DNA of 64,000 bases from Spirochaetae bacterium HGW-Spirochaetae-1 (GCA_002839375.1 PGXY01000002.1:312392-376391); one strand, 5' to 3'. Shown: positions 1 through 64,000, counted from the first letter of the stretch. The notes: generated by a model not told the origin, from the letters alone. Translations and numbers: made by a program.

Positions 1-9
1 CGTCATGGT

Positions 10-1038
10 CTACCATCCTCCGCCGCGCGTTCTCCGCAGGAGATAGATGAAGAAGGGACCCCCGATCAGTGATGTCAATATTCCCAGGGGAATCTCGCCG
101 CCCGATATATTGCGGGCGATATTGTCGATGATCACCATGAAGCAGGCACCCAGGGAAATACTCACGGGCATGAGAATACGGTTGTCGTTGCCGGCAATCA
201 TTCTTCCCATGTGGGGGATCACCAGTCCAACCCATCCTATGATGCCGCTGATGCAGACTGCACCGGCCGTGGCGATAGTTGTGAAGACAATTATTGCTGC
301 GCGGTTGAGGTTCACGTTGATTCCCAGGGTTTTGGCCTCCCGTTCCCCCATGGAGAGAACGTTGATGCGCCAGCGAATGAGCATGAGGCCCATGATACCG
401 CCCAGCATGGGAATCGACGCCGCCAGTACGTCATGACCCTGAATCGAGGCCAGGCTCCCCATGAGCCAGAATACGATGGAGGGAAGATCTTCATAGGGGT
501 CGGCCAGAAACTTGAGGAATGAAATCATGGCGGAAAATATCGATGATATTATCACTCCGCCCAGGACCAGCATGATGGTCGGTGCGCTGTTGTAAATTTT
601 CCCCACCAGGTAGCTTAAGATGACGGCCAAGATTCCAAAGATAAAGGCGCAGATATATATGGCGGCCGTGCTTTTGAACATGATGATGGCCAGGGCTGCG
701 CCGAAACCGGCCCCGGAACTGACGCCCAGCATACCGGAGCTCACCAGGGGATTGCGGAAGAGCCCCTGGAGTGCTGTGCCGCTGGCAGCCAGGCTTGCGC
801 CTACCAGGGCGCCCAGGAAGGCCCGGGGGAGCCGTATCTCCCAGATGATGGAACTCTGGATGGAAGCTGCCACGTCGGGTCCACGGGAGATTATGCTCCA
901 GATAAGGGGAAAAACTTCAGTGTAATGTATGGGGTATCTTCCCAGGAAAAGGGAGAGCACTATGCAGGCAAGAGGAGCTGCAACAAGAAGAACGGTGACA
1001 CCGGCCTTCTTGAGAATTTTCTTTTTCCTGGCGGTCAT
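10..1038 (-). CDS. FecCD-family ABC transporter permease (iron-siderophore, heme or cobalamin uptake)
   Basis: The 342-residue protein is almost entirely hydrophobic, with nine or ten predicted membrane segments, the usual length for this family. It carries the family signatures LVGASLAASGTALQG and FRNPLVSSGMLGVSSG near residues 78-105 and GWVGLVIPHMGRMIAG near 268-283. It should form the inner-membrane channel for import of an iron-siderophore, heme or vitamin B12; the sequence does not show which. On the minus strand its TAG is followed at once by an ATG at 6-4, so an ATP-binding subunit probably begins just beyond the window edge. No Shine-Dalgarno precedes the start, and the predicted transcription start falls on the ATG. 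Confidence 0.9.
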   Translation of the reverse strand: MTARKKKILKKAGVTVLLVAAPLACIVLSLFLGRYPIHYTEVFPLIWSIISRGPDVAASIQSSIIWEIRLPRAFLGALVGASLAASGTALQGLFRNPLVSSGMLGVSSGAGFGAALAIIMFKSTAAIYICAFIFGILAVILSYLVGKIYNSAPTIMLVLGGVIISSIFSAMISFLKFLADPYEDLPSIVFWLMGSLASIQGHDVLAASIPMLGGIMGLMLIRWRINVLSMGEREAKTLGINVNLNRAAIIVFTTIATAGAVCISGIIGWVGLVIPHMGRMIAGNDNRILMPVSISLGACFMVIIDNIARNISGGEIPLGILTSLIGGPFFIYLLRRTRGGGW

Positions 1039-1044
1039 AATAAA

Positions 1045-1072
1045 AAAATAGATCAGGTGCGAAAACCGTCAA
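1045..1072 (-). promoter_or_regulatory. Predicted promoter of the FecCD permease gene
   Basis: Reading the minus strand there is TTGACG (1072-1067), a 16-nt spacer and TATTTT (1050-1045). A start about seven bases downstream would land at or next to the permease ATG at 1038, which fits the absence of a ribosome binding site. No Fur box or riboswitch was recognised. Confidence 0.45.
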
Positions 1073-1131
1073 TTGTTATTTCCTGGAAGGGTATATTTTG
1101 TCGGATTTGGATGGAATTGCCGGAAGTAATA

Positions 1132-1183
1132 AACCCCGTCATTGCAGGAAGGGGTTCAAACCCTTCCTTACAATGACGGGGTT
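1132..1183. repeat. Long imperfect palindrome, probable terminator of the acyl-CoA synthetase gene
   Basis: The outer arms AACCCCGTCATTG (1132-1144) and CAATGACGGGGTT (1171-1183) are perfectly complementary, and inner arms AGGAAGGG/CCCTTCCT add eight more pairs around a 7-nt loop, with a small asymmetric bulge. It lies 15 nt past the stop codon of the acyl-CoA synthetase, so it can end that transcript. The following T-tract is poor, so a dispersed palindromic repeat acting as terminator is equally possible. No second copy was seen in this window. Confidence 0.6.
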
Positions 1184-1197
1184 ATAATGATTTTCAA

Positions 1198-2988
1198 TTA
1201 CTTGTAAAGCGAAGCGATCTGATCCTTGTATTCCTTGACCACCACATGCCTCTTCAGTTTCATAGTCTGGGTCAGCATGCCGTTTTCCAGGGTGAAATCA
1301 CTGGTCATGAAAACATATTTTTTGGGGATTTCATATCCGCCGTATTTTCCTTTGAGCTGATCGGTGATTTCCTTCTCGATCATATCCGTAACTGTTTTGT
1401 TTTTTATAAGCTGTTCCGGATCAGCGGGAAGGTTGTTCTGCACTGCCCATTTTCCCAGCATCTCAAAATCGGGGATAACGATGCAGACATTGTAGGCTTT
1501 TCCTTCTCCGTAAACCATGGCGTTTGCCACGAAGGGGAGGAGGCGGATATCCTCCTCGATGGAGGCCGGGAAAACATATTTCCCGTTTTCCAGCTTGTAC
1601 TGTTCCTTGATGCGTCCCGTGATATAGAGGAAGCCTTCAGCGTCGAAGCGGCCCCGGTCACCGGTTCTGAACCCTCCATCGGGAGTCATGACCTGGGCGG
1701 TTTCCGCCGGCTTGTTGTGATATCCCTTCATGACATTGGGACCGTATACAACTATCTCGCCGTCATCGGCACCGTCTTCCACAACGGATTTGTCCAGGAC
1801 GATGCGCTGTCCCTCTAAAACCTTGCCGACGCTGCCGATCTTCCAGGCGTCGGGCGCGTTCATCGTAACGGCAGGCGATGTTTCGGACAGACCATAACAG
1901 TCGTATGTGGGAATGCCGATGCTGTAAAAGAACTCGCCCACTTCCTTGTTCATAACGGCACTTGCCGTAAGTGCTCCTGTGAGCCTCCCGCCGAATCCCG
2001 CTCTGATTTTTGAAAAAACCAGCCTATCGAGAAAGAAGAACTTCAGGTTTACGGAAAAACTGCTTTTCCCGTCCTGGGCCAGGGCTATTTTTTTCTTCGC
2101 CGTGGCGCACGCCGCATCAAAGAGTTTCTTTTTAGCGCCTCCCGTTTCTTTCATCTTGTTCTGGATGGCATCATAAATCTTATTGAAAACACGAGGCACT
2201 GAAATGAGATAGGTGGGGCGCACCAGCTTCAGGTCATCGAGAAGAGTGGATACGTCCTCCATGAAGCCCAGGGAACCGCCGAACTGTATCCAGTTGTTGA
2301 GCTCTCCGCTCAGGGCATAGGAATGGGCCCAGGGAAGCATGGAGAGACCGATCTGGGTTTCATTCAGGTCAGGATAGATTCTATATCCCGCCCGAGAGCA
2401 GTAGGTGCAGTTGCCGTGTGAGAGAAGAACTCCCTTGGGGTCTCCCGTGGTTCCTGATGTGTAAATAAGAATCGCCACATCTTCGGCATCGGGATGAACG
2501 GGGGCTACGGGGTTTTCCTGACCGGCTTTTTCCAGAGCCTTCAGGCTGTCTTCGCCTTCGGCATCGATTATGAGAATGCGCTTCAGGGAGGGAATCTCCT
2601 GGATGAAATGCTTGACCTTCTCATAAATTTTCTGGTTCGATACTATCAGTACCTTGACTAAGCTGTCAGTAATGATATATTTCCAGGTCTGAACAAGTTC
2701 TTTCTCGTACATGGGGATGTACCGTGCACCCCTGCCGTACGTTGCATAGGCCAGAACGACCCATTCAGGCCTGTTAGTGGAAATGATGCCCACGGAATCA
2801 TCTTTTTCAATTCCTAATTGAGCCAACCCGCCACGGGCATTGTCGATGCGTTTGCCGATTTCATTGTACGTAATGGAATCAAGTGTGCCTTTGGTGTTTT
2901 TGACCCAGAAAAGTGTGTTTTTACCGTATTTTTTAACACTCTCTTCCCACCAGCTCACGAGATTATCAGGTTTTTCGTATTGCCACAT
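1198..2988 (-). CDS. Long-chain fatty-acid-CoA ligase (AMP-forming)
   Basis: This 596-residue enzyme of the ANL superfamily should activate long-chain fatty acids to acyl-CoA through an acyl-AMP intermediate at the inner face of the membrane. The AMP-binding P-loop ILIYTSGTTGDPKGVLLSHG, the motif YDCYGLSETSP and the hinge region YITGRIKEQYKLENGKY are all present, and the length fits the FadD15/eukaryotic-like subfamily. The start used is the ATG at 2988, preceded by GGAGGAG at good spacing; an in-frame GTG five codons upstream would bury that site. It stands alone, with a large palindrome just after its stop. Substrate chain length cannot be read from the sequence. Confidence 0.93.
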   Translation of the reverse strand: MWQYEKPDNLVSWWEESVKKYGKNTLFWVKNTKGTLDSITYNEIGKRIDNARGGLAQLGIEKDDSVGIISTNRPEWVVLAYATYGRGARYIPMYEKELVQTWKYIITDSLVKVLIVSNQKIYEKVKHFIQEIPSLKRILIIDAEGEDSLKALEKAGQENPVAPVHPDAEDVAILIYTSGTTGDPKGVLLSHGNCTYCSRAGYRIYPDLNETQIGLSMLPWAHSYALSGELNNWIQFGGSLGFMEDVSTLLDDLKLVRPTYLISVPRVFNKIYDAIQNKMKETGGAKKKLFDAACATAKKKIALAQDGKSSFSVNLKFFFLDRLVFSKIRAGFGGRLTGALTASAVMNKEVGEFFYSIGIPTYDCYGLSETSPAVTMNAPDAWKIGSVGKVLEGQRIVLDKSVVEDGADDGEIVVYGPNVMKGYHNKPAETAQVMTPDGGFRTGDRGRFDAEGFLYITGRIKEQYKLENGKYVFPASIEEDIRLLPFVANAMVYGEGKAYNVCIVIPDFEMLGKWAVQNNLPADPEQLIKNKTVTDMIEKEITDQLKGKYGGYEIPKKYVFMTSDFTLENGMLTQTMKLKRHVVVKEYKDQIASLYK

Positions 2989-3163
2989 AAAAAGCTCCTC
3001 CACAAAAATTTGATTTAAGATTGTATATTTTTATTTTTTTACAACAGCATATACTGCCCAGAGCAGTATGGTGCATAATGACTCTTACAAAATAACTGCC
3101 ACTTATTGCAACCTTTTTATTCTCTTTCCGGGCGAAGTGCAAGAGACTGGAAGGCATCATTTT

Positions 3164-3691
3164 TCACTTTTTGTGTTTTTTGAGCATTCTTCTCAATATC
3201 TGCTCACTCTGTGTTATAAGGTCGCTGATTCTTTTCGTGGTAATGCTTTTCTTCTCTTTCTGCAGGAGTTTAACGGCCATATTATACTTGCGGCGGTAAT
3301 GCTGTATTCCCGGAATTGTGGAGTGAAAATGTTTAGCCAGTTCATGATCTTTGTGGATATATCGGCCGCTCTTGTCCTTCTGGTTCAGGTCAATGAATTC
3401 CTTAATGGAGTCTTCGTTCCATTCCACGGTCCCGAATTGCGTGTAGTCATGGCTGATTTTTCGCGATTCGTTTCGTTCGTAACTTCCCTCCATTTTTTTC
3501 TTTTTCCAGTAAGGGTGGATATTTCTGGCGTGCTGTATGTCTTCTATGGTAAATCGGGTCTTCTGAAGCCACAGGCGTGTGATTTTTGCCTTTTCCGCCG
3601 GTTTGAGGCTCACCTTCAATGAATTGTCGATATATTCCCTGGGGGTTTTCGAGCCAAACAGTTTCATCTCACGCTTGCTTAATTTCTGCAT
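3164..3691 (-). CDS. Conserved hypothetical protein, basic and helical
   Basis: I do not recognise this 175-residue protein. It is rich in Lys, Arg and Gln, has no signal peptide or membrane segment, and looks largely helical. A central block resembles a small helical domain (VEWNEDSIKEFIDLNQKD, then HSTIPGIQHYRRKYN, about residues 85-135), which suggests nucleic-acid or protein binding but proves nothing. Coding is supported by a strong AAGGAGAGG ahead of the ATG and normal codon use. It is the only reading frame here with a proper start; the overlapping plus-strand frame lacks one. It appears monocistronic. Confidence 0.75.
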   Translation of the reverse strand: MQKLSKREMKLFGSKTPREYIDNSLKVSLKPAEKAKITRLWLQKTRFTIEDIQHARNIHPYWKKKKMEGSYERNESRKISHDYTQFGTVEWNEDSIKEFIDLNQKDKSGRYIHKDHELAKHFHSTIPGIQHYRRKYNMAVKLLQKEKKSITTKRISDLITQSEQILRRMLKKHKK

Positions 3692-3989
3692 AATCCTCTC
3701 CTTGTTACATAAAAAATTCCAGGAATCACCCGCAATGCCGGGCGGTATGATGATTCAGTTCAATAATAGAAAATCCCTTATATAATGTATAATCACAAAA
3801 TTCATCAACAGTCAAATATTTATTTGAGCTTTCAGGCAAAAAACTGTTATGCGGTCATGGCAGATATCGCTCATTGTTATGCCGGGGATCGGGGTGCGGA
3901 CCTGGGAAGACCGTGCATGGATGCGTGAGATTGAGTATTGTTATGCGCGGGGCGTATAACGAAGGGGAGAACAATGCAGGATAGGGCTG
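3692..3989. other. Intergenic stretch without a recognised gene
   Basis: This 298-nt gap separates two minus-strand genes. It contains AT-rich sequence just upstream of the basic hypothetical gene and two similar GC-rich patches beginning ATTGTTATGC (near 3874 and 3938). I see no convincing small gene, terminator or RNA. Confidence 0.5.
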
Positions 3990-4841
3990 CTACCAGGCTG
4001 CTTCCGTAAAGAGACCGCAGCTCAGGCGATTGAAGAAAGCCATGCTTCCTTCGCCTCCCATGCGGTTGTTGATAAGTATGCCCATTTCCAGGCCGATGCG
4101 CAGAAACGGGAAGGAATAGGAGTAGGCCATGTTCAGGCGCTGGTTGCTCCGCAAAATCCCCTCCCTGTTCTCAAACCAGTTACGCGGCGGCAGGAGTGAA
4201 ACGAAGAGCTCTCCGGTGTGGTGTTCCACGGGGAAGACCACACCTATGTTTATGATGGAATCGGCGGCATTGAATCTTTCACGGCATACGCGTATTTTAA
4301 GATGGATGAAATTTTCCGGAAATATCCTCGTCATGAAATTTATAAAAGCATGTGACTCCCGGCGGTTCAGGGCTATGCCGGCGTCATCTTTTTCATATTC
4401 GGAACCGTCCGTATTATAATAGGTTCTCGCGTCGAATTTATTGAAATAGAAATACCAGCTTATGCCGATTTCAAACGTGAAAAAGCCGAAATCCTTTCCG
4501 ACAAAGGCGTAGGGAAGGGTGATGAGCGTAAGCGGCTGATATTCGTAGTGATCGAAGTTATAGGCTTTTCCACTGCTGATAGATGTTTGTACAATACCGG
4601 TTCCCACGAGGTTCCCCTCGGCTGACCGGTAGCGGTACTCGCCGCCGAAGTTCGTCATGAGAGTGCCGAACGATATCATCTCGCGGTCCACGTACTGCAG
4701 GTCCGGATAACTCTTATTGTACGAACCGATTTCGCCGTGGAGCATGACACGGGACCGCGGCAAATCCCCGGCGAGGAGAGTACCTCCACCGGGAAGCAGT
4801 ACCGCAATGTATAACGCGATGACGAAAAGGAAGCGCGTCAT
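3990..4841 (-). CDS. Predicted exported beta-barrel-like protein
   Basis: The 283-residue product begins MTRFLFVIALYIAVLLPGGG, a signal peptide with likely cleavage near LLAGD. The rest alternates polar and aromatic residues in short strands (for example FGFFTFEIGISWYFYF and LRIGLEMGI), as in outer-membrane barrels, and ends in a Trp. Its start overlaps the stop of the preceding gene as TAATG, which implies translational coupling; an in-frame GTG two codons upstream is less likely because it would put the signal peptide further in. Its C-terminal half has the same strand pattern as the upstream interrupted gene, so the two are probably distant paralogues. The function is unknown. Confidence 0.72.
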   Translation of the reverse strand: MTRFLFVIALYIAVLLPGGGTLLAGDLPRSRVMLHGEIGSYNKSYPDLQYVDREMISFGTLMTNFGGEYRYRSAEGNLVGTGIVQTSISSGKAYNFDHYEYQPLTLITLPYAFVGKDFGFFTFEIGISWYFYFNKFDARTYYNTDGSEYEKDDAGIALNRRESHAFINFMTRIFPENFIHLKIRVCRERFNAADSIINIGVVFPVEHHTGELFVSLLPPRNWFENREGILRSNQRLNMAYSYSFPFLRIGLEMGILINNRMGGEGSMAFFNRLSCGLFTEAAW

Positions 4842-5791
4842 TACCACTGGTATGCTACGGAACCCGCGTAGAAGAAACTGTCCACGATTCCCGTGCGTTC
4901 GATATGCTTGTTGCGGTAATTCATGATGGAGCCGAATTTAAATCCTACGGAGATTCCCTCCCAGTTCACCGTGGGCTCCAGGAAAAAGGCATTGGTCTTG
5001 TACAGGTACCCGCCTACTTTCATTGTGAACAATGAATGAATGGGTATGATGAGCTTTGTCTGGATAATGCCGTACCTGGCATCATAGTCGCCGCGGAATA
5101 TATCCAGGGTGAAGTGGGGAATGGATTCAGCACCGAGGCGCAGATAAAAATTGGGGTATACCTTGGGATTGTCCCATATAAGACCGCGTCCCTTAACCTC
5201 CTCCGTAAATCCACCGCCTGTATACTTGGTTCTGTACTTCTCATCATAGGCTCGTGCTATTACGGTGATTCCCAGGTCTGTGGCGTACCATTTCATGTGA
5301 TAGCACAGGAACACACCCATATTAAGCCAGAACTTGGAAACCCGGTCATTGATATCTGCTGGTACCTCTTCATCATCAATAACCGGGTCATCTATTGCCG
5401 GTAGATCACGCTTTTTAATTTCTCAGTGCCGATAAAAAGAGATATTGGCTCCCCAGCCGGCTCCTTCCAGGATTCCCATGAGGTTGGAGAAATTGGTCAT
5501 GTAGAATTCCATGCCGGCCTGTTCCGAGTCGGTTTTAATATAGTCTCCCTTATCGTCGCCAACGTATCGCACATCGGTATACCCGTAAAGATGGTTGTGG
5601 TATCCGCCGAAGACGAGGAATTTTCTGCTGTATGCCGACGGGTCCTCAATTATCTGGTCTGCCAGTGATTTCTTATAGGTGTTTGTCAGGGGACTCGTTT
5701 CAGGTTCCGCAGCGAAGGTCAGGGCGGGAAATATAAGGATTACGGATAAAACAGTGAGAAGCAAGCGACGACACGCAATATTTTTCATCAT
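4841..5791 (-). pseudogene. Exported barrel-like protein gene interrupted by an in-frame TGA
   Basis: An open frame starts at the ATG at 5791 behind a CGGAG site, with a clear signal peptide (RRLLLTVLSVILIFPALTFA). It reads 122 codons to a TGA at 5425-5423 (context ISFYRH-stop). Reading on in the same frame gives EIKKRDLPAIDDPVID and then the 159-residue open stretch to 4841, with no other stop. The whole would be 316 residues plus stop, similar to its downstream neighbour. A single CGA-to-TGA change explains it, so this is a recent nonsense mutation, a sequencing error or, less likely, programmed readthrough. The downstream part has an internal ATG at 5320 but no good ribosome site there. 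Confidence 0.7.
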
Positions 5792-6019
5792 GGATTACTC
5801 CGTTATAATGAGAGAATTATGATCTGCCGAAGCAGGTCGTTTGAACGGGGCATAATATATTGCCGCTTAAATAGTGTCAATGATTATATGTGCCGTATTA
5901 GCGTCTCTTGCCGGAGAAATATCCTTGTCATTTTTACCCGTGATACGACATAGTTGAGATATGGGCACAGAGACCGGTTAACGGGATCAGAAAATGCATT
6001 TTCGATAAGGAGTAATGTC

Positions 6020-7084
6020 ATGTTTCTGCCATGGCACACCATGCTTGTTCTGTTCGGCCTGGGGCTCACGGCCATTATGCTCCTGAGCCAGGTTTTCTCG
6101 TCGCGCCGGGATGTGTGGAATCTTGTATTTTCACTCATACTGGTATGTATTGCCATGCTCCAGGCCCGGTATGTCTATGCTGCCAGCGATCTGTCCGTAT
6201 TGTATCCCCGTGTTTTTATCCCCGAGCTTTTTTTCTGGTTCATCCTGGGGCCCGTCATATATGCGCACACGGGCAACCTGACTGAAGCTGATTTTCACAT
6301 AGAACCGAAATTTTACCTGCTTCTGACACCGGCACTGGCAGCCCTTATTTTTGAATTCAGCTTTTTCCTTGAGCAGCACGCGTCAGTGGCTTCTTTTTCC
6401 GGCGACGGCCTTTTTTCGGTTTTCACCGCATCCAGGGTCGCGGGACTTTTATATCTGCTTGCCTTTCTCGTCATCTTCATTGTCAGGGTATTGCGGTTCG
6501 GCGATTTCGGCTCCATGGACCGGAAAGTACGCTATGCATTCCTGACTTATATCATTCCTGTTCTGGCTGTCATACTGGTACTCCTGGCATCGGTAACTGG
6601 AAAAGAGGTTCTGAAACGTGCGGGCTTCGTCCTGTTTACGCTGCATATGGCCCTGTGGATTGTCGTGGAAATCCATGTTCCCGAGCTCTTTCTCCTGGTA
6701 AAAGAAGAGATACGGAAAAACCGGTACGAACGGTCACTCCTTGGCGGTGTTGATGTGAACTGCGCCATGGACAGGCTCACCCGTCTCATGGACGAAGAAA
6801 AAATTTTTAGCGATGAAAATCTCACGCTTCCGATTCTGGCCGGAATGCTCTGTATGTCGCCTCACCAGCTCTCGGAGCTTTTTAATTCACGTCTTAATAT
6901 ACATTTTAAAGCCTATGTCAATTCGTACCGAATCAATGAAGCAATGCGGCTTCTTCGTGAAGAAAAGGACATGACGGTCCTGGCCATCGGATACCGCGTG
7001 GGTTTCAATTCCAAGTCGAACTTTTATTCCGTGTTCACCAGGCACGCGGGAAAGACACCCGCGGAATACCGCAGGTGTTTGTAA
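6020..7084 (+). CDS. Membrane-anchored AraC-family transcriptional regulator
   Basis: The protein (354 residues) has about seven hydrophobic segments in residues 5-225 followed by an AraC/XylS helix-turn-helix domain in roughly the last 100 residues, ending in the typical second helix (VGFNSKSNFYSVFTRHAGKTPAEYRR). It should sense something in or across the membrane and bind DNA from its cytoplasmic tail. The ATG at 6020 is used because AAGGAG lies seven bases upstream; the frame is open 22 codons further but without a ribosome site. It diverges from the interrupted barrel gene, a possible target. The ligand is unknown. Confidence 0.85.
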   Translation: MFLPWHTMLVLFGLGLTAIMLLSQVFSSRRDVWNLVFSLILVCIAMLQARYVYAASDLSVLYPRVFIPELFFWFILGPVIYAHTGNLTEADFHIEPKFYLLLTPALAALIFEFSFFLEQHASVASFSGDGLFSVFTASRVAGLLYLLAFLVIFIVRVLRFGDFGSMDRKVRYAFLTYIIPVLAVILVLLASVTGKEVLKRAGFVLFTLHMALWIVVEIHVPELFLLVKEEIRKNRYERSLLGGVDVNCAMDRLTRLMDEEKIFSDENLTLPILAGMLCMSPHQLSELFNSRLNIHFKAYVNSYRINEAMRLLREEKDMTVLAIGYRVGFNSKSNFYSVFTRHAGKTPAEYRRCL

Positions 7085-7136
7085 GACGGCGTTTTTATGG
7101 AAGTTTCTTAATGGCAGGTCTCACCGATGAATGCTG

Positions 7137-7970
7137 CTATTTTTTGAACTCATTACAATATACAAGAAGCACAAGGGACACTTCTTTTTTGCTGGTTTTT
7201 AAACCCTCGTCATTCAGGATATCTGTGATTTCTTCCGCTGTAGCTGCGGGTTTTTCTTTTCTAACGGCAATGGTCCGTTTGACGATTTTTTGATTTATGG
7301 GCTTATTGCCGAAGCCGAGGAATCCCGTATTGTGAAGAGTTGCTACGGCTGACTTGAGCAGCCTGTTTTCTTCTTCAAGGTCTTTAACGGAGTTTTTAAG
7401 GGAAGTAATTTCCTCCTCAAACTGGTTCAGTTTCGTCAGGAAAAATTCAGGGTCCCTTTTTTTCAGGTACTTGAGCGGATCGGTGTAGGCCTCCAGGACA
7501 TTCTCACACAGTTCCTGTTCCGTCCGGTAGGTACCCTGGATACGGACAAAGAGATTGTTCCTGGTAAACCTGAAATTGTATTTGAGGTTCGTATCAAACT
7601 GCATAAGCAGCCCGGCCGGTACATGGGGCAGGAGGTTTACCTTTTTATACAAAAACTGTTCGGGCTGAATGACTATATCAAGCAGGTCATTGGAAACGAC
7701 CATTCCAATTTCCCTCGGTTTTATGACCGTCCATGTATTAATTGATGCCAGGGATTTCAGAACATTTTCCATCATTTCCGGTGTGATATCGCCATAATAT
7801 CTCAAAGAAAACGGGAGTCCCTTTCCGGGTGCGAGTTCAAGTATGGTCTGGTTTTCAACGGTTCTGGAGCTTTTCACCTGGATTCCATGGGATTCCCAGC
7901 TCAGATCAGCGGCGGAAAGTGCCGTTATCTGGAAAAGTAAAATGAACAGTGTGCCGACTATTTTTTTCAT
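7137..7970 (-). CDS. Exported coiled-coil protein of the cyclase operon, unknown function
   Basis: The 277-residue protein has a clear signal peptide (MKKIVGTLFILLFQITALSA). Residues 25-165 look like a small mixed fold, and a coiled coil follows (EEEITSLKNSVKDLEEENRL, about 178-210). The C-terminal 50 residues are basic and helical, with helix-turn-helix-like spacing (AEEITDILNDEGLKTSKKEV), which is odd for an exported protein. Its ATG overlaps the TGA of the preceding gene by four bases (ATGA), so the two are translationally coupled. I find no family name for it; a periplasmic partner for the membrane proteins upstream is an inference from the operon. Confidence 0.75.
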   Translation of the reverse strand: MKKIVGTLFILLFQITALSAADLSWESHGIQVKSSRTVENQTILELAPGKGLPFSLRYYGDITPEMMENVLKSLASINTWTVIKPREIGMVVSNDLLDIVIQPEQFLYKKVNLLPHVPAGLLMQFDTNLKYNFRFTRNNLFVRIQGTYRTEQELCENVLEAYTDPLKYLKKRDPEFFLTKLNQFEEEITSLKNSVKDLEEENRLLKSAVATLHNTGFLGFGNKPINQKIVKRTIAVRKEKPAATAEEITDILNDEGLKTSKKEVSLVLLVYCNEFKK

Positions 7971-9310
7971 TTATTGTCCTGCCTGGATCGAATGAGTATT
8001 TTATCAAAGGGACGTATGACCTTGTTTCCCGATTTTTCCGTCATCCGCGCCCGGAGTTTTTCGCCTGAACCATGGAATTGTATCTTGCCGATATATTCAT
8101 CGTCATCCCGGAAGATGTAAGCCGAACTCCCGGTTTTTATATTGAGAACCCTGTTCATGTATATGATGATATTTTCGGGGTCACGCGGATCAATGATGTA
8201 GCCGCTCTCCGGTCTCGTCTGCAGCAGGTAATCAAGAGAATAATTCAGCCGGGATATTTCGTGGTTCCTTTCGTCAAGTCGATTCGTGAGCCTGGAAATG
8301 ACAAATTCATATTCCTCCACCATATATGCGAAGAGCCGGTCCATCTGCTGTAATGCCGGGGGGATTGAGTTTTCATAGGGGACAGACTTCAGACGCTGAA
8401 GAAGAATGTCGTAGTCATCTATATGCCTGCGAAGGAGATTGAACCGGTCCCGGGAGTAAATTCCCTCCGAGCCAAGTATGGGGGGATAGTTCTTGAGACG
8501 GTTTATAACTGACGCAAGGGAAACGTTGATTTTCTCTTTCAGTATATTCAGGAGCCTTTCGGTTTTAATTACGGGATTATATTTAAGAACCATGGCCTGG
8601 GTATACCGCCGGTAATATTGCTCAAGTGACTGCTTCTCCGACTGGTGCATATTACGCAGGGAGTTCATTTTTATGCTCTGAAGTTCATCGTAATTATTAA
8701 GAACCGCTCCGGAATCTTTCATATTGCTTTTATATGTGCTTTCGCTGACATTCATGCTTTTTTTAAGCCTGGCGATTTCCTCTCCCTTTTTTTCCATTCT
8801 CCGGGCATATCTATCCTTCAGCGATTTTAGTTTTTCTTCCTTTTCTTTTTTCAGTTCAATCGTACGTTCGTTTTTCTCATCCTGGGACAGGTCTTCGGAG
8901 AGGATTTTTTCCCTGCCGAGAGAGTAACGGTCGTGCAGCGAAATTATCTCTTCATTCATCTCGACCTTTATATTTTCCAGCTCCCGGTAGGCCTGGTCTA
9001 TTTTTGTTTCATTTTTTTTCGCTGAATCGATGAGATCTTTTATCCGGAGGTCCTCGAATTCACTTATGTTCACGCTGCGGTCCTGGTGCGTTTCCCTGAT
9101 GAAGGCGGTGTAGAAAATCGTGCTTACGAACAGGGCGCTGAGAAAGCCTATCATGAAGAAATAGAGCGTGGTATTCTTATTCTTTCTTGTTTTTGAGAAT
9201 TCGGAGTCAAGGGAATAAATCTCGGTCTGTCCTTCCGTATCTTCGATGTCCTGCGGAAGAAACCTGTGTTGAATGAGATCGGTTGATGTTATTTTGTCGT
9301 CATCTGCCAT
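7967..9310 (-). CDS. Single-span membrane protein with long coiled coil, cyclase operon
   Basis: This 447-residue protein has a cytoplasmic head of about 48 residues, one membrane span (FFMIGFLSALFVSTIFYTAF, about 52-72) and a long charged coiled coil to about residue 240. Then comes a helical region (250-375) and a short C-terminal beta domain (about 385-447) that may be carbohydrate- or peptidoglycan-facing. The gene starts inside the end of the cyclase gene (22-base overlap) and overlaps the next gene by ATGA, so all three are probably made together. The topology places most of it in the periplasm. Its function is unknown; a scaffold or signal-transmitting rod is speculation. Confidence 0.75.
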   Translation of the reverse strand: MADDDKITSTDLIQHRFLPQDIEDTEGQTEIYSLDSEFSKTRKNKNTTLYFFMIGFLSALFVSTIFYTAFIRETHQDRSVNISEFEDLRIKDLIDSAKKNETKIDQAYRELENIKVEMNEEIISLHDRYSLGREKILSEDLSQDEKNERTIELKKEKEEKLKSLKDRYARRMEKKGEEIARLKKSMNVSESTYKSNMKDSGAVLNNYDELQSIKMNSLRNMHQSEKQSLEQYYRRYTQAMVLKYNPVIKTERLLNILKEKINVSLASVINRLKNYPPILGSEGIYSRDRFNLLRRHIDDYDILLQRLKSVPYENSIPPALQQMDRLFAYMVEEYEFVISRLTNRLDERNHEISRLNYSLDYLLQTRPESGYIIDPRDPENIIIYMNRVLNIKTGSSAYIFRDDDEYIGKIQFHGSGEKLRARMTEKSGNKVIRPFDKILIRSRQDNK

Positions 9311-10971
9311 ATGCCGTTCCAATTAGTCGGACATGTCGTTGATGTCCTTTGTTTAAATTCTTCAGCCGGAGGAAGTTTGCATTTCTGAAATTTAATCGAC
9401 GCCTCTTTCCATTCTCCGCTGTAATAAAGGGACAGGGCGTTTTGGAAAAGCGCTACCTGTCTCCGCAGGGGCTCGTCCATTTCCCTGTATGGGATGGGCC
9501 AGTATATTTTCCTGCCATAGGTCTTTCCTTTTACCATTACGGTATCGATTTCGATGAAATGGAGTTTTGCGTCCTCAACATTCTCCTCTATGTCGTTTTT
9601 CACATATTCCGAACATATTATCGGGATATTGTACACCCTGGTCAGTCCTTCCAGGCGCGATGCGGCGTTGACATTGTCTCCTATAACGGTATTGGTCATC
9701 CTCAGATATGAACCAAGCGTTCCGTAGAAAACCTGGCCGCCGTCGATGCCGACACCGATTTCAAGCAGTACCGCGCGATATACAGCCTCTTCGGTTTCAT
9801 CGAGCGTTCCCTTTTCAGCAATAATCTCATCGCGTATTTTCGTCATTTTACTTTTAAGCTCGTCAACAACCCGATGGAGCGCATAGGCGGACTGGATGGC
9901 CTGGTATGATTTATTTTTATGGGTATCCTCAAGCGCGCCATAAACAGCGAGCAGTGCATCGCCGATGATGGAGCCTATGACGCCGTCATATTTGATGATT
10001 TCACGAATCGCCCGGTCATAATGCATATTCAGCAGGCGGATAATGTCCGTTCCCAGTGTTTCTGTTATAAAGGTAAACCGCTTTATATCGGTAAAGAGGA
10101 TGGTGAGGTCCTTTTTTGTACCCTCAAGTCGAACCTCGCGGTCGCGATAGGCCTTTATGACAATGTCCCTGTTGGCGAATTTCCGGAAAATGGAAATGAG
10201 GTTTCCCACGGTGTTGGAGAGGGAATTGAAGGCCAGGCCCATGTAGGTGATGTCGTCATTGGTGGCTTTGCTCATGTCAATGACGCTGAGCTGCTGCGTT
10301 TCCACCATCTTCATGATATTGCTGGTAATCACCTGGATATATCGCAACAGGTATCGGATGATAAAGATGCCGATGCCGGCAATGGCAATGGTTATGATGA
10401 TGATTATGATGCTTACGTCACGGAATATCCGCGTGGTCTCCTTGTAAAAGTCGTTCAGTTCCTCGGCCCTGAAGATGAAAATGTCCCACTTTGAATTATA
10501 CTTGTAGATGCCGAAATATTCCTCATTGTTGAACGTGAAATAGGTATAACCGTCGTTGATATTTTTTGATGATTTTTTATTGATCTCGTCCAATACCCTG
10601 GTGTCGGTAAAGAAATCACTGTGGTTGATTTTTGATGCCTGGAAGAGAATCCTTCCTTCCGGTTTCACTCCGAAGATAACGGCTTTATCGTTTTTCAGCT
10701 CATGAAGTCCTTTTCGTTCGATGCTCTCAAGGGATTTGTCAAGTCTGCGATCATATTGGTAAATCTCATGTTGATTATTGCAGTATTCATATATGCTCTT
10801 AAGATCCTTTGTAAGAAGCTGACTCATGAGATTTATCAGTTCGGTTCGGGTAAAGACGAGATTGATATAATTCGTCGTAAAATTGGAAACAAGTATAAAG
10901 ATAGTAAATACCATTACTATCTTAACCGTAACCGGTACAATGCGGGTATTGTTTATTTTTCTGCCGATCAT
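9289..10971 (-). CDS. Membrane sensor class III adenylate/guanylate cyclase
   Basis: The 560-residue protein has a membrane helix (about 15-37), a periplasmic Cache-like sensor (40-185), a second helix (187-207), a HAMP linker (208-260) and a class III cyclase domain (287-492). The catalytic set is complete: metal-binding Asp295 (ILFTDIKRF) and Asp338 (GDALLAVYG), and Asn435/Arg439 in GDNVNAASRLEG. Asp432 at the purine-recognition position favours ATP and hence cAMP. A tail of about 65 residues resembles a single TPR-like helical pair. The gene leads a three-gene overlapping operon. No good Shine-Dalgarno precedes the ATG, so the exact start is less certain. Confidence 0.9.
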   Translation of the reverse strand: MIGRKINNTRIVPVTVKIVMVFTIFILVSNFTTNYINLVFTRTELINLMSQLLTKDLKSIYEYCNNQHEIYQYDRRLDKSLESIERKGLHELKNDKAVIFGVKPEGRILFQASKINHSDFFTDTRVLDEINKKSSKNINDGYTYFTFNNEEYFGIYKYNSKWDIFIFRAEELNDFYKETTRIFRDVSIIIIIITIAIAGIGIFIIRYLLRYIQVITSNIMKMVETQQLSVIDMSKATNDDITYMGLAFNSLSNTVGNLISIFRKFANRDIVIKAYRDREVRLEGTKKDLTILFTDIKRFTFITETLGTDIIRLLNMHYDRAIREIIKYDGVIGSIIGDALLAVYGALEDTHKNKSYQAIQSAYALHRVVDELKSKMTKIRDEIIAEKGTLDETEEAVYRAVLLEIGVGIDGGQVFYGTLGSYLRMTNTVIGDNVNAASRLEGLTRVYNIPIICSEYVKNDIEENVEDAKLHFIEIDTVMVKGKTYGRKIYWPIPYREMDEPLRRQVALFQNALSLYYSGEWKEASIKFQKCKLPPAEEFKQRTSTTCPTNWNGIWQMTTK

Positions 10972-11279
10972 ATTGTGTAATTAATATAAAAAGCCTAGTT
11001 GGGCGGTATCTTAATTTAAGGTATTAAAATTTTTATTATCGTCAAGGGTTAATTTAACTTTTTTTACATTTCTTATTAAATTAAAAGAAATTAATGGTAA
11101 AAATTTTTCCGATGCATGACTTAACGATGTTTAGTGAAATGAAAATGATAAGCATTCGGCATTTACCCGAGGCATGGAAAAAGTAATTGCATAATATGTA
11201 CTCCAGTTCCATTGTAAACGCCATCTTTGGATGGCACATGTGGAAAACATTGTGGCAGAGCTCATTTTCCGCCAGTATC
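10972..11279. other. Divergent AT-rich control region
   Basis: This 308-nt gap lies between the minus-strand cyclase operon and the plus-strand membrane AraC gene, so it must hold both promoters. It is AT-rich around 11030-11110, with hexamers such as TATATT on the minus strand near 10985 and TAATAT on the plus strand near 11192, but no partner -35 boxes good enough to assign. No RNA or small gene was recognised. The open frame extends upstream of the AraC gene start through this region, so a longer N-terminus cannot be excluded. Confidence 0.4.
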
Positions 11280-12983
11280 ATGATGAACATAAGAAAAACG
11301 CTGAGAACGATGATCATTGTATTGCCGGTACTTCTCCTATCCGGCTGTACGGGTAATGTGCATGATGGAGGCCGTGAAGTCTCACTTCGTGGAACCTGGA
11401 AAATCAGCACCGCCGACAGCAACGAATTCGCGCAACGGCTTTACGATGATTCCGCCTGGGACGATATATCCCTTCCCGACAGCTTTTACGACTACGCGCT
11501 GAGAGAAACGGGCTCCGTCCGAGGCATTCTCTGGATCAGGAAACATATCCACATCGACGGTGATATGGCGGGACGCCCCATGGGCCTTATCCTGGGTAAA
11601 ATAGGCAATGCCGACATGACGTATTTCAACGGGATCATGGTGGGCTCAACGGGGAAATTTCCTCCCGGGGAAATATCCATGTGGAATCATACGCGGTACT
11701 ATATGATACCGTCGAACCTCCTGAAACCCGGCGGGGATAATGTGGTGGCCCTTCGCATATCATATTTCCTGTACAGCGAGATCCGGGGGAAACTGGCGCT
11801 GGCCGATATGGAGTCCTGGAACCGGGACCGCACGGCCTCGCAGATGGTCACCATGGTTCATTACATGGTCATGGCCATGCTGGCCGCCATGGGGCTCATT
11901 TTCCTGCTGATCTGGATCAGGCGGCCAGGCTGGAAGGAATATCAATATTTTGTGCTGCAGCTTGTTCCGGGTTTTTTCACTCTCTACGAGGTCTGCGGCT
12001 ATTACTGGCCCTTTGCCGGCGATGTTCTGACCCGCATCAAGGTCCTTGGCCTCGCGTGGACCGCCGTGGTTGTGTTCCAGCTCACCTTCCTTCACCGGCT
12101 GTATAATCTGGAAAGAAAAAAAACAGAGGTTTTCCTCTGGCTCATCCTGGCCGTCAATACAGTTCTCATCATATACGGGCATGACCCCCTGAAACACCGG
12201 TGGATCGGCATCGTCGTTATTGTATCCATAACGCCCCTGGCCCTGTATAATATCTCCATTCATGTACAGCAGTTCATGAGGGGCAGCATCATCGCGAAGA
12301 TATTGATCGTTCCCGGCATAGTTCTTTCCCTGGGAGCCGCTCATGACGGCATCGCCTATATGCAGCGTTTCGGCGCGCCCCGACTTTCCCTTCTCGGCTA
12401 CGGGTTCGACGAGTTGATATTCGGCTACAGCGCTTTCATGATGTTTGTAGGCGCCTCGGTGATCCTGGTGTACCGGTTTATGAATACCATGGACCGGGTC
12501 GAGGACCTGAACCTGCACCTGGAGGAAAAGGTCCGGGAGCGAACCATGGAACTGGAAAAGAGCCTGAACAACATGACCACCATGTTGAACAACCTGTACA
12601 TGGATCAGCGGATAAAAAGAGGGAAGGGGGAGCGGAATTCCATTTCTCCCGGCATGGAAGAAAAGGTTCGTAAGGCCGTTGTATATCTCAATGAAAATTT
12701 TACATCGGACATATCCCGCGAGGGCCTGGCCGGCTGGCTGGACGTCAACCCCGACCACCTGGGTAAGGCCTTTAAGGTGTACACGGGGAAAAAAATAATC
12801 GATTATATCAATGAACTGCGGGTTAAAAAGGCCGCGGTGTTTCTCATGGAAGGCGAAGATACTATCATACATATCGCCTTTGCCGTGGGATTCGAAAGTC
12901 TAAGGACCTTTAACCGGGCCTTTACGCACATCATGAAAATCACTCCCAGCGAATATCGCCGCCTTCTCGGCAATCCTGAATAG
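11280..12983 (+). CDS. Lipoprotein-type 7TM sensor with C-terminal AraC domain
   Basis: The start chosen (ATG 11280, with another at 11283) gives a lipoprotein signal peptide ending LLLSGC, so the N-terminus is probably exported and perhaps lipidated. Residues about 30-195 resemble the jelly-roll sensor seen with 7TMR-DISM receptors (GTWKISTADS, WIRKHIHIDG, FNGIMVGSTG). Seven membrane helices follow (about 205-415), then a short coiled coil (LNLHLEEKVRERTMELEKSL) and an AraC helix-turn-helix domain in the last 100 residues. It should carry an extracellular signal directly to DNA. The ribosome site is weak, so the start is uncertain. It diverges from the cyclase operon. Confidence 0.82.
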   Translation: MMNIRKTLRTMIIVLPVLLLSGCTGNVHDGGREVSLRGTWKISTADSNEFAQRLYDDSAWDDISLPDSFYDYALRETGSVRGILWIRKHIHIDGDMAGRPMGLILGKIGNADMTYFNGIMVGSTGKFPPGEISMWNHTRYYMIPSNLLKPGGDNVVALRISYFLYSEIRGKLALADMESWNRDRTASQMVTMVHYMVMAMLAAMGLIFLLIWIRRPGWKEYQYFVLQLVPGFFTLYEVCGYYWPFAGDVLTRIKVLGLAWTAVVVFQLTFLHRLYNLERKKTEVFLWLILAVNTVLIIYGHDPLKHRWIGIVVIVSITPLALYNISIHVQQFMRGSIIAKILIVPGIVLSLGAAHDGIAYMQRFGAPRLSLLGYGFDELIFGYSAFMMFVGASVILVYRFMNTMDRVEDLNLHLEEKVRERTMELEKSLNNMTTMLNNLYMDQRIKRGKGERNSISPGMEEKVRKAVVYLNENFTSDISREGLAGWLDVNPDHLGKAFKVYTGKKIIDYINELRVKKAAVFLMEGEDTIIHIAFAVGFESLRTFNRAFTHIMKITPSEYRRLLGNPE

Positions 12984-13017
12984 CATCATTTTATTTTCCT
13001 CTCTCATTGGACAATTC

Positions 13018-13035
13018 AAGAGCCGCTCTTTTTTT
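13018..13035 (+). terminator. Weak candidate terminator after the lipoprotein AraC gene
   Basis: A five-pair hairpin AAGAG-CCG-CTCTT is followed by a run of seven T. It is short, so confidence is limited, but it lies 35 nt after the stop codon and before the next promoter region. Confidence 0.35.
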
Positions 13036-13117
13036 GGCCAGACAGACGCATGCCATGCGTGCTAATTTCCAACCGTCCGGATGGTATCCTGGAATTCAAT
13101 TTTACGGGAGGTGAATA

Positions 13118-13825
13118 ATGCGCAGGAATTTTATTGCAGTGTTACTGCTACTGGTCACAACGGCTTTATTTTCTCAGACAGGTCAAACTGAAATTGCCTG
13201 GAAGTACTGGAAGACGAAAAAGGATGTACAGCTTTTCAAACGGAGTTTCCCCAATTCGGGTATCATCGAAGTGAAGGCAGTCACCATCATCGATGCTGCA
13301 CCTGAGGTGATCGAAGCGGTTATCCGGGACATTCCGGCTTACCCCGAATTCATGTACGAATGCATCGAGGGAAGAGAAATCAAGAAATTTGATGATGAGA
13401 ATATCATCATCCTCAATGTAACAAAACTTCCCTGGCCCCTGGAGCCCCGCGATGTGGTTGTTACCACAAAAGTGAAAAAGGATTTCACCAACGGCAGATT
13501 TGAGGTGGCACTGGTGGGACTGAAGTCGCCCGAAAGCGAACGCTATGTTTCTCCCATAAAGGGACATGTACGCATGCATGAGCTCACGGGGACATTTCAG
13601 TGTGAGATACTTGAAAGGAACAAATGCAGAATGACGTATGTTGTTCATGCCGATCCCAGCGGTCTTCCTGCAATAGTGGTAAACCTTTTTGTCGATGACA
13701 ATCCCTACGGCACACTGCAGGGACTCAAAAAAATGGTTAAACTCGACAAGTACGTTGAATTAGGGAAAAAATCAAAATACCTGGAGTTCATCGAAAAATA
13801 TTTCGCATCAAAAAAACAGTCCTGA
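13118..13825 (+). CDS. Exported START-domain (lipid-binding) protein
   Basis: The 235-residue protein has a signal peptide (MRRNFIAVLLLLVTTALFSQ) and then a StAR-related lipid-transfer fold spanning most of the protein. Typical features are the N-terminal WKYWKTKKDVQLFKR, the core AAPEVIEAVIRDIPAYPEFM, and KLPWPLEPRDVVV about residues 105-120. Family members bind hydrophobic ligands in a deep pocket; here binding or transfer of a lipid in the periplasm is likely. A strong GGGAGG precedes the ATG. The next gene is a membrane protein 33 bases downstream with its own GGAGG, suggesting one transcript. Confidence 0.82.
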   Translation: MRRNFIAVLLLLVTTALFSQTGQTEIAWKYWKTKKDVQLFKRSFPNSGIIEVKAVTIIDAAPEVIEAVIRDIPAYPEFMYECIEGREIKKFDDENIIILNVTKLPWPLEPRDVVVTTKVKKDFTNGRFEVALVGLKSPESERYVSPIKGHVRMHELTGTFQCEILERNKCRMTYVVHADPSGLPAIVVNLFVDDNPYGTLQGLKKMVKLDKYVELGKKSKYLEFIEKYFASKKQS

Positions 13826-13858
13826 TCAGGGATTGTAAAAAAATAATGGAGGATTGAT

Positions 13859-14695
13859 ATGGTACAGGTTGATATCGTTTGGAGCTATGCCTTTGGAGCA
13901 ACCCTGGCGGCCTCAGCGGCGCGGCAGCTGAAGGATGAGGTGAAGCCCTTTGATAACAAGTATTATACGTATATACTTCTTTTTCTGTCAATTTTATTCG
14001 CACCGTCGGGATTGTACCTGCTCTGGCAGTTCCCCAACTGGGAGACCATGCAGGTGGCCACGTGTCACGGGGATATCCCGGCATGGCTTGTAGTGATATT
14101 CGGCATCACAAACATTACGCAGGGGATCCTGGGCTACTGGGTAACCTGGAAGCTTATACGGAAAAAGAACTTTTACGGTGCCTATGTGAATTGGATTGTC
14201 GCCTGGATAATTTTCTGGTCCATCCTGGTCATGGGTTGGGACACGACGGGCTGGCAGCGTTTCCTCTATGATTCGACCATGAATAACGGTGTCCTGTGGC
14301 AGCCCGGTATGCACATGGGGCTGAATTTCTTCACCAGCAATGTATTTATGACCCTCGTGGGTATGGGCGTTTTCATCGCGCCGGCCCTGTCCATTCCCAT
14401 CGCCTTGTGGATCAGGGAAGGAGCAAAGGCTGATCCGTTAATTTCAGCGGACCGGATTCCTTCTTTCCTCATGCTCATGATTTACTGCGCCATCGGGTCT
14501 TTCGGCATCACACTTGCCCTGGCCATTCTGAACGGTCTTCTTGTTTTCTTCATCCGCGACGCACTGGGCAGTGTGGGGCTGGCGTATCTTATAGGTCTGC
14601 CACTTTTCTGGGTCCTTGTTTATTTTCTGCTACTGAAGCGGGGAAGACCCCTTTACGCCTATGCGAAACTTTTTTTCATCGAGGAGCCGAAATAG
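13859..14695 (+). CDS. Polytopic membrane protein, unknown function
   Basis: This 278-residue protein has about seven membrane segments and few charged loops, with conserved-looking aromatic stretches (GYWVTWKLIRKKNFYGAYVNW, WDTTGWQRFLYD, GMHMGLNFFTSNVF). I do not recognise a named family. It follows the START-domain gene closely and has a strong GGAGG ribosome site. A role in lipid or sterol handling together with that gene and the downstream dehydrogenases is inferred only from the neighbourhood. Two hairpins follow its stop. Confidence 0.75.
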   Translation: MVQVDIVWSYAFGATLAASAARQLKDEVKPFDNKYYTYILLFLSILFAPSGLYLLWQFPNWETMQVATCHGDIPAWLVVIFGITNITQGILGYWVTWKLIRKKNFYGAYVNWIVAWIIFWSILVMGWDTTGWQRFLYDSTMNNGVLWQPGMHMGLNFFTSNVFMTLVGMGVFIAPALSIPIALWIREGAKADPLISADRIPSFLMLMIYCAIGSFGITLALAILNGLLVFFIRDALGSVGLAYLIGLPLFWVLVYFLLLKRGRPLYAYAKLFFIEEPK

Positions 14696-14736
14696 TCTCA
14701 ATAATGGGACGAATTTATCGAAAAAATCTATAAAAG

Positions 14737-14769
14737 GATATGTCCGTTCTTGCCAGGAACGGACATATC
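14737..14769. terminator. Perfect 13-bp hairpin after the membrane-protein gene
   Basis: Arms GATATGTCCGTTC and GAACGGACATATC enclose a 7-nt loop. There is no T-run, so it may be a factor-dependent terminator or an mRNA 3-prime protector. Confidence 0.5.
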
Positions 14770-14779
14770 AATGAATAAG

Positions 14780-14806
14780 GTGTATCATCGGGTATTGGTG
14801 ATACAC
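14780..14806. repeat. Second hairpin ahead of the SDR gene
   Basis: Arms GTGTATCA and TGATACAC enclose an 11-nt loop only ten bases after the previous hairpin and 44 bases ahead of the SDR start. It may belong to the leader of that gene or form part of a double terminator. Confidence 0.4.
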
Positions 14807-14849
14807 ATTATCAAACGTGATCCAGGTATTTTTTCCAGGGGGGGATCGT

Positions 14850-15632
14850 ATGAAAAAAATTTCAGGTAAAACAGCACTGGTCACCGGCGCTTCAGGAGGA
14901 ATTGGAACCGAGTTCGCCAGGGTTCTTTCCCGGGCCGGATGCCATCTGGTGCTTACGGCGAGGCGGGAGGACCATCTGCAGGCACTCAAAGAAGACCTTG
15001 AGCGGTCTTTTGATATCCGGGTCGACATAATTTCCGCGGATTTGTCCACTTCACAGGGCCGTGATGATCTGATCCGTGGCATTGATGAAAAAAAGATAGT
15101 TGTCGATATCCTCATCAATAATGCCGGGTTCGGCTATGACGGGGATTTTATTTCTCAGAGTTATGAAAGGCTGGAGGATATGATTGCTCTCAATATAACC
15201 ACGCTGACATTTCTTTCAAAACATTTTGCCGAGAGAATGGCCGCAAGGAAATCAGGGTATATTCTTCTTACGTCGTCTATCGGCGGTTTTACACCCTGCC
15301 CGGGGATGGCCGTTTATGATGCCACCAAGGCCTATGTACTGATACTGGGCGAAGCGTTGAGTCATGAACTCGGGAAACACAATGTGGCAGTAACCACGCT
15401 CTGTCCCGGTGCTACCCGTACGGATTTCTTTTCTGTTTCCGGGCAAACCCTCAATTCCATGGTTGCCATGACTTTGATGGATCCCCGCGTTGTGGCTATC
15501 AAGGGCCTCAAGGGACTTCTGAAGGGGAGATCCCATGTGGTGCCCGGACTGTTAAACAGGCTCACGGTATTGAGTCTGAGGCTTGTGCCCCGCGCACTTA
15601 TGGCGTCTTTAGCGGACAGGGTTATGCATTAA
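14850..15632 (+). CDS. Short-chain dehydrogenase/reductase (SDR)
   Basis: This is a classical SDR of 260 residues. The nucleotide-binding motif TGASGGIGTEFA lies near residues 12-23, the structural motif NNAGFG near 90, and the catalytic Ser and Tyr-x-x-x-Lys in LLTSSIGGF and VYDATKAYV near 140-160. It should oxidise or reduce an alcohol/ketone using NAD(P)(H). The basic residues AR-RR after the second strand favour NADPH, an inference. The ATG at 14850 is used because a G-rich ribosome site lies just upstream; an earlier in-frame ATG at 14817 has none. The next gene is a paralogue. Confidence 0.9.
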   Translation: MKKISGKTALVTGASGGIGTEFARVLSRAGCHLVLTARREDHLQALKEDLERSFDIRVDIISADLSTSQGRDDLIRGIDEKKIVVDILINNAGFGYDGDFISQSYERLEDMIALNITTLTFLSKHFAERMAARKSGYILLTSSIGGFTPCPGMAVYDATKAYVLILGEALSHELGKHNVAVTTLCPGATRTDFFSVSGQTLNSMVAMTLMDPRVVAIKGLKGLLKGRSHVVPGLLNRLTVLSLRLVPRALMASLADRVMH

Positions 15633-15711
15633 TTGTTTGTAATGATGAATGATAATTTCTCTTAGGAAGCTTTTCCCATGATATGCTGATTGCAAGGAAC
15701 GGTACAGGAAT

Positions 15712-16587
15712 ATGCGGAGCGGAAAGAACAGGAAGACAGTACTGATTACCGGCGCAGGGGCCGGTATAGGACGGGAAATGGCAAGGTTATTTTACAGGGC
15801 AGGATATTTTCTCCTTGCCGTGAGCCTTGTAAAGGAGGAGTTGGAATCTCTGGAGAGCGAGCTCGATTTCATAGGAGAGGGGAATAATTCAGAATTTCTT
15901 TCCATGGATCTTGCCAGGCCGGGAGCAGCCGGTGAGGTTTTTGCCTGGTGCGACAGCAGGGGATATAATGTCGATGTCCTTATTAATAACGCCGGTTTCG
16001 GCCTCATGGGGGAAGTTGTAGAACTGCCGTCTGAGAGGCTCACGCAGATGCTGTATCTCAACATAATGACTGTCACTGAGCTCAGCCGCCTTTTCGGCGG
16101 CACGATGAAGAAGCGGGGAAGCGGCCATATCCTCAATGTGGCCTCGACTATTTCTTTTCAGCCCCTTCCGTATCTTGCCATGTATTCAGCTACCAAGGCC
16201 TATGTTTCATATTTTACCCAATCCCTTGCCGCGGAACTGCGTCCCTGCGGAGTAATCGTTTCATGCCTTTATCCGGGGACGACCCGCACCGCTTTTCTTG
16301 ATACAGCGGGCATCCATAGACCCCATAAGGGTATCACCGCGGGAACGATGATCCATGCCGCGGCCATGGATCCGGTGAAGGTGGCCCGGGCTGCTTTTAA
16401 AGGTATCCTGCGGGGCAGGCGGCGAATCATACCGGGCCTGTCAAACAGGTTCCATTTTTATTTCATTCACTGGGTACCGAACAGGCTCATCATCTTTGTA
16501 GTACGGATTGTGCTGAAGGGACTGGTGAAAAAAACAATCAATGATGGTGCGGCTGGCAGCTATCGTCGGGAAACTACCCCAGGTTGA
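15712..16587 (+). CDS. Short-chain dehydrogenase/reductase (SDR), paralogue of the preceding gene
   Basis: At 291 residues this is a second classical SDR, similar along its length to its upstream neighbour. It has ITGAGAGIGREMA, NNAGFG, the Ser in NVASTISF and the catalytic YSATKAYVSYF. It ends with a longer hydrophobic/basic tail (HFYFIHWVPNRLIIFVVRIV) that may touch the membrane. The pair looks like a tandem duplication that then diverged. Its 3-prime end overlaps the convergent GH2 gene by 14 bases. The substrate is unknown; the START-domain neighbour suggests lipophilic compounds. Confidence 0.88.
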   Translation: MRSGKNRKTVLITGAGAGIGREMARLFYRAGYFLLAVSLVKEELESLESELDFIGEGNNSEFLSMDLARPGAAGEVFAWCDSRGYNVDVLINNAGFGLMGEVVELPSERLTQMLYLNIMTVTELSRLFGGTMKKRGSGHILNVASTISFQPLPYLAMYSATKAYVSYFTQSLAAELRPCGVIVSCLYPGTTRTAFLDTAGIHRPHKGITAGTMIHAAAMDPVKVARAAFKGILRGRRRIIPGLSNRFHFYFIHWVPNRLIIFVVRIVLKGLVKKTINDGAAGSYRRETTPG

Positions 16588-18364
16588 TCTTCTTGATGAT
16601 GTTCATGTCGGTTTTTGGTTTACGGTCGAAGGTGAACAGGCCGTTCTCCTCCTGTTCTATATCAGTGAACTGGGTATAGCAGTATCCGGCAAAACTGTCG
16701 TGCTGCATGATGGATGATATCCATTCCCGGTAGAGATCGGGAAACTGGCGTTTTTCCGTTTCATAGAAACCGAATCCACCGAACTCTGAAATTATGACGG
16801 GCTGTCCGCTGTCTCCGCTGTCATCACTGTAAAATTCAGGCATGGCTGTTTCCATGTGGAAGAAGATGCCGATGAATTTTTTTAAATTGAAGGTTCTGAA
16901 GCGGCGTTCGGCGATGGCTGTATAATAATCGGTGATAAGGTTGTTTTCCGGGAGGTAATGGTGTATGTCGATTATATCACTCTGGGCGTGGAAAAAACCC
17001 GAGTTATCGATAACCAGCCGGCCGGGATCAAGGCTTTTCATGAAACTGAAGAACCGGTGTAGAATAGAGTTGAATGTACCCGTGAGTAATCGATTGTACA
17101 GACCCCAGGTTTCATTAAACAACACCCAGGTGATTATGGAGGGATGATTGAAATCGCGGTTTACAATCTCCTGCATGGTTTTTTTCAGTTCGTTCCTGCT
17201 TTTTCTCATGTAAAGGTAAAATGAAGGAAATTCCTCCCATACCAGCATGCCCATGGCATCGCAGCAGAAGAGAAATGCCGGATCTTCGAGCTTTTCATGG
17301 ATGCGCATACCGTTGAAGCCGCATTCATTGATGGCCTTGATATCTTTGAGATAATTCTCTCTATTGACCGGTGAATACCAGCCGTCCGGATAATATCCCT
17401 GGTTGAGAATAAGGCGCTGATAGAGGTTTTCCCCGTTGAGAAAGATACCGCTGCCGCGTCTTTCTATTATCCGCAGGCCAATGAATGATTCGACAGTATC
17501 GGAAAGGGATTTCTGCCCGCCCTGCTGACCCATGATCCTGATTTTTACGGGATACAGGTGGGGGCTTCCCGGTGACCAGAATTCGGGTTTTATTCCGGCT
17601 TTCTGATAGTTCACGGTGCATGAATAGATAAATCCTTCAGGGTGTGCACGGAAATCTTTTTTTGTGAGCAGTGTGGTTTTCGAGTCAAAACGAAATTCAC
17701 AGGAAAAATCCTCGGGCGTATATGAAAAGAAGAGCTCCATGGTAAAGGAGTTGAGTCCGGGATGGACATGAAAATGCTTCAGGTAGCTCATGGATGTATT
17801 TTCAAGCCAGACGCTCTGCCAGATACCCGAGACCGGCGTGTAGAAGACAAAATAGTTTTTGCGGAAAGGGGACTGTTTTCCCCGCAGGAAAGAGAACGAG
17901 GGAGCATCCTCCACGTATATCATCAGGCTGTTTTCTCCCTGCCGGAAAGTTTCCAGGGGCGCAGTCATGGTTATAGGTGTATAGCCCGATTCGTGTGATC
18001 CCAGGTATTCACCGTTGAGATAAATCTCGCAGTAATGATCAACAGCGCCGAGGCGGATATGCACCAGTTCCCGGTTAAATGACGGATCAAGGGTGAAAGT
18101 AAGGAAATACAGGGCATGAACACGGTCCATGCGTCGTCCGATGCCCGAGGCTTCGGACTCTATACAGAAGGGGACGCGGATATTTTCCCACGACGATGTA
18201 TTGATTGTTTCCTTATCTTTCCATTCCCTGATAATTTTTTTAGCCCGGGAGCGGCTCTTGGCAAAGTATATTTTCCACGTCCCGTCAAGAGATTGAAAAT
18301 TTCGCCTCATGTCGGGGCGCGGAAACTGCAGAAGCTTGACAATGTCCTTTTCGTTCAGTATCAT
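16574..18364 (-). CDS. Glycoside hydrolase family 2 protein (beta-galactosidase/beta-glucuronidase type)
   Basis: The 596-residue protein has the GH2 order: a jelly-roll sugar-binding domain (about 20-190, with RLGAVDHYCEIYLNGEYLG), an immunoglobulin-like domain (195-300) and a TIM barrel (305-590). The acid/base is Glu418 in WVLFNETWG and the nucleophile Glu527 in IISEFGGFGFYE; both are intact. There is no signal peptide, so it acts in the cytoplasm on an imported glycoside. No transporter or other sugar gene lies beside it. The sugar specificity cannot be read reliably, and the linked enzymes give no hint. The frame begins at an ATG at 18364 without a strong ribosome site. Confidence 0.88.
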   Translation of the reverse strand: MILNEKDIVKLLQFPRPDMRRNFQSLDGTWKIYFAKSRSRAKKIIREWKDKETINTSSWENIRVPFCIESEASGIGRRMDRVHALYFLTFTLDPSFNRELVHIRLGAVDHYCEIYLNGEYLGSHESGYTPITMTAPLETFRQGENSLMIYVEDAPSFSFLRGKQSPFRKNYFVFYTPVSGIWQSVWLENTSMSYLKHFHVHPGLNSFTMELFFSYTPEDFSCEFRFDSKTTLLTKKDFRAHPEGFIYSCTVNYQKAGIKPEFWSPGSPHLYPVKIRIMGQQGGQKSLSDTVESFIGLRIIERRGSGIFLNGENLYQRLILNQGYYPDGWYSPVNRENYLKDIKAINECGFNGMRIHEKLEDPAFLFCCDAMGMLVWEEFPSFYLYMRKSRNELKKTMQEIVNRDFNHPSIITWVLFNETWGLYNRLLTGTFNSILHRFFSFMKSLDPGRLVIDNSGFFHAQSDIIDIHHYLPENNLITDYYTAIAERRFRTFNLKKFIGIFFHMETAMPEFYSDDSGDSGQPVIISEFGGFGFYETEKRQFPDLYREWISSIMQHDSFAGYCYTQFTDIEQEENGLFTFDRKPKTDMNIIKKINLG

Positions 18365-18450
18365 AATCGGTTAATCTTTTATTTTTTAATGAGATTGGAA
18401 ACGGTGTATTATGGAATGATACCCGGGATTGTGCCGGTTGTCAATACATA

Positions 18451-19185
18451 TTACCGGAAAATCATTGCCTTGGAGCGGATTTCCATGTTAAAATAATGCT
18501 CAATGAAAAGTGAAAGATAAAAGAGGAGGTCCATCATATTTTTCCTGGCGAAGCGTTCATGGTCCATGGCAACGAACTTGTTTCTCAGGGATAACATGAT
18601 AAAATCCCTCACGTCCCGATCGAGCTCATGACCGTGATCGGCCGTGCAGTCGCTGCACAGGAGTCCCAGGTCGGCGACATCAAAAGAAAAACGGGAAAAG
18701 TTTTTGGAACCGCATTTTTTGCATTCCTCAATGAGGGGAAGGATGCCGTGAATCCTGATAAGGTGGATCGTGAAAAAGACGGAAAGATGCAGGGGAAATG
18801 TTGTTTCTGAAAGTGTTTTAAGTCCGGCCGTGACCAGATCAAAGAGCAGATCATGGGAGTCATGGTATCCCGTAGTTTTATCAACCAGTTCGAGTATGTA
18901 CCAGAGATGTAAAATTTTTTCCAGGTCCTCGCGGATGGTCATGTAATGTTTTTCAACAGTGAATTCCCTGGGGATAGCGGCTTCGCGGGATTCATTGGCG
19001 TAGTAGACCAGCCCCAGGATGGAGCCGGGCTGAGAAGCGTTAAGCGGCCGTTTGGTGCTTTTTTTCAGACCCTTGAAAATGAATTTTCGCTTTCCGCCTT
19101 CACGGGTGAGGATGTTGCAGGACACATCAGCTTCGCCGATGACCCTCGAGGAAAGGACAACCCCCGTTGTTTTCTCGATATTCAT
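18451..19185 (-). CDS. recO: DNA repair protein RecO
   Basis: The 244-residue protein matches RecO in length and layout: an N-terminal OB fold (TTGVVLSSRVIGEADVSCNI, then RKFIFKGLKKS), a helical domain, and a zinc site formed by CKKC (about 158-161) and CSDC (about 177-180). RecO loads RecA on SSB-coated DNA together with RecR in recombinational repair. It starts four bases after the stop of the CBS-domain gene, so the two are probably cotranscribed. Confidence 0.9.
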   Translation of the reverse strand: MNIEKTTGVVLSSRVIGEADVSCNILTREGGKRKFIFKGLKKSTKRPLNASQPGSILGLVYYANESREAAIPREFTVEKHYMTIREDLEKILHLWYILELVDKTTGYHDSHDLLFDLVTAGLKTLSETTFPLHLSVFFTIHLIRIHGILPLIEECKKCGSKNFSRFSFDVADLGLLCSDCTADHGHELDRDVRDFIMLSLRNKFVAMDHERFARKNMMDLLFYLSLFIEHYFNMEIRSKAMIFR

Positions 19186-19189
19186 TCGG

Positions 19190-20023
19190 TTATTTTTTTC
19201 CGGTCATCGTGATGGTGATGCGGTTGATGACGGTGCCCTTTATGTCCTTTATCATGAATGCCATGTCTCCATGGGAGACCTCTTCCCCCTGTTCGGGGAT
19301 TTTCCCGAAAAGATCGAAAACGAAACCGCCGATTGTATCACAATCGTCGGTGGGAAGATTCAGGTTCATCTGGTCGTTGAAATCGGACAGGGTCATGCGG
19401 GAATCCACCTCATAGGTGTTGACGCCGGTTTTTTCAAGTTCTGGCAGAGTCTCAACATCATATTCATCGTTGATGTCCCCGACTATTTCTTCAAGGATGT
19501 CTTCCAGGGTTATGATACCACCGACTCCGCCGTATTCATCGACGACAATGGCGATATGCAGTTTTCGTCGTTTGAATTCCAGGAGCAGTTCATCCAGGGG
19601 CATGGTCTCGGGAACGAAGTAAGGTGCGTGGAGTAATTTCTTAACCTGGAATTTTTTAGATTTATCCGATATCTGTTTCAGCAGATCTTTAGCATAGAGA
19701 ATGCCCACAATGTTGTCCACCCGGTCTTCATATACGGGAAGGCGCGAGTGGCCTGCTTCATATACGGTTTTCACCAGTGGGAGAAGGGCTATGTTTATAT
19801 CGACGGCGACCATGTCAACACGGGGAATCATGATGTCGCGGGCGTTTTTATCGGAAAGCTCAAAAATACCGCGTATCATCTCTTTGCGCGGGCCATCGAG
19901 ATCTTCGTAATCCTTGATGCTGTAGGAGTCATTACTGTAGTTTGAAAGGGATCGCCTGATCAAATCAACTAAACGCCGGAATATTGTCAGTCGATTAGCA
20001 GGCTCGGGAGTATCAGCGGTCAT
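19190..20023 (-). CDS. CorC/HlyC-type CBS-domain protein (cytosolic)
   Basis: The protein has a paired CBS module (about residues 55-185, with RDIMIPRVDMVAVDI and IVVDEYGGVGGIITLEDILEE) followed by a CorC_HlyC domain (about 190-275). It lacks the DUF21 membrane domain, as in CorC proteins linked to magnesium/cobalt efflux or hemolysin-like transporters. The ATG at 20023 is used; a TTG five codons upstream is also in frame, and neither has an ideal ribosome site. recO follows four bases after its stop. In many bacteria this gene sits with ybeY and era, which are not here. Confidence 0.85.
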   Translation of the reverse strand: MTADTPEPANRLTIFRRLVDLIRRSLSNYSNDSYSIKDYEDLDGPRKEMIRGIFELSDKNARDIMIPRVDMVAVDINIALLPLVKTVYEAGHSRLPVYEDRVDNIVGILYAKDLLKQISDKSKKFQVKKLLHAPYFVPETMPLDELLLEFKRRKLHIAIVVDEYGGVGGIITLEDILEEIVGDINDEYDVETLPELEKTGVNTYEVDSRMTLSDFNDQMNLNLPTDDCDTIGGFVFDLFGKIPEQGEEVSHGDMAFMIKDIKGTVINRITITMTGKK

Positions 20024-20205
20024 AGAGGGTTTTATCAATCCTTAGTTTTATTGTTAATGAATAGAAGGGTAATATTGCTGTCCTTTTTGTCAACATCAAA
20101 ATTTAATTATACATGAAGGTCCGAATTTTTATCGACATGTTTACTTTATTCCGCGGGAGTTGATGATAGAGAAATAATAGTCATGAAGATGGGAAAAGGC
20201 CCGGT

Positions 20206-20757
20206 TTACTGGGCCTTCCAGACGGAAAATTTTTTAACTGTGTCAAGCAGTGTTTCCGAAGCTTTTTTGGCCTCATGCTGCGTGATGTTGCAATCATTAT
20301 AGAGACTGTCGGCGATAAATTTTTTCAGCGCCACATATACATCCTGCGTGGCATGGAATAAAAAGGAAAAGCTGTCCGAGGCATTTTCAACAACGGTGAA
20401 TGACGAATAGAGCATCATCGGTTCTTTGGGTATCATTAACTTTTCGCTCTTTTTTGTGGTTATAATCGTCATATCGTCGAAACGGTAGGGAATTGATCGG
20501 CCCACTTCGCGATTGACCGGCTCCTCGTATTTTTTTGAATAAATAGCCGGTTCAACAAGCATATGGGTCCTGCTGCCATCGGTTTTAAATACAACGCCAT
20601 CGGGGGTTCTGAAGATATCCTTTACATTGCGGTATGCCGTTATCTCGTAAATGGCATATGCGGTACCCGGTTCAAACATGGCGGATACAATAAATGCACC
20701 GTCGGGGGGGATAGTTTCGGTCATGTATGCCTTGAGAAGTGCCATTGCTTTTGCCAT
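20206..20757 (-). CDS. Hypothetical protein
   Basis: I do not recognise this protein. Starting at the ATG at 20757, which has AAGGA eight bases upstream, it has 183 residues. The frame is open to a TTG at 20844, but that lies on the predicted transcription start. It has no signal peptide and seems a mixed alpha/beta fold with a middle strand-rich part (PYRFDDMTIITTKKSEK) and a helical C-terminus containing VALKKFIADSLYNDC. It is alone between the CBS gene and the MetH-activation-like gene. Confidence 0.7.
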   Translation of the reverse strand: MAKAMALLKAYMTETIPPDGAFIVSAMFEPGTAYAIYEITAYRNVKDIFRTPDGVVFKTDGSRTHMLVEPAIYSKKYEEPVNREVGRSIPYRFDDMTIITTKKSEKLMIPKEPMMLYSSFTVVENASDSFSFLFHATQDVYVALKKFIADSLYNDCNITQHEAKKASETLLDTVKKFSVWKAQ

Positions 20758-20850
20758 AATGGTATCCTTATACGTGTTTTGATAATACACTGGAAGCTTC
20801 CTGTACTCCGGGAAAACACGGAGACGGAAAGCACCGTCAAACAATAAAAC

Positions 20851-20878
20851 AGTATACTACATTAAACAGTAAAATCAA
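20851..20878 (-). promoter_or_regulatory. Promoter of the 20206-20757 gene
   Basis: On the minus strand TTGATT (20878-20873), a 16-nt spacer and TATACT (20856-20851) form a good sigma-70-like promoter. The expected start is near 20844, giving a leader of about 85 nt. Confidence 0.6.
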
Positions 20879-20962
20879 TTAAAAAATTGCGTATTTTTTC
20901 TTAAATAGTTATTTTAAAGCATGGATGGTTTTTATACAGGAGAGAAGATGGAATAGGGGAAT

Positions 20963-21724
20963 TTACTCTTCAATACCGACCCGGGATTCACGGCGGTAGC
21001 CGCATTCCTTTCGGGAACAAAAGGAACAGGGAGTGCGGGAGGATAGGTGTTTCGCTCCGAGGATAATGCCTGATACGGATTTTACAGGCTCCATCATCCC
21101 CGATTCGTTCAAGGCAATACCGATTGATCCGCCATTGATAAGTGAAAAAACCGCCTTTTGACCTTCACCGGTATCCCAGTCGCAATAACCGGGACTGAAG
21201 CGCAGGGATGTTTCGAGCCCTTCCCCGGTGAAACGGCGTTTCACCCCTTCCTCTATGATGTGGACATAATGCTCGGCCAGTACGGAACCTGCCGCATGGA
21301 GAAAAAGGGATTCAAGCATTGAATCTTCCGGCAGTTTTTCCATGGCTTCATCGAAGCCGTGTCCCAGCGTGGCTAAAAAGATGCAAATTGTCTGAAGATT
21401 ATCACTCTGCCCGGCAAAGTGGGAAAGCTTCCTGCTTCTCAGGGAAATGGTATCAACCGTAATAATACCATCGATGATGTCACCGACAGGATAGAACTTG
21501 ATCAGTGATGCAGGGGTGACTGTTCCCAGGGCAAGCCTGGCCGCTTCCCCTGCTTTTATGCGCAGAGGATCATTGGCCTGTTCCGGGAACCGGAATCCGC
21601 TTTGAACCAGTGTGGCCGTGATCAGTGCATCGGGGTCCGGCGCTGTGAAGAGTATGGTTTCGGTGTCTGTTTTCATCATCTTGTATAAACAAAGCAGTTT
21701 TTCACGGCGGTTCAGGTGGTGCAA
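20963..21724 (-). CDS. Stand-alone vitamin B12-dependent methionine synthase activation-domain protein
   Basis: The 253-residue protein resembles the C-terminal activation domain of MetH without the catalytic modules. The hallmark is RFSPGYCDWDTGEGQKAVF (about 177-195) with the following GIALNESGMMEPVKSVSGII, and a C-terminal cysteine group CSFCSRKECGYRR. In full MetH this domain binds S-adenosylmethionine to reactivate oxidised cobalamin. Free-standing versions occur in anaerobes with split methionine synthases or other corrinoid enzymes. No corrinoid or methyltransferase gene is beside it. The cysteines could bind a metal or cluster. The start may be the TTG at 21724 or the ATGs 15 codons later. 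Confidence 0.78.
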   Translation of the reverse strand: MHHLNRREKLLCLYKMMKTDTETILFTAPDPDALITATLVQSGFRFPEQANDPLRIKAGEAARLALGTVTPASLIKFYPVGDIIDGIITVDTISLRSRKLSHFAGQSDNLQTICIFLATLGHGFDEAMEKLPEDSMLESLFLHAAGSVLAEHYVHIIEEGVKRRFTGEGLETSLRFSPGYCDWDTGEGQKAVFSLINGGSIGIALNESGMMEPVKSVSGIILGAKHLSSRTPCSFCSRKECGYRRESRVGIEE

Positions 21725-22092
21725 TATTCATGTTCCACATGATATATAAGCCTGCCGAAAATTGCTGCAAACGTATCCAACATATAGTCTCATGGCTACT
21801 CATTTATCAAGGCATTCGAGGTGTATGAATTATTTTTCAAAATCTGCTCCACCTTAATTTTGTTATTCGGTATATACATATTCTGATAAATAAAACCCTC
21901 TGTGCCCCTGTGTCTCTGTGGCTATATTTATGTGCAGTTTATACAGAATCTAATTTTCTTCCCGGCAATGACGATTTAGAAAAAAGTAATTGATCCCGTC
22001 CGTTAAAATTAAATAGTGGATTATGGGCACCTTGAAAATTAAATTTATAGAGGTTTCCTTATACGAATTCACCTATGTTCAGGAGTATGGTC
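21725..22092. other. Intergenic stretch, mostly AT-rich
   Basis: This 368-nt gap between divergent genes holds one copy of the dispersed palindromic element (22021-22062) and a tract of CTCTGTG-like repeats (21897-21921). Such tracts turn up between genes in many environmental bacterial genomes (recalled, not checked). No gene, tRNA or riboswitch was recognised in it. Confidence 0.5.
22021..22062 (-). repeat. Dispersed palindromic element, copy A (42 bp)
   Basis: Read on the minus strand it starts ATAAGGAAACCTCTATAAAT and ends AAGGTGCCCATAA. Both ends match the copies at 36427-36482 and 41167-41284, while the interior is much shorter. It lies immediately upstream of the GDPD-like gene. Confidence 0.75.
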
Positions 22093-22911
22093 ATGAAGCC
22101 CTTCTTTTTATCGAACGCCTTTATTCTTGCCAACAAGGGAGGAATTCCCGACCTGCCGCCATGCTCTATACAGGCCTATGAAAGGGCCCTGGAACTGGGA
22201 GCCGATGTGCTCACTGTTCCCGTGCATCTTACAGCCGATAACAAACTTATCGTTTCTCCCGGCAACGATCTGGAGAACTATACGAATCTTGCGGGGAAAC
22301 CAATTCAATATTCCCTGACTGAACTGGAGCGCGCCGATGCGGCCCATGGTTTTGATCCTGCCCTGGACCGGAGTTATCCCTGGCGCGGAAAGGACGTCAC
22401 ACTTATGTCCCTTGAAGAACTTCTTTCCCGCTTTCCCGATACGCGTTTCAGTATTGAGCTTATGGATAAGACGGCATCGTGTGCCCTTGAGTTCTGCGCT
22501 ATTGTGGAAAAGATGAAGGCCGAAGGAAGAATTCTTGCCGGCTCTCCGCATGGAGCGAATATAAAAATTGTTCGTGAAAATCTGCCCGTCATGGCAACCT
22601 CTTTTACTCCCCTGGGCGTTGTGGGATTTTACGCGCTTTTTCGTTCGGGACTTCTTTACTTCAAAAAAAAATTTAAAAGCGACGCTCTCCTTATTCCTGA
22701 AGCGATAGGCCCATCCTATATGGCGAACAGGATACTCATCCGTGAGGCGAAAAAGAGAGGTTTGCATGTATTTATATGGAACGCCGAAACCGTTGAAGAA
22801 GTCGAGCGCCTCATGACCTTCGGTGTGAACGGATTCGTGGCCGATGATGTTGAAAAAACGAGTACCTTGATAAAAGAGGCAAAAGTTCTGGTGGAAAACA
22901 ATGAGAAATAA
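22093..22911 (+). CDS. GDPD-fold protein with lost catalytic residues
   Basis: The 272-residue protein follows the glycerophosphodiester phosphodiesterase TIM barrel from end to end (ERALELGADVL, VTLMSLEELLSRFPDTRFSIEL, GLHVFIWNAETVEEVERLMTFGVNGFVADD). The active-site residues of the family are replaced. The usual His-Arg-Gly is Asn14-Lys15-Gly16, the Glu of PENT is gone (PPCS, 22-25), the metal-binding Glu-x-Asp is Thr41-Val-Pro43, and the second catalytic His-Asp is Pro56-Gly57. It is therefore unlikely to be a hydrolase and may bind a ligand. ATG 22093 is used because AGGAG lies seven bases upstream. The last codons overlap the next gene by 11 bases. Confidence 0.82.
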   Translation: MKPFFLSNAFILANKGGIPDLPPCSIQAYERALELGADVLTVPVHLTADNKLIVSPGNDLENYTNLAGKPIQYSLTELERADAAHGFDPALDRSYPWRGKDVTLMSLEELLSRFPDTRFSIELMDKTASCALEFCAIVEKMKAEGRILAGSPHGANIKIVRENLPVMATSFTPLGVVGFYALFRSGLLYFKKKFKSDALLIPEAIGPSYMANRILIREAKKRGLHVFIWNAETVEEVERLMTFGVNGFVADDVEKTSTLIKEAKVLVENNEK

Positions 22912-23881
22912 AGCAGGTGTGCGGGCTGCAAAGTCTTTAGGCGCCATATTGGTTTTACTGTGGACTGCGCCTTTATATGCCGCAGGCCAAACCGAAATCC
23001 GCGATATATTCATGGCCGCCGCGAACGGGGCCGTGCCGGAAATCAAAATATGCATTGAAAACGGTGCCAATCCCGTGGATGCGGACTCCCGGGGGAAAAC
23101 TCCGGCTGATGTGGCCAGGGAGAACGGGCATGAAGAAGTTGCTGCATTCATCGATTCCCTGCGCGTGATGCGTTACCCCAGCGGGAGCGTCTATGTGGGG
23201 CAGATGAAAGGACACAGGGAGCATGGCTGGGGTGTGTATCGCTGTTTTAATGGCAGCAGGTATTCGGGAGATTTCCGCGAAGGAAAATTCGAGGGACTGG
23301 GATACTGGACTTATTCCCGGGGCGGCCGCTATGCCGGCGAATTCAGGGATAATGGTTTTTATGGTAAAAATGTCAATTTTCACGACAGTGATGTCTTTAG
23401 CAGGGACCGGTATGGAGAGACATTGCTGTATAGTGCTGCCAAACGTGGAAACCTGACACAGGTCCGTCTGCTTATACAGAGAGGAGCCAATGTGAATGAG
23501 CACAGTATGCGTGATCAAACCCCGTTGCATTTTGCGGCGTTTGAGGGCGATATATCCATCGTACGCGTGCTGCTCGAGAGCGGCGCTGATATAAATGCCA
23601 GAGACATGGACGGGATGACGGCGCTGCATTTTGCCGCCTTTAACGGGAAAACAGCCGTTGCCCGCATCCTGGTGGAAAATGGGGCCGATGTGAACGCCAA
23701 GAATGAAAATGGCGGCACTCCGCTGCACCATGCAGCTTACCAGGACAGCGGTGAAATAGCTATCATGCTGCTGGAAAGCGGTGCCCGCCCGGGCCTCAGG
23801 GATAATTTCGGAAAGACTCCCCTGGAACATGCCCGTGTCCTGAAGAGTATCATGGTTATGCGGGCTCTGAAGTCCCGCTGA
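22901..23881 (+). CDS. Exported ankyrin-MORN-ankyrin repeat protein
   Basis: The 326-residue protein has a signal peptide (GAILVLLWTAPLYA, cleavage near residue 27). One or two ankyrin repeats follow (34-85), then three MORN repeats (about 97-155, with YVGQMKG, YSGDFREG and YAGEFRDNG), then five further ankyrin repeats (about 171-320, such as QTPLHFAAFEGDISIVRVLL). Ankyrin repeats bind proteins, and MORN repeats often bind membranes or proteins. Export to the periplasm or surface makes it a likely binding protein, perhaps against a host or partner. The gene overlaps the pseudo-GDPD gene by 11 bases, so the two are probably translated together. Confidence 0.85.
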   Translation: MRNKAGVRAAKSLGAILVLLWTAPLYAAGQTEIRDIFMAAANGAVPEIKICIENGANPVDADSRGKTPADVARENGHEEVAAFIDSLRVMRYPSGSVYVGQMKGHREHGWGVYRCFNGSRYSGDFREGKFEGLGYWTYSRGGRYAGEFRDNGFYGKNVNFHDSDVFSRDRYGETLLYSAAKRGNLTQVRLLIQRGANVNEHSMRDQTPLHFAAFEGDISIVRVLLESGADINARDMDGMTALHFAAFNGKTAVARILVENGADVNAKNENGGTPLHHAAYQDSGEIAIMLLESGARPGLRDNFGKTPLEHARVLKSIMVMRALKSR

Positions 23882-23896
23882 AGCTGCCGGTACTTG

Positions 23897-24466
23897 TTAG
23901 AACCATTTTGACGGAAGTTTTCCCGGGACAAAGGTTTCTATGTAGTCCAGTGCTTCCACTGCATCAGATGCAGCATGATAAAGATCAAGGTACTCCTTCT
24001 TCATGAAACATCCTTCGGCCATGGAATTGAAAAGTGAGAAGAGATGAGAATAAAAATTATTCGTGTTGATGAACACGACAGGAACATTGAGCAGGCCTAT
24101 TTGCTTCAGCGTTAATACCTCCATTATTTCCTCCAGTGTGCCAAAACCGCCCGGCATGGCAATAAATGCGTCGGCCAGTTCCGCCATGCGGGCCTTTCTC
24201 TCCCGGAGATCGGCCGTTATGATAAGGCTGTCGGCTTCTTCATAGCTCAGATTCCGTTCATGAAAAATTTCAGGAATGACACCGGTGACCTTTCCTCCTG
24301 CGGCCGTAACGGCCCGGGATACTTCTCCCATGAGGCCTATATTAGCACCGCCGTATATCAACGCATGTCCTCGTTTCCCGATCATTTCTCCAAGATGTCG
24401 GGCAAGTTCGGTGAATACCGGGGCCACGGCGCTGCTTGATGAACAGTAAACACAAATATTTTTCAT
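23897..24466 (-). CDS. LOG-family protein (cytokinin-riboside-monophosphate phosphoribohydrolase type)
   Basis: The 189-residue protein has the lysine-decarboxylase-like Rossmann fold with the diagnostic motif PGGFGTLEEIMEVLTLKQIG and an upstream GGANIGLMGEV. Family enzymes cleave nucleoside 5-prime-monophosphates at the N-glycosidic bond; in bacteria the physiological substrate is often a damaged or ordinary nucleotide. The ATG at 24466 gives the typical MKNICVYCSS N-terminus; a longer frame to 24532 has no matching family sequence. It converges on the ankyrin gene. Confidence 0.87.
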   Translation of the reverse strand: MKNICVYCSSSSAVAPVFTELARHLGEMIGKRGHALIYGGANIGLMGEVSRAVTAAGGKVTGVIPEIFHERNLSYEEADSLIITADLRERKARMAELADAFIAMPGGFGTLEEIMEVLTLKQIGLLNVPVVFINTNNFYSHLFSLFNSMAEGCFMKKEYLDLYHAASDAVEALDYIETFVPGKLPSKWF

Positions 24467-24622
24467 GTATTTTCTGTAACTCCTGTTAGTTGTTCTTTGG
24501 AATAGTTTGTTTTTTTTTAAAAATATTTTCAATCCCCATGAGGGCCGTCCGTATTAATCTATACATCCGGGACAGAGAATGGGGCCCGGTAAACACAAAA
24601 TTTAATTTTAAGGAGTAGTATT

Positions 24623-24982
24623 ATGAAAAACTATGCCACTGCAACAGTTGAGGGTTTTGTGACACAGGACCCAACCCTCAAGAAGACGAAGACGGGGAAA
24701 AGCGTATGCAACTTTTCTCTTGCGGTCAATCATTTTACTAAAGCCGATTCAGACCCGAAGGTTTCATATATTGATGTGGAGACCTGGGACAAGGTGGCGG
24801 AAATCTGTTCAGACAATGTATCGAAGGGAAGAAGGGTCATGGTGATAGGTCCGATCCGACAGGACCGCTGGGATGGGAAGGATGGAAAGATTCAGTCGAA
24901 AATAAAAATTGTGGGAAGTGAAGTCAGGTTCCTAGAGCCGTTTAAAAAGAAGGAGGAAGGCGCTTCCCAGCAAGAGGTCTAG
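24623..24982 (+). CDS. ssb: Single-stranded DNA-binding protein, short form
   Basis: The 119-residue protein is a single OB fold (ATVEGFVTQDPTLKKTKTGK, FSLAVNHF, YIDVETWDKVAE, VMVIGPIRQDRW). It has the SSB signature but ends in FKKKEEGASQQEV, without the acidic DDDIPF-like tip that recruits partner enzymes. It may be an accessory SSB, with the replicative one elsewhere. AAGGAG precedes the ATG. A clear terminator follows. Confidence 0.88.
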   Translation: MKNYATATVEGFVTQDPTLKKTKTGKSVCNFSLAVNHFTKADSDPKVSYIDVETWDKVAEICSDNVSKGRRVMVIGPIRQDRWDGKDGKIQSKIKIVGSEVRFLEPFKKKEEGASQQEV

Positions 24983-25042
24983 ACAAAATGCAGTCATTGT
25001 TTCTTACCTTCCCGGTGGAAACGCCTCAGTCTCTTTCTAGTT

Positions 25043-25075
25043 CAATGGGTACCCGGCGGGGTGCCCATTGTTCTT
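25043..25075 (+). terminator. Rho-independent terminator after ssb
   Basis: Arms CAATGGGTACCC and GGGTGCCCATTG form a strong stem with one mispair, followed by TTCTT. It lies about 60 nt past the ssb stop. Confidence 0.75.
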
Positions 25076-25147
25076 GACAAATTCAATACAGCCATCTTCA
25101 TTGACTCCTGTACATCCGGGATATAATTTTAATAACAGGAAGAATCA

Positions 25148-26221
25148 ATGAGTAATCGTCTGTCCAGAGCGATACATACACTGAAAAAAAAGGCCAGGCT
25201 TCCCTACCTGGTTACGGATATTTGCAATATTCGCTACCTGACGGGATTTTCCGGTTCCTATGCCTGGCTCCTGCTGAATGAAGGACGATCATTTTTTATC
25301 TCAGACTCACGGTACGAGGAATACGCCAGGAGCATCCTGCCTAAATCCGTAGCGTTTACACTGCAGAAGGGGGATATCTTTTCTCTTCTGAAAGGGATGA
25401 TTAAAGATAACGGATTTCAGCAGGTATACCTGGAGGAACAGGCTCTGACCCTGTCAACATACCTGCAAATGAGAAAGGAGCTGCGAGGAACAAAGATCAT
25501 CCCCGGCGAAAATGAAATTAATATCCTGAGAATGGAAAAGGATGCAACGGAACTGCCAATACTGCGCAAGGCGGCGGAAATAACAGACCGCTGTTTTAAT
25601 CACCTGCTTAAGTTCATAAAACCCGGCATATATGAGTGGGATATCGCCGTGGAAATAGAACATTTTTACCGCCAGAACGGCTGCCGCAAGACATCCTTTG
25701 ATTCCATTGTAGCATCAGGACATGGCTCCTCCATGCCTCACTACGAGACATCCATGAAAAAAAAGGTGAGGGCCGGGGATGTCATTCTCATTGATATGGG
25801 CTGCACCTATGAGGGGTATAATTCAGACTTGACAAGAACCATATTTCTCAATAGCATTGATGCTGAGATTGAAAAAATCTATCACATCGTACGGGAGGCT
25901 CAGGAACAGGCCATTGCAGCAGTCAGAGCCGGTATCACCACGGGAAAGCTGGACAGTGCGGCCCGTGATTACATTGCATCCCGGGGATACGGTGAAAATT
26001 TCGGTCACAGCCTGGGACACGGGCTTGGCATGGAAGTTCATGAGCTGCCCGCTATCAAAAAAAACGGGAGCCTTCGCCTTAAAAAAAATATGGCCATCAC
26101 CATTGAGCCGGGCATTTATCTGCCGGGTCTTGGCGGTGTCCGCATAGAAGATATGGTCCTGGTTACTTCCAGGGGTCACGAGGTCCTCACGGGATCGAAC
26201 AAAGACATAATTGTAATATAG
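25148..26221 (+). CDS. M24-family Xaa-Pro aminopeptidase
   Basis: The 357-residue enzyme has the creatinase-like N-terminal domain (about 1-130) and the pita-bread metallopeptidase domain. The five metal ligands are visible in IDMGCTYEGYNSDLTRTIFL (two Asp), HSLGHGLGMEVHE (His), IEPGIYL (Glu) and VRIEDMVL (Glu). It should remove N-terminal residues before proline using two metal ions in the cytoplasm. It heads a cluster with efp nine bases downstream, a common arrangement. Confidence 0.93.
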   Translation: MSNRLSRAIHTLKKKARLPYLVTDICNIRYLTGFSGSYAWLLLNEGRSFFISDSRYEEYARSILPKSVAFTLQKGDIFSLLKGMIKDNGFQQVYLEEQALTLSTYLQMRKELRGTKIIPGENEINILRMEKDATELPILRKAAEITDRCFNHLLKFIKPGIYEWDIAVEIEHFYRQNGCRKTSFDSIVASGHGSSMPHYETSMKKKVRAGDVILIDMGCTYEGYNSDLTRTIFLNSIDAEIEKIYHIVREAQEQAIAAVRAGITTGKLDSAARDYIASRGYGENFGHSLGHGLGMEVHELPAIKKNGSLRLKKNMAITIEPGIYLPGLGGVRIEDMVLVTSRGHEVLTGSNKDIIVI

Positions 26222-26230
26222 AGGTAGACA

Positions 26231-26794
26231 ATGATATCAAGTAATGATTTACGGAAAGGTGTCGTCATCAAAATGGAAGGCGAACTTTTCTCGGTTATCG
26301 AATTTCTCCATGTGAAGCCCGGAAAAGGTGGCGCCTTTGTAAGGACGAAACTCAGAAACGTGAAAAAAGGAACAGTTATTGATAGAACCATCCGCGCCGG
26401 TGAAAAACTGGAAGATGTTCGCCTGGAAAAAAGGCCCATGCAATATCTTTATGACGAAGGGGATACCCTTGTATTCATGGATACGGAGTCATTTGAACAG
26501 ATCTCCATAGCCAAGGATGCCATCGGTAATTATCTCCAGTACCTCAAAGAAGAGGACGTGGTGGATATTACTATTTATGAAGAACTGCCCATCGCCATTG
26601 AGCCCCCCGCCTCGGTTATACTGAAGGTTACTTATGCGGAACCGGGAGCCAAAGGGGACACTGCCACAAACGTAACGAAACCTGTGCAGGTGGAGACCGG
26701 GACGGAAGTCAAGGTTCCTCTTTTCATTAACCAGGGTGATTATATCAAGATTAACACTGAAACCGGTGAGTATTTAGAGCGGGTAAAAAAATAA
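26231..26794 (+). CDS. efp: Elongation factor P
   Basis: The 187-residue protein is a full-length EF-P with three OB-like domains. It helps ribosomes stalled at polyproline stretches. The tip loop of domain I is HVKPGKGGAF, with Lys at the position that is beta-lysylated or otherwise modified in many bacteria; no modification gene is present nearby. Its stop overlaps the start of the next gene as TAATG. Confidence 0.95.
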   Translation: MISSNDLRKGVVIKMEGELFSVIEFLHVKPGKGGAFVRTKLRNVKKGTVIDRTIRAGEKLEDVRLEKRPMQYLYDEGDTLVFMDTESFEQISIAKDAIGNYLQYLKEEDVVDITIYEELPIAIEPPASVILKVTYAEPGAKGDTATNVTKPVQVETGTEVKVPLFINQGDYIKINTETGEYLERVKK

Positions 26795-27024
26795 TGGAAT
26801 TCCTGTCTAATCTGGCGAACTGGGCGAATGAACATCCGGGACAGGCCCTGGGGGCCTTGCTCGGATTTATCATCGGTATACTGATCCTTCTTTTCGGGCC
26901 GGTGAAAACTTTCCTGGTGATAATACTTTCTTTGACAGGCCTTATAATCGGGAAAATGCTCGATGACAGGATTTCCGTCAAAGATGAAATAAGAGGCCTG
27001 TTTAAACGCGACAGGCGGGATTGA
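26794..27024 (+). CDS. DUF2273-like small membrane protein
   Basis: The 76-residue protein has a short amphipathic start (NLANWANEHPGQALGALLG), two close membrane spans and a basic tail (RGLFKRDRRD). This matches the DUF2273 pattern, often encoded near alkaline-shock (Asp23) proteins in Firmicutes. It overlaps the efp stop by one base and so is translationally coupled to it. No Asp23 gene is present. The function is unknown. Confidence 0.75.
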   Translation: MEFLSNLANWANEHPGQALGALLGFIIGILILLFGPVKTFLVIILSLTGLIIGKMLDDRISVKDEIRGLFKRDRRD

Positions 27025-27044
27025 AGATGCCGGGTAAATAAGCT

Positions 27045-28241
27045 GTGAAGTCACAAGCCGGTCATTTCCAATTCATCCAGGAAGCCTACAGGTCACTTCA
27101 GAAGAAGCGGTACCAGGAAGCCCTGGTCCTGCTGGAAAATGTACTCTCCGCCAGGCCCGACGATCCTTATCCCTATTTCCTTATCTCCGTGGTGTACCTC
27201 TTCTCCGATAAATTCGACCGCGCCCATGGCATCATGGACAGGCTGAAGCGTGTGAATCCCGATTACCTTCCCCTGGTGCAGCTACAGGCTTTCCTGTATT
27301 TGAAATCCGCCACGAGTTATGAAAGCGCCATGGCACGGTATATGGAACTGGTGGAAAAGTATCCCGCCGATCATAAGCTGAACAGGGCCCTGCAGTCCGT
27401 GAGGAAGATCAGTGACTTCGCTCAGTTGCAGAAACATGCCCGCCTCCAGGATTTTGTCGACATCCCACAGCCGTCCAAACCACGTCTGATAAAAACGGTT
27501 AAATCGGGAATCCATACCCGACTTCCGGGAAGAGGAGAAAGGCGGTTCAAAATACGGCTCCCGCTTCTCGCTGGTATTTCTGCCATCGTGATTGTCGCGG
27601 CTTTACTTACATTCTTTGCGCTCCGTGATACATCACCGTGGCAGGCCATTGTATCGGCTGGGAAAAATCTGAATACCGATACGGTGGATAAAATATACCT
27701 GGGGGAACCGGGGTATTCCCTTCTTAACCCTGTCAGTCGTGAAAAACCCCTGGAGTTTTATTATTCCAACCACGATGTCGTGACCGATTTTGAAAAGGCT
27801 AAGCGGCTCATCAAGGACGGCCGGTACAATGAGGCCCTGTTGATACTGAATCGGCTCAATAACAGTAATGCCCGTTTTACCGTGAAGGAAAAATTTGAAT
27901 TTCTCATTAAATTCATAGTCGATATGGAAGACCGCGTTTTTGAAAATATTCCCTACAATACGCTCAGGAGCAAACTGCATCTGTATCGCGGGTTTGCCCT
28001 GAACTGGGAAGGGAAAATAACCAATCTGAAAAACACCCGGTCGAGCCAGAGTTTTACGCTTCTCATCGATTATAAAAATAATGATATCTTCTCAGGGATC
28101 GCCGATGTCTACTCCGCTACCCCGTACCCTGATCTGGCCAATGGAGACCTGGTAACTCTCAGGGGTGTTTTTGTCAATACCATGGGAGATGATCAGCGTT
28201 TATATGTTGTCGCCCATGATGTAAAGAAAAACAATAAGTAA
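27045..28241 (+). CDS. TPR-repeat protein with one membrane span
   Basis: The 398-residue protein has N-terminal tetratricopeptide repeats (about 10-130, such as ALVLLENVLSARPDDPYPYF and YMELVEKYPADHKLNRALQ). One membrane helix follows (about 175-195, LLAGISAIVIVAALLTFFAL), with an outside domain to the end that includes more TPR-like helices (ALLILNRLNNSNARF) and an OB-like strand region. The TPR part would face the cytoplasm and the C-terminus the periplasm. The start is a GTG at 27045. It is the last gene of the pepQ-like/efp cluster by spacing. The partner is unknown. Confidence 0.72.
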   Translation: MKSQAGHFQFIQEAYRSLQKKRYQEALVLLENVLSARPDDPYPYFLISVVYLFSDKFDRAHGIMDRLKRVNPDYLPLVQLQAFLYLKSATSYESAMARYMELVEKYPADHKLNRALQSVRKISDFAQLQKHARLQDFVDIPQPSKPRLIKTVKSGIHTRLPGRGERRFKIRLPLLAGISAIVIVAALLTFFALRDTSPWQAIVSAGKNLNTDTVDKIYLGEPGYSLLNPVSREKPLEFYYSNHDVVTDFEKAKRLIKDGRYNEALLILNRLNNSNARFTVKEKFEFLIKFIVDMEDRVFENIPYNTLRSKLHLYRGFALNWEGKITNLKNTRSSQSFTLLIDYKNNDIFSGIADVYSATPYPDLANGDLVTLRGVFVNTMGDDQRLYVVAHDVKKNNK

Positions 28242-28316
28242 GCACTAAAATACTTAAATAGTATTGACAATATCGATTCTAAATCCTCTATGGTGCTGTA
28301 TGAGAGGAAATTATCC

Positions 28317-28808
28317 ATGGAAACGGTAAGTATACACGAAAAAAAGAAGCAGCGGAAAAAAACACTCTTTCTTCTATATACTTTCTTCCTCATGTGTATT
28401 GCAAAACTCTGGTTTACCATGTTCATCCTTTTCGCCTTTGCTGTTATTCTCACTGCCTTTCAGGGAAGAGCCGGTTATTGTGCCTATTACTGTCCCATGG
28501 CAACGCTTCAGCAGGGTTTTTACAGAAAAAAGAAACATTTTCATATACGAAAGAAATGGATGACGGAAGTGTTCTTTTATACAATGACAATCATTTTCTG
28601 GGGAGGAGCGGTATCTATGGCCTGGTTCTTCAGGGACAGGCCTCTGACGTTATGGATTGCCATGCTGCAGCTTATGATGGCAATGCTCTTAATCGCCCTG
28701 CTCTCACAAAGCCTTTTCGGCAAGGGATTTTTCTGCGGGAACCTTTGTCCCCTGCGTATCCCCGTGCTTAAAAATATAATCAGGATACGGAGAAGTCTTG
28801 GCCTGTGA
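28317..28808 (+). CDS. Short NapH/NosR-like iron-sulfur membrane protein
   Basis: The 163-residue protein has four membrane segments and two CX3CP motifs, CAYYCPMATL and CGNLCPLRIP, each preceded by a G-rich turn (GRAGY, GKGFF). This is the membrane core of the NapH/NosR/CcoG-type electron carriers, but the usual C-terminal 4Fe-4S ferredoxin domain is missing, so it is about half the normal length. It could take electrons from the quinone pool. The ATG at 28317 has an AGGAAA site; an earlier in-frame ATG at 28290 has none. It is convergent with malQ. Confidence 0.75.
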   Translation: METVSIHEKKKQRKKTLFLLYTFFLMCIAKLWFTMFILFAFAVILTAFQGRAGYCAYYCPMATLQQGFYRKKKHFHIRKKWMTEVFFYTMTIIFWGGAVSMAWFFRDRPLTLWIAMLQLMMAMLLIALLSQSLFGKGFFCGNLCPLRIPVLKNIIRIRRSLGL

Positions 28809-28823
28809 AAAGACCGGTACGTA

Positions 28824-30383
28824 TCAAGAATTCTCCCCGCCGTTTTTATCCGTATCTCCTGCAGGGACCCTGTTGTACATGACGGCAATTTGCCTGAGTT
28901 TCCCCGCCGAACCGGGTTTAATGCATGACCCGGTAAGCTTCCAGAGCCAGTTTCCCTCCACGGTGCCGGGCCTGTTCATGCGGAATTCTCCGCCGTAGCC
29001 CAGGATGTCCTGCATGGGAATGATTACCAGGCGTGCCGTTGAACGATATGCCGCTTTGATGAAATGTCGGTGCATGTCGCTGTAATCGCTTATGTCCAGG
29101 TAATCCAGGATATAAGCGCGGGTAGTATCATTGATTTCAGTGCCGTAGAACCATCCGTTGGTTGTGTTATTGTCGTGTGTTCCGGTATAGAGTACGCAAT
29201 GGGGATTTTCTATATTCTGAGGCAGATAACTGTTCCTGCTGTTCCAGTCGAAGGCGAATTGCAGAATTTTCATGCCGGGAAGCCCAAACCCGTCGCGGAG
29301 CTGCTCAACCTCGGGGGTGATGACGCCAAGGTCCTCGGCAATGAGGGGAAGGTCTCCCAGTTCTTTCTTAAGGCCCTGGAAAAAGGGAAGGCCCGGTCCG
29401 GGAACCCATTTGCCATTAATAGCCGTCGGCTCATCGGCCGGGATGGCCCAATATGATTCAAATCCACGGAAGTGATCGATGCGGAGGATATCGACCTGTC
29501 CCGTTAAATGTTTTATCCGCTTGACCCACCACTGGAAGGTGATTTCATTCAGACTTTCATCGCGGTTCAGCCACCGGTACAGGGGATTTCCCCAGCGTTG
29601 GCCCGTTTCACTGAAATAGTCAGGCGGGACGCCTGAAACGGCCGCTGGTTTCCCCGATTCCTCGTCGAGTTGAAATAGTTCCGGATGAGCCCAGGCATCG
29701 GCTCCCTCCAGGGTTACATAGATGGGGATGTCGCCGATTATCCCGATGCCCCTGTTGTTGCAGTATTCCTTGAGTTCCCGCCACTGGGTATAAAAAACAT
29801 ACTGAAGAAATTTCTGGAATCGTATCTGTCTGAAGAGGCTGTGATTGTAATCGTCTATTATACCCGGGCTGTGTCGGGAAATGCTGGGCTCCCATTCCAT
29901 CCAGTTATTGGTGCCGAAATGATCGGCCAGAGCGGCGAACAGGGCGTAATCGTCGAGCCAGTAGGATTCATAATAGCAGAAGTTTTCGAAATCCTCCAGC
30001 TCCTTTTCGGAAGCATTGCCGAAAAATTTTTCCGAAGCTTTTTGAAGCAATACAGTTTTTTCCTCAAGGGCCTTTTCGAAGTCAATCGTATTCCCATCGA
30101 TGCAGGCACTTTCCGGGAGAGACGGCCCGAACCATTTATTTTCCGATAACTTTTCCAGGCTGATACAGTGCCAGTTCCCGGCAAAGGTTGATGTTGAGGC
30201 GTAAGGGGAATAGGCCATGCCGGGAGATACGGGACCCAGGGGCAGTATCTGCCAGTAGGTCATGCCGCTTTCTATCAGAAAGTCGGCAAACCGGAAGGCC
30301 TCGACTCCCAGTGTGCCGATCCCCCGTGTTCCGGGAAGGCTCGTTAAATGCAGTAGAACTCCGCAGGTTCTTTTCAGGTCCAT
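28824..30383 (-). CDS. malQ: 4-alpha-glucanotransferase (amylomaltase)
   Basis: The 519-residue GH77 enzyme transfers maltodextrin segments between glucans in the cytoplasm. It has the family motifs RTCGVLLHLTSLPG, LRIDHFRGFESYWAIP (nucleophile Asp), LIAEDLGVI (acid/base Glu) and TGTHDNNTT (third catalytic Asp). Its ATG follows directly after the stop of the UPF0182 gene, without a spacer, implying coupling. No other glycogen gene is here. Confidence 0.95.
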   Translation of the reverse strand: MDLKRTCGVLLHLTSLPGTRGIGTLGVEAFRFADFLIESGMTYWQILPLGPVSPGMAYSPYASTSTFAGNWHCISLEKLSENKWFGPSLPESACIDGNTIDFEKALEEKTVLLQKASEKFFGNASEKELEDFENFCYYESYWLDDYALFAALADHFGTNNWMEWEPSISRHSPGIIDDYNHSLFRQIRFQKFLQYVFYTQWRELKEYCNNRGIGIIGDIPIYVTLEGADAWAHPELFQLDEESGKPAAVSGVPPDYFSETGQRWGNPLYRWLNRDESLNEITFQWWVKRIKHLTGQVDILRIDHFRGFESYWAIPADEPTAINGKWVPGPGLPFFQGLKKELGDLPLIAEDLGVITPEVEQLRDGFGLPGMKILQFAFDWNSRNSYLPQNIENPHCVLYTGTHDNNTTNGWFYGTEINDTTRAYILDYLDISDYSDMHRHFIKAAYRSTARLVIIPMQDILGYGGEFRMNRPGTVEGNWLWKLTGSCIKPGSAGKLRQIAVMYNRVPAGDTDKNGGENS

Positions 30384-33104
30384 TTAATTCCTGATGTTCT
30401 TCATCATGGTGAGGACATCTTTCAGGTTTTTCAGTTCTTCACCGTACTGTTTCCAGTTACCGTCGCGCATGCTCTGCTCTGCCCGGGTATAGTGAGTGTA
30501 GGCCTTTCCTGCCAGGTCCTTTATACGCTCGGCGTACGTTCCCCGGGAGTCCTCCTCGATCATGTAGGTCAGAGAACCGGAATAGAATATTTTTTCTATC
30601 GCCGTGTTCAGGTCCTTTTCCATGACTATTTTGTCGTCGAATGATACGATAACTCGTTTCAGTTCCGGCATTTCGCTCGTTTCTGCCTTGAGGTACAGGG
30701 GTTCAATAAACAGCAGTGATTCCTCAATGGGGATGACCAGCATGTTTCCCCGGATGACTCCCGATCCCTTTTGCCCCCACAGGGTGAGCTGTTTTGATAT
30801 TTCAGCATCCTGATCAATGCGGGCCTCGATCTGCAGAGGGCCGTAGCTGAGTTTTTCCTTGGGAAGAGTGTACAACTGCAACTGACCGTAATCGGGCATA
30901 TCGCATTTGGCAGTCATGAAGCCGATCATGTTATTTTTCTTATAGGGAGTAAAGGGAATAGTGAGGATGAATTCACTCACTTTTTCGCCGGGAAGCCTGG
31001 TGACCAGGTAGTAGCTTCGCACTTCCTCTTCGTTCCCTTCATAGACCTGGCGCGCGATATGCCAGGCGTCCTCGTTGTTGTAAAACATGTTAGGGTCCGT
31101 CATGTGATATCTCAGGAGCATGCTGGACTGTACTTCGAACATTGCTGCAGCATACCGTACATGAGACTGAAGATCCGGCGACATCTCGCTGATTTTTTTA
31201 AAGAAACCGGGGAACATGCCCATGTAGGTCTTGATGATGGGGTCCTTCTCATCGACGACATAATAATTGATGGTGCCATTGTAGGCGTCCACGGTTATCT
31301 TTACGGAATTACGGATGTAGTTGATTTCCTTCCTCGCAACTTTGACGGTCATGGAATAGGGGAACCGGTCCGAGACCGTATAGGCGTCTATCATCCAGTA
31401 CATCTTTCCTTCAGAGAGGACTATATAAGGGTCGCTGTCGATTTCAAGGAAGGGTGTCAGGGTCTGGACCATGTCCAGAATGTTCCTCCGGTAGAGGATG
31501 CGGCTCTCTCTGGTGATAGCCTGCGATATGAGGATGTTTATATCTTTGAAGGAAAGGGCGAACATGATTCTTTTGAAGAACGAATCCAGGACCGTACCAC
31601 CGTTCCCCTGGTATGTGGTGTACTTATTTTCATCACCCGAGGGATAGTCGAATTCTCCGGGTTTGATATTGGTCTTTGTTATGACGTAGGAGTTGTTGTG
31701 CTCGCCATAATATATCTCGGGTCGGTCAATTTTAATGCCGATGTCGTTTTTGGGAGGGATGTCATATACAACCATCTCCGGCTGTCCCTCGGAGGTAATC
31801 CTGTCGACCCTGCTCATTACCAGGCCGTAACCGTGGGTATACATAAGTTGCCTGTTCTGCCAGGTCTGACCGGCTTTACTGATATTGTCAATGGACAGTT
31901 CCCGTGCGGAAAGGTTGAAAGCGGTCTTTTTACCGTTAACGATATAGCGGTCAACGTCCACATCATTGAAATAGTAATAGGGTTTTAGTTCCTGGAGCTG
32001 TTTGTAGGTCTGTTTCAGTGGACGCCAGTCCCAGAGGCGGATATTTTCTACGAGTTCCCTGTTTTTCTGAATGTCCCGGTAGGTGAGATTCTTTTTATTG
32101 GGAAATTCAATTTCTTTTATTTTATCTATTCCGTAGGCAATCCGGGTAAATTTTATATTATGCTCGATGAAAGGCTTTTCCTTTTCAAGTTCGTTGGGGT
32201 CCACGACAAAGCGCTGTTGCAGGGAGGGATATATCGTCCCTATTATGAAATAGGCCGGCAGCAGGGCGGCCAGCACGATGAGGGGCAGCTTGAAACTCCG
32301 TTTGAAAATATTAAAAAGAAGAAGAGCAGCAGCTATAAAGGATATTATCATGGCCACATTATATGCCAGGAGATTGGCATTGACGGCCGTATAACCAGCG
32401 CCGAAAAATTTTCCTTTCTGTTCAAAGAGAAGCTCGTATGCAGAAAGACGGTATCCCAGGCCGTTAAGGAATACTATGGAGCCCAGCAGGGTTGATATAT
32501 GGGCACGGGCAAAAAGGGAAAATTCAAAACTTCCCTGCTGCACCAGTATCCCCCCGTTTAAAAAATGAAAGAAGAGGGAAAATCCCGATATGAGGACCAG
32601 TGAACTCATAAACCAGCCGTAGAGGAACTTGTAAAAAGGAAGTGAGAATACATAGAAGCTGATGTTCTTATGGAAAATCGGGTCCGTGGGAAATCCTTCA
32701 AAGGAAACCCCGTGCCGGAACAGAAGGAACTCCTTCCAGAAAGCTGAGCCGGCGCTGCCCATTATAATGCCCACGGTGACAACTCCCAGAGCCAGCAGAA
32801 TAAAAAGAGCCCTGCGGGGCGATCCCAGAACGGGTATCTGCAGCCTGTCCAGTATATTGTTGGTAAAAATACGTCCCTTGCCGCCCAGAGCCCGTATCAG
32901 CAGGAAGTTGAGGAAGAACAACAGGATAAAGAAAATGGTAAAGGCGGCACCCACATTGAATTTCGAGAAGAAGAGTACCCAGAATATATTGAGCCCTTTA
33001 TTGATATCGAACCATTCATAATTTATATAAAATTCCGACATTGATCCCAGCGAAAAATATAGGACGATAAAGATTCCCAAAAACCATAATACCTTTTTGT
33101 TCAT
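30384..33104 (-). CDS. UPF0182 family membrane protein
   Basis: This 906-residue protein belongs to the large UPF0182 (COG1615) family. Seven membrane helices occupy about residues 1-300, followed by a long outward domain with many family-typical stretches (QRFVVDPNELEKEKPFIEHNIKFTR, YGLVMSRVDRITSEGQPEMV, LRYHMTDPNMFYNNEDAWHIA). The function of the family is not known. The start is ATG 33104, with AGGAG seven bases upstream. malQ begins directly after its stop. Confidence 0.92.
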   Translation of the reverse strand: MNKKVLWFLGIFIVLYFSLGSMSEFYINYEWFDINKGLNIFWVLFFSKFNVGAAFTIFFILLFFLNFLLIRALGGKGRIFTNNILDRLQIPVLGSPRRALFILLALGVVTVGIIMGSAGSAFWKEFLLFRHGVSFEGFPTDPIFHKNISFYVFSLPFYKFLYGWFMSSLVLISGFSLFFHFLNGGILVQQGSFEFSLFARAHISTLLGSIVFLNGLGYRLSAYELLFEQKGKFFGAGYTAVNANLLAYNVAMIISFIAAALLLFNIFKRSFKLPLIVLAALLPAYFIIGTIYPSLQQRFVVDPNELEKEKPFIEHNIKFTRIAYGIDKIKEIEFPNKKNLTYRDIQKNRELVENIRLWDWRPLKQTYKQLQELKPYYYFNDVDVDRYIVNGKKTAFNLSARELSIDNISKAGQTWQNRQLMYTHGYGLVMSRVDRITSEGQPEMVVYDIPPKNDIGIKIDRPEIYYGEHNNSYVITKTNIKPGEFDYPSGDENKYTTYQGNGGTVLDSFFKRIMFALSFKDINILISQAITRESRILYRRNILDMVQTLTPFLEIDSDPYIVLSEGKMYWMIDAYTVSDRFPYSMTVKVARKEINYIRNSVKITVDAYNGTINYYVVDEKDPIIKTYMGMFPGFFKKISEMSPDLQSHVRYAAAMFEVQSSMLLRYHMTDPNMFYNNEDAWHIARQVYEGNEEEVRSYYLVTRLPGEKVSEFILTIPFTPYKKNNMIGFMTAKCDMPDYGQLQLYTLPKEKLSYGPLQIEARIDQDAEISKQLTLWGQKGSGVIRGNMLVIPIEESLLFIEPLYLKAETSEMPELKRVIVSFDDKIVMEKDLNTAIEKIFYSGSLTYMIEEDSRGTYAERIKDLAGKAYTHYTRAEQSMRDGNWKQYGEELKNLKDVLTMMKNIRN

Positions 33105-33369
33105 GCCATGTCTCCTGTTATTATGTATCAATTACGATGGTCCCGGGATTGCGGAAGCTCCCGGCAAAGATGCTGAAGATTGATATAATAATATCAAACC
33201 CTCCATGTGTCAATCCTTAATGACAATATAATACGGTTAAAACGGCAAGGAAAATATATTTGCAATTCCCGGACCATTGTTGCATAGTGTATGCATTGGC
33301 AGTCAAATCCCTGTCACCAGGCAAGCTGCGGGTTATCCATCGTAAATAAAATGAGAAGGGGTGCAAAGA

Positions 33370-34323
33370 ATGAAGGAATTGATGCAATATGACTCCAGGG
33401 AGTATACGCTGCATCGATGCCTGGAGCTTAAAAATACCAGGAAAGTCTTTGTAATCTTTTCCACCCTGGGGGAACGGGAGGCCGATCTTATATATGATAA
33501 AATTTCGTTGCTCAGGAAGGAAACGGGCGCTTTTATCGATAAAATAATTCTTTCCCACCGGAGAACAGGCGAGACTGAAGAACGGACCGAGCAACGGGCC
33601 CGGGAAGCGGATCCCGGGACGGCAATACTCATCTGCAATAATCTTTCTGTACCCGACATGGGAGGGGAAAGAGGGAAGGGTGCCGATATGCGCAGGACCC
33701 TGTACCATGTCAATAGCCATGCAAAGGAACTGGGCGCAAGCAGCGATTCGGTCATAATCTTCCTCGACGCAGATGTGGTGCAGGAGTATTTCGGCTCCCA
33801 TTTTGTTCTGGGCCTGGGGGGGGCCGTGCTGCAGGGGCATGATTTTGCCAAGGCCAGTTTCTGGCGGGCCATGGGCAGGGTTAAAAAATTCGTTGCGCAG
33901 CCCCTCTACTCCGTCATCGAGCACGAAACCCTTGATCAGCTGCGCATGTTTGCATATCCTCTTTCCGGCGAGGTGGCAGGCTCCCTGGAGTTTTTCAACA
34001 GCGTTCATTTCTGGCAGATCTACGGCGTGGAAACGGGAATCAATATAGACGCATGCTTTCGCAGCTACAGCGTGGCCGACGTGAACCTGGGCCTGTACGA
34101 TCATGAACATCACGGCGAAGTCAATATTCAGAAGATGGCCTTTGGTATAATGAGGACATACCTGAAGCAGCTTCAGGACTACGGCATTCTTGAACTTCAT
34201 CACGGGGCCAGGATTTCAGATTCTTTCAGTGCTATGTTTATCGACGAAAAGGGGGAGAGGCAGTCCATGGACTATGACCTCACGGAAATAAAATATGAGC
34301 CGCTTAAGAATGTTCTGGATTAA
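33370..34323 (+). CDS. Glucosyl-3-phosphoglycerate-synthase-like glycosyltransferase
   Basis: The 317-residue protein is GT-A folded, with the metal-binding DxD as VIIFLDADVV (about residue 135) and family-like blocks GGERGKGADMRRTLYHV, MGRVKKFVAQPL, YPLSGEVAGSLEFF and IYGVETGINIDACF. These match the GpgS-like group, which joins glucose to 3-phosphoglycerate on the way to glucosylglycerate, a compatible solute. A mannosyl variant is equally possible. No phosphatase gene follows. ATG 33370 is used, with AAGGGG upstream; a GTG three codons earlier is the alternative. Confidence 0.75.
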   Translation: MKELMQYDSREYTLHRCLELKNTRKVFVIFSTLGEREADLIYDKISLLRKETGAFIDKIILSHRRTGETEERTEQRAREADPGTAILICNNLSVPDMGGERGKGADMRRTLYHVNSHAKELGASSDSVIIFLDADVVQEYFGSHFVLGLGGAVLQGHDFAKASFWRAMGRVKKFVAQPLYSVIEHETLDQLRMFAYPLSGEVAGSLEFFNSVHFWQIYGVETGINIDACFRSYSVADVNLGLYDHEHHGEVNIQKMAFGIMRTYLKQLQDYGILELHHGARISDSFSAMFIDEKGERQSMDYDLTEIKYEPLKNVLD

Positions 34324-34346
34324 ACAAATACGATGCGTGAACAGCT

Positions 34347-35735
34347 ATGACATCTCCTAAAAACGATCATCCGTGTATTGAGAACGATGAATTGTACCGC
34401 GCCCTTTTTGAGAGAAACAGGGCCATCAAGCTCCTGATCGATCCTTCCGACGGGGCTATAATTGACGCCAACCCCGCCGCCTGCGATTTTTACGGCTATG
34501 CCCGCAACGAAATGCGCGGTATGAATATCACAAAGATCAACCTCCTTTCTTTGGATGTGGTCCGGGAACGCATGGACAGGGTAAAAAATGGTGAGCAGGT
34601 AAATTTTGTTTTTAAACACCGGCTCGCCGGCGGAGAAATGAGAGATGTAGTGGTGAATTCGGGAAGGGTCGATTTTCAGGAAAAGACGCTGCTTCTGTCC
34701 ATCATACACGATATCAGTGACAGGGTGAAAGCGGAAACAGCCCTGAAGGAATCCCATGAACAGTTTCTAACAGTTCTTAACGGCATGGACGCGAATATTT
34801 ATGTAGCGGATACGAAAAATTATGAAATCATTTTTGCCAACAAGCATTTTAAGGATACTTTTGGAGAGAATGTAATCGGGCGGACCTGCCATGCCGTGAT
34901 CCAGGGCGAGAAGGAAAGTCCCTGCTTTTTCTGTATAAACAGGCAGGTCCACGCAGTAAGTGGCAGCGACAGAGATGTCATGCGATGGGAATACCAGAGT
35001 TCTGTGAATGGTAAATGGTACCAGGCCCTTGAAAGAATCATCAACTGGATCGACGGCCGCCCCGTGAGAATATCCATTGCCATGGATATTACTGAAAAGA
35101 AAAGGCTTGAAAGAGAGATACTCAATATCAGTGAAAATGAACGTATTCGTATCGGTCATGATCTTCATGACGGCATAGGCCAGTATTTCACCGGCATGGG
35201 ATACCTGGTTCGGATACTCCGGGACAGGCTGCAGGAAAGAAATGATTCCCAGGCTTCCGTGGCTGAAGAGCTCCTTTCACTCATTGATGAAGCAAAAGGT
35301 CATGTAAGGATGCTCGCCAGGGGGCTGAGCCCCGTCCAGATGGATACCAAGGGGCTTTTTATGGCGGTGAAAGATCTGTGCATCGATACGGAAAAAATGT
35401 TCCGATGCAGGTGCTCCTTTACGTATGACAAGGCTCTTGGAATCAATGATAACGCCACGGCAACTCACATCTATTACATAATAAGGGAAGCCGTGAGCAA
35501 CGCAATCCGCCACGGTGAAGCGGAAAATATTGACATTATTATTAAAGAATATAAAAAGGGCCTCATGATCACCATCTGTGATGACGGTCACGGCATCAGC
35601 GACACGGCCGATCTGGATACGGGCCTGGGACTCAAACTTATGAAATACCGGGCCGATGTAATAAACGCACTGCTGAGTGTCGAAAAAAACAATGAAAAGG
35701 GGATGACGGTCACCATTATGCTGGCTTCAGTGTAG
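34347..35735 (+). CDS. PAS-PAS histidine kinase, NarX/DesK type
   Basis: The 462-residue soluble kinase has two PAS domains (about 12-125 and 135-250), a HisKA_3 dimer domain with the phospho-acceptor His274 in HDLHDGIGQ, and an HATPase domain (about 350-460, REAVSNAIRHGEAENIDI and DDGHGISDTADLDTGLGLKL). The second PAS carries Cys181, Cys193 and Cys196 (RTCHAVIQG, SPCFFCINR), which could hold a redox or metal group. There is no signal peptide or membrane span. The response regulator follows with almost no gap. The signal is unknown. Confidence 0.92.
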   Translation: MTSPKNDHPCIENDELYRALFERNRAIKLLIDPSDGAIIDANPAACDFYGYARNEMRGMNITKINLLSLDVVRERMDRVKNGEQVNFVFKHRLAGGEMRDVVVNSGRVDFQEKTLLLSIIHDISDRVKAETALKESHEQFLTVLNGMDANIYVADTKNYEIIFANKHFKDTFGENVIGRTCHAVIQGEKESPCFFCINRQVHAVSGSDRDVMRWEYQSSVNGKWYQALERIINWIDGRPVRISIAMDITEKKRLEREILNISENERIRIGHDLHDGIGQYFTGMGYLVRILRDRLQERNDSQASVAEELLSLIDEAKGHVRMLARGLSPVQMDTKGLFMAVKDLCIDTEKMFRCRCSFTYDKALGINDNATATHIYYIIREAVSNAIRHGEAENIDIIIKEYKKGLMITICDDGHGISDTADLDTGLGLKLMKYRADVINALLSVEKNNEKGMTVTIMLASV

Positions 35736-35767
35736 GAAGGGTGATGAGGTTCCTTTACGGGAAGATT

Positions 35768-36430
35768 ATGGAAAATGACATTGTGGAAGTTTTTATCGTC
35801 GATGATCATCCCGTGGTCAGGCGTGGTCTGGGCCAGTACATCGACAGCAGGGAAGGTTTCCATGTATGCGGTGACGCGGCTGATGCAAATACGGCAATTG
35901 TGGAGATAAATCGCCATGCGCCCCAGGTAGTCATAGTGGATATCAATCTTAAGGGAATCAACGGGATCGATCTCATAAAAGCAATCCGAAACCGCCACCG
36001 TTCCATTCACATCCTGGTGCTTTCCATGCATGACGAGAATGAATATGTGGAAAGGGCCATGAGGGCCGGGGCCCGGGGCTATGTGCTGAAAAGCGACAGT
36101 GAGGATGTGATCATAGACGCCATCAATCATATAATGAATAACAAGATATTCCTGAGCAGCGGTATCCGCGACAACATGCTTGAATCAATTATATGGCATT
36201 CAACGGAAGAAAAGGAAAAGTCCGTGGCACTCCTGACGGACCGTGAATTTGAAATCTTTGAGCTCATAGGAAAAGGACTTAATACACGGGAAATAGCCGT
36301 CGCCCTGAGTCTCAGCACATCCACGGTAGGGACCTACCGTGAACGCATAAAATCCAAGCTGGATATTCACAGTCCCAATGAATTGATCAGGTATGCCGTT
36401 CAATGGGTGTTGGGTGAAAAGAAAGCATAA
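35768..36430 (+). CDS. NarL/LuxR-type response regulator
   Basis: The 220-residue protein has a receiver domain (FIVDDHPVVRRGLGQ, with the phospho-Asp in VIVDINLKG) and a LuxR helix-turn-helix (LTDREFEIFELIGKGLNTREIAVALSLSTSTVGTYRE, quoted here by position: about 150-205). It is the partner of the kinase just upstream. The ATG at 35768 is used, but an earlier ATG at 35744 (in frame) with a purine-rich upstream is possible. Its TAA is part of a dispersed repeat copy. Confidence 0.9.
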   Translation: MENDIVEVFIVDDHPVVRRGLGQYIDSREGFHVCGDAADANTAIVEINRHAPQVVIVDINLKGINGIDLIKAIRNRHRSIHILVLSMHDENEYVERAMRAGARGYVLKSDSEDVIIDAINHIMNNKIFLSSGIRDNMLESIIWHSTEEKEKSVALLTDREFEIFELIGKGLNTREIAVALSLSTSTVGTYRERIKSKLDIHSPNELIRYAVQWVLGEKKA

Positions 36431-36482
36431 GAGAACCTCTATTTGTTGTTAATGAAAAACCTAATTTTTGAAGTGCCCATAA
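36427..36482 (+). repeat. Dispersed palindromic element, copy B (56 bp)
   Basis: It begins ATAAGAGAACCTCTAT and ends TAATTTTTGAAGTGCCCATAA-like, matching the ends of the copies at 22021-22062 and 41167-41284. Its right 40 bp match the right part of copy C closely. The TAA stop of the response regulator lies within its first bases. Confidence 0.75.
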
Positions 36483-36485
36483 ACA

Positions 36486-36566
36486 AGTCTCAGCTTGTAG
36501 AACTCTATCCTACATCTATTTAGTATAGTGTTCTACAAGAATATAGTTTTTCCAGCCATTGAGACT
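36486..36566. repeat. Nested stem-loop after the two-component operon
   Basis: Inner arms CTTGTAGAACTCTAT (36494-36508) and ATAGTGTTCTACAAG (36525-36539) pair at 14 of 15 positions. Outer arms AGTCTCA (36486-36492) and TGAGACT (36560-36566) can also pair around it. A T-rich tract follows the inner stem by six bases. It may end the operon transcript; a structured RNA or another small mobile relic is possible. Confidence 0.5.
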
Positions 36567-36682
36567 ACCATAAATACATACTTATTGTATTCATCAGCTA
36601 TATTTTTAAAGATAAAGGAGCCTCGATAGCTCGTAATGTGGAGGTATTCATTTATCTGAATTTGTAATCAGAGTGAGAGGCG

Positions 36683-37063
36683 ATGAATACTGCAGAGGCA
36701 TTATTGATTGATGACGACGGTACTACCGGCGAGATACTGCGAAGAATTTCCGGTGAAGTGTCTTTATATCTCAATGAATTCAACTGCACAGATGCTGCAG
36801 CAAAGTATGTCGATGAAAAAACCGTGGATATGGCCTTCATCGATCTTATGATGATACTATCCGATGATTACTGTTTGTTCAGAAAACTGAGAAGCTACCG
36901 TCCTTTTATGAAGGTTTTCATACTTGTTTCTGTAGCGAGTAATAAAACCCTCAATTTCAGCCAGTTCGAAGATGAGTATACTTTTCTGCTGGAAAAACCC
37001 CTGGAATACACCACAACCCTGAATAAGATTAAAAAAGCAATGGAATCCAGGGACAGGTGTTGA
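36683..37063 (+). CDS. Divergent single-domain receiver protein
   Basis: The 126-residue protein is a CheY-like receiver. It has the acidic group at Asp10-Asp12 (LLIDDDG), a candidate phospho-acceptor Asp54 (AFIDLMM) and the Lys in LLEKP, while the switch Thr is Ser (FILVSVAS). No output domain is present. It sits 250 nt after the NarL-type operon, separated by repeat sequence, and converges on rubrerythrin with a shared terminator. It may act through protein contacts. The partner is unknown. Confidence 0.8.
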   Translation: MNTAEALLIDDDGTTGEILRRISGEVSLYLNEFNCTDAAAKYVDEKTVDMAFIDLMMILSDDYCLFRKLRSYRPFMKVFILVSVASNKTLNFSQFEDEYTFLLEKPLEYTTTLNKIKKAMESRDRC

Positions 37064-37083
37064 TCGAGTGGCGGTGTAAATTA

Positions 37084-37112
37084 AACGGGCACGATTTGAT
37101 TTCGTGCCCGTT
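37084..37112. terminator. Shared terminator between the receiver gene and rubrerythrin
   Basis: Arms AACGGGCACGA and TCGTGCCCGTT are perfect over 11 pairs with a 7-nt loop. It lies between convergent stop codons and can serve both strands. Confidence 0.75.
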
Positions 37113-37137
37113 GTAAGTTCTAAGTTTAAAAAGTCTG

Positions 37138-37713
37138 CTAGAAATGGTCGCACAGCAGTTCGAAATATGCCTTGGGATGCAGACAGGCTGGGCATTTCTC
37201 GGGAGCCGCCTCGCCTTCATGAATATATCCGCAGTTTCTGCACATCCACTGGGACTTCTGGTCTTTTTTGAATACCTTTCCCGTTTCGATGTTTTTGGCC
37301 AGCATGAGATAGCGTTCCTCATGGTGTTTTTCAACTTTCGCAATATTTCTGAACAGCGCCGCGATCTCGACGAACCCTTCTTCTTCGGCGATACGCGCCG
37401 CTTCGGGGTAGAGCACCGTGTGCTCCTCGTTTTCTCCGCCTGCCGCAGCCTTAAGATTCTCAACGATCGTTCCCACAACACCAGCCGGGTATGTAGCCTG
37501 TATCTCCACCATCCCGCCTTCGAGGTAGCTGAAAAAACGTTTGGCGTGTTCTTTTTCGTTTTCCGCGGTTTCGAGAAAAATCGCTGCGATCTGTTCGTAT
37601 CCCTCTTTTTTTGCAGCTGACGCAAAATAGGTATAGCGGTTCCTTGCCTGTGATTCACCGGCAAAAGACGCCAGGAGATTTTTCTCGGTTTTTGTTCCTT
37701 TTACACTCTTCAT
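37138..37713 (-). CDS. rbr: Rubrerythrin
   Basis: The 191-residue protein has an N-terminal ferritin-like diiron domain (about 1-140, with [25 protein letters not shown] and VEKHHEERY supplying Glu/His ligands) and a C-terminal rubredoxin domain with CRNC and CPAC. Rubrerythrin reduces hydrogen peroxide to water with electrons from reduced rubredoxin. It is the last gene in the oxygen-defence run on this strand, 104 bases after the winged-helix gene and a hairpin, so it may have its own promoter as well. Confidence 0.95.
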
Positions 37714-37775
37714 TATTTCCTCTCTGAAATTAAACTTGTATGTTCGGGCTTCAATACGCCCACTGTTGAATAAGC

Positions 37776-37801
37776 AGCCGGGGATACGAATATCCCCGGC
37801 T
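37776..37801. terminator. Perfect 11-bp hairpin between the winged-helix gene and rubrerythrin
   Basis: Arms AGCCGGGGATA and TATCCCCGGCT enclose a 4-nt loop. There is no strong T-run on the minus strand, so partial termination or mRNA stabilisation is likely. Confidence 0.55.
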
Positions 37802-37816
37802 TTGAAATAGAGATGT

Positions 37817-38002
37817 TCAATCTATTACGGGTGCATAATAGCAGCGTTTCGGTGAATGAATTTTACCTTCACCCTTGAGCGTTTTAATAATTTTATCCAC
37901 TTCAGACTTTTCAATCTTTGCGGCGATTGCGATTTCGCCGGGCCTCATGGGCTCCCCGGCTTTTTTCATGGCATTCAGTACTTTTTGCGCGGTTTTGTCC
38001 AC
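37817..38002 (-). CDS. Small winged-helix protein, possible redox regulator
   Basis: The 61-residue product, counted from a GTG at 38002 with GGAG ten bases upstream, starts [18 protein letters not shown]. It has a compact winged-helix pattern ([20 protein letters not shown], then [17 protein letters not shown]). An ATG 18 codons upstream is in frame but has no ribosome site and adds a non-domain tail. It lies between desulfoferrodoxin and rubrerythrin in the oxygen-defence run. One Cys (in KRCYYAP) near the wing could serve in sensing. A DNA-binding role is inferred from the fold pattern only. Confidence 0.65.
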
Positions 38003-38127
38003 AATCAGATCACTCCAGAATATAGAATATGCGATGCTATGATATTCCTGCGGCATGGTAATGGGTTTCTACCGGGCCGAAGGAAGCCTGTCCCCATGTT
38101 AAGGCAGGCAGTTAATTTCGATTTTGT

Positions 38128-38505
38128 TTACGCTTTCCACAGGCCGTGAAGGTTGCAGTATTCCCGCGCTTCCACATCGGCATCAACGCCGGTGAAAACT
38201 GCTTCAGGTGCCTGTCCCGGTTTAAGAAACTGTCGCAGTGCCTTGCCGTCCTTAAGGATAACCTGTATCCACTCTATATAGTGTTTCTCCTCCGAGGGGT
38301 GAGTGACAGATCCGACCTTAACCTTTATACCGCCGCTCACTTTTTCAACGACGGGTACGTGTTTTTCCGTAGCGGCATCGGTGGTGTTTTCTTTGAGCAG
38401 CTTCATGGGTTGTCCGCAGCAGACGAGCTCGCCGCCGCCGGCTGTAAGAACTTCCACTATGTTTCCGCATACTGAACATTTGTAAACCTCAAGTTTTTTA
38501 GTCAT
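38128..38505 (-). CDS. dfx: Desulfoferrodoxin (class I/2Fe superoxide reductase)
   Basis: The 125-residue protein reduces superoxide to peroxide without making oxygen. Centre I ligands are Cys10, Cys13, Cys29 and Cys30 (CSVC and VCCG). Centre II is His49, His69, His75, Cys117 and His120 ([14 protein letters not shown] and YCNLHG). All are present, so this is a complete enzyme. AAAGGAG lies ahead of the ATG. The peroxide produced is the substrate of the rubrerythrin in the same run. Confidence 0.95.
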
Positions 38506-38563
38506 GGTACGACTCCTTTAAAAAATTTAGTATAGTGCCGATGAGTTGAAAAATATCATCGGG

Positions 38564-39562
38564 TTACTGGGTTACTTTTCCCTTGAAAATCCTGTACACA
38601 TAAACTGTATATCCGATCACCAGGGGCATGCCGATAAGTGCGATTATGAGCATGACCTTCAGTGTGAGTTCCGTCGATGATCCGTTGAAAATGGTAATAC
38701 CGGCATTGACATCATTGCTGGCTCTTACGAGATGCGGATAGTGAACTGAACCGGCAATGACCCAGAGTCCGGCAAAACCCAGGGATGATGTGATGAATGA
38801 TTTGCCGTCCATTCCCTTTTTCGCGAAATTACCTGTCATCCAGGCACAGGCCACAACTGCTGCGAAGGCAATCCATGCCGGGATTCTGGCAGCGCTCCCT
38901 GGTATTAGCATCATAGAAAGAACAAGTGCTGCGGCGAGCAGGACTATGAATATGATCCATATTTTGCCGGTAATGACCCGCGCCCTGTCCTGAATGGTTC
39001 CGGTGGTTTTCATGGCTGCGAAGGTGCTTCCCTGCATGAGAATTGCTGTCAGGCCGAGAAGTCCCAGTACCAGTGGATAGGGCCTGAGCAGGGTGAAGAA
39101 GGAACCGGTAAAATCCATGTTGCCGTCAAGGGGAATGCCGACGATCACGTTACCAAGGGCAACGCCGAAAAGGAGTGACGGGAGAAAACTGCCGGCCATA
39201 AAGGCATATTCCCATATCTTGCTTCTTTCCCTGTCGTAATACCAGAACTCGATGGATACGGCCCTGAAAATAAGGGCGAAGAGAACCAGCATGAGTGCAA
39301 GGTAAAAACCGCTGAAAACCGTTGCATAGGCATGGGGGAATGCGGCAAAAAGTGCGCCGCCGGCCGTGAGTAGCCAGACTTCGTTTCCGTCCCAGAACGG
39401 CCATATCGCATTGAAGAGCGTTTTTTTCTCTTCGTCATTTTTTGCCAGCAGGGAGAAAAGGCTGCCTATGCCCAGATCAAATCCGTCCAGAATGGCGTAC
39501 CCTATAAAAAGAACACCAATGAGTATGAACCATATATTCTGTAATATTTCCAGTGTTTGCAT
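38564..39562 (-). CDS. cydB: Cytochrome bd ubiquinol oxidase subunit II
   Basis: The 332-residue membrane protein matches CydB, with the typical N-terminal block (WFILIGVLFIGYAILDGFDLGIG) and the following FWDGNEVWLLTAGGALFAAFP. It pairs with CydA to make the quinol oxidase that reduces oxygen to water with high affinity. AAGGAG precedes the ATG 16 bases after the cydA stop. Confidence 0.96.
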   Translation of the reverse strand: MQTLEILQNIWFILIGVLFIGYAILDGFDLGIGSLFSLLAKNDEEKKTLFNAIWPFWDGNEVWLLTAGGALFAAFPHAYATVFSGFYLALMLVLFALIFRAVSIEFWYYDRERSKIWEYAFMAGSFLPSLLFGVALGNVIVGIPLDGNMDFTGSFFTLLRPYPLVLGLLGLTAILMQGSTFAAMKTTGTIQDRARVITGKIWIIFIVLLAAALVLSMMLIPGSAARIPAWIAFAAVVACAWMTGNFAKKGMDGKSFITSSLGFAGLWVIAGSVHYPHLVRASNDVNAGITIFNGSSTELTLKVMLIIALIGMPLVIGYTVYVYRIFKGKVTQ

Positions 39563-39578
39563 ATTTCCACTCCTTCTA

Positions 39579-40904
39579 TCAATACGTTCTCTGAGTTATA
39601 TCTTCCGGGCCTTTCTTTATCAGGTCGAAGAATATCTTGAGGAATACCAGAAAGAGCAGAAGATATATTATCCCGAAAAGTGCCAGAGAAAAAAGTATCT
39701 GCCAGGCCGGCACTACCACCGACGCAGCATCAGCTGTCCGCAGTATTTTGTATACGGCCCAGGGCTGCCGGCCGATTTCCGCGGCCATCCAGCCGAATTC
39801 ATTGGCCAGGAGGGGCAGCGGTGAAGTGATTACCAGTGTCCAGAGGAACCACTTCATGGAATAGAGACGTCCCGTGGCCATAAGTAATGCGCCGATCATG
39901 GCAATGGCGGCAAAGAGGGAACCGAGGCCGATCATGAAATGATATGTCATGTAGGTGATGAAAACCGGGGGCCGCTCATCCTCCCTGAATTCATTGAGGC
40001 CCTTTACTTCGGCATCGGAATTAAAGTGAATGAGCAGGCTCAGCAGTTTTGGAATTTTTATTTCGAGGTATGTCTTGCCGACATCTTCATCGGGGATGCC
40101 GATGAGCGACATGGGGGCACCTTTCTGTGTTTTCCAGAGGGCCTCAAAGGATGCCATCTTTTCCGGCTGTGTCCTGGCTACCTGAACAGCATGCATGTGG
40201 CCCGTGGCGAACTGGAGCAGGGCCATGGCAATAAAAATTATAAGTGATAACTTAAGCAGAGGCTGGAAATGTTCCCTGTATTTATCCTTCACAAGATACC
40301 AGGCGCTGATGCCGGCGACGAAAAGAGAGCCCGTGAGCCATGCTGCGGCGACCACGTGTACATATCTTATTATTGTTGACGGGTTAAACGCGGCATCGAA
40401 GAAGCTGGTCAATACGGCCCTCCCGCCTTCAAATTTGAATCCCGCCGGAGTCTGCATCCATGAATTGGCGATGATTATCCAGAATCCCGAAAGGTGTGCC
40501 GCGAAAAATACCAGGAAAGCCGAGAGCCAATATACCTTCTGTGTTACCTTCTTTTTACCGAAGACCAGTACGGCGAGAAAGACCGATTCAAGGAAAAAGG
40601 AGAAAACTCCCTCGGCAGCCAGTGGGGCGCCGAAAATATCTCCCACCATTCGGGAATACTCTGACCAGTTCGTGCCGAAGGAAAATTCCAGGACTATTCC
40701 CGTTGCGACCCCCATGGTGAATACAAGGGCCAGTATCTTAACGAGAAAGGATGATATTTTCTCATACTGATTGTTTCCGTTTTTAAGGTGAAATGATTCC
40801 AGGAGAAAAATAATAAATGTCAGACCGAACGTAAGGGGTGGAAATAAAAAATGGAATCCTGCGACGAAACCAAATTGTATTCTTGATAATAACACAGCAT
40901 CCAT
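39579..40904 (-). CDS. cydA: Cytochrome bd ubiquinol oxidase subunit I
   Basis: The 441-residue membrane protein matches CydA in its short-Q-loop form. The first heme region is RIQFGFVAGFHFLFPPLTFG. A later helix (YVHVVAAAWLTGSLFVAG) contains a further heme-ligand His, and the loop GRQPWAVYKILRTADA is typical. It oxidises quinol and reduces oxygen. It follows the rubredoxin gene across a strong hairpin at 40937-40977, which may lower its expression relative to rubredoxin. GAGGAG precedes the ATG. Confidence 0.96.
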   Translation of the reverse strand: MDAVLLSRIQFGFVAGFHFLFPPLTFGLTFIIFLLESFHLKNGNNQYEKISSFLVKILALVFTMGVATGIVLEFSFGTNWSEYSRMVGDIFGAPLAAEGVFSFFLESVFLAVLVFGKKKVTQKVYWLSAFLVFFAAHLSGFWIIIANSWMQTPAGFKFEGGRAVLTSFFDAAFNPSTIIRYVHVVAAAWLTGSLFVAGISAWYLVKDKYREHFQPLLKLSLIIFIAMALLQFATGHMHAVQVARTQPEKMASFEALWKTQKGAPMSLIGIPDEDVGKTYLEIKIPKLLSLLIHFNSDAEVKGLNEFREDERPPVFITYMTYHFMIGLGSLFAAIAMIGALLMATGRLYSMKWFLWTLVITSPLPLLANEFGWMAAEIGRQPWAVYKILRTADAASVVVPAWQILFSLALFGIIYLLLFLVFLKIFFDLIKKGPEDITQRTY

Positions 40905-40936
40905 GGGGTCTCTCCTCAGTTATTTTTTAACCAATA

Positions 40937-40977
40937 AAGCATGGGGATACTCCCAACAGGATAGTATCCCCATGCTT
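40937..40977. terminator. Perfect 15-bp hairpin between rubredoxin and cydA
   Basis: Arms AAGCATGGGGATACT and AGTATCCCCATGCTT surround an 11-nt loop. On the minus strand TTTATT overlaps its end. It probably acts as a partial terminator inside the rub-cydAB transcript, so rubredoxin would be made in excess. Confidence 0.65.
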
Positions 40978-40982
40978 CCCGA

Positions 40983-41141
40983 TTAATCAGCCGGTTCAAA
41001 TGAGTCCTTGCCAACACCGCAGACCGGGCAAACCCAGTCATCGGGGATGTCCTTAAAGGCAGTGCCCGGTTTAATCCCGTTGTCGGGATCTCCCGTTTCC
41101 GGATCATAAATGTACCCGCAGACTGAACACTCGTATTTCAT
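40983..41141 (-). CDS. Rubredoxin
   Basis: This 52-residue gene has the complete pattern [20 protein letters not shown] and later [17 protein letters not shown]. The two CxxCG pairs bind one iron. It carries single electrons from the NADH:rubredoxin oxidoreductase to FprA, rubrerythrin and desulfoferrodoxin, all encoded nearby. GGAGGAA lies upstream of the ATG. It is the first gene after a long leader that contains repeat copy C and a PerR box. Confidence 0.96.
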
Positions 41142-41166
41142 ACAATAGTTCCTCCAGATTCTTTAT

Positions 41167-41284
41167 ATAAGGGAACCTCTATAAATTATTATTTGATGTT
41201 CCCTTGTGGGCACAAACATCGGAAAAATTAGGTTTCTTCATTATTGTTGTTAATGAAAAACTTAATTTTCAGAGGTGCCCATAA
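41167..41284 (+). repeat. Dispersed palindromic element, copy C (118 bp, longest)
   Basis: It begins ATAAGGGAACCTCTATAAAT and ends TTCAGAGGTGCCCATAA. Its outer parts GGGAACCTC and GAGGTGCCC are inverted to each other with one mismatch. An inner pair, AATTAGGTTTCTTCATTA against TAATGAAAAACTTAATT, is also inverted. Copies A and B look like internal-deletion forms. It lies in the leader of the rubredoxin operon. Confidence 0.8.
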
Positions 41285-41338
41285 GAAATATGCATTTGAA
41301 TGCATGACGTATAAATGCATGCTGTAATAATTACAAAA

Positions 41339-41370
41339 ATATAATCATTATAAATGTAATATTAAGTCAA
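41339..41370 (-). promoter_or_regulatory. Promoter with overlapping PerR box ahead of rubredoxin-cydAB
   Basis: The 15-mer ATATAATCATTATAA at 41339-41353 differs from the consensus Per box TTATAATNATTATAA at one position (the first base). On the minus strand TTGACT (41370-41365), an 18-nt spacer and GATTAT (41346-41341) form a promoter whose -10 lies inside the box, so a bound regulator would block it. The regulator PerR is encoded next door. Confidence 0.7.
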
Positions 41371-41617
41371 GAAAAATTTACTATTAAGAGAAAAGTTTTA
41401 ATATATAAACTTAACTGATTGGAGATGGCTTTAATAAAGACTATGTTGCTCCTTAAATCATAGTATACATTTAATATAAAACTGTTACTATAATATTTTA
41501 AAGCTCTTATTTTTATATAATGACAATTATGGGGAAAAATCAATAATTTATTGGCAGATAACTGTGGATATAATGTCTAAATTGGCTGTAGTATAAAAAT
41601 CTACATGAAAGAAGCGT

Positions 41618-42025
41618 TCACGATTTGCATTTCCTGCATATGCCCCTGAAATAGAGATGGCTCTGCAGGATGGTATGTCCTTCTATGGATTTCAGGTCCA
41701 TTGATTTGCTGTCGAGGAAAATATCATAGAGTTCACCGCACTGCATGCATTTAAAATGGGCATGATTTTCCATAAAGGCATCGTAGCGCACTTCATTATC
41801 TTCTATGGTAATTGCCTGGATGACATTTTTTTCAAGAAATGTTTTCAGCGTATTGTAAATGGTGGTTTTTGATAGTGTGGGTATTTCACCGTGGATATCC
41901 TGGTATATAATGTCCACGGTGGGATGAGTTTTGTGAGTTACCAGATATTCCAGTATCTTCAGCCGGTGAAGAGAAGGCTTGATGCCCTTATCCTCTAGAA
42001 ATGATTTTAATTGTAATGATTCCAT
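41618..42025 (-). CDS. perR: Peroxide-responsive Fur-family repressor PerR
   Basis: The 135-residue protein matches PerR of Bacillus with a uniform offset of three. His34, Asp82, His88, His90 and Asp101 occupy the regulatory metal site; the last being Asp rather than Glu favours PerR over Fur. Cys93, Cys96, Cys130 and Cys133 form the structural zinc site. The DNA-recognition helix is LSKTTIYNTLKTF. Peroxide should oxidise its iron-bound His and release DNA. A PerR box stands at the next promoter downstream. Confidence 0.92.
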   Translation of the reverse strand: MESLQLKSFLEDKGIKPSLHRLKILEYLVTHKTHPTVDIIYQDIHGEIPTLSKTTIYNTLKTFLEKNVIQAITIEDNEVRYDAFMENHAHFKCMQCGELYDIFLDSKSMDLKSIEGHTILQSHLYFRGICRKCKS

Positions 42026-42042
42026 ATTTGTATCAATAGTCT

Positions 42043-42070
42043 AATATACGAAGGATTTTACAAAATTCAA
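42043..42070 (-). promoter_or_regulatory. Predicted perR promoter
   Basis: On the minus strand TTGAAT (42070-42065), a 16-nt spacer and TATATT (42048-42043) precede the ATG by about 17 bases. A half-box TTATAAT occurs further upstream, so autoregulation is possible but weakly supported. Confidence 0.5.
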
Positions 42071-42137
42071 CCATAAAATCAGGGTCTGGCAATTATAAAA
42101 GCAAAATATATCTTTGCGACTCCGGATGTTTATTTCG

Positions 42138-43310
42138 TCAGTTTTTTAAATGTTTAAGAAATTCCTCTACTGAGGCATTTCTGTTCATGACCTTTTGTGC
42201 TATTTTTATACTTTCCCGGTCTCCCAGTACAATGGCACCCACGGGAGAATCTTCTTTCATTAGCAGTTTTTTGTATGAGGATGTATCTACCGAGGTATTT
42301 ACCGTGTTTCCCTCATCGCTTATAACACCGGCAGAAAAGAGATCTATCCCCGTGATCTTCAAAATAGTGGAAATGGCCGAGCCCTTGTATTCCGCCTGAA
42401 CGCCGCTCATATTAAGACCCGCGGCGATTCCCTGCTCCTTGGAAACATTCCATAGTCCGTAGACAACATTGTTGTGTTCAGCCGCGTCACCGGCTGCGTA
42501 TATATCTTTCTGTGATGTCTCCATGTGATCGTTTACCACGATGCCGTTATTGACCGAAAGGCCCGTCGTGCGTGCCAGCTCACAGTTGCAGCGGATGCCC
42601 ACGGAAAGCACAACAGCGTCAGCCTTGAGGGTTTTTCCCGATTTCAGGGATATCTGCTCGACAAACCTGCCGCCGATTGAGTCGATTGACGCGACGCTGT
42701 CATTCAGGATGAATTGCAGGCCCTTGTCTTCCAGCATCTTTTGCAGAAGTTCCCCCCCGGTGCGGTCCAGTTGGCGGGGGAGCAACCAGGGGGCAAATTC
42801 TATAATCGTCACCTTTTTCCCCAGTTTCTGCAGACTATTGGCCGTTTCGAGACCCAGGAGTCCGCCGCCAATGACGGCAATGGATTCTATTTCAGTGCTG
42901 AAGTCACGGATTCTGTCCGTATCGGCAACATTGCGCAGGGTAAAGACCCCTTCGTGGTCAATGCCCTGGACTGGGGGAACAAAGGGATTGCCTCCCGTGG
43001 CCAGCAGAAGCCTGTCATAGTGGTACACGACGCCTTTCTCGTCAGTCACTGTTTTTTCCGCTGGATCAATGGCCGTAATCCTGGTGTTCAGGATATTGGA
43101 AATATTTTTTTCAGCATAAAATTCCGGCTTGTACAGGGTGAATTTTTCCAGGGGTACCTCGTTGGCCAGGTATTCCACGAGGCGCGGCCGGTAGTAGTGC
43201 AGGTTTTCCGCTTCGGTAATTATGGAAATCTCCCCAAGGGGATCATTTTTCCTGATGGTCAGTGCCGCGTCTACACCGGCAGTGCCGTTTCCTATTATAA
43301 CATATTTCAT
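42138..43310 (-). CDS. NADH:rubredoxin oxidoreductase (FAD, NirB-like fold)
   Basis: The 390-residue flavoprotein has an N-terminal FAD motif (YVIIGNGTAGVDAALTI) and a central NADH motif (AVIGGGLLGLETANSLQKLG). A DIYAAGDAAE motif binds FAD. The length and C-terminal domain fit rubredoxin reductases. It lies 12 bases after FprA and upstream of perR and rubredoxin, so it most likely passes electrons from NADH to rubredoxin. A related coenzyme A disulfide or nitrite-reductase-like reaction is less likely. GGAG is ahead of the start. Confidence 0.88.
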   Translation of the reverse strand: MKYVIIGNGTAGVDAALTIRKNDPLGEISIITEAENLHYYRPRLVEYLANEVPLEKFTLYKPEFYAEKNISNILNTRITAIDPAEKTVTDEKGVVYHYDRLLLATGGNPFVPPVQGIDHEGVFTLRNVADTDRIRDFSTEIESIAVIGGGLLGLETANSLQKLGKKVTIIEFAPWLLPRQLDRTGGELLQKMLEDKGLQFILNDSVASIDSIGGRFVEQISLKSGKTLKADAVVLSVGIRCNCELARTTGLSVNNGIVVNDHMETSQKDIYAAGDAAEHNNVVYGLWNVSKEQGIAAGLNMSGVQAEYKGSAISTILKITGIDLFSAGVISDEGNTVNTSVDTSSYKKLLMKEDSPVGAIVLGDRESIKIAQKVMNRNASVEEFLKHLKN

Positions 43311-43322
43311 CCCGTTTCTCCT

Positions 43323-44486
43323 TCAGGATATCTGACTTTGGACTTTTGCTGTAATCTCCTTCAGATCGGAAGGATTCGGGACATACTGCAATTGGATTGC
43401 ATCCATCATGTCGAATTTACATGACTGCAAAGCTTCGTCGACCTGTTTGACACCGAAGGGAGCCCAGCCGTATGATCCGAAGGCCAGGCCCTTTCTTCCC
43501 TTGGGAGCCAGGCCCTTGAAGTACGTAAGAAAGGCGGCCACCGTGGGGAGCATATTTTTGTTCAGCGTGGGGGAACCGACGCAGATGTATCTTGCCGTGA
43601 GCACCTCGGTCATGATGTCGGAAATATGGTTGTGCTGCAGGTTGAACATGCGGGCGAAAATATTTTTATTCTCAAAGGCATTCTGAATTGCGAAGGCCAT
43701 TTTTTCCGTGGATTTCCACATTGTATCATAGATAATGAGGGCCTTGTTATCCGTTTCGTTGGAAGACCATTTCCGGTAATTCTCGATAATGCCGGCGATG
43801 TTCTTTCTCCACAGTATGCCGTGACTCGGGGCAATGACATCGATATCGAGACCCTCCAGATCAGCCAGCGCCTTTTGTACCTGTACCGAGTAGGGAAGTA
43901 CGATGTTGGCGTAATACTTCATGGCTTCCTCGTTGATGATGTCAATATGGTATTCGTCATCAAAGCGTTCAGAAGTGGCTACATGCTGGCCGAAGGCGTC
44001 ATTGGAAAAGAGAATTTTATCCTTCGCACTGTAGCAGACCATGTTGTCGGGCCAGTGCACCATGGGTGTCATAACATACGTCAGGTCCCGTTTCCCGATG
44101 TTGACGGTTTCGCCAGACTGTACAACTTTGAATTTCCAATCCTTCTTATAATGCTTCTTCAGTCCTTCTTCTCCCTTGGGTGATGTAATGATGGTGGCTC
44201 CGGGAAGCATCTCCATGAGGCGGGGAAGGCCGCCGGAATGGTCCATTTCAACATGATTAGATACTATGTAATCAATCTTTGCCGGGTCAACAACGGCCGA
44301 TATGCGCTCCAGCATTTCGTCCACCAGGTAGTATTTTACGGTATCGATGAGAGTTATTTTTTCATCGACGATGAGATAGGCATTGTAGGTAGATCCCCGC
44401 TGGGTGAGATATCCATGGAAGTTTCTCAGGTCCCAGTCGATTCCACCGACCCAGTATACATCTTTGGTTATCTGTACAGGTTTCAT
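43323..44486 (-). CDS. fprA: Flavodiiron protein (rubredoxin:oxygen oxidoreductase)
   Basis: The 387-residue protein has a beta-lactamase-like diiron domain (1-245) and a flavodoxin domain (250-387). The iron ligands His78, Glu80, Asp82, His144, Asp163 and His222 are all visible (NHVEMDHSG, PMVHWP, SNDAF and SHGILWR). It reduces oxygen, and in some members nitric oxide, to water with rubredoxin as donor. It begins the minus-strand run of oxygen-defence genes. A promoter lies 60-90 bases upstream. Confidence 0.95.
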   Translation of the reverse strand: MKPVQITKDVYWVGGIDWDLRNFHGYLTQRGSTYNAYLIVDEKITLIDTVKYYLVDEMLERISAVVDPAKIDYIVSNHVEMDHSGGLPRLMEMLPGATIITSPKGEEGLKKHYKKDWKFKVVQSGETVNIGKRDLTYVMTPMVHWPDNMVCYSAKDKILFSNDAFGQHVATSERFDDEYHIDIINEEAMKYYANIVLPYSVQVQKALADLEGLDIDVIAPSHGILWRKNIAGIIENYRKWSSNETDNKALIIYDTMWKSTEKMAFAIQNAFENKNIFARMFNLQHNHISDIMTEVLTARYICVGSPTLNKNMLPTVAAFLTYFKGLAPKGRKGLAFGSYGWAPFGVKQVDEALQSCKFDMMDAIQLQYVPNPSDLKEITAKVQSQIS

Positions 44487-44546
44487 TTTTTTTTCTCCGT
44501 TATGGTTTTGAATTTCAGTTTTACTTTTTTATGTATTTATCTCTAA

Positions 44547-44573
44547 ATTATACTGTTTCATGTTACGTGTAAA
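44547..44573 (-). promoter_or_regulatory. Predicted promoter of fprA
   Basis: On the minus strand TTTACA (44573-44568), 15 nt and TATAAT (44552-44547) precede the fprA ATG by about 60 bases; GGAG is at the ribosome site. No PerR box overlaps it. Confidence 0.5.
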
Positions 44574-44628
44574 ATCTATATAAAGGGTTTCACTTGTCAC
44601 TAAAAAAAACTGAAATATGGTCTTTCCT

Positions 44629-45369
44629 TCATGTGACGGTGATATGGGCATCGGGATTGAAGGGATTTGTCCGTACGGCAATGGAATAAAGATAGGGATA
44701 TTCCATCTTGAGATGTTTCATGTAGCGGAGCCATTCAACGACAAGGAGGGAATATACCCGCCGAAGATCTCCCTCGAGATGTTTAATGTCGGGCTCGGGC
44801 AGATTGTCCATATCTGAGCGGTGACGCAGTTCGTCAAAAAGATGGAATAGGGCCCAGAGAAGGTCCGTGAAGGATTCATGCTCCAGGAGATTGGGATTTT
44901 TCAGCATGTCCCGGATGGACTCCTTTTCCCGTATCAGGATTGCCTTCATTTCCCTGAGGAAATCGGGGGTCAGGGAAGTTGAATAATTAAATGAAGAGAA
45001 AAATTTCAACCGTGTTTCAAATTCTTTTTCGGTCCAGGAGGGAGTAATTTGCAGATGGCTGCTTACATCATTGAAGTTGGCAGTACATTTTTTCAGAGTC
45101 GTTATGATATCCGTGCCCATTTCGTAGAAGAATATTCCGATGAGCATGTTCAATTTCTTCAGGAGGGATTGTTTTTCCTGCTTTTTGAGGAGACGGTCCA
45201 GCACAAGGGTTACAAAGACAACCTGGACGGGAACAAAGGCGAAATCCTGCATCATATAGAAGAAAGTGTCTTCCGATTTATGAAAAAGGGTTATCTGGGC
45301 GAAATAGGTCACAGAAGAAATAACCAACAATCCCGCTACCATTGAAATGTACCATCGGAACCTGTCCAT
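44629..45369 (-). CDS. Membrane protein of unknown function
   Basis: The 246-residue protein has two N-terminal spans (about 7-27 and 40-60) and a helical cytoplasmic part with charged stretches. Phrases such as DFAFVPVQVVFVTLVLDRLL and KKLNMLIGIFFYEMGTDI look conserved, but I cannot name the family. There is no signal peptide cleavage site. It is upstream of fprA on the same strand, with a 142-base gap and a separate fprA promoter, so it may not be part of the oxygen-defence unit. Confidence 0.7.
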   Translation of the reverse strand: MDRFRWYISMVAGLLVISSVTYFAQITLFHKSEDTFFYMMQDFAFVPVQVVFVTLVLDRLLKKQEKQSLLKKLNMLIGIFFYEMGTDIITTLKKCTANFNDVSSHLQITPSWTEKEFETRLKFFSSFNYSTSLTPDFLREMKAILIREKESIRDMLKNPNLLEHESFTDLLWALFHLFDELRHRSDMDNLPEPDIKHLEGDLRRVYSLLVVEWLRYMKHLKMEYPYLYSIAVRTNPFNPDAHITVT

Positions 45370-45547
45370 GAAATAACCGCCTCAGTTTTTTCCCGAATGT
45401 AAAGCACGCATGATAATTGGCAACATATTTTCATTCTGTCAATGGCAACAGCCGGCTATTCCATTGCTTTTGATTGTTTAATAAATTCAGTGCTGTAGTC
45501 AAGACTTTGTAAATCAAATAATAGAATAATAAGTATTTAAAAAATAA

Positions 45548-45576
45548 TTGACATAAACGGCTTCACAATTTGTTGT
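45548..45576 (+). promoter_or_regulatory. Weak candidate promoter of the double-cubane gene
   Basis: TTGACA (45548-45553) with 17 nt to TGTTGT (45571-45576) lies about 57 bases ahead of the ATG. The -10 is poor. The rest of the 263-nt gap is AT-rich without a gene. Confidence 0.3.
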
Positions 45577-45632
45577 TCAGAGACAACGCAGAGTACGTCA
45601 TGTTTTTGAAATTATAATAACAGAGGAAGCCA

Positions 45633-46802
45633 ATGAAAGATCAGAATGTAGAACCGCTTTTTAATGATGAATTTCAGGGAGCGCCGGCAAAAAGATCCCT
45701 GCAGTATATTTTGAGCAAACGTGAACAGGGTAGTCCTGTAGCGGGCCTCTATTGCGGCTATGCGCCCATAGAGGTGATTCATGCCATGGGTGCATATCCG
45801 GCTGTCCTTTGCGCCTTTGCCCAGGCAACTATCGAGGCGGGAGAATCGGTATTGCCCGGGAACCTGTGTCCTCTCATCAAATCGAGTTACGGTTTCATCA
45901 AGACCGACAAGTGTCCTTTCTATTCGATATCGGACGTTGTTATCGGTGAAACTACCTGCGATGGTAAAAAGAAGATGTTCGAACTCATCGCCGATATCAA
46001 GCCGACCCATGTTATGGACCTTCCCCAGGTCCCTGATACGCGTGAAGCGCAGGAAGGGTGGGGCGCCATGATCGGCAAGGTAAAAGATTTTCTCGAAATC
46101 AACCTGAACAGGAAGGCCAATGATGAGGATATTCACAAAGCCATTATTGACACCAATGAAAAAAACCGCATGATGCGGAAAATCTTTACATATGCCGCAC
46201 GCAAACCATCGGTAATGACCTGGGGCGAAGTCTATGACCTGACTTTTCTGGCCATGGTTGCTACGGGAAAGGATATGAAACCGGTACTGGAAGAAGTATT
46301 GCAGAAACTGGAACAGCGTGTAAAAGACGGGGCCTACAGTGAACGCTCCGGAGCGCCCCGCGTCCTGGTTACAGGGAGCCCCCTGGGCGGCGATGCAACG
46401 AAAGTGTTTAAAATCATTGAAGAGGCCGGCGGGGCCGTTGTTGCCATTGATTCATGTACGGGCATGAAGCCCTATGTCACCGATACGGAGGAGAATGCCG
46501 CTGATCCTCTCATGGCGCTGTCGAAAAAATATCTCTCGCTGCCCTGTTCATGCATGACTCCCAATGGCCGCAGGCTTGATGAGCTGTCCCGAATGATAGA
46601 TGAGTTCAGCATTGATGTGGTTATCGACGTTGTGCTTCACGCCTGTCATTCATATAATGTTGAATCCTATAAGGTAGGAACGCATGTCAGGGAAAAACAC
46701 CATCTTCCTTTCCTGAAAATAGAAACAGATTACAGCGGCTCCGATGCGGCTCAGATCAGAAACAGGGTCGAAGCCCTTTTTGAGACCATAGTAAAAAATT
46801 AA
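45633..46802 (+). CDS. Double-cubane cluster protein (2-hydroxyacyl-CoA dehydratase HgdB-like family)
   Basis: The 389-residue protein belongs to the BcrC/BadD/HgdB superfamily. It has the family's N-terminal GLYCGYAPIEVIHAMGAYP and cysteine motifs spread along it (GNLCPLIKSSYGF, TDKCPFYS, LPCSCMTPNGRR and HACHSYNVESYKV). By length and single-subunit form it resembles double-cubane [8Fe-9S] proteins, which do low-potential reductions. These normally need an ATP-dependent activator of the HgdC/YjiL type, and none is present in this window. The substrate is unknown; a dehydratase subunit cannot be excluded. AGAGGAA lies ahead of the ATG. Confidence 0.8.
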   Translation: MKDQNVEPLFNDEFQGAPAKRSLQYILSKREQGSPVAGLYCGYAPIEVIHAMGAYPAVLCAFAQATIEAGESVLPGNLCPLIKSSYGFIKTDKCPFYSISDVVIGETTCDGKKKMFELIADIKPTHVMDLPQVPDTREAQEGWGAMIGKVKDFLEINLNRKANDEDIHKAIIDTNEKNRMMRKIFTYAARKPSVMTWGEVYDLTFLAMVATGKDMKPVLEEVLQKLEQRVKDGAYSERSGAPRVLVTGSPLGGDATKVFKIIEEAGGAVVAIDSCTGMKPYVTDTEENAADPLMALSKKYLSLPCSCMTPNGRRLDELSRMIDEFSIDVVIDVVLHACHSYNVESYKVGTHVREKHHLPFLKIETDYSGSDAAQIRNRVEALFETIVKN

Positions 46803-46838
46803 AAAGAATGGGCAGGTCTCATTTGACGGTCCCTGATA

Positions 46839-47279
46839 TCAGATCATCATCTCTCCACATTGCCTGCATTTGCGGCCGCCACGGAAATTCAGTGAGCCGC
46901 ATTTTTTGCAGGTGAAGAGGTTTTCCTCTTCCATGATCCATTTTTCCGTACCCAGCTCGCGCCATCTTGGAATGGCGCGCAGCATGTTTTTCCTTGCCTC
47001 CGGGATGGGGAAGGATTCAATTGTGGAGCAGGGAAATTCACCGCACTGGTGACATCCTTCAATACCCTTTCCCGATGTGCAGCTCTTGATTGGACAGGAT
47101 TTGCAGAACCAGTATGGGGAGGAAGAAAGGCAGCCGTTGCAGGCTATTTTGTCCGGGGTGTCCCCGTAGGCTGCGGCGAATTTGATCTTCAGTGCCGCAT
47201 CATCTTTTTTGTCGGCATAATAGATGCCGCACACACCGCAATATAATCCGCAGGGAGACAGAAGCTCTTTATTTGTCAT
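46839..47279 (-). CDS. DUF3795 cysteine-rich protein
   Basis: The 146-residue protein has the DUF3795 pattern, CGLYCGVCGIYYADKK followed by CNGC, CKSCPIKSC, CHQCGEFPC. A C-terminal zinc ribbon follows (CKKCGSLNFRGGRKCRQCG). It probably binds several zinc ions or iron-sulfur clusters. The ATG at 47279 has GGAG six bases upstream. The function of the family is unknown. Confidence 0.82.
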   Translation of the reverse strand: MTNKELLSPCGLYCGVCGIYYADKKDDAALKIKFAAAYGDTPDKIACNGCLSSSPYWFCKSCPIKSCTSGKGIEGCHQCGEFPCSTIESFPIPEARKNMLRAIPRWRELGTEKWIMEEENLFTCKKCGSLNFRGGRKCRQCGEMMI

Positions 47280-47397
47280 ACGGATCTCCAATATTGTAAT
47301 CTATCAGGATTTGATCTCCGTTCTGGAAAATATCATTAAGTTATATCATGAAGCCCCGGGAGGGCAATTCATTTTACCGTATCGATAAAAAATTCTG

Positions 47398-48189
47398 TTA
47401 CTTTATCATGGACTCAAGGTCATCCCAGCAGAGATCATTTCGGATTCCGAACCGCGTAAGGGAAAAATCGTATTTTACCGGGTCACCGCTGTTAAGCCTG
47501 GAAAACCCTTCAGTGATCTCCAGGGCGGTTTTCAGATCGGCTGCCTTTCTCGACGTGAATCCATAACAGGTTCCAAAATAGTGCATATGTGTATCAAGGG
47601 GAATAATGAGCATCGAGGGCTGGATATTTTTCCACCCGCCGGGATCAACACTGTCTTCACGGACCATCCAGCGCAGGAAAAGGTGCAGCCTTTTACAGGC
47701 GCTTCCCTTTGAGGGGTCGGAAATGAGACTGCTTGCCGGCATGGCTGATGCATGCCTGATTTCTTTTGTGAATGCAGTGATGGCCGGCAGCAGAGATGGT
47801 GCTCCTTGCTCAAGGTATGATACAAAGCAGGACTCCAGCGATCCATGAGTCTCCAGGATTTTTTTCAGGCCGATGAACAGGGCCGACATCTCTTCACCCG
47901 TGGTAAAGCGATGTTTGAAATTCCGGAATTCCCGGCGGAAATGATTATCGCCGTTATCGAGGATAAAGTCGCGAAGATAAGGACCCGCCGCTTCGAGGAC
48001 GCGTGATACCGATGTCAATATCTGCGCTACACGGCCGTAGGCCAGGGATGAGGCTATAAGGGCAGCGATTTCCCTGTCCTCTTTCCGGGGATACTCGTAG
48101 AGAAACTGCAGGGGATCGGGGGAAACCAGTTCTTTCCTGTTGTACTTTCTGTATATGGTATCGAGAATCGGACGCGTTAACCGGGGCAT
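47398..48189 (-). CDS. TIGR02757 family protein
   Basis: The 263-residue protein matches this conserved family (DUF2400) over its length. It starts with DTIYRKYNRKELVSPDPLQFLYEY and continues with ALIASSLAYGRVAQI, typical of the family, and MLIIPLDTHMHYFGTCYG further on. The family resembles helix-hairpin-helix DNA glycosylase folds, but a function has not been shown. It stands alone between DUF3795 and a PilZ gene. Confidence 0.85.
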   Translation of the reverse strand: MPRLTRPILDTIYRKYNRKELVSPDPLQFLYEYPRKEDREIAALIASSLAYGRVAQILTSVSRVLEAAGPYLRDFILDNGDNHFRREFRNFKHRFTTGEEMSALFIGLKKILETHGSLESCFVSYLEQGAPSLLPAITAFTKEIRHASAMPASSLISDPSKGSACKRLHLFLRWMVREDSVDPGGWKNIQPSMLIIPLDTHMHYFGTCYGFTSRKAADLKTALEITEGFSRLNSGDPVKYDFSLTRFGIRNDLCWDDLESMIK

Positions 48190-48269
48190 AAATATTATTC
48201 CTGCTGTGTAAATAGTGTGCGGGGTTGTTCAGTCAGGAGAGCTATGGTATTCCGCAGGCCGGGCCTGAT

Positions 48270-48641
48270 TCAGTTGTCGCCCGTTGAAAAGGTTTTTATG
48301 AGATATTCCACTTCAGCCTGTTTCTCCTCGGGCATGTCTTTGAATTCAAGACAGCAGCGCATAAGGGTGACAAAGTTGAAAAGGGAATCATTGGTAATCC
48401 GAAAATTGGAAACAACCTTGGAAGGAACCTTATCAAGGTAATAATTGTGATGGTACATGAATATATCTATATCAATTTCATTCTGCTCAATGGTGTCGCT
48501 GCCGAGATAGCTGAAGGAAATCCCCTTTTCACTTATGTCGATGATATGACCCAGACGGGATACATCATGACTGATAATCGCATAGGCTCCATCTTCAATC
48601 CGGAAGCGGTTATACTTTCTTCTATCTTTTGCGTCTGACAT
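48270..48641 (-). CDS. Stand-alone PilZ-domain protein (c-di-GMP receptor), copy 1
   Basis: The 123-residue protein is a bare PilZ domain. The two c-di-GMP contact motifs are intact: the Arg pair in DRRKYNRFR (about 5-13) and DISEKG (about 36-41). The C-terminal half (FVTLMRCCLEFKDMPEEKQ) is nearly the same as in the second PilZ protein at 49527-49901, so they are paralogues. It should report c-di-GMP levels to an unidentified partner, perhaps for motility. Its position next to a flavodoxin gene is noted only as context. Confidence 0.85.
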   Translation of the reverse strand: MSDAKDRRKYNRFRIEDGAYAIISHDVSRLGHIIDISEKGISFSYLGSDTIEQNEIDIDIFMYHHNYYLDKVPSKVVSNFRITNDSLFNFVTLMRCCLEFKDMPEEKQAEVEYLIKTFSTGDN

Positions 48642-48899
48642 GGAACCCTCAACATGAATAATAGTAAAAAAATTAATAGTTATATCTTATATTAAGACAT
48701 AATACTGATTTTGAGTACAATTCTTAAATGAATTCTATGAAATGTCAAAGGTTTTTCATGCTTTTGTGATGTTTTATTGCATTTTTATTGTATTATGCAA
48801 GTAATCCGGTCTGATTATAGACAGCCGGCCCTGTTTACTGCTTGACTGATTTTTATAGATGAATTTTGTAAATGTGTCGCTAATCCAGCAGGAGAAAAA

Positions 48900-49508
48900 A
48901 TGAACTCAAAAATCCTCATTGTCTATTCGACTAAATCGGGCTCCACCATAGGTGTTGCCCGCACCATTCTTAATACACTTGCCGAGCAGGGCGTTGCAGC
49001 CGAGGCTATGACGGCCGGGAAGGTAGGCTCCCTGAAAGGATACAGTGCCGTCATACTGGGAAGTCCCATAATAATGGGGAAGGTCAGGGGTGATCTGGCG
49101 GACTTCATGCGGCGTTACCAGGATCAATTGAGGCAGATGCCCCTGGCCATGTTTCTCACCTGCCTGCGCCTTACAGTGGATACGGACGGCAGTGATCCGG
49201 GATTTCCCGTATATATTGACACAGCCCTGCAGGAAAAAACAAAGCTCCTGCAGGAAATGAGTTTTATGGAAAAAAGCCATACTCTCATGCATTACTGCAA
49301 TCCCATCATGAAACAGCTGGCCGGGACCACACCGCGGGCCTTTGCAGTTTTTAAAGGTGCTCTTGATTATCGCCGACTTGACAGTCTTAGTTGGATATTT
49401 ATGAAATTTCTGTCTTTATTCCAGACCTCGGTGCGGGAAGGTGATTATATCAATCATGCCGTGGTGAGTGCCTGGGTAAAAAAATTCTATCTCGATCTTA
49501 CGCGCTGA
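48900..49508 (+). CDS. Flavodoxin-domain protein (HemG-like)
   Basis: The 202-residue protein has a flavodoxin fold, with the FMN loop YSTKSGSTIGVARTI near residues 9-23. The later blocks are ILGSPIIMGKVRGDL and MFLTCLRLT. It resembles the protoporphyrinogen-oxidase HemG group in size, although no heme gene is near. A strong GGAG precedes the ATG. It lies on the plus strand between two PilZ genes on the other strand. Its electron partner is unknown. Confidence 0.82.
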   Translation: MNSKILIVYSTKSGSTIGVARTILNTLAEQGVAAEAMTAGKVGSLKGYSAVILGSPIIMGKVRGDLADFMRRYQDQLRQMPLAMFLTCLRLTVDTDGSDPGFPVYIDTALQEKTKLLQEMSFMEKSHTLMHYCNPIMKQLAGTTPRAFAVFKGALDYRRLDSLSWIFMKFLSLFQTSVREGDYINHAVVSAWVKKFYLDLTR

Positions 49509-49526
49509 GTTTTTTCACCGTGTGTA

Positions 49527-49901
49527 TCACGCGTAGCCCTGGGTATAGGACTGGATGAGATTGATCAGGTCTATGCGCTGGTTGTCCGATAGGTCATCGA
49601 ACTGGAGGCAGCAGCGCATGAGCACAACAAAGTCAAAGAGATTTTCGTGGGGAATCTTGAAATTGGATACGACCCGCGCCGGAATTTTATCGATGAAGAA
49701 GTTTTTGTTGTAGAGATAGATGCTCAGCTCCAGCGTGTCATGGGTGGGAAATTCACTGCCGGCATAGATGAAGGACATGCCTCCCTCGCTGATGTCGATG
49801 ATGTGACCCAGGTGTATATAACTGTCATCAATGACCGCGCAGGTCCCCGATTCGGTTTTATGTCTTGGCTCTTTTCGCCGTTCTTCCTGTTCGTCTGACA
49901 T
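49527..49901 (-). CDS. Stand-alone PilZ-domain protein (c-di-GMP receptor), copy 2
   Basis: The 124-residue protein from the ATG at 49901 begins MSDEQEERRKEPRHK, so the Arg motif is RRKEPRH. The second motif is DISEGG. It is clearly paralogous to the PilZ protein at 48270 (IDKIPARVVSNFKI against LDKVPSKVVSNFRI; FVVLMRCCLQF against FVTLMRCCLEF). The longer frame to 50015 contains no PilZ sequence, so the later start is preferred; AGG sits six bases ahead of it. The flavodoxin gene lies between the two copies. Confidence 0.82.
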   Translation of the reverse strand: MSDEQEERRKEPRHKTESGTCAVIDDSYIHLGHIIDISEGGMSFIYAGSEFPTHDTLELSIYLYNKNFFIDKIPARVVSNFKIPHENLFDFVVLMRCCLQFDDLSDNQRIDLINLIQSYTQGYA

Positions 49902-50110
49902 GGTTAACCTGCCCATTGATAGGATATCCGGATTCAGCCTTTTTTGCCGGTGAGCAGTAAGGGAAAGGCGTGTTTGTCCCGGAACAGTTCTGAAGATATG
50001 ATATAAGTATATCACAATGGAACAGAGGCAGCAATAATATTAAATCGGAAATGACGATAATTTTTGTGTGAAATCGTTGATGTGGAAATGTAACTGTAGC
50101 AGGGACATAA

Positions 50111-50146
50111 TGTTGTTGGGGCGTAACATGTTACACCCCAACAACA
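50111..50146. terminator. Near-perfect palindrome after the ferredoxin gene
   Basis: Arms TGTTGTTGGGG and CCCCAACAACA flank an inner palindrome GTAACATGTTAC. On the minus strand it begins 12 nt after the ferredoxin stop, with only a few T following. It probably ends the ferredoxin transcript and may also protect mRNA from the other strand. Confidence 0.65.
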
Positions 50147-50157
50147 ATTTTATGCAA

Positions 50158-50325
50158 TTAAGCCGGGGAAATTGCCTCAACGGGACATACATCGGCGCAA
50201 GCGCCGCAATCCGTACAGGCATCGGCATCGATTACATAGGGATCGCCTTCGGAAATGGCCTCTACAGGACATTCCGCCGCGCAAGATCCGCATCCGGTAC
50301 AATCTGTTGAAATTTTGTAAGCCAT
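50158..50325 (-). CDS. 2[4Fe-4S] ferredoxin
   Basis: This 55-residue gene encodes two CxxCxxCxxxCP motifs, CTGCGSCAAECP and CTDCGACADVCP, in a symmetric bacterial ferredoxin of standard length. It is a low-potential electron carrier and could serve the hydrogenase cluster or the double-cubane protein. GGAGG lies upstream of the ATG. It is divergent from hypF. Confidence 0.95.
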   Translation of the reverse strand: MAYKISTDCTGCGSCAAECPVEAISEGDPYVIDADACTDCGACADVCPVEAISPA

Positions 50326-50565
50326 TATCTCACCTCCTCTTGGGAATAGTTTTCTTCACAGTGTTAAACTAAAAGGAGGAGGATATTATTTAAGTCAAGA
50401 ATAATTGTAATTTTTTATCGGCAGTTTCATTAAAAACTCCATGGTTGAGTTTTTCATAAAACTGCAGGTTGGAACATTTTATGAATTAAAAAGCAGTTGA
50501 CCGACAACGGGGGCACGACTGGAATGAATTAAATTTTTGGAGTATATGGCGTTATAAACGAGTAT

Positions 50566-52830
50566 ATGAAAAAACACAATGACATACGGGTCAAGGGAAT
50601 AGTGCAGGGAGTGGGATTCCGTCCCTTCATATACCAGATCGCTGTTCTCAATAGTATGGCAGGATATGTGCGCAACGATACCGAGGGTGTTTTCATCGAG
50701 GCCGAGGGTGAAGAGGATGCACTGCTTCGTTTCACGAAAGAAATCGTGTCCAAAGCGCCCCCCCTGTCACATATCATGGATGTGTCCGCCACGGACGGAG
50801 CCATGAAAGATTATAAAAGTTTCATCATTGATAAAAGCGTGCATACCGGGGAAAGGATTGCGTTCTACGCGCCTGATATAGCTCTCTGTGATGACTGCCT
50901 CAGGGAATTCAATGATCCCCGGGACAGGCGCTATCATTATCCCTTCATCACCTGCATTAACTGCGGACCGCGCTTCAGTATCATTAACGACATCCCTTAT
51001 GACCGCGTCAATACATCCATGAGCGTGTTCCCCCTCTGTGAATCATGCCTGCGCGAATATAATGATCCGGCAGACCGGCGTTTTCACGCACAGCCCGTGG
51101 CGTGTCCTGTCTGCGGGCCGGCCCTTTCCCTTCATGGAGCCAATGGGGAACTTCTTGAAGGTAAAACTGAAGATATTGCTGAACGGACGGTAAAACTTTT
51201 AAGAGAGGGAAATATCATCGCCATAAAGGGAGTGGGTGGGTATCTCCTGGCGGCTGATGCCACGAACGATGGAGCCGTACAAGAACTCCGTAACCGCAAG
51301 CGCCGTCCCTTCAAGCCCTTCGCTATCATGGCATCGGGGATGGAGCATGTGGAACGGATCGCCCATGTCGGTCCGGCAGAACGGTCGCTGCTCGTTTCGC
51401 GGGAGAGACCCATTGTCCTTCTGGAAAAAAAGGAAGGGGCCTTTTCGAAATTCGTGGCACCGGGCATTGCCCATATAGGCATCATGCTTCCCTATCTTCC
51501 CTTCCAGTTTCATCTTTTTTCCCTCGCCCCGGACATGGTTCTTATAATGACCAGCGGAAACCTGTCCGACGAGCCTATCGTGTACAGTGATGAAACGGCT
51601 TTCCGGCGTTTCAAACGCATAGCCGATTATATCATAACCTATAACAGGCAGATCGTGGCCCAGAACGACGACAGCGTGCTTTTCGTCGAAAAGGAGACAC
51701 CCTTGTTTATCAGGAGATCCCGCGGCTATGTGCCCCGTCCCTTTCTTTCAACGCGGACCGATTCTCGTATCCTTGCCCTGGGGGGGGATCTGAAAAACAG
51801 TTTCGCCATCGCCCGCAGGGATTTTATCATTCTAAGCCAGTACCTGGGAGACATGGGCGACCCCCTTACCCAGGAGGCATTCCGTCAGACCGTGGATCAT
51901 TATATCCGTGTTTTTGACGCTGAGCCCGATGTGCTCGTATCGGACATGCACCCGGGATACATGACGACCATGTACCGTGATGAAATGGCCAGGGGACATG
52001 AAAAGCATTTCCAGGTGCAGCACCATCATGCTCATATCGCTTCAGTACTGGAGGACCATGGAATCCATGATAAAGTCATCGGTATCGCCTATGACGGGAC
52101 CGGCTATGGAACCGACGGGACACTGTGGGGAAGCGAATTTCTCATCGCGGACCGGAAGGAATTCATCAGGGCCGGACATTTTTCCGGGTTTCCCCTGCCG
52201 GGAGGGGAAACGGCCATCCGCGACGTGTGGAAAATCGGGCTATCACTACTGCATAAAAGATACGGCATGGATGTGCCGCTGTTCACTGAAGAGATGGATG
52301 TCCTTAATGTCATGGAAATTATGGAGAAGGGAATCAACTCGCCGGAGACATGCAGTCTGGGAAGAATTTTCGACGGTATGTCAGCCATCCTGGGAATATC
52401 GCGCAGCATCAGCACCGAGGCCGAGGCAGCCATACTTCTCGAGGAGGCGGCGCGCAGGGGGACCTGGCCGGGAAAGCCCTTTCTCATTCCCATGAGCGAT
52501 GATGAGAAAATTGTCATCAGCACCATGGATCTGACAGATTATGTTATGGGTCTTATTAATAGTGGAGAGGCGGTGCAGGATATAGCCCTGGCCTTCCATA
52601 GATCCGTCGTGCATACGACTATTGAGGCGGCGATGCGGCTCCGCGGGAGGTATGGAATCAATAGTGTCGCTCTGAGCGGCGGAGTCTTTCATAACAGGAT
52701 CATTCTCCGTCATGTATGGGAAGGTCTGATAGCGGCAGATTTCAATGTCCTCCTGCCGGTAAAAATTCCGCCAAATGACGGCTGTATTGCCCTTGGACAG
52801 GTGGCTGTTGCAAAGGAATTGATGCGGTGA
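50566..52830 (+). CDS. hypF: [NiFe]-hydrogenase maturation carbamoyltransferase HypF
   Basis: The 754-residue protein has the HypF layout: an acylphosphatase domain (1-90, GIVQGVGFRPFIYQ), zinc-finger-like CX2C motifs (CDDC, CINC, CESC and CPVC in about 105-185), a YrdC-like domain (200-385) and the Kae1-like carbamoyltransferase with VQHHHAHIASVLEDHG (about 485) and AYDGTGYGTDGTLWGSEF. With HypE it makes the cyanide ligands of the active site. No other hyp gene is in this window. It is 411 bases upstream of the hydrogenase operon. Confidence 0.95.
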   Translation: MKKHNDIRVKGIVQGVGFRPFIYQIAVLNSMAGYVRNDTEGVFIEAEGEEDALLRFTKEIVSKAPPLSHIMDVSATDGAMKDYKSFIIDKSVHTGERIAFYAPDIALCDDCLREFNDPRDRRYHYPFITCINCGPRFSIINDIPYDRVNTSMSVFPLCESCLREYNDPADRRFHAQPVACPVCGPALSLHGANGELLEGKTEDIAERTVKLLREGNIIAIKGVGGYLLAADATNDGAVQELRNRKRRPFKPFAIMASGMEHVERIAHVGPAERSLLVSRERPIVLLEKKEGAFSKFVAPGIAHIGIMLPYLPFQFHLFSLAPDMVLIMTSGNLSDEPIVYSDETAFRRFKRIADYIITYNRQIVAQNDDSVLFVEKETPLFIRRSRGYVPRPFLSTRTDSRILALGGDLKNSFAIARRDFIILSQYLGDMGDPLTQEAFRQTVDHYIRVFDAEPDVLVSDMHPGYMTTMYRDEMARGHEKHFQVQHHHAHIASVLEDHGIHDKVIGIAYDGTGYGTDGTLWGSEFLIADRKEFIRAGHFSGFPLPGGETAIRDVWKIGLSLLHKRYGMDVPLFTEEMDVLNVMEIMEKGINSPETCSLGRIFDGMSAILGISRSISTEAEAAILLEEAARRGTWPGKPFLIPMSDDEKIVISTMDLTDYVMGLINSGEAVQDIALAFHRSVVHTTIEAAMRLRGRYGINSVALSGGVFHNRIILRHVWEGLIAADFNVLLPVKIPPNDGCIALGQVAVAKELMR

Positions 52831-53241
52831 AATACAATTGTGTTATTTATAACATATAGATTTTAATGAACAATATCAGATTATATTAATAAGTATATTA
52901 AATATCAAATATATATATTATCGATATGCTGGCAAAATTATGATTTACAACACATTAAAAGCATAATAATTATAAAAAAATAGCATAAATTAAAAAAAAT
53001 ATCTCTTTAGCTTTTTTTTCGATTGAAGAATATGGGTCGTCATTAAAACTTGTTTTTGGATTAAATACCACATGCCTGCATTTGTCTGGAATCCAGAAAA
53101 AATGTTGCAGGACATTGTTCTTTCCCCATTTAAAACGTAAAATGTCACATTGACGTGCTTATTTTAATTATTTCATTGGGTGAAGCGTGGGTATTGTTCC
53201 GTATTTTAAGCATTATTAATCCTATAAAATAAAGAGGGGTT
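52831..53241. other. Non-coding AT-rich leader region of the hydrogenase operon
   Basis: The 411-nt gap has no recognisable gene. A nested hairpin at 53075-53111 (outer CCTGCA/TGCAGG, inner CTGG/CCAG) lies about 130 bases ahead of hoxF. The ribosome site GAGGGG is next to the hoxF ATG. I could not choose a promoter with confidence; a TTGACG with a 17-nt spacer to TCATTG lies near 53150-53180. Confidence 0.45.
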
Positions 53242-55050
53242 ATGGCAAACTTAGCAGATGTTGTAAAACAGGCAGTCAAAAGGTACGGAGACGCCTCCAA
53301 ACTGCTGGATATCATACGCGATGTCCAGACTGAAATGGGTTGCGTATCCGATGAGGCTATTAAAGCAATAGCCGGAGAGTTAAAACTATCCCGTGTGGAT
53401 GTAGACGGTGTCGTTACTTTCTATCACTTTTTTTCAAAAGATCCCGTGGGCAAATATGCTGTGTATCTTAACAACAGCGCAGTCGCCGGCATGAAAGGCA
53501 GAGCGGCAATCGCCAGAGCTTTTGAAAAGGAAACTGGAGTCAAGTTCGGGAAAACAACGGCAGACGGATTGATTGGTCTTTTTGATACATCCTGTATCGG
53601 GATGAACGACCAGGAGCCGGCAGCCATTATTAATGGAGTCGTGTTTACTAACCTGACCGAGGCGAAGGTAAAGGATATCGTTGCCGGCATGAAAGCCGGG
53701 AAGGATGCCGGAACACTTGTCAAGGAGCAGGGAGACGGCCAGAATCAGTCGGCGTTGATCAAATCCATGGTCAACAATAATATCATGAAAAAAGGACAGG
53801 TTCTTCTGGCGCCTTTTGAATCAGGAGCGGCGGTTAAAAAGGCGGCTTCCATGAGTCAGACCGGCGTTATCGAGGAAATGAAAAAATCAAATCTGCGCGG
53901 ACGCGGCGGAGCAGGATTCCCTACAGGAATGAAATGGGAATTCACCGGCAAGTCTGCGGGAGATAAAAAGTATGTTGTATGCAACGCCGATGAAGGCGAG
54001 CCCGGTACATTCAAGGACAGGGTTATCCTGACGGAAATTCCCAAGATGCTTTTTGAGGGAATGGCTATTGCCGGATATGCCATCGGTGCCGATGAAGGCG
54101 TTCTGTATCTCAGGGCGGAATACATGTATTTGAAAAAATATCTCGAAACCATTCTGGAAGACCTGCGGAAAAGCAATGTAATCGGAAAAAATATCGGCGG
54201 GAAAAGCGGTTTTAATTTTGATATAAAGATTCAACTCGGTGCCGGCGCTTATGTCTGCGGCGAAGAATCGGCCCTCATCGAATCGGCGGAAGGCAAGCGC
54301 GGTCAGCCACGCAACAGGCCTCCCTTCCCGGCGCAATACGGTTATATGGGGAAACCTACCACGGTAAACAATGTGGAATCCTTCTGTGCGGCAGCCCGCA
54401 TCGTCCTTGAGGGTGGTGACTGGTATGCCAAAATGGGCACGGCCCAGTCAAAGGGCACAAAGCTGCTCAGCGTTTCCGGTGACTGCGAAAAGCCGGGAGT
54501 TTATGAGGTTGAGTTCGGTATGACTGTACAGACCCTGCTGGAGGAAACGGGCGGACGGAACGCCGTTGCGGTCCAGGTTGGCGGTCCTTCAGGTACATGT
54601 ATAGGAAAAAAAGACTTCGGAAGAAGGATTTGTTTTGATGATCTGGCCACGGGCGGTTCCATAATAATCATAGGTCCCCAGACGGATCTTCTCGGTGTTG
54701 TTCACAATTTCATGGATTTCTTTGTTGAAGAATCATGCGGTTGGTGTGTTCCCTGCCGTGCAGGAAACGCAATCCTCAAGAGCAAACTGGAGAAAATCCT
54801 GCATGGTCATGGTACTGAAACCGACCTGAATGAGCTGGAAGAATGGTGTAAGATTGTAAAAAGCATGAGCCGCTGCGGTCTCGGTCAGACATCACCCAAT
54901 CCCATTCTTACCACTATCCAGAATTTCAGGCACCTTTATGAAGCGAAACTTCAGAAGGGAGTTGACTACGCGACTGAATTCGATTTAGCAGCCGCTGTGA
55001 AGGATTCCTGCGAAGCGGCAGGCAGAAAACCAAATTTAGAGGGTCATTGA
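53242..55050 (+). CDS. hoxF: Bidirectional [NiFe] hydrogenase, diaphorase subunit HoxF
   Basis: The 602-residue protein fuses a NuoE-like domain (1-155) to a NuoF-like NADH/FMN domain (190-600). NuoF motifs are NLRGRGGAGFPTGMKW (about 218-233), CNADEGEPGTFKDR (248-261), and the 4Fe-4S ligands Cys500, Cys503, Cys506 and Cys546. The NuoE-like part has lost its cluster ligands (Ser79 at one site and Asn122 at another; only Cys118 remains), as known for HoxF. It passes electrons between NAD(H) and the hydrogenase. The next gene begins one base after its stop. Confidence 0.95.
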   Translation: MANLADVVKQAVKRYGDASKLLDIIRDVQTEMGCVSDEAIKAIAGELKLSRVDVDGVVTFYHFFSKDPVGKYAVYLNNSAVAGMKGRAAIARAFEKETGVKFGKTTADGLIGLFDTSCIGMNDQEPAAIINGVVFTNLTEAKVKDIVAGMKAGKDAGTLVKEQGDGQNQSALIKSMVNNNIMKKGQVLLAPFESGAAVKKAASMSQTGVIEEMKKSNLRGRGGAGFPTGMKWEFTGKSAGDKKYVVCNADEGEPGTFKDRVILTEIPKMLFEGMAIAGYAIGADEGVLYLRAEYMYLKKYLETILEDLRKSNVIGKNIGGKSGFNFDIKIQLGAGAYVCGEESALIESAEGKRGQPRNRPPFPAQYGYMGKPTTVNNVESFCAAARIVLEGGDWYAKMGTAQSKGTKLLSVSGDCEKPGVYEVEFGMTVQTLLEETGGRNAVAVQVGGPSGTCIGKKDFGRRICFDDLATGGSIIIIGPQTDLLGVVHNFMDFFVEESCGWCVPCRAGNAILKSKLEKILHGHGTETDLNELEEWCKIVKSMSRCGLGQTSPNPILTTIQNFRHLYEAKLQKGVDYATEFDLAAAVKDSCEAAGRKPNLEGH

Positions 55051-55051
55051 T

Positions 55052-55747
55052 ATGAGCGAAATTAAATTCACCATAGATGGAAAAGAATGTTCAGCAAAAC
55101 AGGGACAGACTATTGTAGAAGCGGCCAAAGATAATGGCATATTCATCCCTGTTTTATGCCATTTTGAAGGCCTGAAGCCTGCCGGAACCTGCCGTATCTG
55201 TACGGTAAAGGTAGGCGGCAGAAACATGGCAGCCTGCACGACACCGGCCACGGCCGGAATGGTTGTGGAAAATGCCGTTCCCGAATTGGAAAACATGAGG
55301 AAAGCCATTGTGGAAATGCTTTTCGTCGAAGGAAACCACATGTGTCCTACCTGTGAGAAGAGCGGGAATTGCGAACTTCAGGCTCTGGGTTATCGTTATC
55401 AGATGCTGGCCCCCAGGTTTCCGTACCTGTGGCCGGTCCGCGATGTGGACGCTTCCGCGCCGAAGATAATTCTCGACACCAACAGGTGCATCCAGTGCCT
55501 GCGGTGTGTCAGGGGTATCACTACGGCGGACGGCCGACATATTTTCGGTCTTGTCAGCAGGGGAGACCGGACAGCCATTAAGGCCGATCCGGAACTTGCA
55601 GCGCAGATGTCCGACGAGCAGGCCGCCAAGGCCATGTCACTGTGTCCCGTAGGAGCCATCCTTAGAAAGGAAGTGGGCTTCAGTACTCCTATCGGTAAGC
55701 GCAAGTTCGACAGCAATCCGATCGGCAGCGATGTTCAAAAATCATAA
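55052..55747 (+). CDS. hoxU: Bidirectional hydrogenase, electron-transfer subunit HoxU
   Basis: The 231-residue protein matches the NuoG N-terminus. [2Fe-2S] ligands are Cys36, Cys47, Cys50 and Cys62. A His-Cys [4Fe-4S] cluster uses His96, Cys98, Cys101 and Cys107 (HMCPTCEKSGNC). A further cluster uses Cys146, Cys149, Cys152 and Cys198. It links the diaphorase HoxF to the hydrogenase small subunit. All ligands are intact, and the gene is tightly packed after hoxF. Confidence 0.95.
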   Translation: MSEIKFTIDGKECSAKQGQTIVEAAKDNGIFIPVLCHFEGLKPAGTCRICTVKVGGRNMAACTTPATAGMVVENAVPELENMRKAIVEMLFVEGNHMCPTCEKSGNCELQALGYRYQMLAPRFPYLWPVRDVDASAPKIILDTNRCIQCLRCVRGITTADGRHIFGLVSRGDRTAIKADPELAAQMSDEQAAKAMSLCPVGAILRKEVGFSTPIGKRKFDSNPIGSDVQKS

Positions 55748-55768
55748 GGAACTGAATGGAGGATCACA

Positions 55769-56320
55769 ATGAGTAAACCCGTAGTAGCAACTGCGTCTCT
55801 GGCCGGCTGCTTTGGATGCCATATGTCACTTCTCGATATAGATGAAAGAATACTCGATCTTATCAGCCTGGTGGAATTCAATAAATCACCGATCGATGAC
55901 ATAAAGACTTTTACTAAACAGTGTGACGTGGGAATCATCGAAGGCGGATGCTGTAATAGTGAAAACGTAGAGAATCTGAAGGAGTTCAGAAAACATTGCA
56001 AAGTGCTTGTTGCCCTGGGCGAGTGCGCCATCATGGGCGGACTTCCCGCAATGAGGAACGGTATCCCTGTAAAGGAATGTCTCCAGGAGGCATATATTTC
56101 AGGCCCAACCGTTTCTGGAGTCAACCCGGAAAAAATCATCCCCAACGATGATGAACTTCCCATGATTCTTGACAGGGTATATCCCCTGCATGAAATCGTG
56201 AAAATCGATTACTATCTGCCGGGATGTCCGCCCCGTGCCGACCTGATATGGAACGCGTTGGTGGCTCTGGTCAAAGGCGGGGATATCGACCTTCCGTATG
56301 AAGTACTCAAGTTTGATTAA
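55769..56320 (+). CDS. hoxY: Bidirectional hydrogenase, small subunit HoxY
   Basis: The 183-residue protein is the small subunit of a group 3d [NiFe] hydrogenase. The proximal cluster is bound by Cys14, Cys17, Cys86 and Cys153 (GCFGCHMS, GECAIMG and PGCPPRAD). It lacks the long C-terminal cluster domain of group 1 enzymes, so it is cytoplasmic. A GGAGG site lies ahead of the ATG. Confidence 0.95.
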   Translation: MSKPVVATASLAGCFGCHMSLLDIDERILDLISLVEFNKSPIDDIKTFTKQCDVGIIEGGCCNSENVENLKEFRKHCKVLVALGECAIMGGLPAMRNGIPVKECLQEAYISGPTVSGVNPEKIIPNDDELPMILDRVYPLHEIVKIDYYLPGCPPRADLIWNALVALVKGGDIDLPYEVLKFD

Positions 56321-56332
56321 AGGGGTAATGAA

Positions 56333-57787
56333 ATGGGAAAAAAAATAACAATAGAACCGGTAACCCGTGTCGAAGGACATGGTAAGGTTACCATACAAAT
56401 GGATGATGCAGGAAACGTGGCCCAGTCCCGTCTGCACATCGTCGAGTTTCGCGGTTTCGAGCGTTTTGTTCAGGGAAGACCCTTTTGGGAAGCCCCTGTT
56501 CTGGTGCAGCGTCTCTGCGGGATATGTCCGGTCAGTCACCATCTTGCGGCAGCCAAGGCCATGGACGTTATCGTGGGCGCGGGAACCGGCGAGGGTTTGA
56601 CAAAAACCGGCGAGAAGATGAGAAGACTCATGCACCATGGGCAGATGTTCCAGTCTCATGCGCTGCATTTTTTCCACCTGGTTTCTCCGGACCTTCTTTT
56701 CGGAGCCGATGCCGATCCGGCAATCCGTAATGTTATTGGTGTCGCACTGGAGCACAAGGACCTGGCGGTTCAGGGTGTAATGATGCGGAAATACGGTCAG
56801 GAAATCATCCGCGCCACGGCCGGTAAAAAGATTCACGGCACCGGCGCTATCCCCGGCGGTATCAACAAGAACCTGAGTATCGCCGAGAGGGATGAGTTCC
56901 TTAAAGGACCTGATCCGCTCAATATCGAAAAGATGGTCCAGTGGGCACAGGGAGCCCTTGACCTTTTCAAGGATTACCATGCCAAGAACAAGGACCTAAT
57001 CGATAATTTCGCCGTTTTTCCGTCCAATCACCTCAGCCTCGTGAGAAAGGATGGTGCTATGGATCTGTACCATGGTGTTCTCCGGGCCGTAGACAAGGAT
57101 GGAAAGAAAATACTGAATGACGTTGATTATCAGGATTATTATAAATACATCAATGAGGAAGTGCGTAACTGGAGTTATATGAAGTTTCCCTTCCTTACCT
57201 CTCTCGGTAAAAAGGATGGATGGTATACTGTTGGACCTCTGGCCCGGCTTAACACGGTAGAATTTATCCCGACTCCTTTAGCTCAGAAAGAATTCGAGGT
57301 ATACAAAGCCTATACCAACGGCAAACCCAACCATATGTCCATGCATATGCATTGGGCCAGGCTTATTGAGCTCCTTCACTCAGCAGAGGTTATCAAGGAT
57401 CTTCTCAATGATCCTGATCTGCAGGGCAATGACCTTGTTGTCAGCAAGGGGAAACGGCAGGAAGAGGGCACGGGCCTTATTGAGGCTCCGCGCGGAACGC
57501 TGTTCCATCATTACAAGGTCGATGAGAATGACCAGATAGTCATGGCAAATCTTATTGTTTCAACAACACACAATAATCAGCCCATGAATAATGCCGTGGA
57601 ATACGTCGCCAAAAAAGTTTTTAACGGGCAGTCAAACATTACCGAAGGAATGATGAATCGTGTAGAAATGGCAATCCGGGCCTATGACCCCTGCCTGAGC
57701 TGCGCGACTCACGCTCTTGGACAAATGCCTCTTGAAATCACCATGGTTGGTTCCGAGGGTGATATTCTGGACAGGAAATTAAAATAG
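56333..57787 (+). CDS. hoxH: Bidirectional hydrogenase, catalytic large subunit HoxH
   Basis: The 484-residue protein carries the [NiFe] site: Cys62 and Cys65 (RLCGICPVSHH) and Cys454 and Cys457 (DPCLSCATH). The 24-residue tail after His460 is the usual extension cleaved by the maturation protease encoded next. Its N-terminal ITIEPVTRVEGHGK is typical of the family. The enzyme oxidises or makes hydrogen in the cytoplasm coupled to NAD. It starts just after hoxY. Confidence 0.96.
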   Translation: MGKKITIEPVTRVEGHGKVTIQMDDAGNVAQSRLHIVEFRGFERFVQGRPFWEAPVLVQRLCGICPVSHHLAAAKAMDVIVGAGTGEGLTKTGEKMRRLMHHGQMFQSHALHFFHLVSPDLLFGADADPAIRNVIGVALEHKDLAVQGVMMRKYGQEIIRATAGKKIHGTGAIPGGINKNLSIAERDEFLKGPDPLNIEKMVQWAQGALDLFKDYHAKNKDLIDNFAVFPSNHLSLVRKDGAMDLYHGVLRAVDKDGKKILNDVDYQDYYKYINEEVRNWSYMKFPFLTSLGKKDGWYTVGPLARLNTVEFIPTPLAQKEFEVYKAYTNGKPNHMSMHMHWARLIELLHSAEVIKDLLNDPDLQGNDLVVSKGKRQEEGTGLIEAPRGTLFHHYKVDENDQIVMANLIVSTTHNNQPMNNAVEYVAKKVFNGQSNITEGMMNRVEMAIRAYDPCLSCATHALGQMPLEITMVGSEGDILDRKLK

Positions 57788-57793
57788 ACCGCT

Positions 57794-58261
57794 GTGTCAG
57801 AGAAGGATATCATAGTATATGGATTCGGCAACCCGGGCCGTCAGGATGACGGCCTGGGACCGATTCTGATAGAAAAGCTGGAGGCGGAAAGCATTTCCGG
57901 TATTGTTGTTGACAGCAATTACCAGCTTAATATAGAAGATGCTTATGATATTTCTCAGGGAGAGGCGGTTATCTTTGTCGACGCTTCAATAGACTGCAAG
58001 GAGCCTTTTTCCTTCGAAAAATTGACGGCGGCGCAGGAGATACGGTTCACTACTCATGCCATATCACCGCAGTCGGTTCTGGCCCTGTGTCAGGATCTGT
58101 ATGACAGGGATGTCCCGGCATATATTCTGGCAATTCGGGGATATGAATGGGAATTTAGCGAACCAATGACCCGGAAAGCGGAAAAGAATCTTGATGAGGC
58201 TTTCATTTTTATTAAAAAGAAGCTGAATGAGATGAAAAACGGGTTGAGGCATGAAATTTAA
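57794..58261 (+). CDS. hoxW: Hydrogenase maturation protease HoxW
   Basis: The 155-residue protein belongs to the HyaD/HybD protease family, which removes the C-terminal tail of the large subunit after nickel insertion. The metal-sensing motif GFGNPGRQDDGLGP has Asp at the usual acidic ligand, and THAISPQSVLALC supplies the His. The start is a GTG at 57794 six bases after the hoxH stop; no ribosome site is obvious, so coupling with hoxH is likely. Confidence 0.9.
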   Translation: MSEKDIIVYGFGNPGRQDDGLGPILIEKLEAESISGIVVDSNYQLNIEDAYDISQGEAVIFVDASIDCKEPFSFEKLTAAQEIRFTTHAISPQSVLALCQDLYDRDVPAYILAIRGYEWEFSEPMTRKAEKNLDEAFIFIKKKLNEMKNGLRHEI

Positions 58262-58299
58262 TAGTTGATTTAATCGAGCTAAATTACAGGAGGACCACA

Positions 58300-58671
58300 A
58301 TGGCAGTTAAAAAAATTCTTGTTATAGATGATGATCCAGATATACTTGATTCCGTGAAAGCTATTCTTGACGCAAACGGATTTAATACCGTCACTGCCCA
58401 GAGCGGGAAAGACGGTATTAAGGCATTTTCCGATGAAAAACCCGATCTCGTTCTCGCCGACATGATGATGGAAAGTGTGGACGAAGGTTCAAAGGTTGCC
58501 AATAAAATAAGGGAAACGGATAAAAAAGTTCCGATCTTCCTGCTCAGCAGTATTGGTGCCGCAACATCTATGAACATAGATCCGGCATCTCTTGGGTTTA
58601 ACGGTGTTTTTCAGAAACCGGTAAATCCTGACAGCCTTGTTTCCACGGTCAAGAAAGCCCTGGGAATGTAA
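58300..58671 (+). CDS. CheY-like receiver protein at the end of the hox operon
   Basis: The 123-residue receiver has the acidic pocket Asp10-Asp12 (ILVIDDDPD), phospho-Asp54 (VLADMMMESVDEG), the Ser in FLLSSIG and Lys in FQKPVNP. No output domain is present. It follows hoxW by 38 bases behind GGAGG, and a terminator closes the unit after it, so it is probably cotranscribed with the hydrogenase. A role in regulating the hydrogenase or its assembly is an inference. Confidence 0.88.
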   Translation: MAVKKILVIDDDPDILDSVKAILDANGFNTVTAQSGKDGIKAFSDEKPDLVLADMMMESVDEGSKVANKIRETDKKVPIFLLSSIGAATSMNIDPASLGFNGVFQKPVNPDSLVSTVKKALGM

Positions 58672-58701
58672 TAATTCAAAGTATTGTTTAGAATTCAACA
58701 G

Positions 58702-58734
58702 GGGCCGTATGCCTGAGGCTTGCGGCCCTTTTTA
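58702..58734 (+). terminator. Rho-independent terminator of the hox operon
   Basis: Arms GGGCCG and CGGCCC enclose an inner GCCT/AGGC and are followed by TTTTTAT. It lies 31 bases after the receiver stop and reaches into the end of the convergent gene. Confidence 0.75.
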
Positions 58735-60630
58735 TTCCATTTTCCTGCTGAAGGGCATGGTCAGATCGTAGAGCCCTCCATTTCTTGATTTTTCCACTTC
58801 CCAGCCCATACTCTCAAAAAGATGCAGCATAATATCATTTTCCCTCAGTACCATGGCTGTAAAACCCAGCAGACCTTCTTTTTTTGCCAGGAGGGCCAGG
58901 TATTCAAGAAGTATTCTGCCGATCCCCCTGCTATGAAATGCGTCACTTACCGCGAAAGATGCCGCTGCCATGAGCGAGGTCCGGTCCGTGACATACTGCG
59001 CGATGCCTACAACGGTTTCTTCCCAATTATCACGGACTATGGCGAGAATGGTCATTTCTCGGGAAAAATCTATGACGGAATATTTCTGCAGCGTGTCCCT
59101 GGGGATGAACTGGATGTTGGCGAGAAACCTTCGGTACAGGCTTTTGTCCGAGAGGGAATAAAAAAAGTGTTTCAGGCGGTCTTCATCGTTGATATTCACG
59201 GGTCGGATGAATATCTTCAAGCCGTCCTCTGTTGTACGATATGCCTCGAGGTGGCGTGGTGGAATGCCCTGATCTCCGGAGATGTATCTCTGATCGGAAG
59301 GAATCAGCCCTCTTGACCGGGCCTCCTGGATAAGCCATGATCTGAATTCAGGATGGGCAATGGAGATAAGGGATAAAACACGTTCGCGAATGTTTTTCGC
59401 ATACAGGTAGGCGATACCGTATTCCGTAACCACATAATGAATATCTCCCCTGCCCAGGGTACAGCTGGCGCCTTCATCAAGGGCTGGAACGATGCGTGAT
59501 ATTTTCCCGTCATTGGACGTAGAGCGCATGGTAAGGATTGCTTTTCCTCCTGAAGAAAGGGCGGCTCCCCTCATAAAGTCCGTCTGTCCGCCGATTCCGC
59601 TATAGAACGATCCGCCAAGAGATTCCGCCGTTGCCTGACCGGTAAGATCAATCTGCAGGGCAGAGTTTATGGCAGTCATATTGTTCTGGGAAGCGATAGT
59701 GAAGATATTGTTCGTGTAGTCGATGGGGCGGAATTCGACCGATGGATTTTCGTGAATGTAGTCATAGGTATCCCGGGATCCCATGCAGAAGGACACGGTG
59801 GTTTTGCCGCGGTCTACATTTTTTCGCGAATTGTTTACTATGCCGCTGCGCATGAGTTCAACGATACCGTCCGTGAGCATCTCGCTGTGCACGCCAAGGT
59901 CTTTCTTGTTGTTAAGGCTTTTCATTATGGCGTTGGGGATGCTGCCGTATCCGACCTGGATGGTATCGCCGTCCTGGATTATCCGGGCCGCGAAAAGACC
60001 GATTTCGCTGGAGATGTCGTCGGGAACCTCCTGTCTGTACTCGAGTATGGCTTCGTCATAAGGTATGAGAATATCGATATCTTCGGCGTGAAGATAGCTG
60101 TCTCCGTGTACCCGGGGCATTGCAGAATTAATCTGTGCGATTACGAGGCGGCTGCTCTCAACGGCTGATTTTACAATATCAACGCTGATGCCAAGGCTCA
60201 GGTTTCCATGGCGATCCGGCATGGAAACCTGAATGAGTGCCACGTCAATGCGTATAATCCCGCGCTGGAAAAGGGACGGGATTCGCGACAGTGCAATGGG
60301 AGTATATTCTCCCATACCGCGGTTGATAATGTCACGGGAACTGTCGCTGATGAAAAATGAGCTGTGTCGGAAATTTTCACGGAATTTTTCTTCTGTGTAA
60401 GGAGCCACTCCCATGGTCCAGACATGAAAAACATCGGCACCGAAAATGGCCTGGGTATTTTCTTCGACGAAGGCCGAAAGTGAATTAACGAGATACTGGG
60501 GTTCGCCGCATGAGGAACCGATAAAGATTGAATTACCCCGCTGTATCCTGCCAAAGGCCTCTCGGACGGATGTGAATTTCTCCGGGTACCTGGTTTTCAA
60601 CCTGTCCAGATTGACAGAGTCTTCATTCAT
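58732..60630 (-). CDS. Acetyl-CoA hydrolase/transferase fused to a GNAT acetyltransferase domain
   Basis: The 632-residue protein has an acetyl-CoA hydrolase/4-hydroxybutyrate CoA-transferase part (1-455) with the catalytic Glu in HSEMLTDGIVELM (about 245) and GGQTDFMRGAALS near 350. A GNAT domain follows (about 470-630), containing FAVSDAFHSRGIGRILLEYL. The family moves CoA between acids or hydrolyses acyl-CoA. The GNAT part may regulate it or another protein by acetylation. The ATG at 60630 has an AGGTGG site; a GTG three codons upstream is possible. Confidence 0.87.
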   Translation of the reverse strand: MNEDSVNLDRLKTRYPEKFTSVREAFGRIQRGNSIFIGSSCGEPQYLVNSLSAFVEENTQAIFGADVFHVWTMGVAPYTEEKFRENFRHSSFFISDSSRDIINRGMGEYTPIALSRIPSLFQRGIIRIDVALIQVSMPDRHGNLSLGISVDIVKSAVESSRLVIAQINSAMPRVHGDSYLHAEDIDILIPYDEAILEYRQEVPDDISSEIGLFAARIIQDGDTIQVGYGSIPNAIMKSLNNKKDLGVHSEMLTDGIVELMRSGIVNNSRKNVDRGKTTVSFCMGSRDTYDYIHENPSVEFRPIDYTNNIFTIASQNNMTAINSALQIDLTGQATAESLGGSFYSGIGGQTDFMRGAALSSGGKAILTMRSTSNDGKISRIVPALDEGASCTLGRGDIHYVVTEYGIAYLYAKNIRERVLSLISIAHPEFRSWLIQEARSRGLIPSDQRYISGDQGIPPRHLEAYRTTEDGLKIFIRPVNINDEDRLKHFFYSLSDKSLYRRFLANIQFIPRDTLQKYSVIDFSREMTILAIVRDNWEETVVGIAQYVTDRTSLMAAASFAVSDAFHSRGIGRILLEYLALLAKKEGLLGFTAMVLRENDIMLHLFESMGWEVEKSRNGGLYDLTMPFSRKME

Positions 60631-60664
60631 ATAATCCACCTGCCCTGAATATACAACATTTTTA

Positions 60665-61249
60665 CTATGGTATCATTTCTCCCTTGAGGCCCAGTAACTC
60701 TGCTGATTCCCTCATGCCCAATATGGTGATATTGATCAATTCATTGATGTCAAGTCCCAGCATGACGGCTCCTTTTTCTATTACATCCCTGTCCACACCT
60801 GCAGCGAAGGATTTATCCTTCCATTTCTTTTTAACGGATTTGACCTCCATGTCCAGAACGCTGCGAGACGGTCTGACCAGCGCTGAAGCGGCAACCAGTC
60901 CGGTCAGTTCATCGCAGGCGTAAAGAAACTTTTCCATATCGCTTAGCGGTTCGACATCGCTGAACATTCCCCAGCCATGGGAAACAACGGCCCTGATAAT
61001 TTCATCGGGCCAGCCCCGTTCTTCCAGAATTGAAGCCGTTTTGGTGCAGTGCTCACGGGGATATTTTTCATAGTCGAGATCATGGACAAGACCGACGATT
61101 CCCCATGTGTTTTCATCATTGTCCGTCATCCTGGCCCGGTATCTCATAACCGATTCCACGGCCAGCGCATGACGGATGAGGCCCGGGTCAGTGGTATATT
61201 CCCGGAGAAGAGCAAGGGCTTCATCTCTTGTAGGTGTTATTTTATGCAT
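60665..61249 (-). CDS. HD-domain (HDIG-type) protein
   Basis: The 194-residue protein has a small HD domain: His in IRHALAVESVM, the His-Asp of LVHDLDYEKYP, a His in HCTKTASILEERGWP and an Asp in YACDELTGL. It is probably a metal-dependent phosphohydrolase, but no substrate is known. GGGAGG precedes the ATG. It is in a run of same-strand genes between the SpoIIE phosphatase and the CoA-transferase fusion, with gaps of 34 to 55 bases, so cotranscription is possible. Confidence 0.85.
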   Translation of the reverse strand: MHKITPTRDEALALLREYTTDPGLIRHALAVESVMRYRARMTDNDENTWGIVGLVHDLDYEKYPREHCTKTASILEERGWPDEIIRAVVSHGWGMFSDVEPLSDMEKFLYACDELTGLVAASALVRPSRSVLDMEVKSVKKKWKDKSFAAGVDRDVIEKGAVMLGLDINELINITILGMRESAELLGLKGEMIP

Positions 61250-61304
61250 GTATGCCTCCCGTATAATGGACCCGGACCGGGAAACAAATCCGATCCGTAT
61301 CTAG

Positions 61305-63524
61305 TCAGACGGTTTTTTTAACAACGATAACCGTCAGGTCATCCTGAAGAGGAGTGTTTCCCGTAAAGGCATAAAACTTCCCGAGTATGGATTCTATCAT
61401 TTCATGGGCGCTTAAGCCCTGCGGGGCAGCCTGGAAAGATTGTTTCAGGCGTTCCATCCCGTATCGTTCGTGATCCCTGGCGCTTTCAATGAGACAGTCA
61501 CTGTAGAGGAGCAGATAATCCCCATCATCAACGCTGAAAGTCATACTGGTATAATTTTCATCGATCGTAGACATACCTATGAGTTTCCCCCGGATGTCTC
61601 CCGATGGAGGATGCACGCAGGAAACAGGCGGTGATCCTTTTTTTTTCAGCAGAAGATTGGTATGCGCACCGTTGACATATTCAACGGCATTGCCTTTGAT
61701 GCGGAGAATAATTCCCGTAAGATAGTTTCCCACGGAGCCGATCTCGGAAATCAGTTCCTCATCGATAATGTCCATAACCTTGTTCAGGGGGAGGTCGAAG
61801 TTTGACCTGAAAACACGGAAAATGACAGACTTGGAAATCATGGTGATAAGTGCCGATGCTATGCCATGGCCGGAAACATCGAAAAGCGAAATGCCCGTGA
61901 GATTTCCATTGGCAGAGTAGAAGTCATAGAAGTCACCGGAAACACCGGACATGGCCTTATAGACAAAGGCGATGTCCCAGCCTTCAATCAAGGGTGGTGT
62001 TTTCGGGAGGAACCTGCTCTGTACCTGTTCAGCCATATCCATATCGTGTTTCATGATCCTCTGTGCGTTTTCCAGGTCCAGATTTAACTTTATGAGGCTC
62101 TCGTTGATTAATTCCATCTCCTCCATTGCGGCTATCGAATCTTTATTGGCGGTTTCCAACTGCCCGGTTCTTTCTTCAACCTTGTTCTCAAGATTGATGT
62201 TCAGATTCTGGAGCTGAGTGTTTACTATTTCAAGATCGGATGATTTTCGGGTGAGTTCCACGGAAAGCCTTTCCATTTTGCCCCGCGCCATGGCATTCTG
62301 GCTGGCCACGATGAAGGCCTGGGCAAAGATGAAGAGGAGGAGGCCCAGGTGGGTGATATGCGGGGCCCTGATGATGTTGTTGGCTTCGAGGATATCTATG
62401 GCTGCAAAAATGAAATATGCTAACAGGCCCGAGAGGGAAATCAGTACGAGGTAATTGCCGTCGCGCCAGGCTCCTCCGATGAGCAGGTATAACCCGTATA
62501 CGCAGAAGAGAATAAGCATGATATGGAAAACAATCAGTGATTGATACCCGGCATGAACGGGTGAGAAAAGAACAAAAAGTATCAGCGGCGATATCGTAAT
62601 CCAGAGTGCACGGGATACCCTGATGGAGATGTACCGGCTGAAGGCGGCCTGGAGAAAGGACATGAAGAAGGGCAGAGCCGCATACATGGTCAGAAAACTC
62701 AGTTTCAACATCAGCTCAAATGATTCACTGGAAGTGTTGAACTGCTCAAAATACCTTCCTTTCAGGTAGGTTCTGAAGGCCATGTCGATACAGCTGATCC
62801 CGAGCCAGAGAGGAGCCTTTTCATTGCGTCGGAGAAGAAACAGAATGAGATTGTACAGACCGATGATTATCAGGCAGCCGATGACAAAAAGGTCACGGGC
62901 CGTTATAATCTCACGTTCCCTGAATACCTGTTCAGGGAGGCCTATGATCGGAGAGTAACGCATCCCGCCGTAGGTGGTGGAAAAGTCGGCTACTTCCAGA
63001 ACGATGGTTGTGGCACCCGGGGACTGGAAAGAGGCAGTGAGCGGTACGAATAGATGCCTGGTCGTTTCGGCGGTCATTCCGGGATCGCCGCCGCTGCCGA
63101 TCAACACCATGTTCCCCTGATTATCAGAGGCATAGGCGCGGTATGAAGAATAGATGAACGGTATATATATGCCGACACTGTTTATATTGTCAGGGAGATC
63201 AATAATGGCGCGGTATGAGGCGAATCCCTGGTATGGGATTATGCCGCCGTCTTTTTTCGTGAACCCATGCCATGCGTGTGGTATGAAGATATAGTCCGGC
63301 GATAGAGGCATGTTTTGACCGCTAGACCGGGAAACCAGGTATGTGTTCCAGTAAAATTCCCAGGTACCGGACAGGTTTACCGGCCCGTGATTCAGGAAGT
63401 CATGGTTTGAGAGGTCAATAAAGCCTTTTTTCAATTGCGGCACTGTGGCTTTTTGACGATCCCGGGTATCGCACGCGGTTAAAAAAATTAAAAGGACGGT
63501 TATACCTGCGATCAATTGCTTCAT
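61305..63524 (-). CDS. 7TMR-DISM sensor with SpoIIE-type PP2C phosphatase domain
   Basis: The 739-residue protein starts with a lipoprotein-like signal (LIAGITVLLIFLTAC, Cys near 18). A jelly-roll extracellular sensor (about 30-210) leads to seven membrane helices (about 215-400) and a coiled coil (about 410-500, LSVELTRKSSDLEIVNTQLQ). A SpoIIE phosphatase domain follows (about 510-735), with metal-binding SGVSGDFYDF and FDVSGHGIASALITM. It probably removes phosphate from an anti-sigma-factor antagonist in response to an outside signal. The partner is not in the window. Confidence 0.9.
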   Translation of the reverse strand: MKQLIAGITVLLIFLTACDTRDRQKATVPQLKKGFIDLSNHDFLNHGPVNLSGTWEFYWNTYLVSRSSGQNMPLSPDYIFIPHAWHGFTKKDGGIIPYQGFASYRAIIDLPDNINSVGIYIPFIYSSYRAYASDNQGNMVLIGSGGDPGMTAETTRHLFVPLTASFQSPGATTIVLEVADFSTTYGGMRYSPIIGLPEQVFREREIITARDLFVIGCLIIIGLYNLILFLLRRNEKAPLWLGISCIDMAFRTYLKGRYFEQFNTSSESFELMLKLSFLTMYAALPFFMSFLQAAFSRYISIRVSRALWITISPLILFVLFSPVHAGYQSLIVFHIMLILFCVYGLYLLIGGAWRDGNYLVLISLSGLLAYFIFAAIDILEANNIIRAPHITHLGLLLFIFAQAFIVASQNAMARGKMERLSVELTRKSSDLEIVNTQLQNLNINLENKVEERTGQLETANKDSIAAMEEMELINESLIKLNLDLENAQRIMKHDMDMAEQVQSRFLPKTPPLIEGWDIAFVYKAMSGVSGDFYDFYSANGNLTGISLFDVSGHGIASALITMISKSVIFRVFRSNFDLPLNKVMDIIDEELISEIGSVGNYLTGIILRIKGNAVEYVNGAHTNLLLKKKGSPPVSCVHPPSGDIRGKLIGMSTIDENYTSMTFSVDDGDYLLLYSDCLIESARDHERYGMERLKQSFQAAPQGLSAHEMIESILGKFYAFTGNTPLQDDLTVIVVKKTV

Positions 63525-63645
63525 GTCTTCATTGCACCACGGTTGCCTTATATTGACACGGACTCGGACTGCATGTCAAGTAGTTAGCTCTTATAGTAAA
63601 AATTTTTTAAAATTATCAGTTTACATTTGTCGTCGGGTCATTTAG

Positions 63646-64000
<355 letters not shown>

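Follow-up and report, generated by a model that had tools for sequence, protein, structure and literature searches.

A nucleotide cyclase and a coiled-coil membrane protein inherited as an obligate gene pair across the spirochaete phylum: a candidate two-subunit receptor

Across the spirochaete phylum, a class III nucleotide cyclase and a membrane protein from a family without a name (here P2) form an obligately co-inherited pair, and the P2 reading frame opens within the final codons of the cyclase at a single conserved position. The pair was studied in a 64,000-nucleotide stretch of DNA from Spirochaetae bacterium HGW-Spirochaetae-1 (here, the window), in which it is followed by the gene for an exported protein, P3. 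We propose that the cyclase and P2 constitute a two-subunit membrane receptor-cyclase in which P2 relays the state of the envelope, with P3 as an optional periplasmic component, and we give this reading a probability of about 0.6. That the two proteins are subunits of one complex is very probable, since they are essentially never found apart and share the conserved 22-nt overlap; their binding and stoichiometry, as well as the signal and the product of the unit, we infer.

The three genes lie on the minus strand, running from 10971 to 7137, and overlap by 22 and 4 nt, precisely as the original prediction had it. The genes for the cyclase (9289-10971; 560 aa), P2 (7967-9310; 447 aa), and P3 (7137-7970; 277 aa) all begin with ATG; the cyclase/P2 overlap occupies 9289-9310, and the P2/P3 overlap is an ATGA at 7967-7970. 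A first-start rule would place the P2 start at a TTG 12 nt further upstream, giving a 34-nt overlap; in several relatives, however, the region beyond the ATG at -22 contains a stop codon or offers no start codon, which identifies this ATG as the conserved start. Both the gene order and the overlap of the three-gene unit recur phylum-wide, far beyond chance expectation. The other neighbors of the cyclase-P2 unit vary by clade, with no flanking gene conserved across clades. In the window, two genes on the plus strand (5954-7084 and 11187-12983), read from their sequence as membrane-anchored AraC-type regulators, flank the unit, one convergent and the other divergent. Further along, at 3990-5791 on the minus strand, there are three successive ORFs (285, 159, and 122 aa) resembling envelope proteins, two of which might be a single gene split by a frameshift.

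Searches with profiles of P2 and the cyclase in 393 genomes spread over the phylum recovered a close ortholog of the cyclase in 116 and P2 in 115, with both present in 114. Hence, 114 of the 117 genomes bearing either gene have both, and the remaining three are explained by broken contigs, namely truncated cyclases (G036 and G044) and, in G219, a piece of P2 at the edge of a contig. In one genome (G010), the cyclase and P2 are on different contigs, with both retained. Excluded from these counts are 15 genomes with weak P2 matches, 13 of which are of one family of 1.2-1.9-Mb genomes; among the matches listed, these cover the coiled coil only. The earlier notion that all three genes belong to one system, which was to fall if the accessory genes occurred widely without the cyclase or gave way to unrelated genes, thus stands for P2 (114 of 115 P2-bearing and 114 of 116 cyclase-bearing genomes carry both) and in part only for P3, which is often missing and replaced by unrelated genes. 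Distances in the cyclase tree and in the P2 tree, the latter computed with FastTree, are correlated (Spearman 0.85), a value to which species history contributes, and both trees contain corresponding clades of the paralogous and the SAR324 copies.

In a scan with a narrow P2 alignment, the named contigs carrying the unit came from Spirochaetota metagenome-assembled genomes (MAGs), Turneriella, Brevinematales, and Treponema, together with some that are labeled SAR324. The last of these (L125, L134, and L137, of which L134 is labeled “bacterium” only) bear a complete unit, and both trees place their copies next to the window's family; they would reflect either a transfer of the unit across phyla or mis-binned contigs. 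Two MAG contigs labeled Caldithrix and Bacillota were rejected as representatives of other phyla because their sequences sit within spirochaete branches. A few genomes (L102, L103, L104, and L105) have a paralogous second form of the unit, in which P2 is shorter and P3 longer; in L104, its cyclase is located some 2 kb downstream.

Of 73 pairs in which the two genes adjoin, 71 have the ATG of P2 precisely 22 nt ahead of the point where the cyclase stop codon ends, a set that includes Treponema, Turneriella, Brevinematales, and the SAR324-labeled contigs. This dual-coding segment (9289..9310, minus strand) reads I-W-x-M-x-x-K-stop in the cyclase frame and M-x-N/D-D/E-x-K/E-I/V in the P2 frame, the A of the ATG being the last base of an Ile/Val codon and its TG the first two bases of the Trp codon that comes next. 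The third base of this junction codon is A in 71 of the 73 cyclases (ATA in 55, GTA in 14, and TTA and ACA in 1 each) whereas elsewhere in these genes just 21% of the Ile/Val codons end in A; as the sequences are related, a formal probability for this difference is descriptive. Of the two pairs in which P2 does not begin at the 22-nt position, one (L084) nevertheless shares the junction sequence, its cyclase frame being broken upstream in the assembly. The junction codon is ATC in two paralogous operons (L103 and L105), where the start of P2 coincides with the cyclase stop or directly follows it, and also in G010, where the cyclase stands alone on its contig; such separated gene pairs serve as built-in controls for the junction. 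The heptamer GGAACGG (9314..9320, minus strand), in the Trp-Asn-Gly codons of the cyclase, puts a GGAA 6 nt 5' of the P2 ATG, which may be the ribosome-binding site of P2; across the family, the Trp-Asn/Ser codons of the cyclase tail motif supply a GGA-type sequence at this distance. Two further cyclases encoded in the window's genome have a similar helical tail, W-x-G-x-W/Y...K, and the tail motif is therefore probably older than the junction. The overlap could have persisted because any change to it would damage two proteins at once. Being nearly frozen, it offers a clean natural example of a dual-coding, probably translationally coupled, junction.

The cyclase (9289..10971, minus strand, as for all features given hereafter) comprises a first TM helix, a periplasmic region of ~140 aa, a second TM helix, a HAMP-like linker, the cyclase domain, and a helical tail ending in WNGIWQMTTK. 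Its original assignment to class III is confirmed by the catalytic domain (residues 286-484; 9520..10116), which matches the Guanylate_cyc family (PF00211; E 2e-13; 50.7 bits against a cutoff of 21.9), as do all 23 aligned orthologs. A Cache-HAMP-type layout, also proposed originally, fits by eye only; the predicted periplasmic region (residues 38-182; 10426..10860) looks Cache-like in a reading of the sequence, and the linker (residues 207-262; 10186..10353) is strongly conserved and HAMP-like, with no Pfam match to Cache or HAMP in the N-terminal half, even at E 5 when the isolated region was searched in seven orthologs.

The metal-binding residues Asp295 and Asp338 and the transition-state residues Asn435 and Arg439 are invariant in the 23 orthologs, and this family-wide conservation argues that the cyclase is probably an active enzyme. 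With the roles of the base-recognizing positions taken from the class III literature (PMC4215837), the Lys position is Ser334 in the window cyclase and the Asp/Thr position is Thr428. Ser334 aligns opposite the Lys of solved photoactivated cyclases, and a script reading this position found 63 operon cyclases with Ser and 8 with Ala; neighboring paralogs and the readable other cyclases of the window's genome keep Lys. Of the adenine-recognizing pair that marks ATP-specific adenylyl cyclases, the family therefore lacks the Lys, with Thr428 present, and we accordingly file the protein as a class III nucleotide cyclase rather than as an adenylyl cyclase. As the base-recognizing Lys is replaced while the metal and transition-state residues are kept, the product is uncertain and not predictable.

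The description of P2 (7967..9310; 447 aa) as a single-span coiled-coil membrane protein is borne out by an AlphaFold2 model (50-sequence alignment; mean pLDDT of 83), in which a cytosolic N-terminus is followed by one membrane helix (residues 47-75; 9086..9172), long periplasmic coiled coils whose helices span some 55 residues, and, at the C-terminus, a small beta barrel (residues 370-439; 7994..8203; also from the fold search). The most conserved segment is the cytosolic juxtamembrane motif YxLxxEFxKTxKN (residues 31-46; 9173..9220), with a mean pairwise identity of 0.57 as against about 0.2 in the coiled coils; the barrel reaches 0.31. Since the most conserved stretch is cytosolic, a cytosolic contact is suggested, most simply with the cyclase, and residues 31-46 are a likely docking site on it. 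In their general shape, MreC and the periplasmic adaptor proteins, which combine a single TM helix with a coiled coil and a beta barrel, are comparable in our view, yet neither Pfam nor NCBIfam matches the sequence of P2, and the PDB gives nothing by sequence or by fold at an E value below 0.001. A weak fold resemblance of the barrel to the N-terminal barrel of F1/FliI has an E value above this threshold and was set aside. Pfam and NCBIfam were run on the window proteins, and Pfam additionally on the P2 and P3 families; across Pfam, NCBIfam, PADLOC, and PDB, the candidates obtained for the two proteins were rejected as weak coiled-coil or small-domain likeness only. Both accessory families are thus new to these collections, as anticipated.

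For P3 (7137..7970; 277 aa), which had been taken for an exported coiled-coil protein, the AlphaFold2 model (39-sequence alignment; mean pLDDT of 91) shows a signal-peptide helix and after it an alpha/beta domain and a long helix; the C-terminal domain is tri-helical and HTH-like (residues 227-272; 7155..7292; AlphaFold2 and fold search). No Pfam or NCBIfam family was found for the window protein and no convincing PDB match by sequence or fold. A homeodomain-like C-terminus is unusual for the periplasm; two relatives match Pfam HTH_32, and the fold resembles that of Pax-6, a match discarded for an E value above 0.001. A search of the 393 genomes with the single window protein found P3 in 69; with a single exception, a weak stretch, these belong to the P2-bearing set. 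Treponema loci lack it, as do some members of the window's own family and other lineages; there, P2 is followed by unrelated genes. We accordingly regard P3 as a putative optional periplasmic element, and its dispensability in many lineages counts against the model proposed here.

Under this model, the overlap would couple translation such that the cyclase and P2 are made together at the membrane in a fixed ratio. The juxtamembrane motif of P2 would dock on the HAMP-like region or the tail of the cyclase, with the periplasmic rod and its terminal barrel extending into the envelope, where P3, when present, would bind. A change in the envelope, such as a ligand, a load, or contact with the wall, the outer membrane, or another protein, might then shift the rod of P2 and thereby move the HAMP-like linker in the dimeric cyclase, so that cyclic nucleotide synthesis rises or falls. 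The product would probably be cAMP or another cyclic nucleotide, made in a pocket without the usual Lys.

Obligate co-occurrence is also compatible with a role for P2 as a chaperone or in localization. In particular, P2 might be a scaffold or tether that stabilizes the cyclase or fixes it at a site in the envelope (the pole, the flagellar base, or the division site) and carries no signal, with sensing left to the periplasmic domain of the cyclase itself. A long coiled-coil rod with a terminal barrel indeed resembles a spacer or anchor, and a conserved cytosolic motif is what docking would call for; further, the photoactivated adenylyl cyclase of Leptospira, which is located at the cell poles and controls motility, indicates that location can matter in spirochaetes (PMC9043183). 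However, a scaffold alone leaves the conservation of the barrel and the frequent presence of P3 unexplained, and we consider it unlikely. Another alternative bears on the product and is compatible with the architecture of the receptor-cyclase model, namely that the enzyme is altered or inactive toward ATP (a pseudo-enzyme or a guanylyl or pyrimidine cyclase), such that the output of the module is not cAMP. The replacement of Lys by Ser or Ala, seen against paralogs that keep it, could alter or abolish activity, and in a mycobacterial cyclase changes at the Lys/Asp positions shift the ATP/GTP preference, activity not being abolished (PMC4215837). PADLOC models of the Pycsar cyclases also match the catalytic domain (E 9e-13), though the class III fold is shared. 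The conserved catalytic residues argue for an active enzyme, and no Pycsar effector lies beside the cyclase, whose neighbors vary; we consider this alternative less likely than not.

The same PADLOC matches raise the specter of a Pycsar-like antiphage defense unit. Here, however, the cyclase (the counterpart of PycC) has a transmembrane sensor architecture, no known effector is encoded (neither P2 nor P3 has a convincing PADLOC match, the best for P3 being GajB at E 0.005, and the other neighbors are clade-variable), and the distribution is phylum-wide and mostly follows clades, making such a role highly improbable. As for chance or hitchhiking of three unrelated genes, nothing favors it for the cyclase-P2 pair, and only P3 is variably present; it is contradicted by the phylum-wide co-occurrence, the conserved overlap, and the junction codon, and we rejected it as having a negligible probability. 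A bolder extension of the two-subunit receptor-cyclase, which we think rather improbable, envisages an ancient phylum-wide complex with a non-adenine-type pocket, an unexpected cyclic nucleotide, control by the membrane rod, and a dual-coding junction preserved since the early history of the phylum.

Class III cyclases are generally regarded as receptors complete in themselves. Those with an N-terminal membrane sensor (PF00211) share with the window cyclase the catalytic domain, the metal and transition-state residues, and the TM-periplasm-TM-linker-cyclase layout; the latter differs in its Ser/Ala in place of Lys, in the lack of a Cache or HAMP domain recognizable by Pfam, and in its obligate partner gene that starts in its last codons. 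A functional parallel is offered by QseG-QseE and CpxP-CpxA, where envelope or periplasmic proteins encoded beside an inner-membrane signaling enzyme modulate it (PMC12691602, PMC4160245). The likeness is one of working principle and, as for QseG-QseE (PMC12691602), of gene layout, rather than of membership; P2 too is encoded with its enzyme (114 of 117 genomes), but the output here is a cyclase and not a kinase, P2 is itself an inner-membrane protein with a conserved cytosolic motif, and no sequence relation was seen. In the literature searched, the coverage of which was partial, we found no description of the cyclase-P2-P3 unit. A cyclase with a dedicated membrane partner would add a receptor-plus-subunit type to bacterial cyclic nucleotide signaling and would give a testable role to two unnamed protein families. 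As the pair is found in about 30% of the sampled genomes of the phylum, treponemes included, it would also indicate that an envelope signal is conserved in a group where the inputs of such signaling are largely obscure.

In Treponema pallidum, the strongly recognized syphilis antigen Tp0486 carries the annotation Borrelia-like p83/100 antigen (PMC2408589, PMC13343974). Tp0484 was considered as mviN, which would have matched a murJ-like neighbor in other treponemes, and was dropped, as the literature gives mviN as TPANIC_0516. Solely as a lead, Tp0486 may be the P2 of T. pallidum, and Tp0485, which we take to be annotated as an adenylate cyclase, would fit with it as a cyclase-P2 pair.
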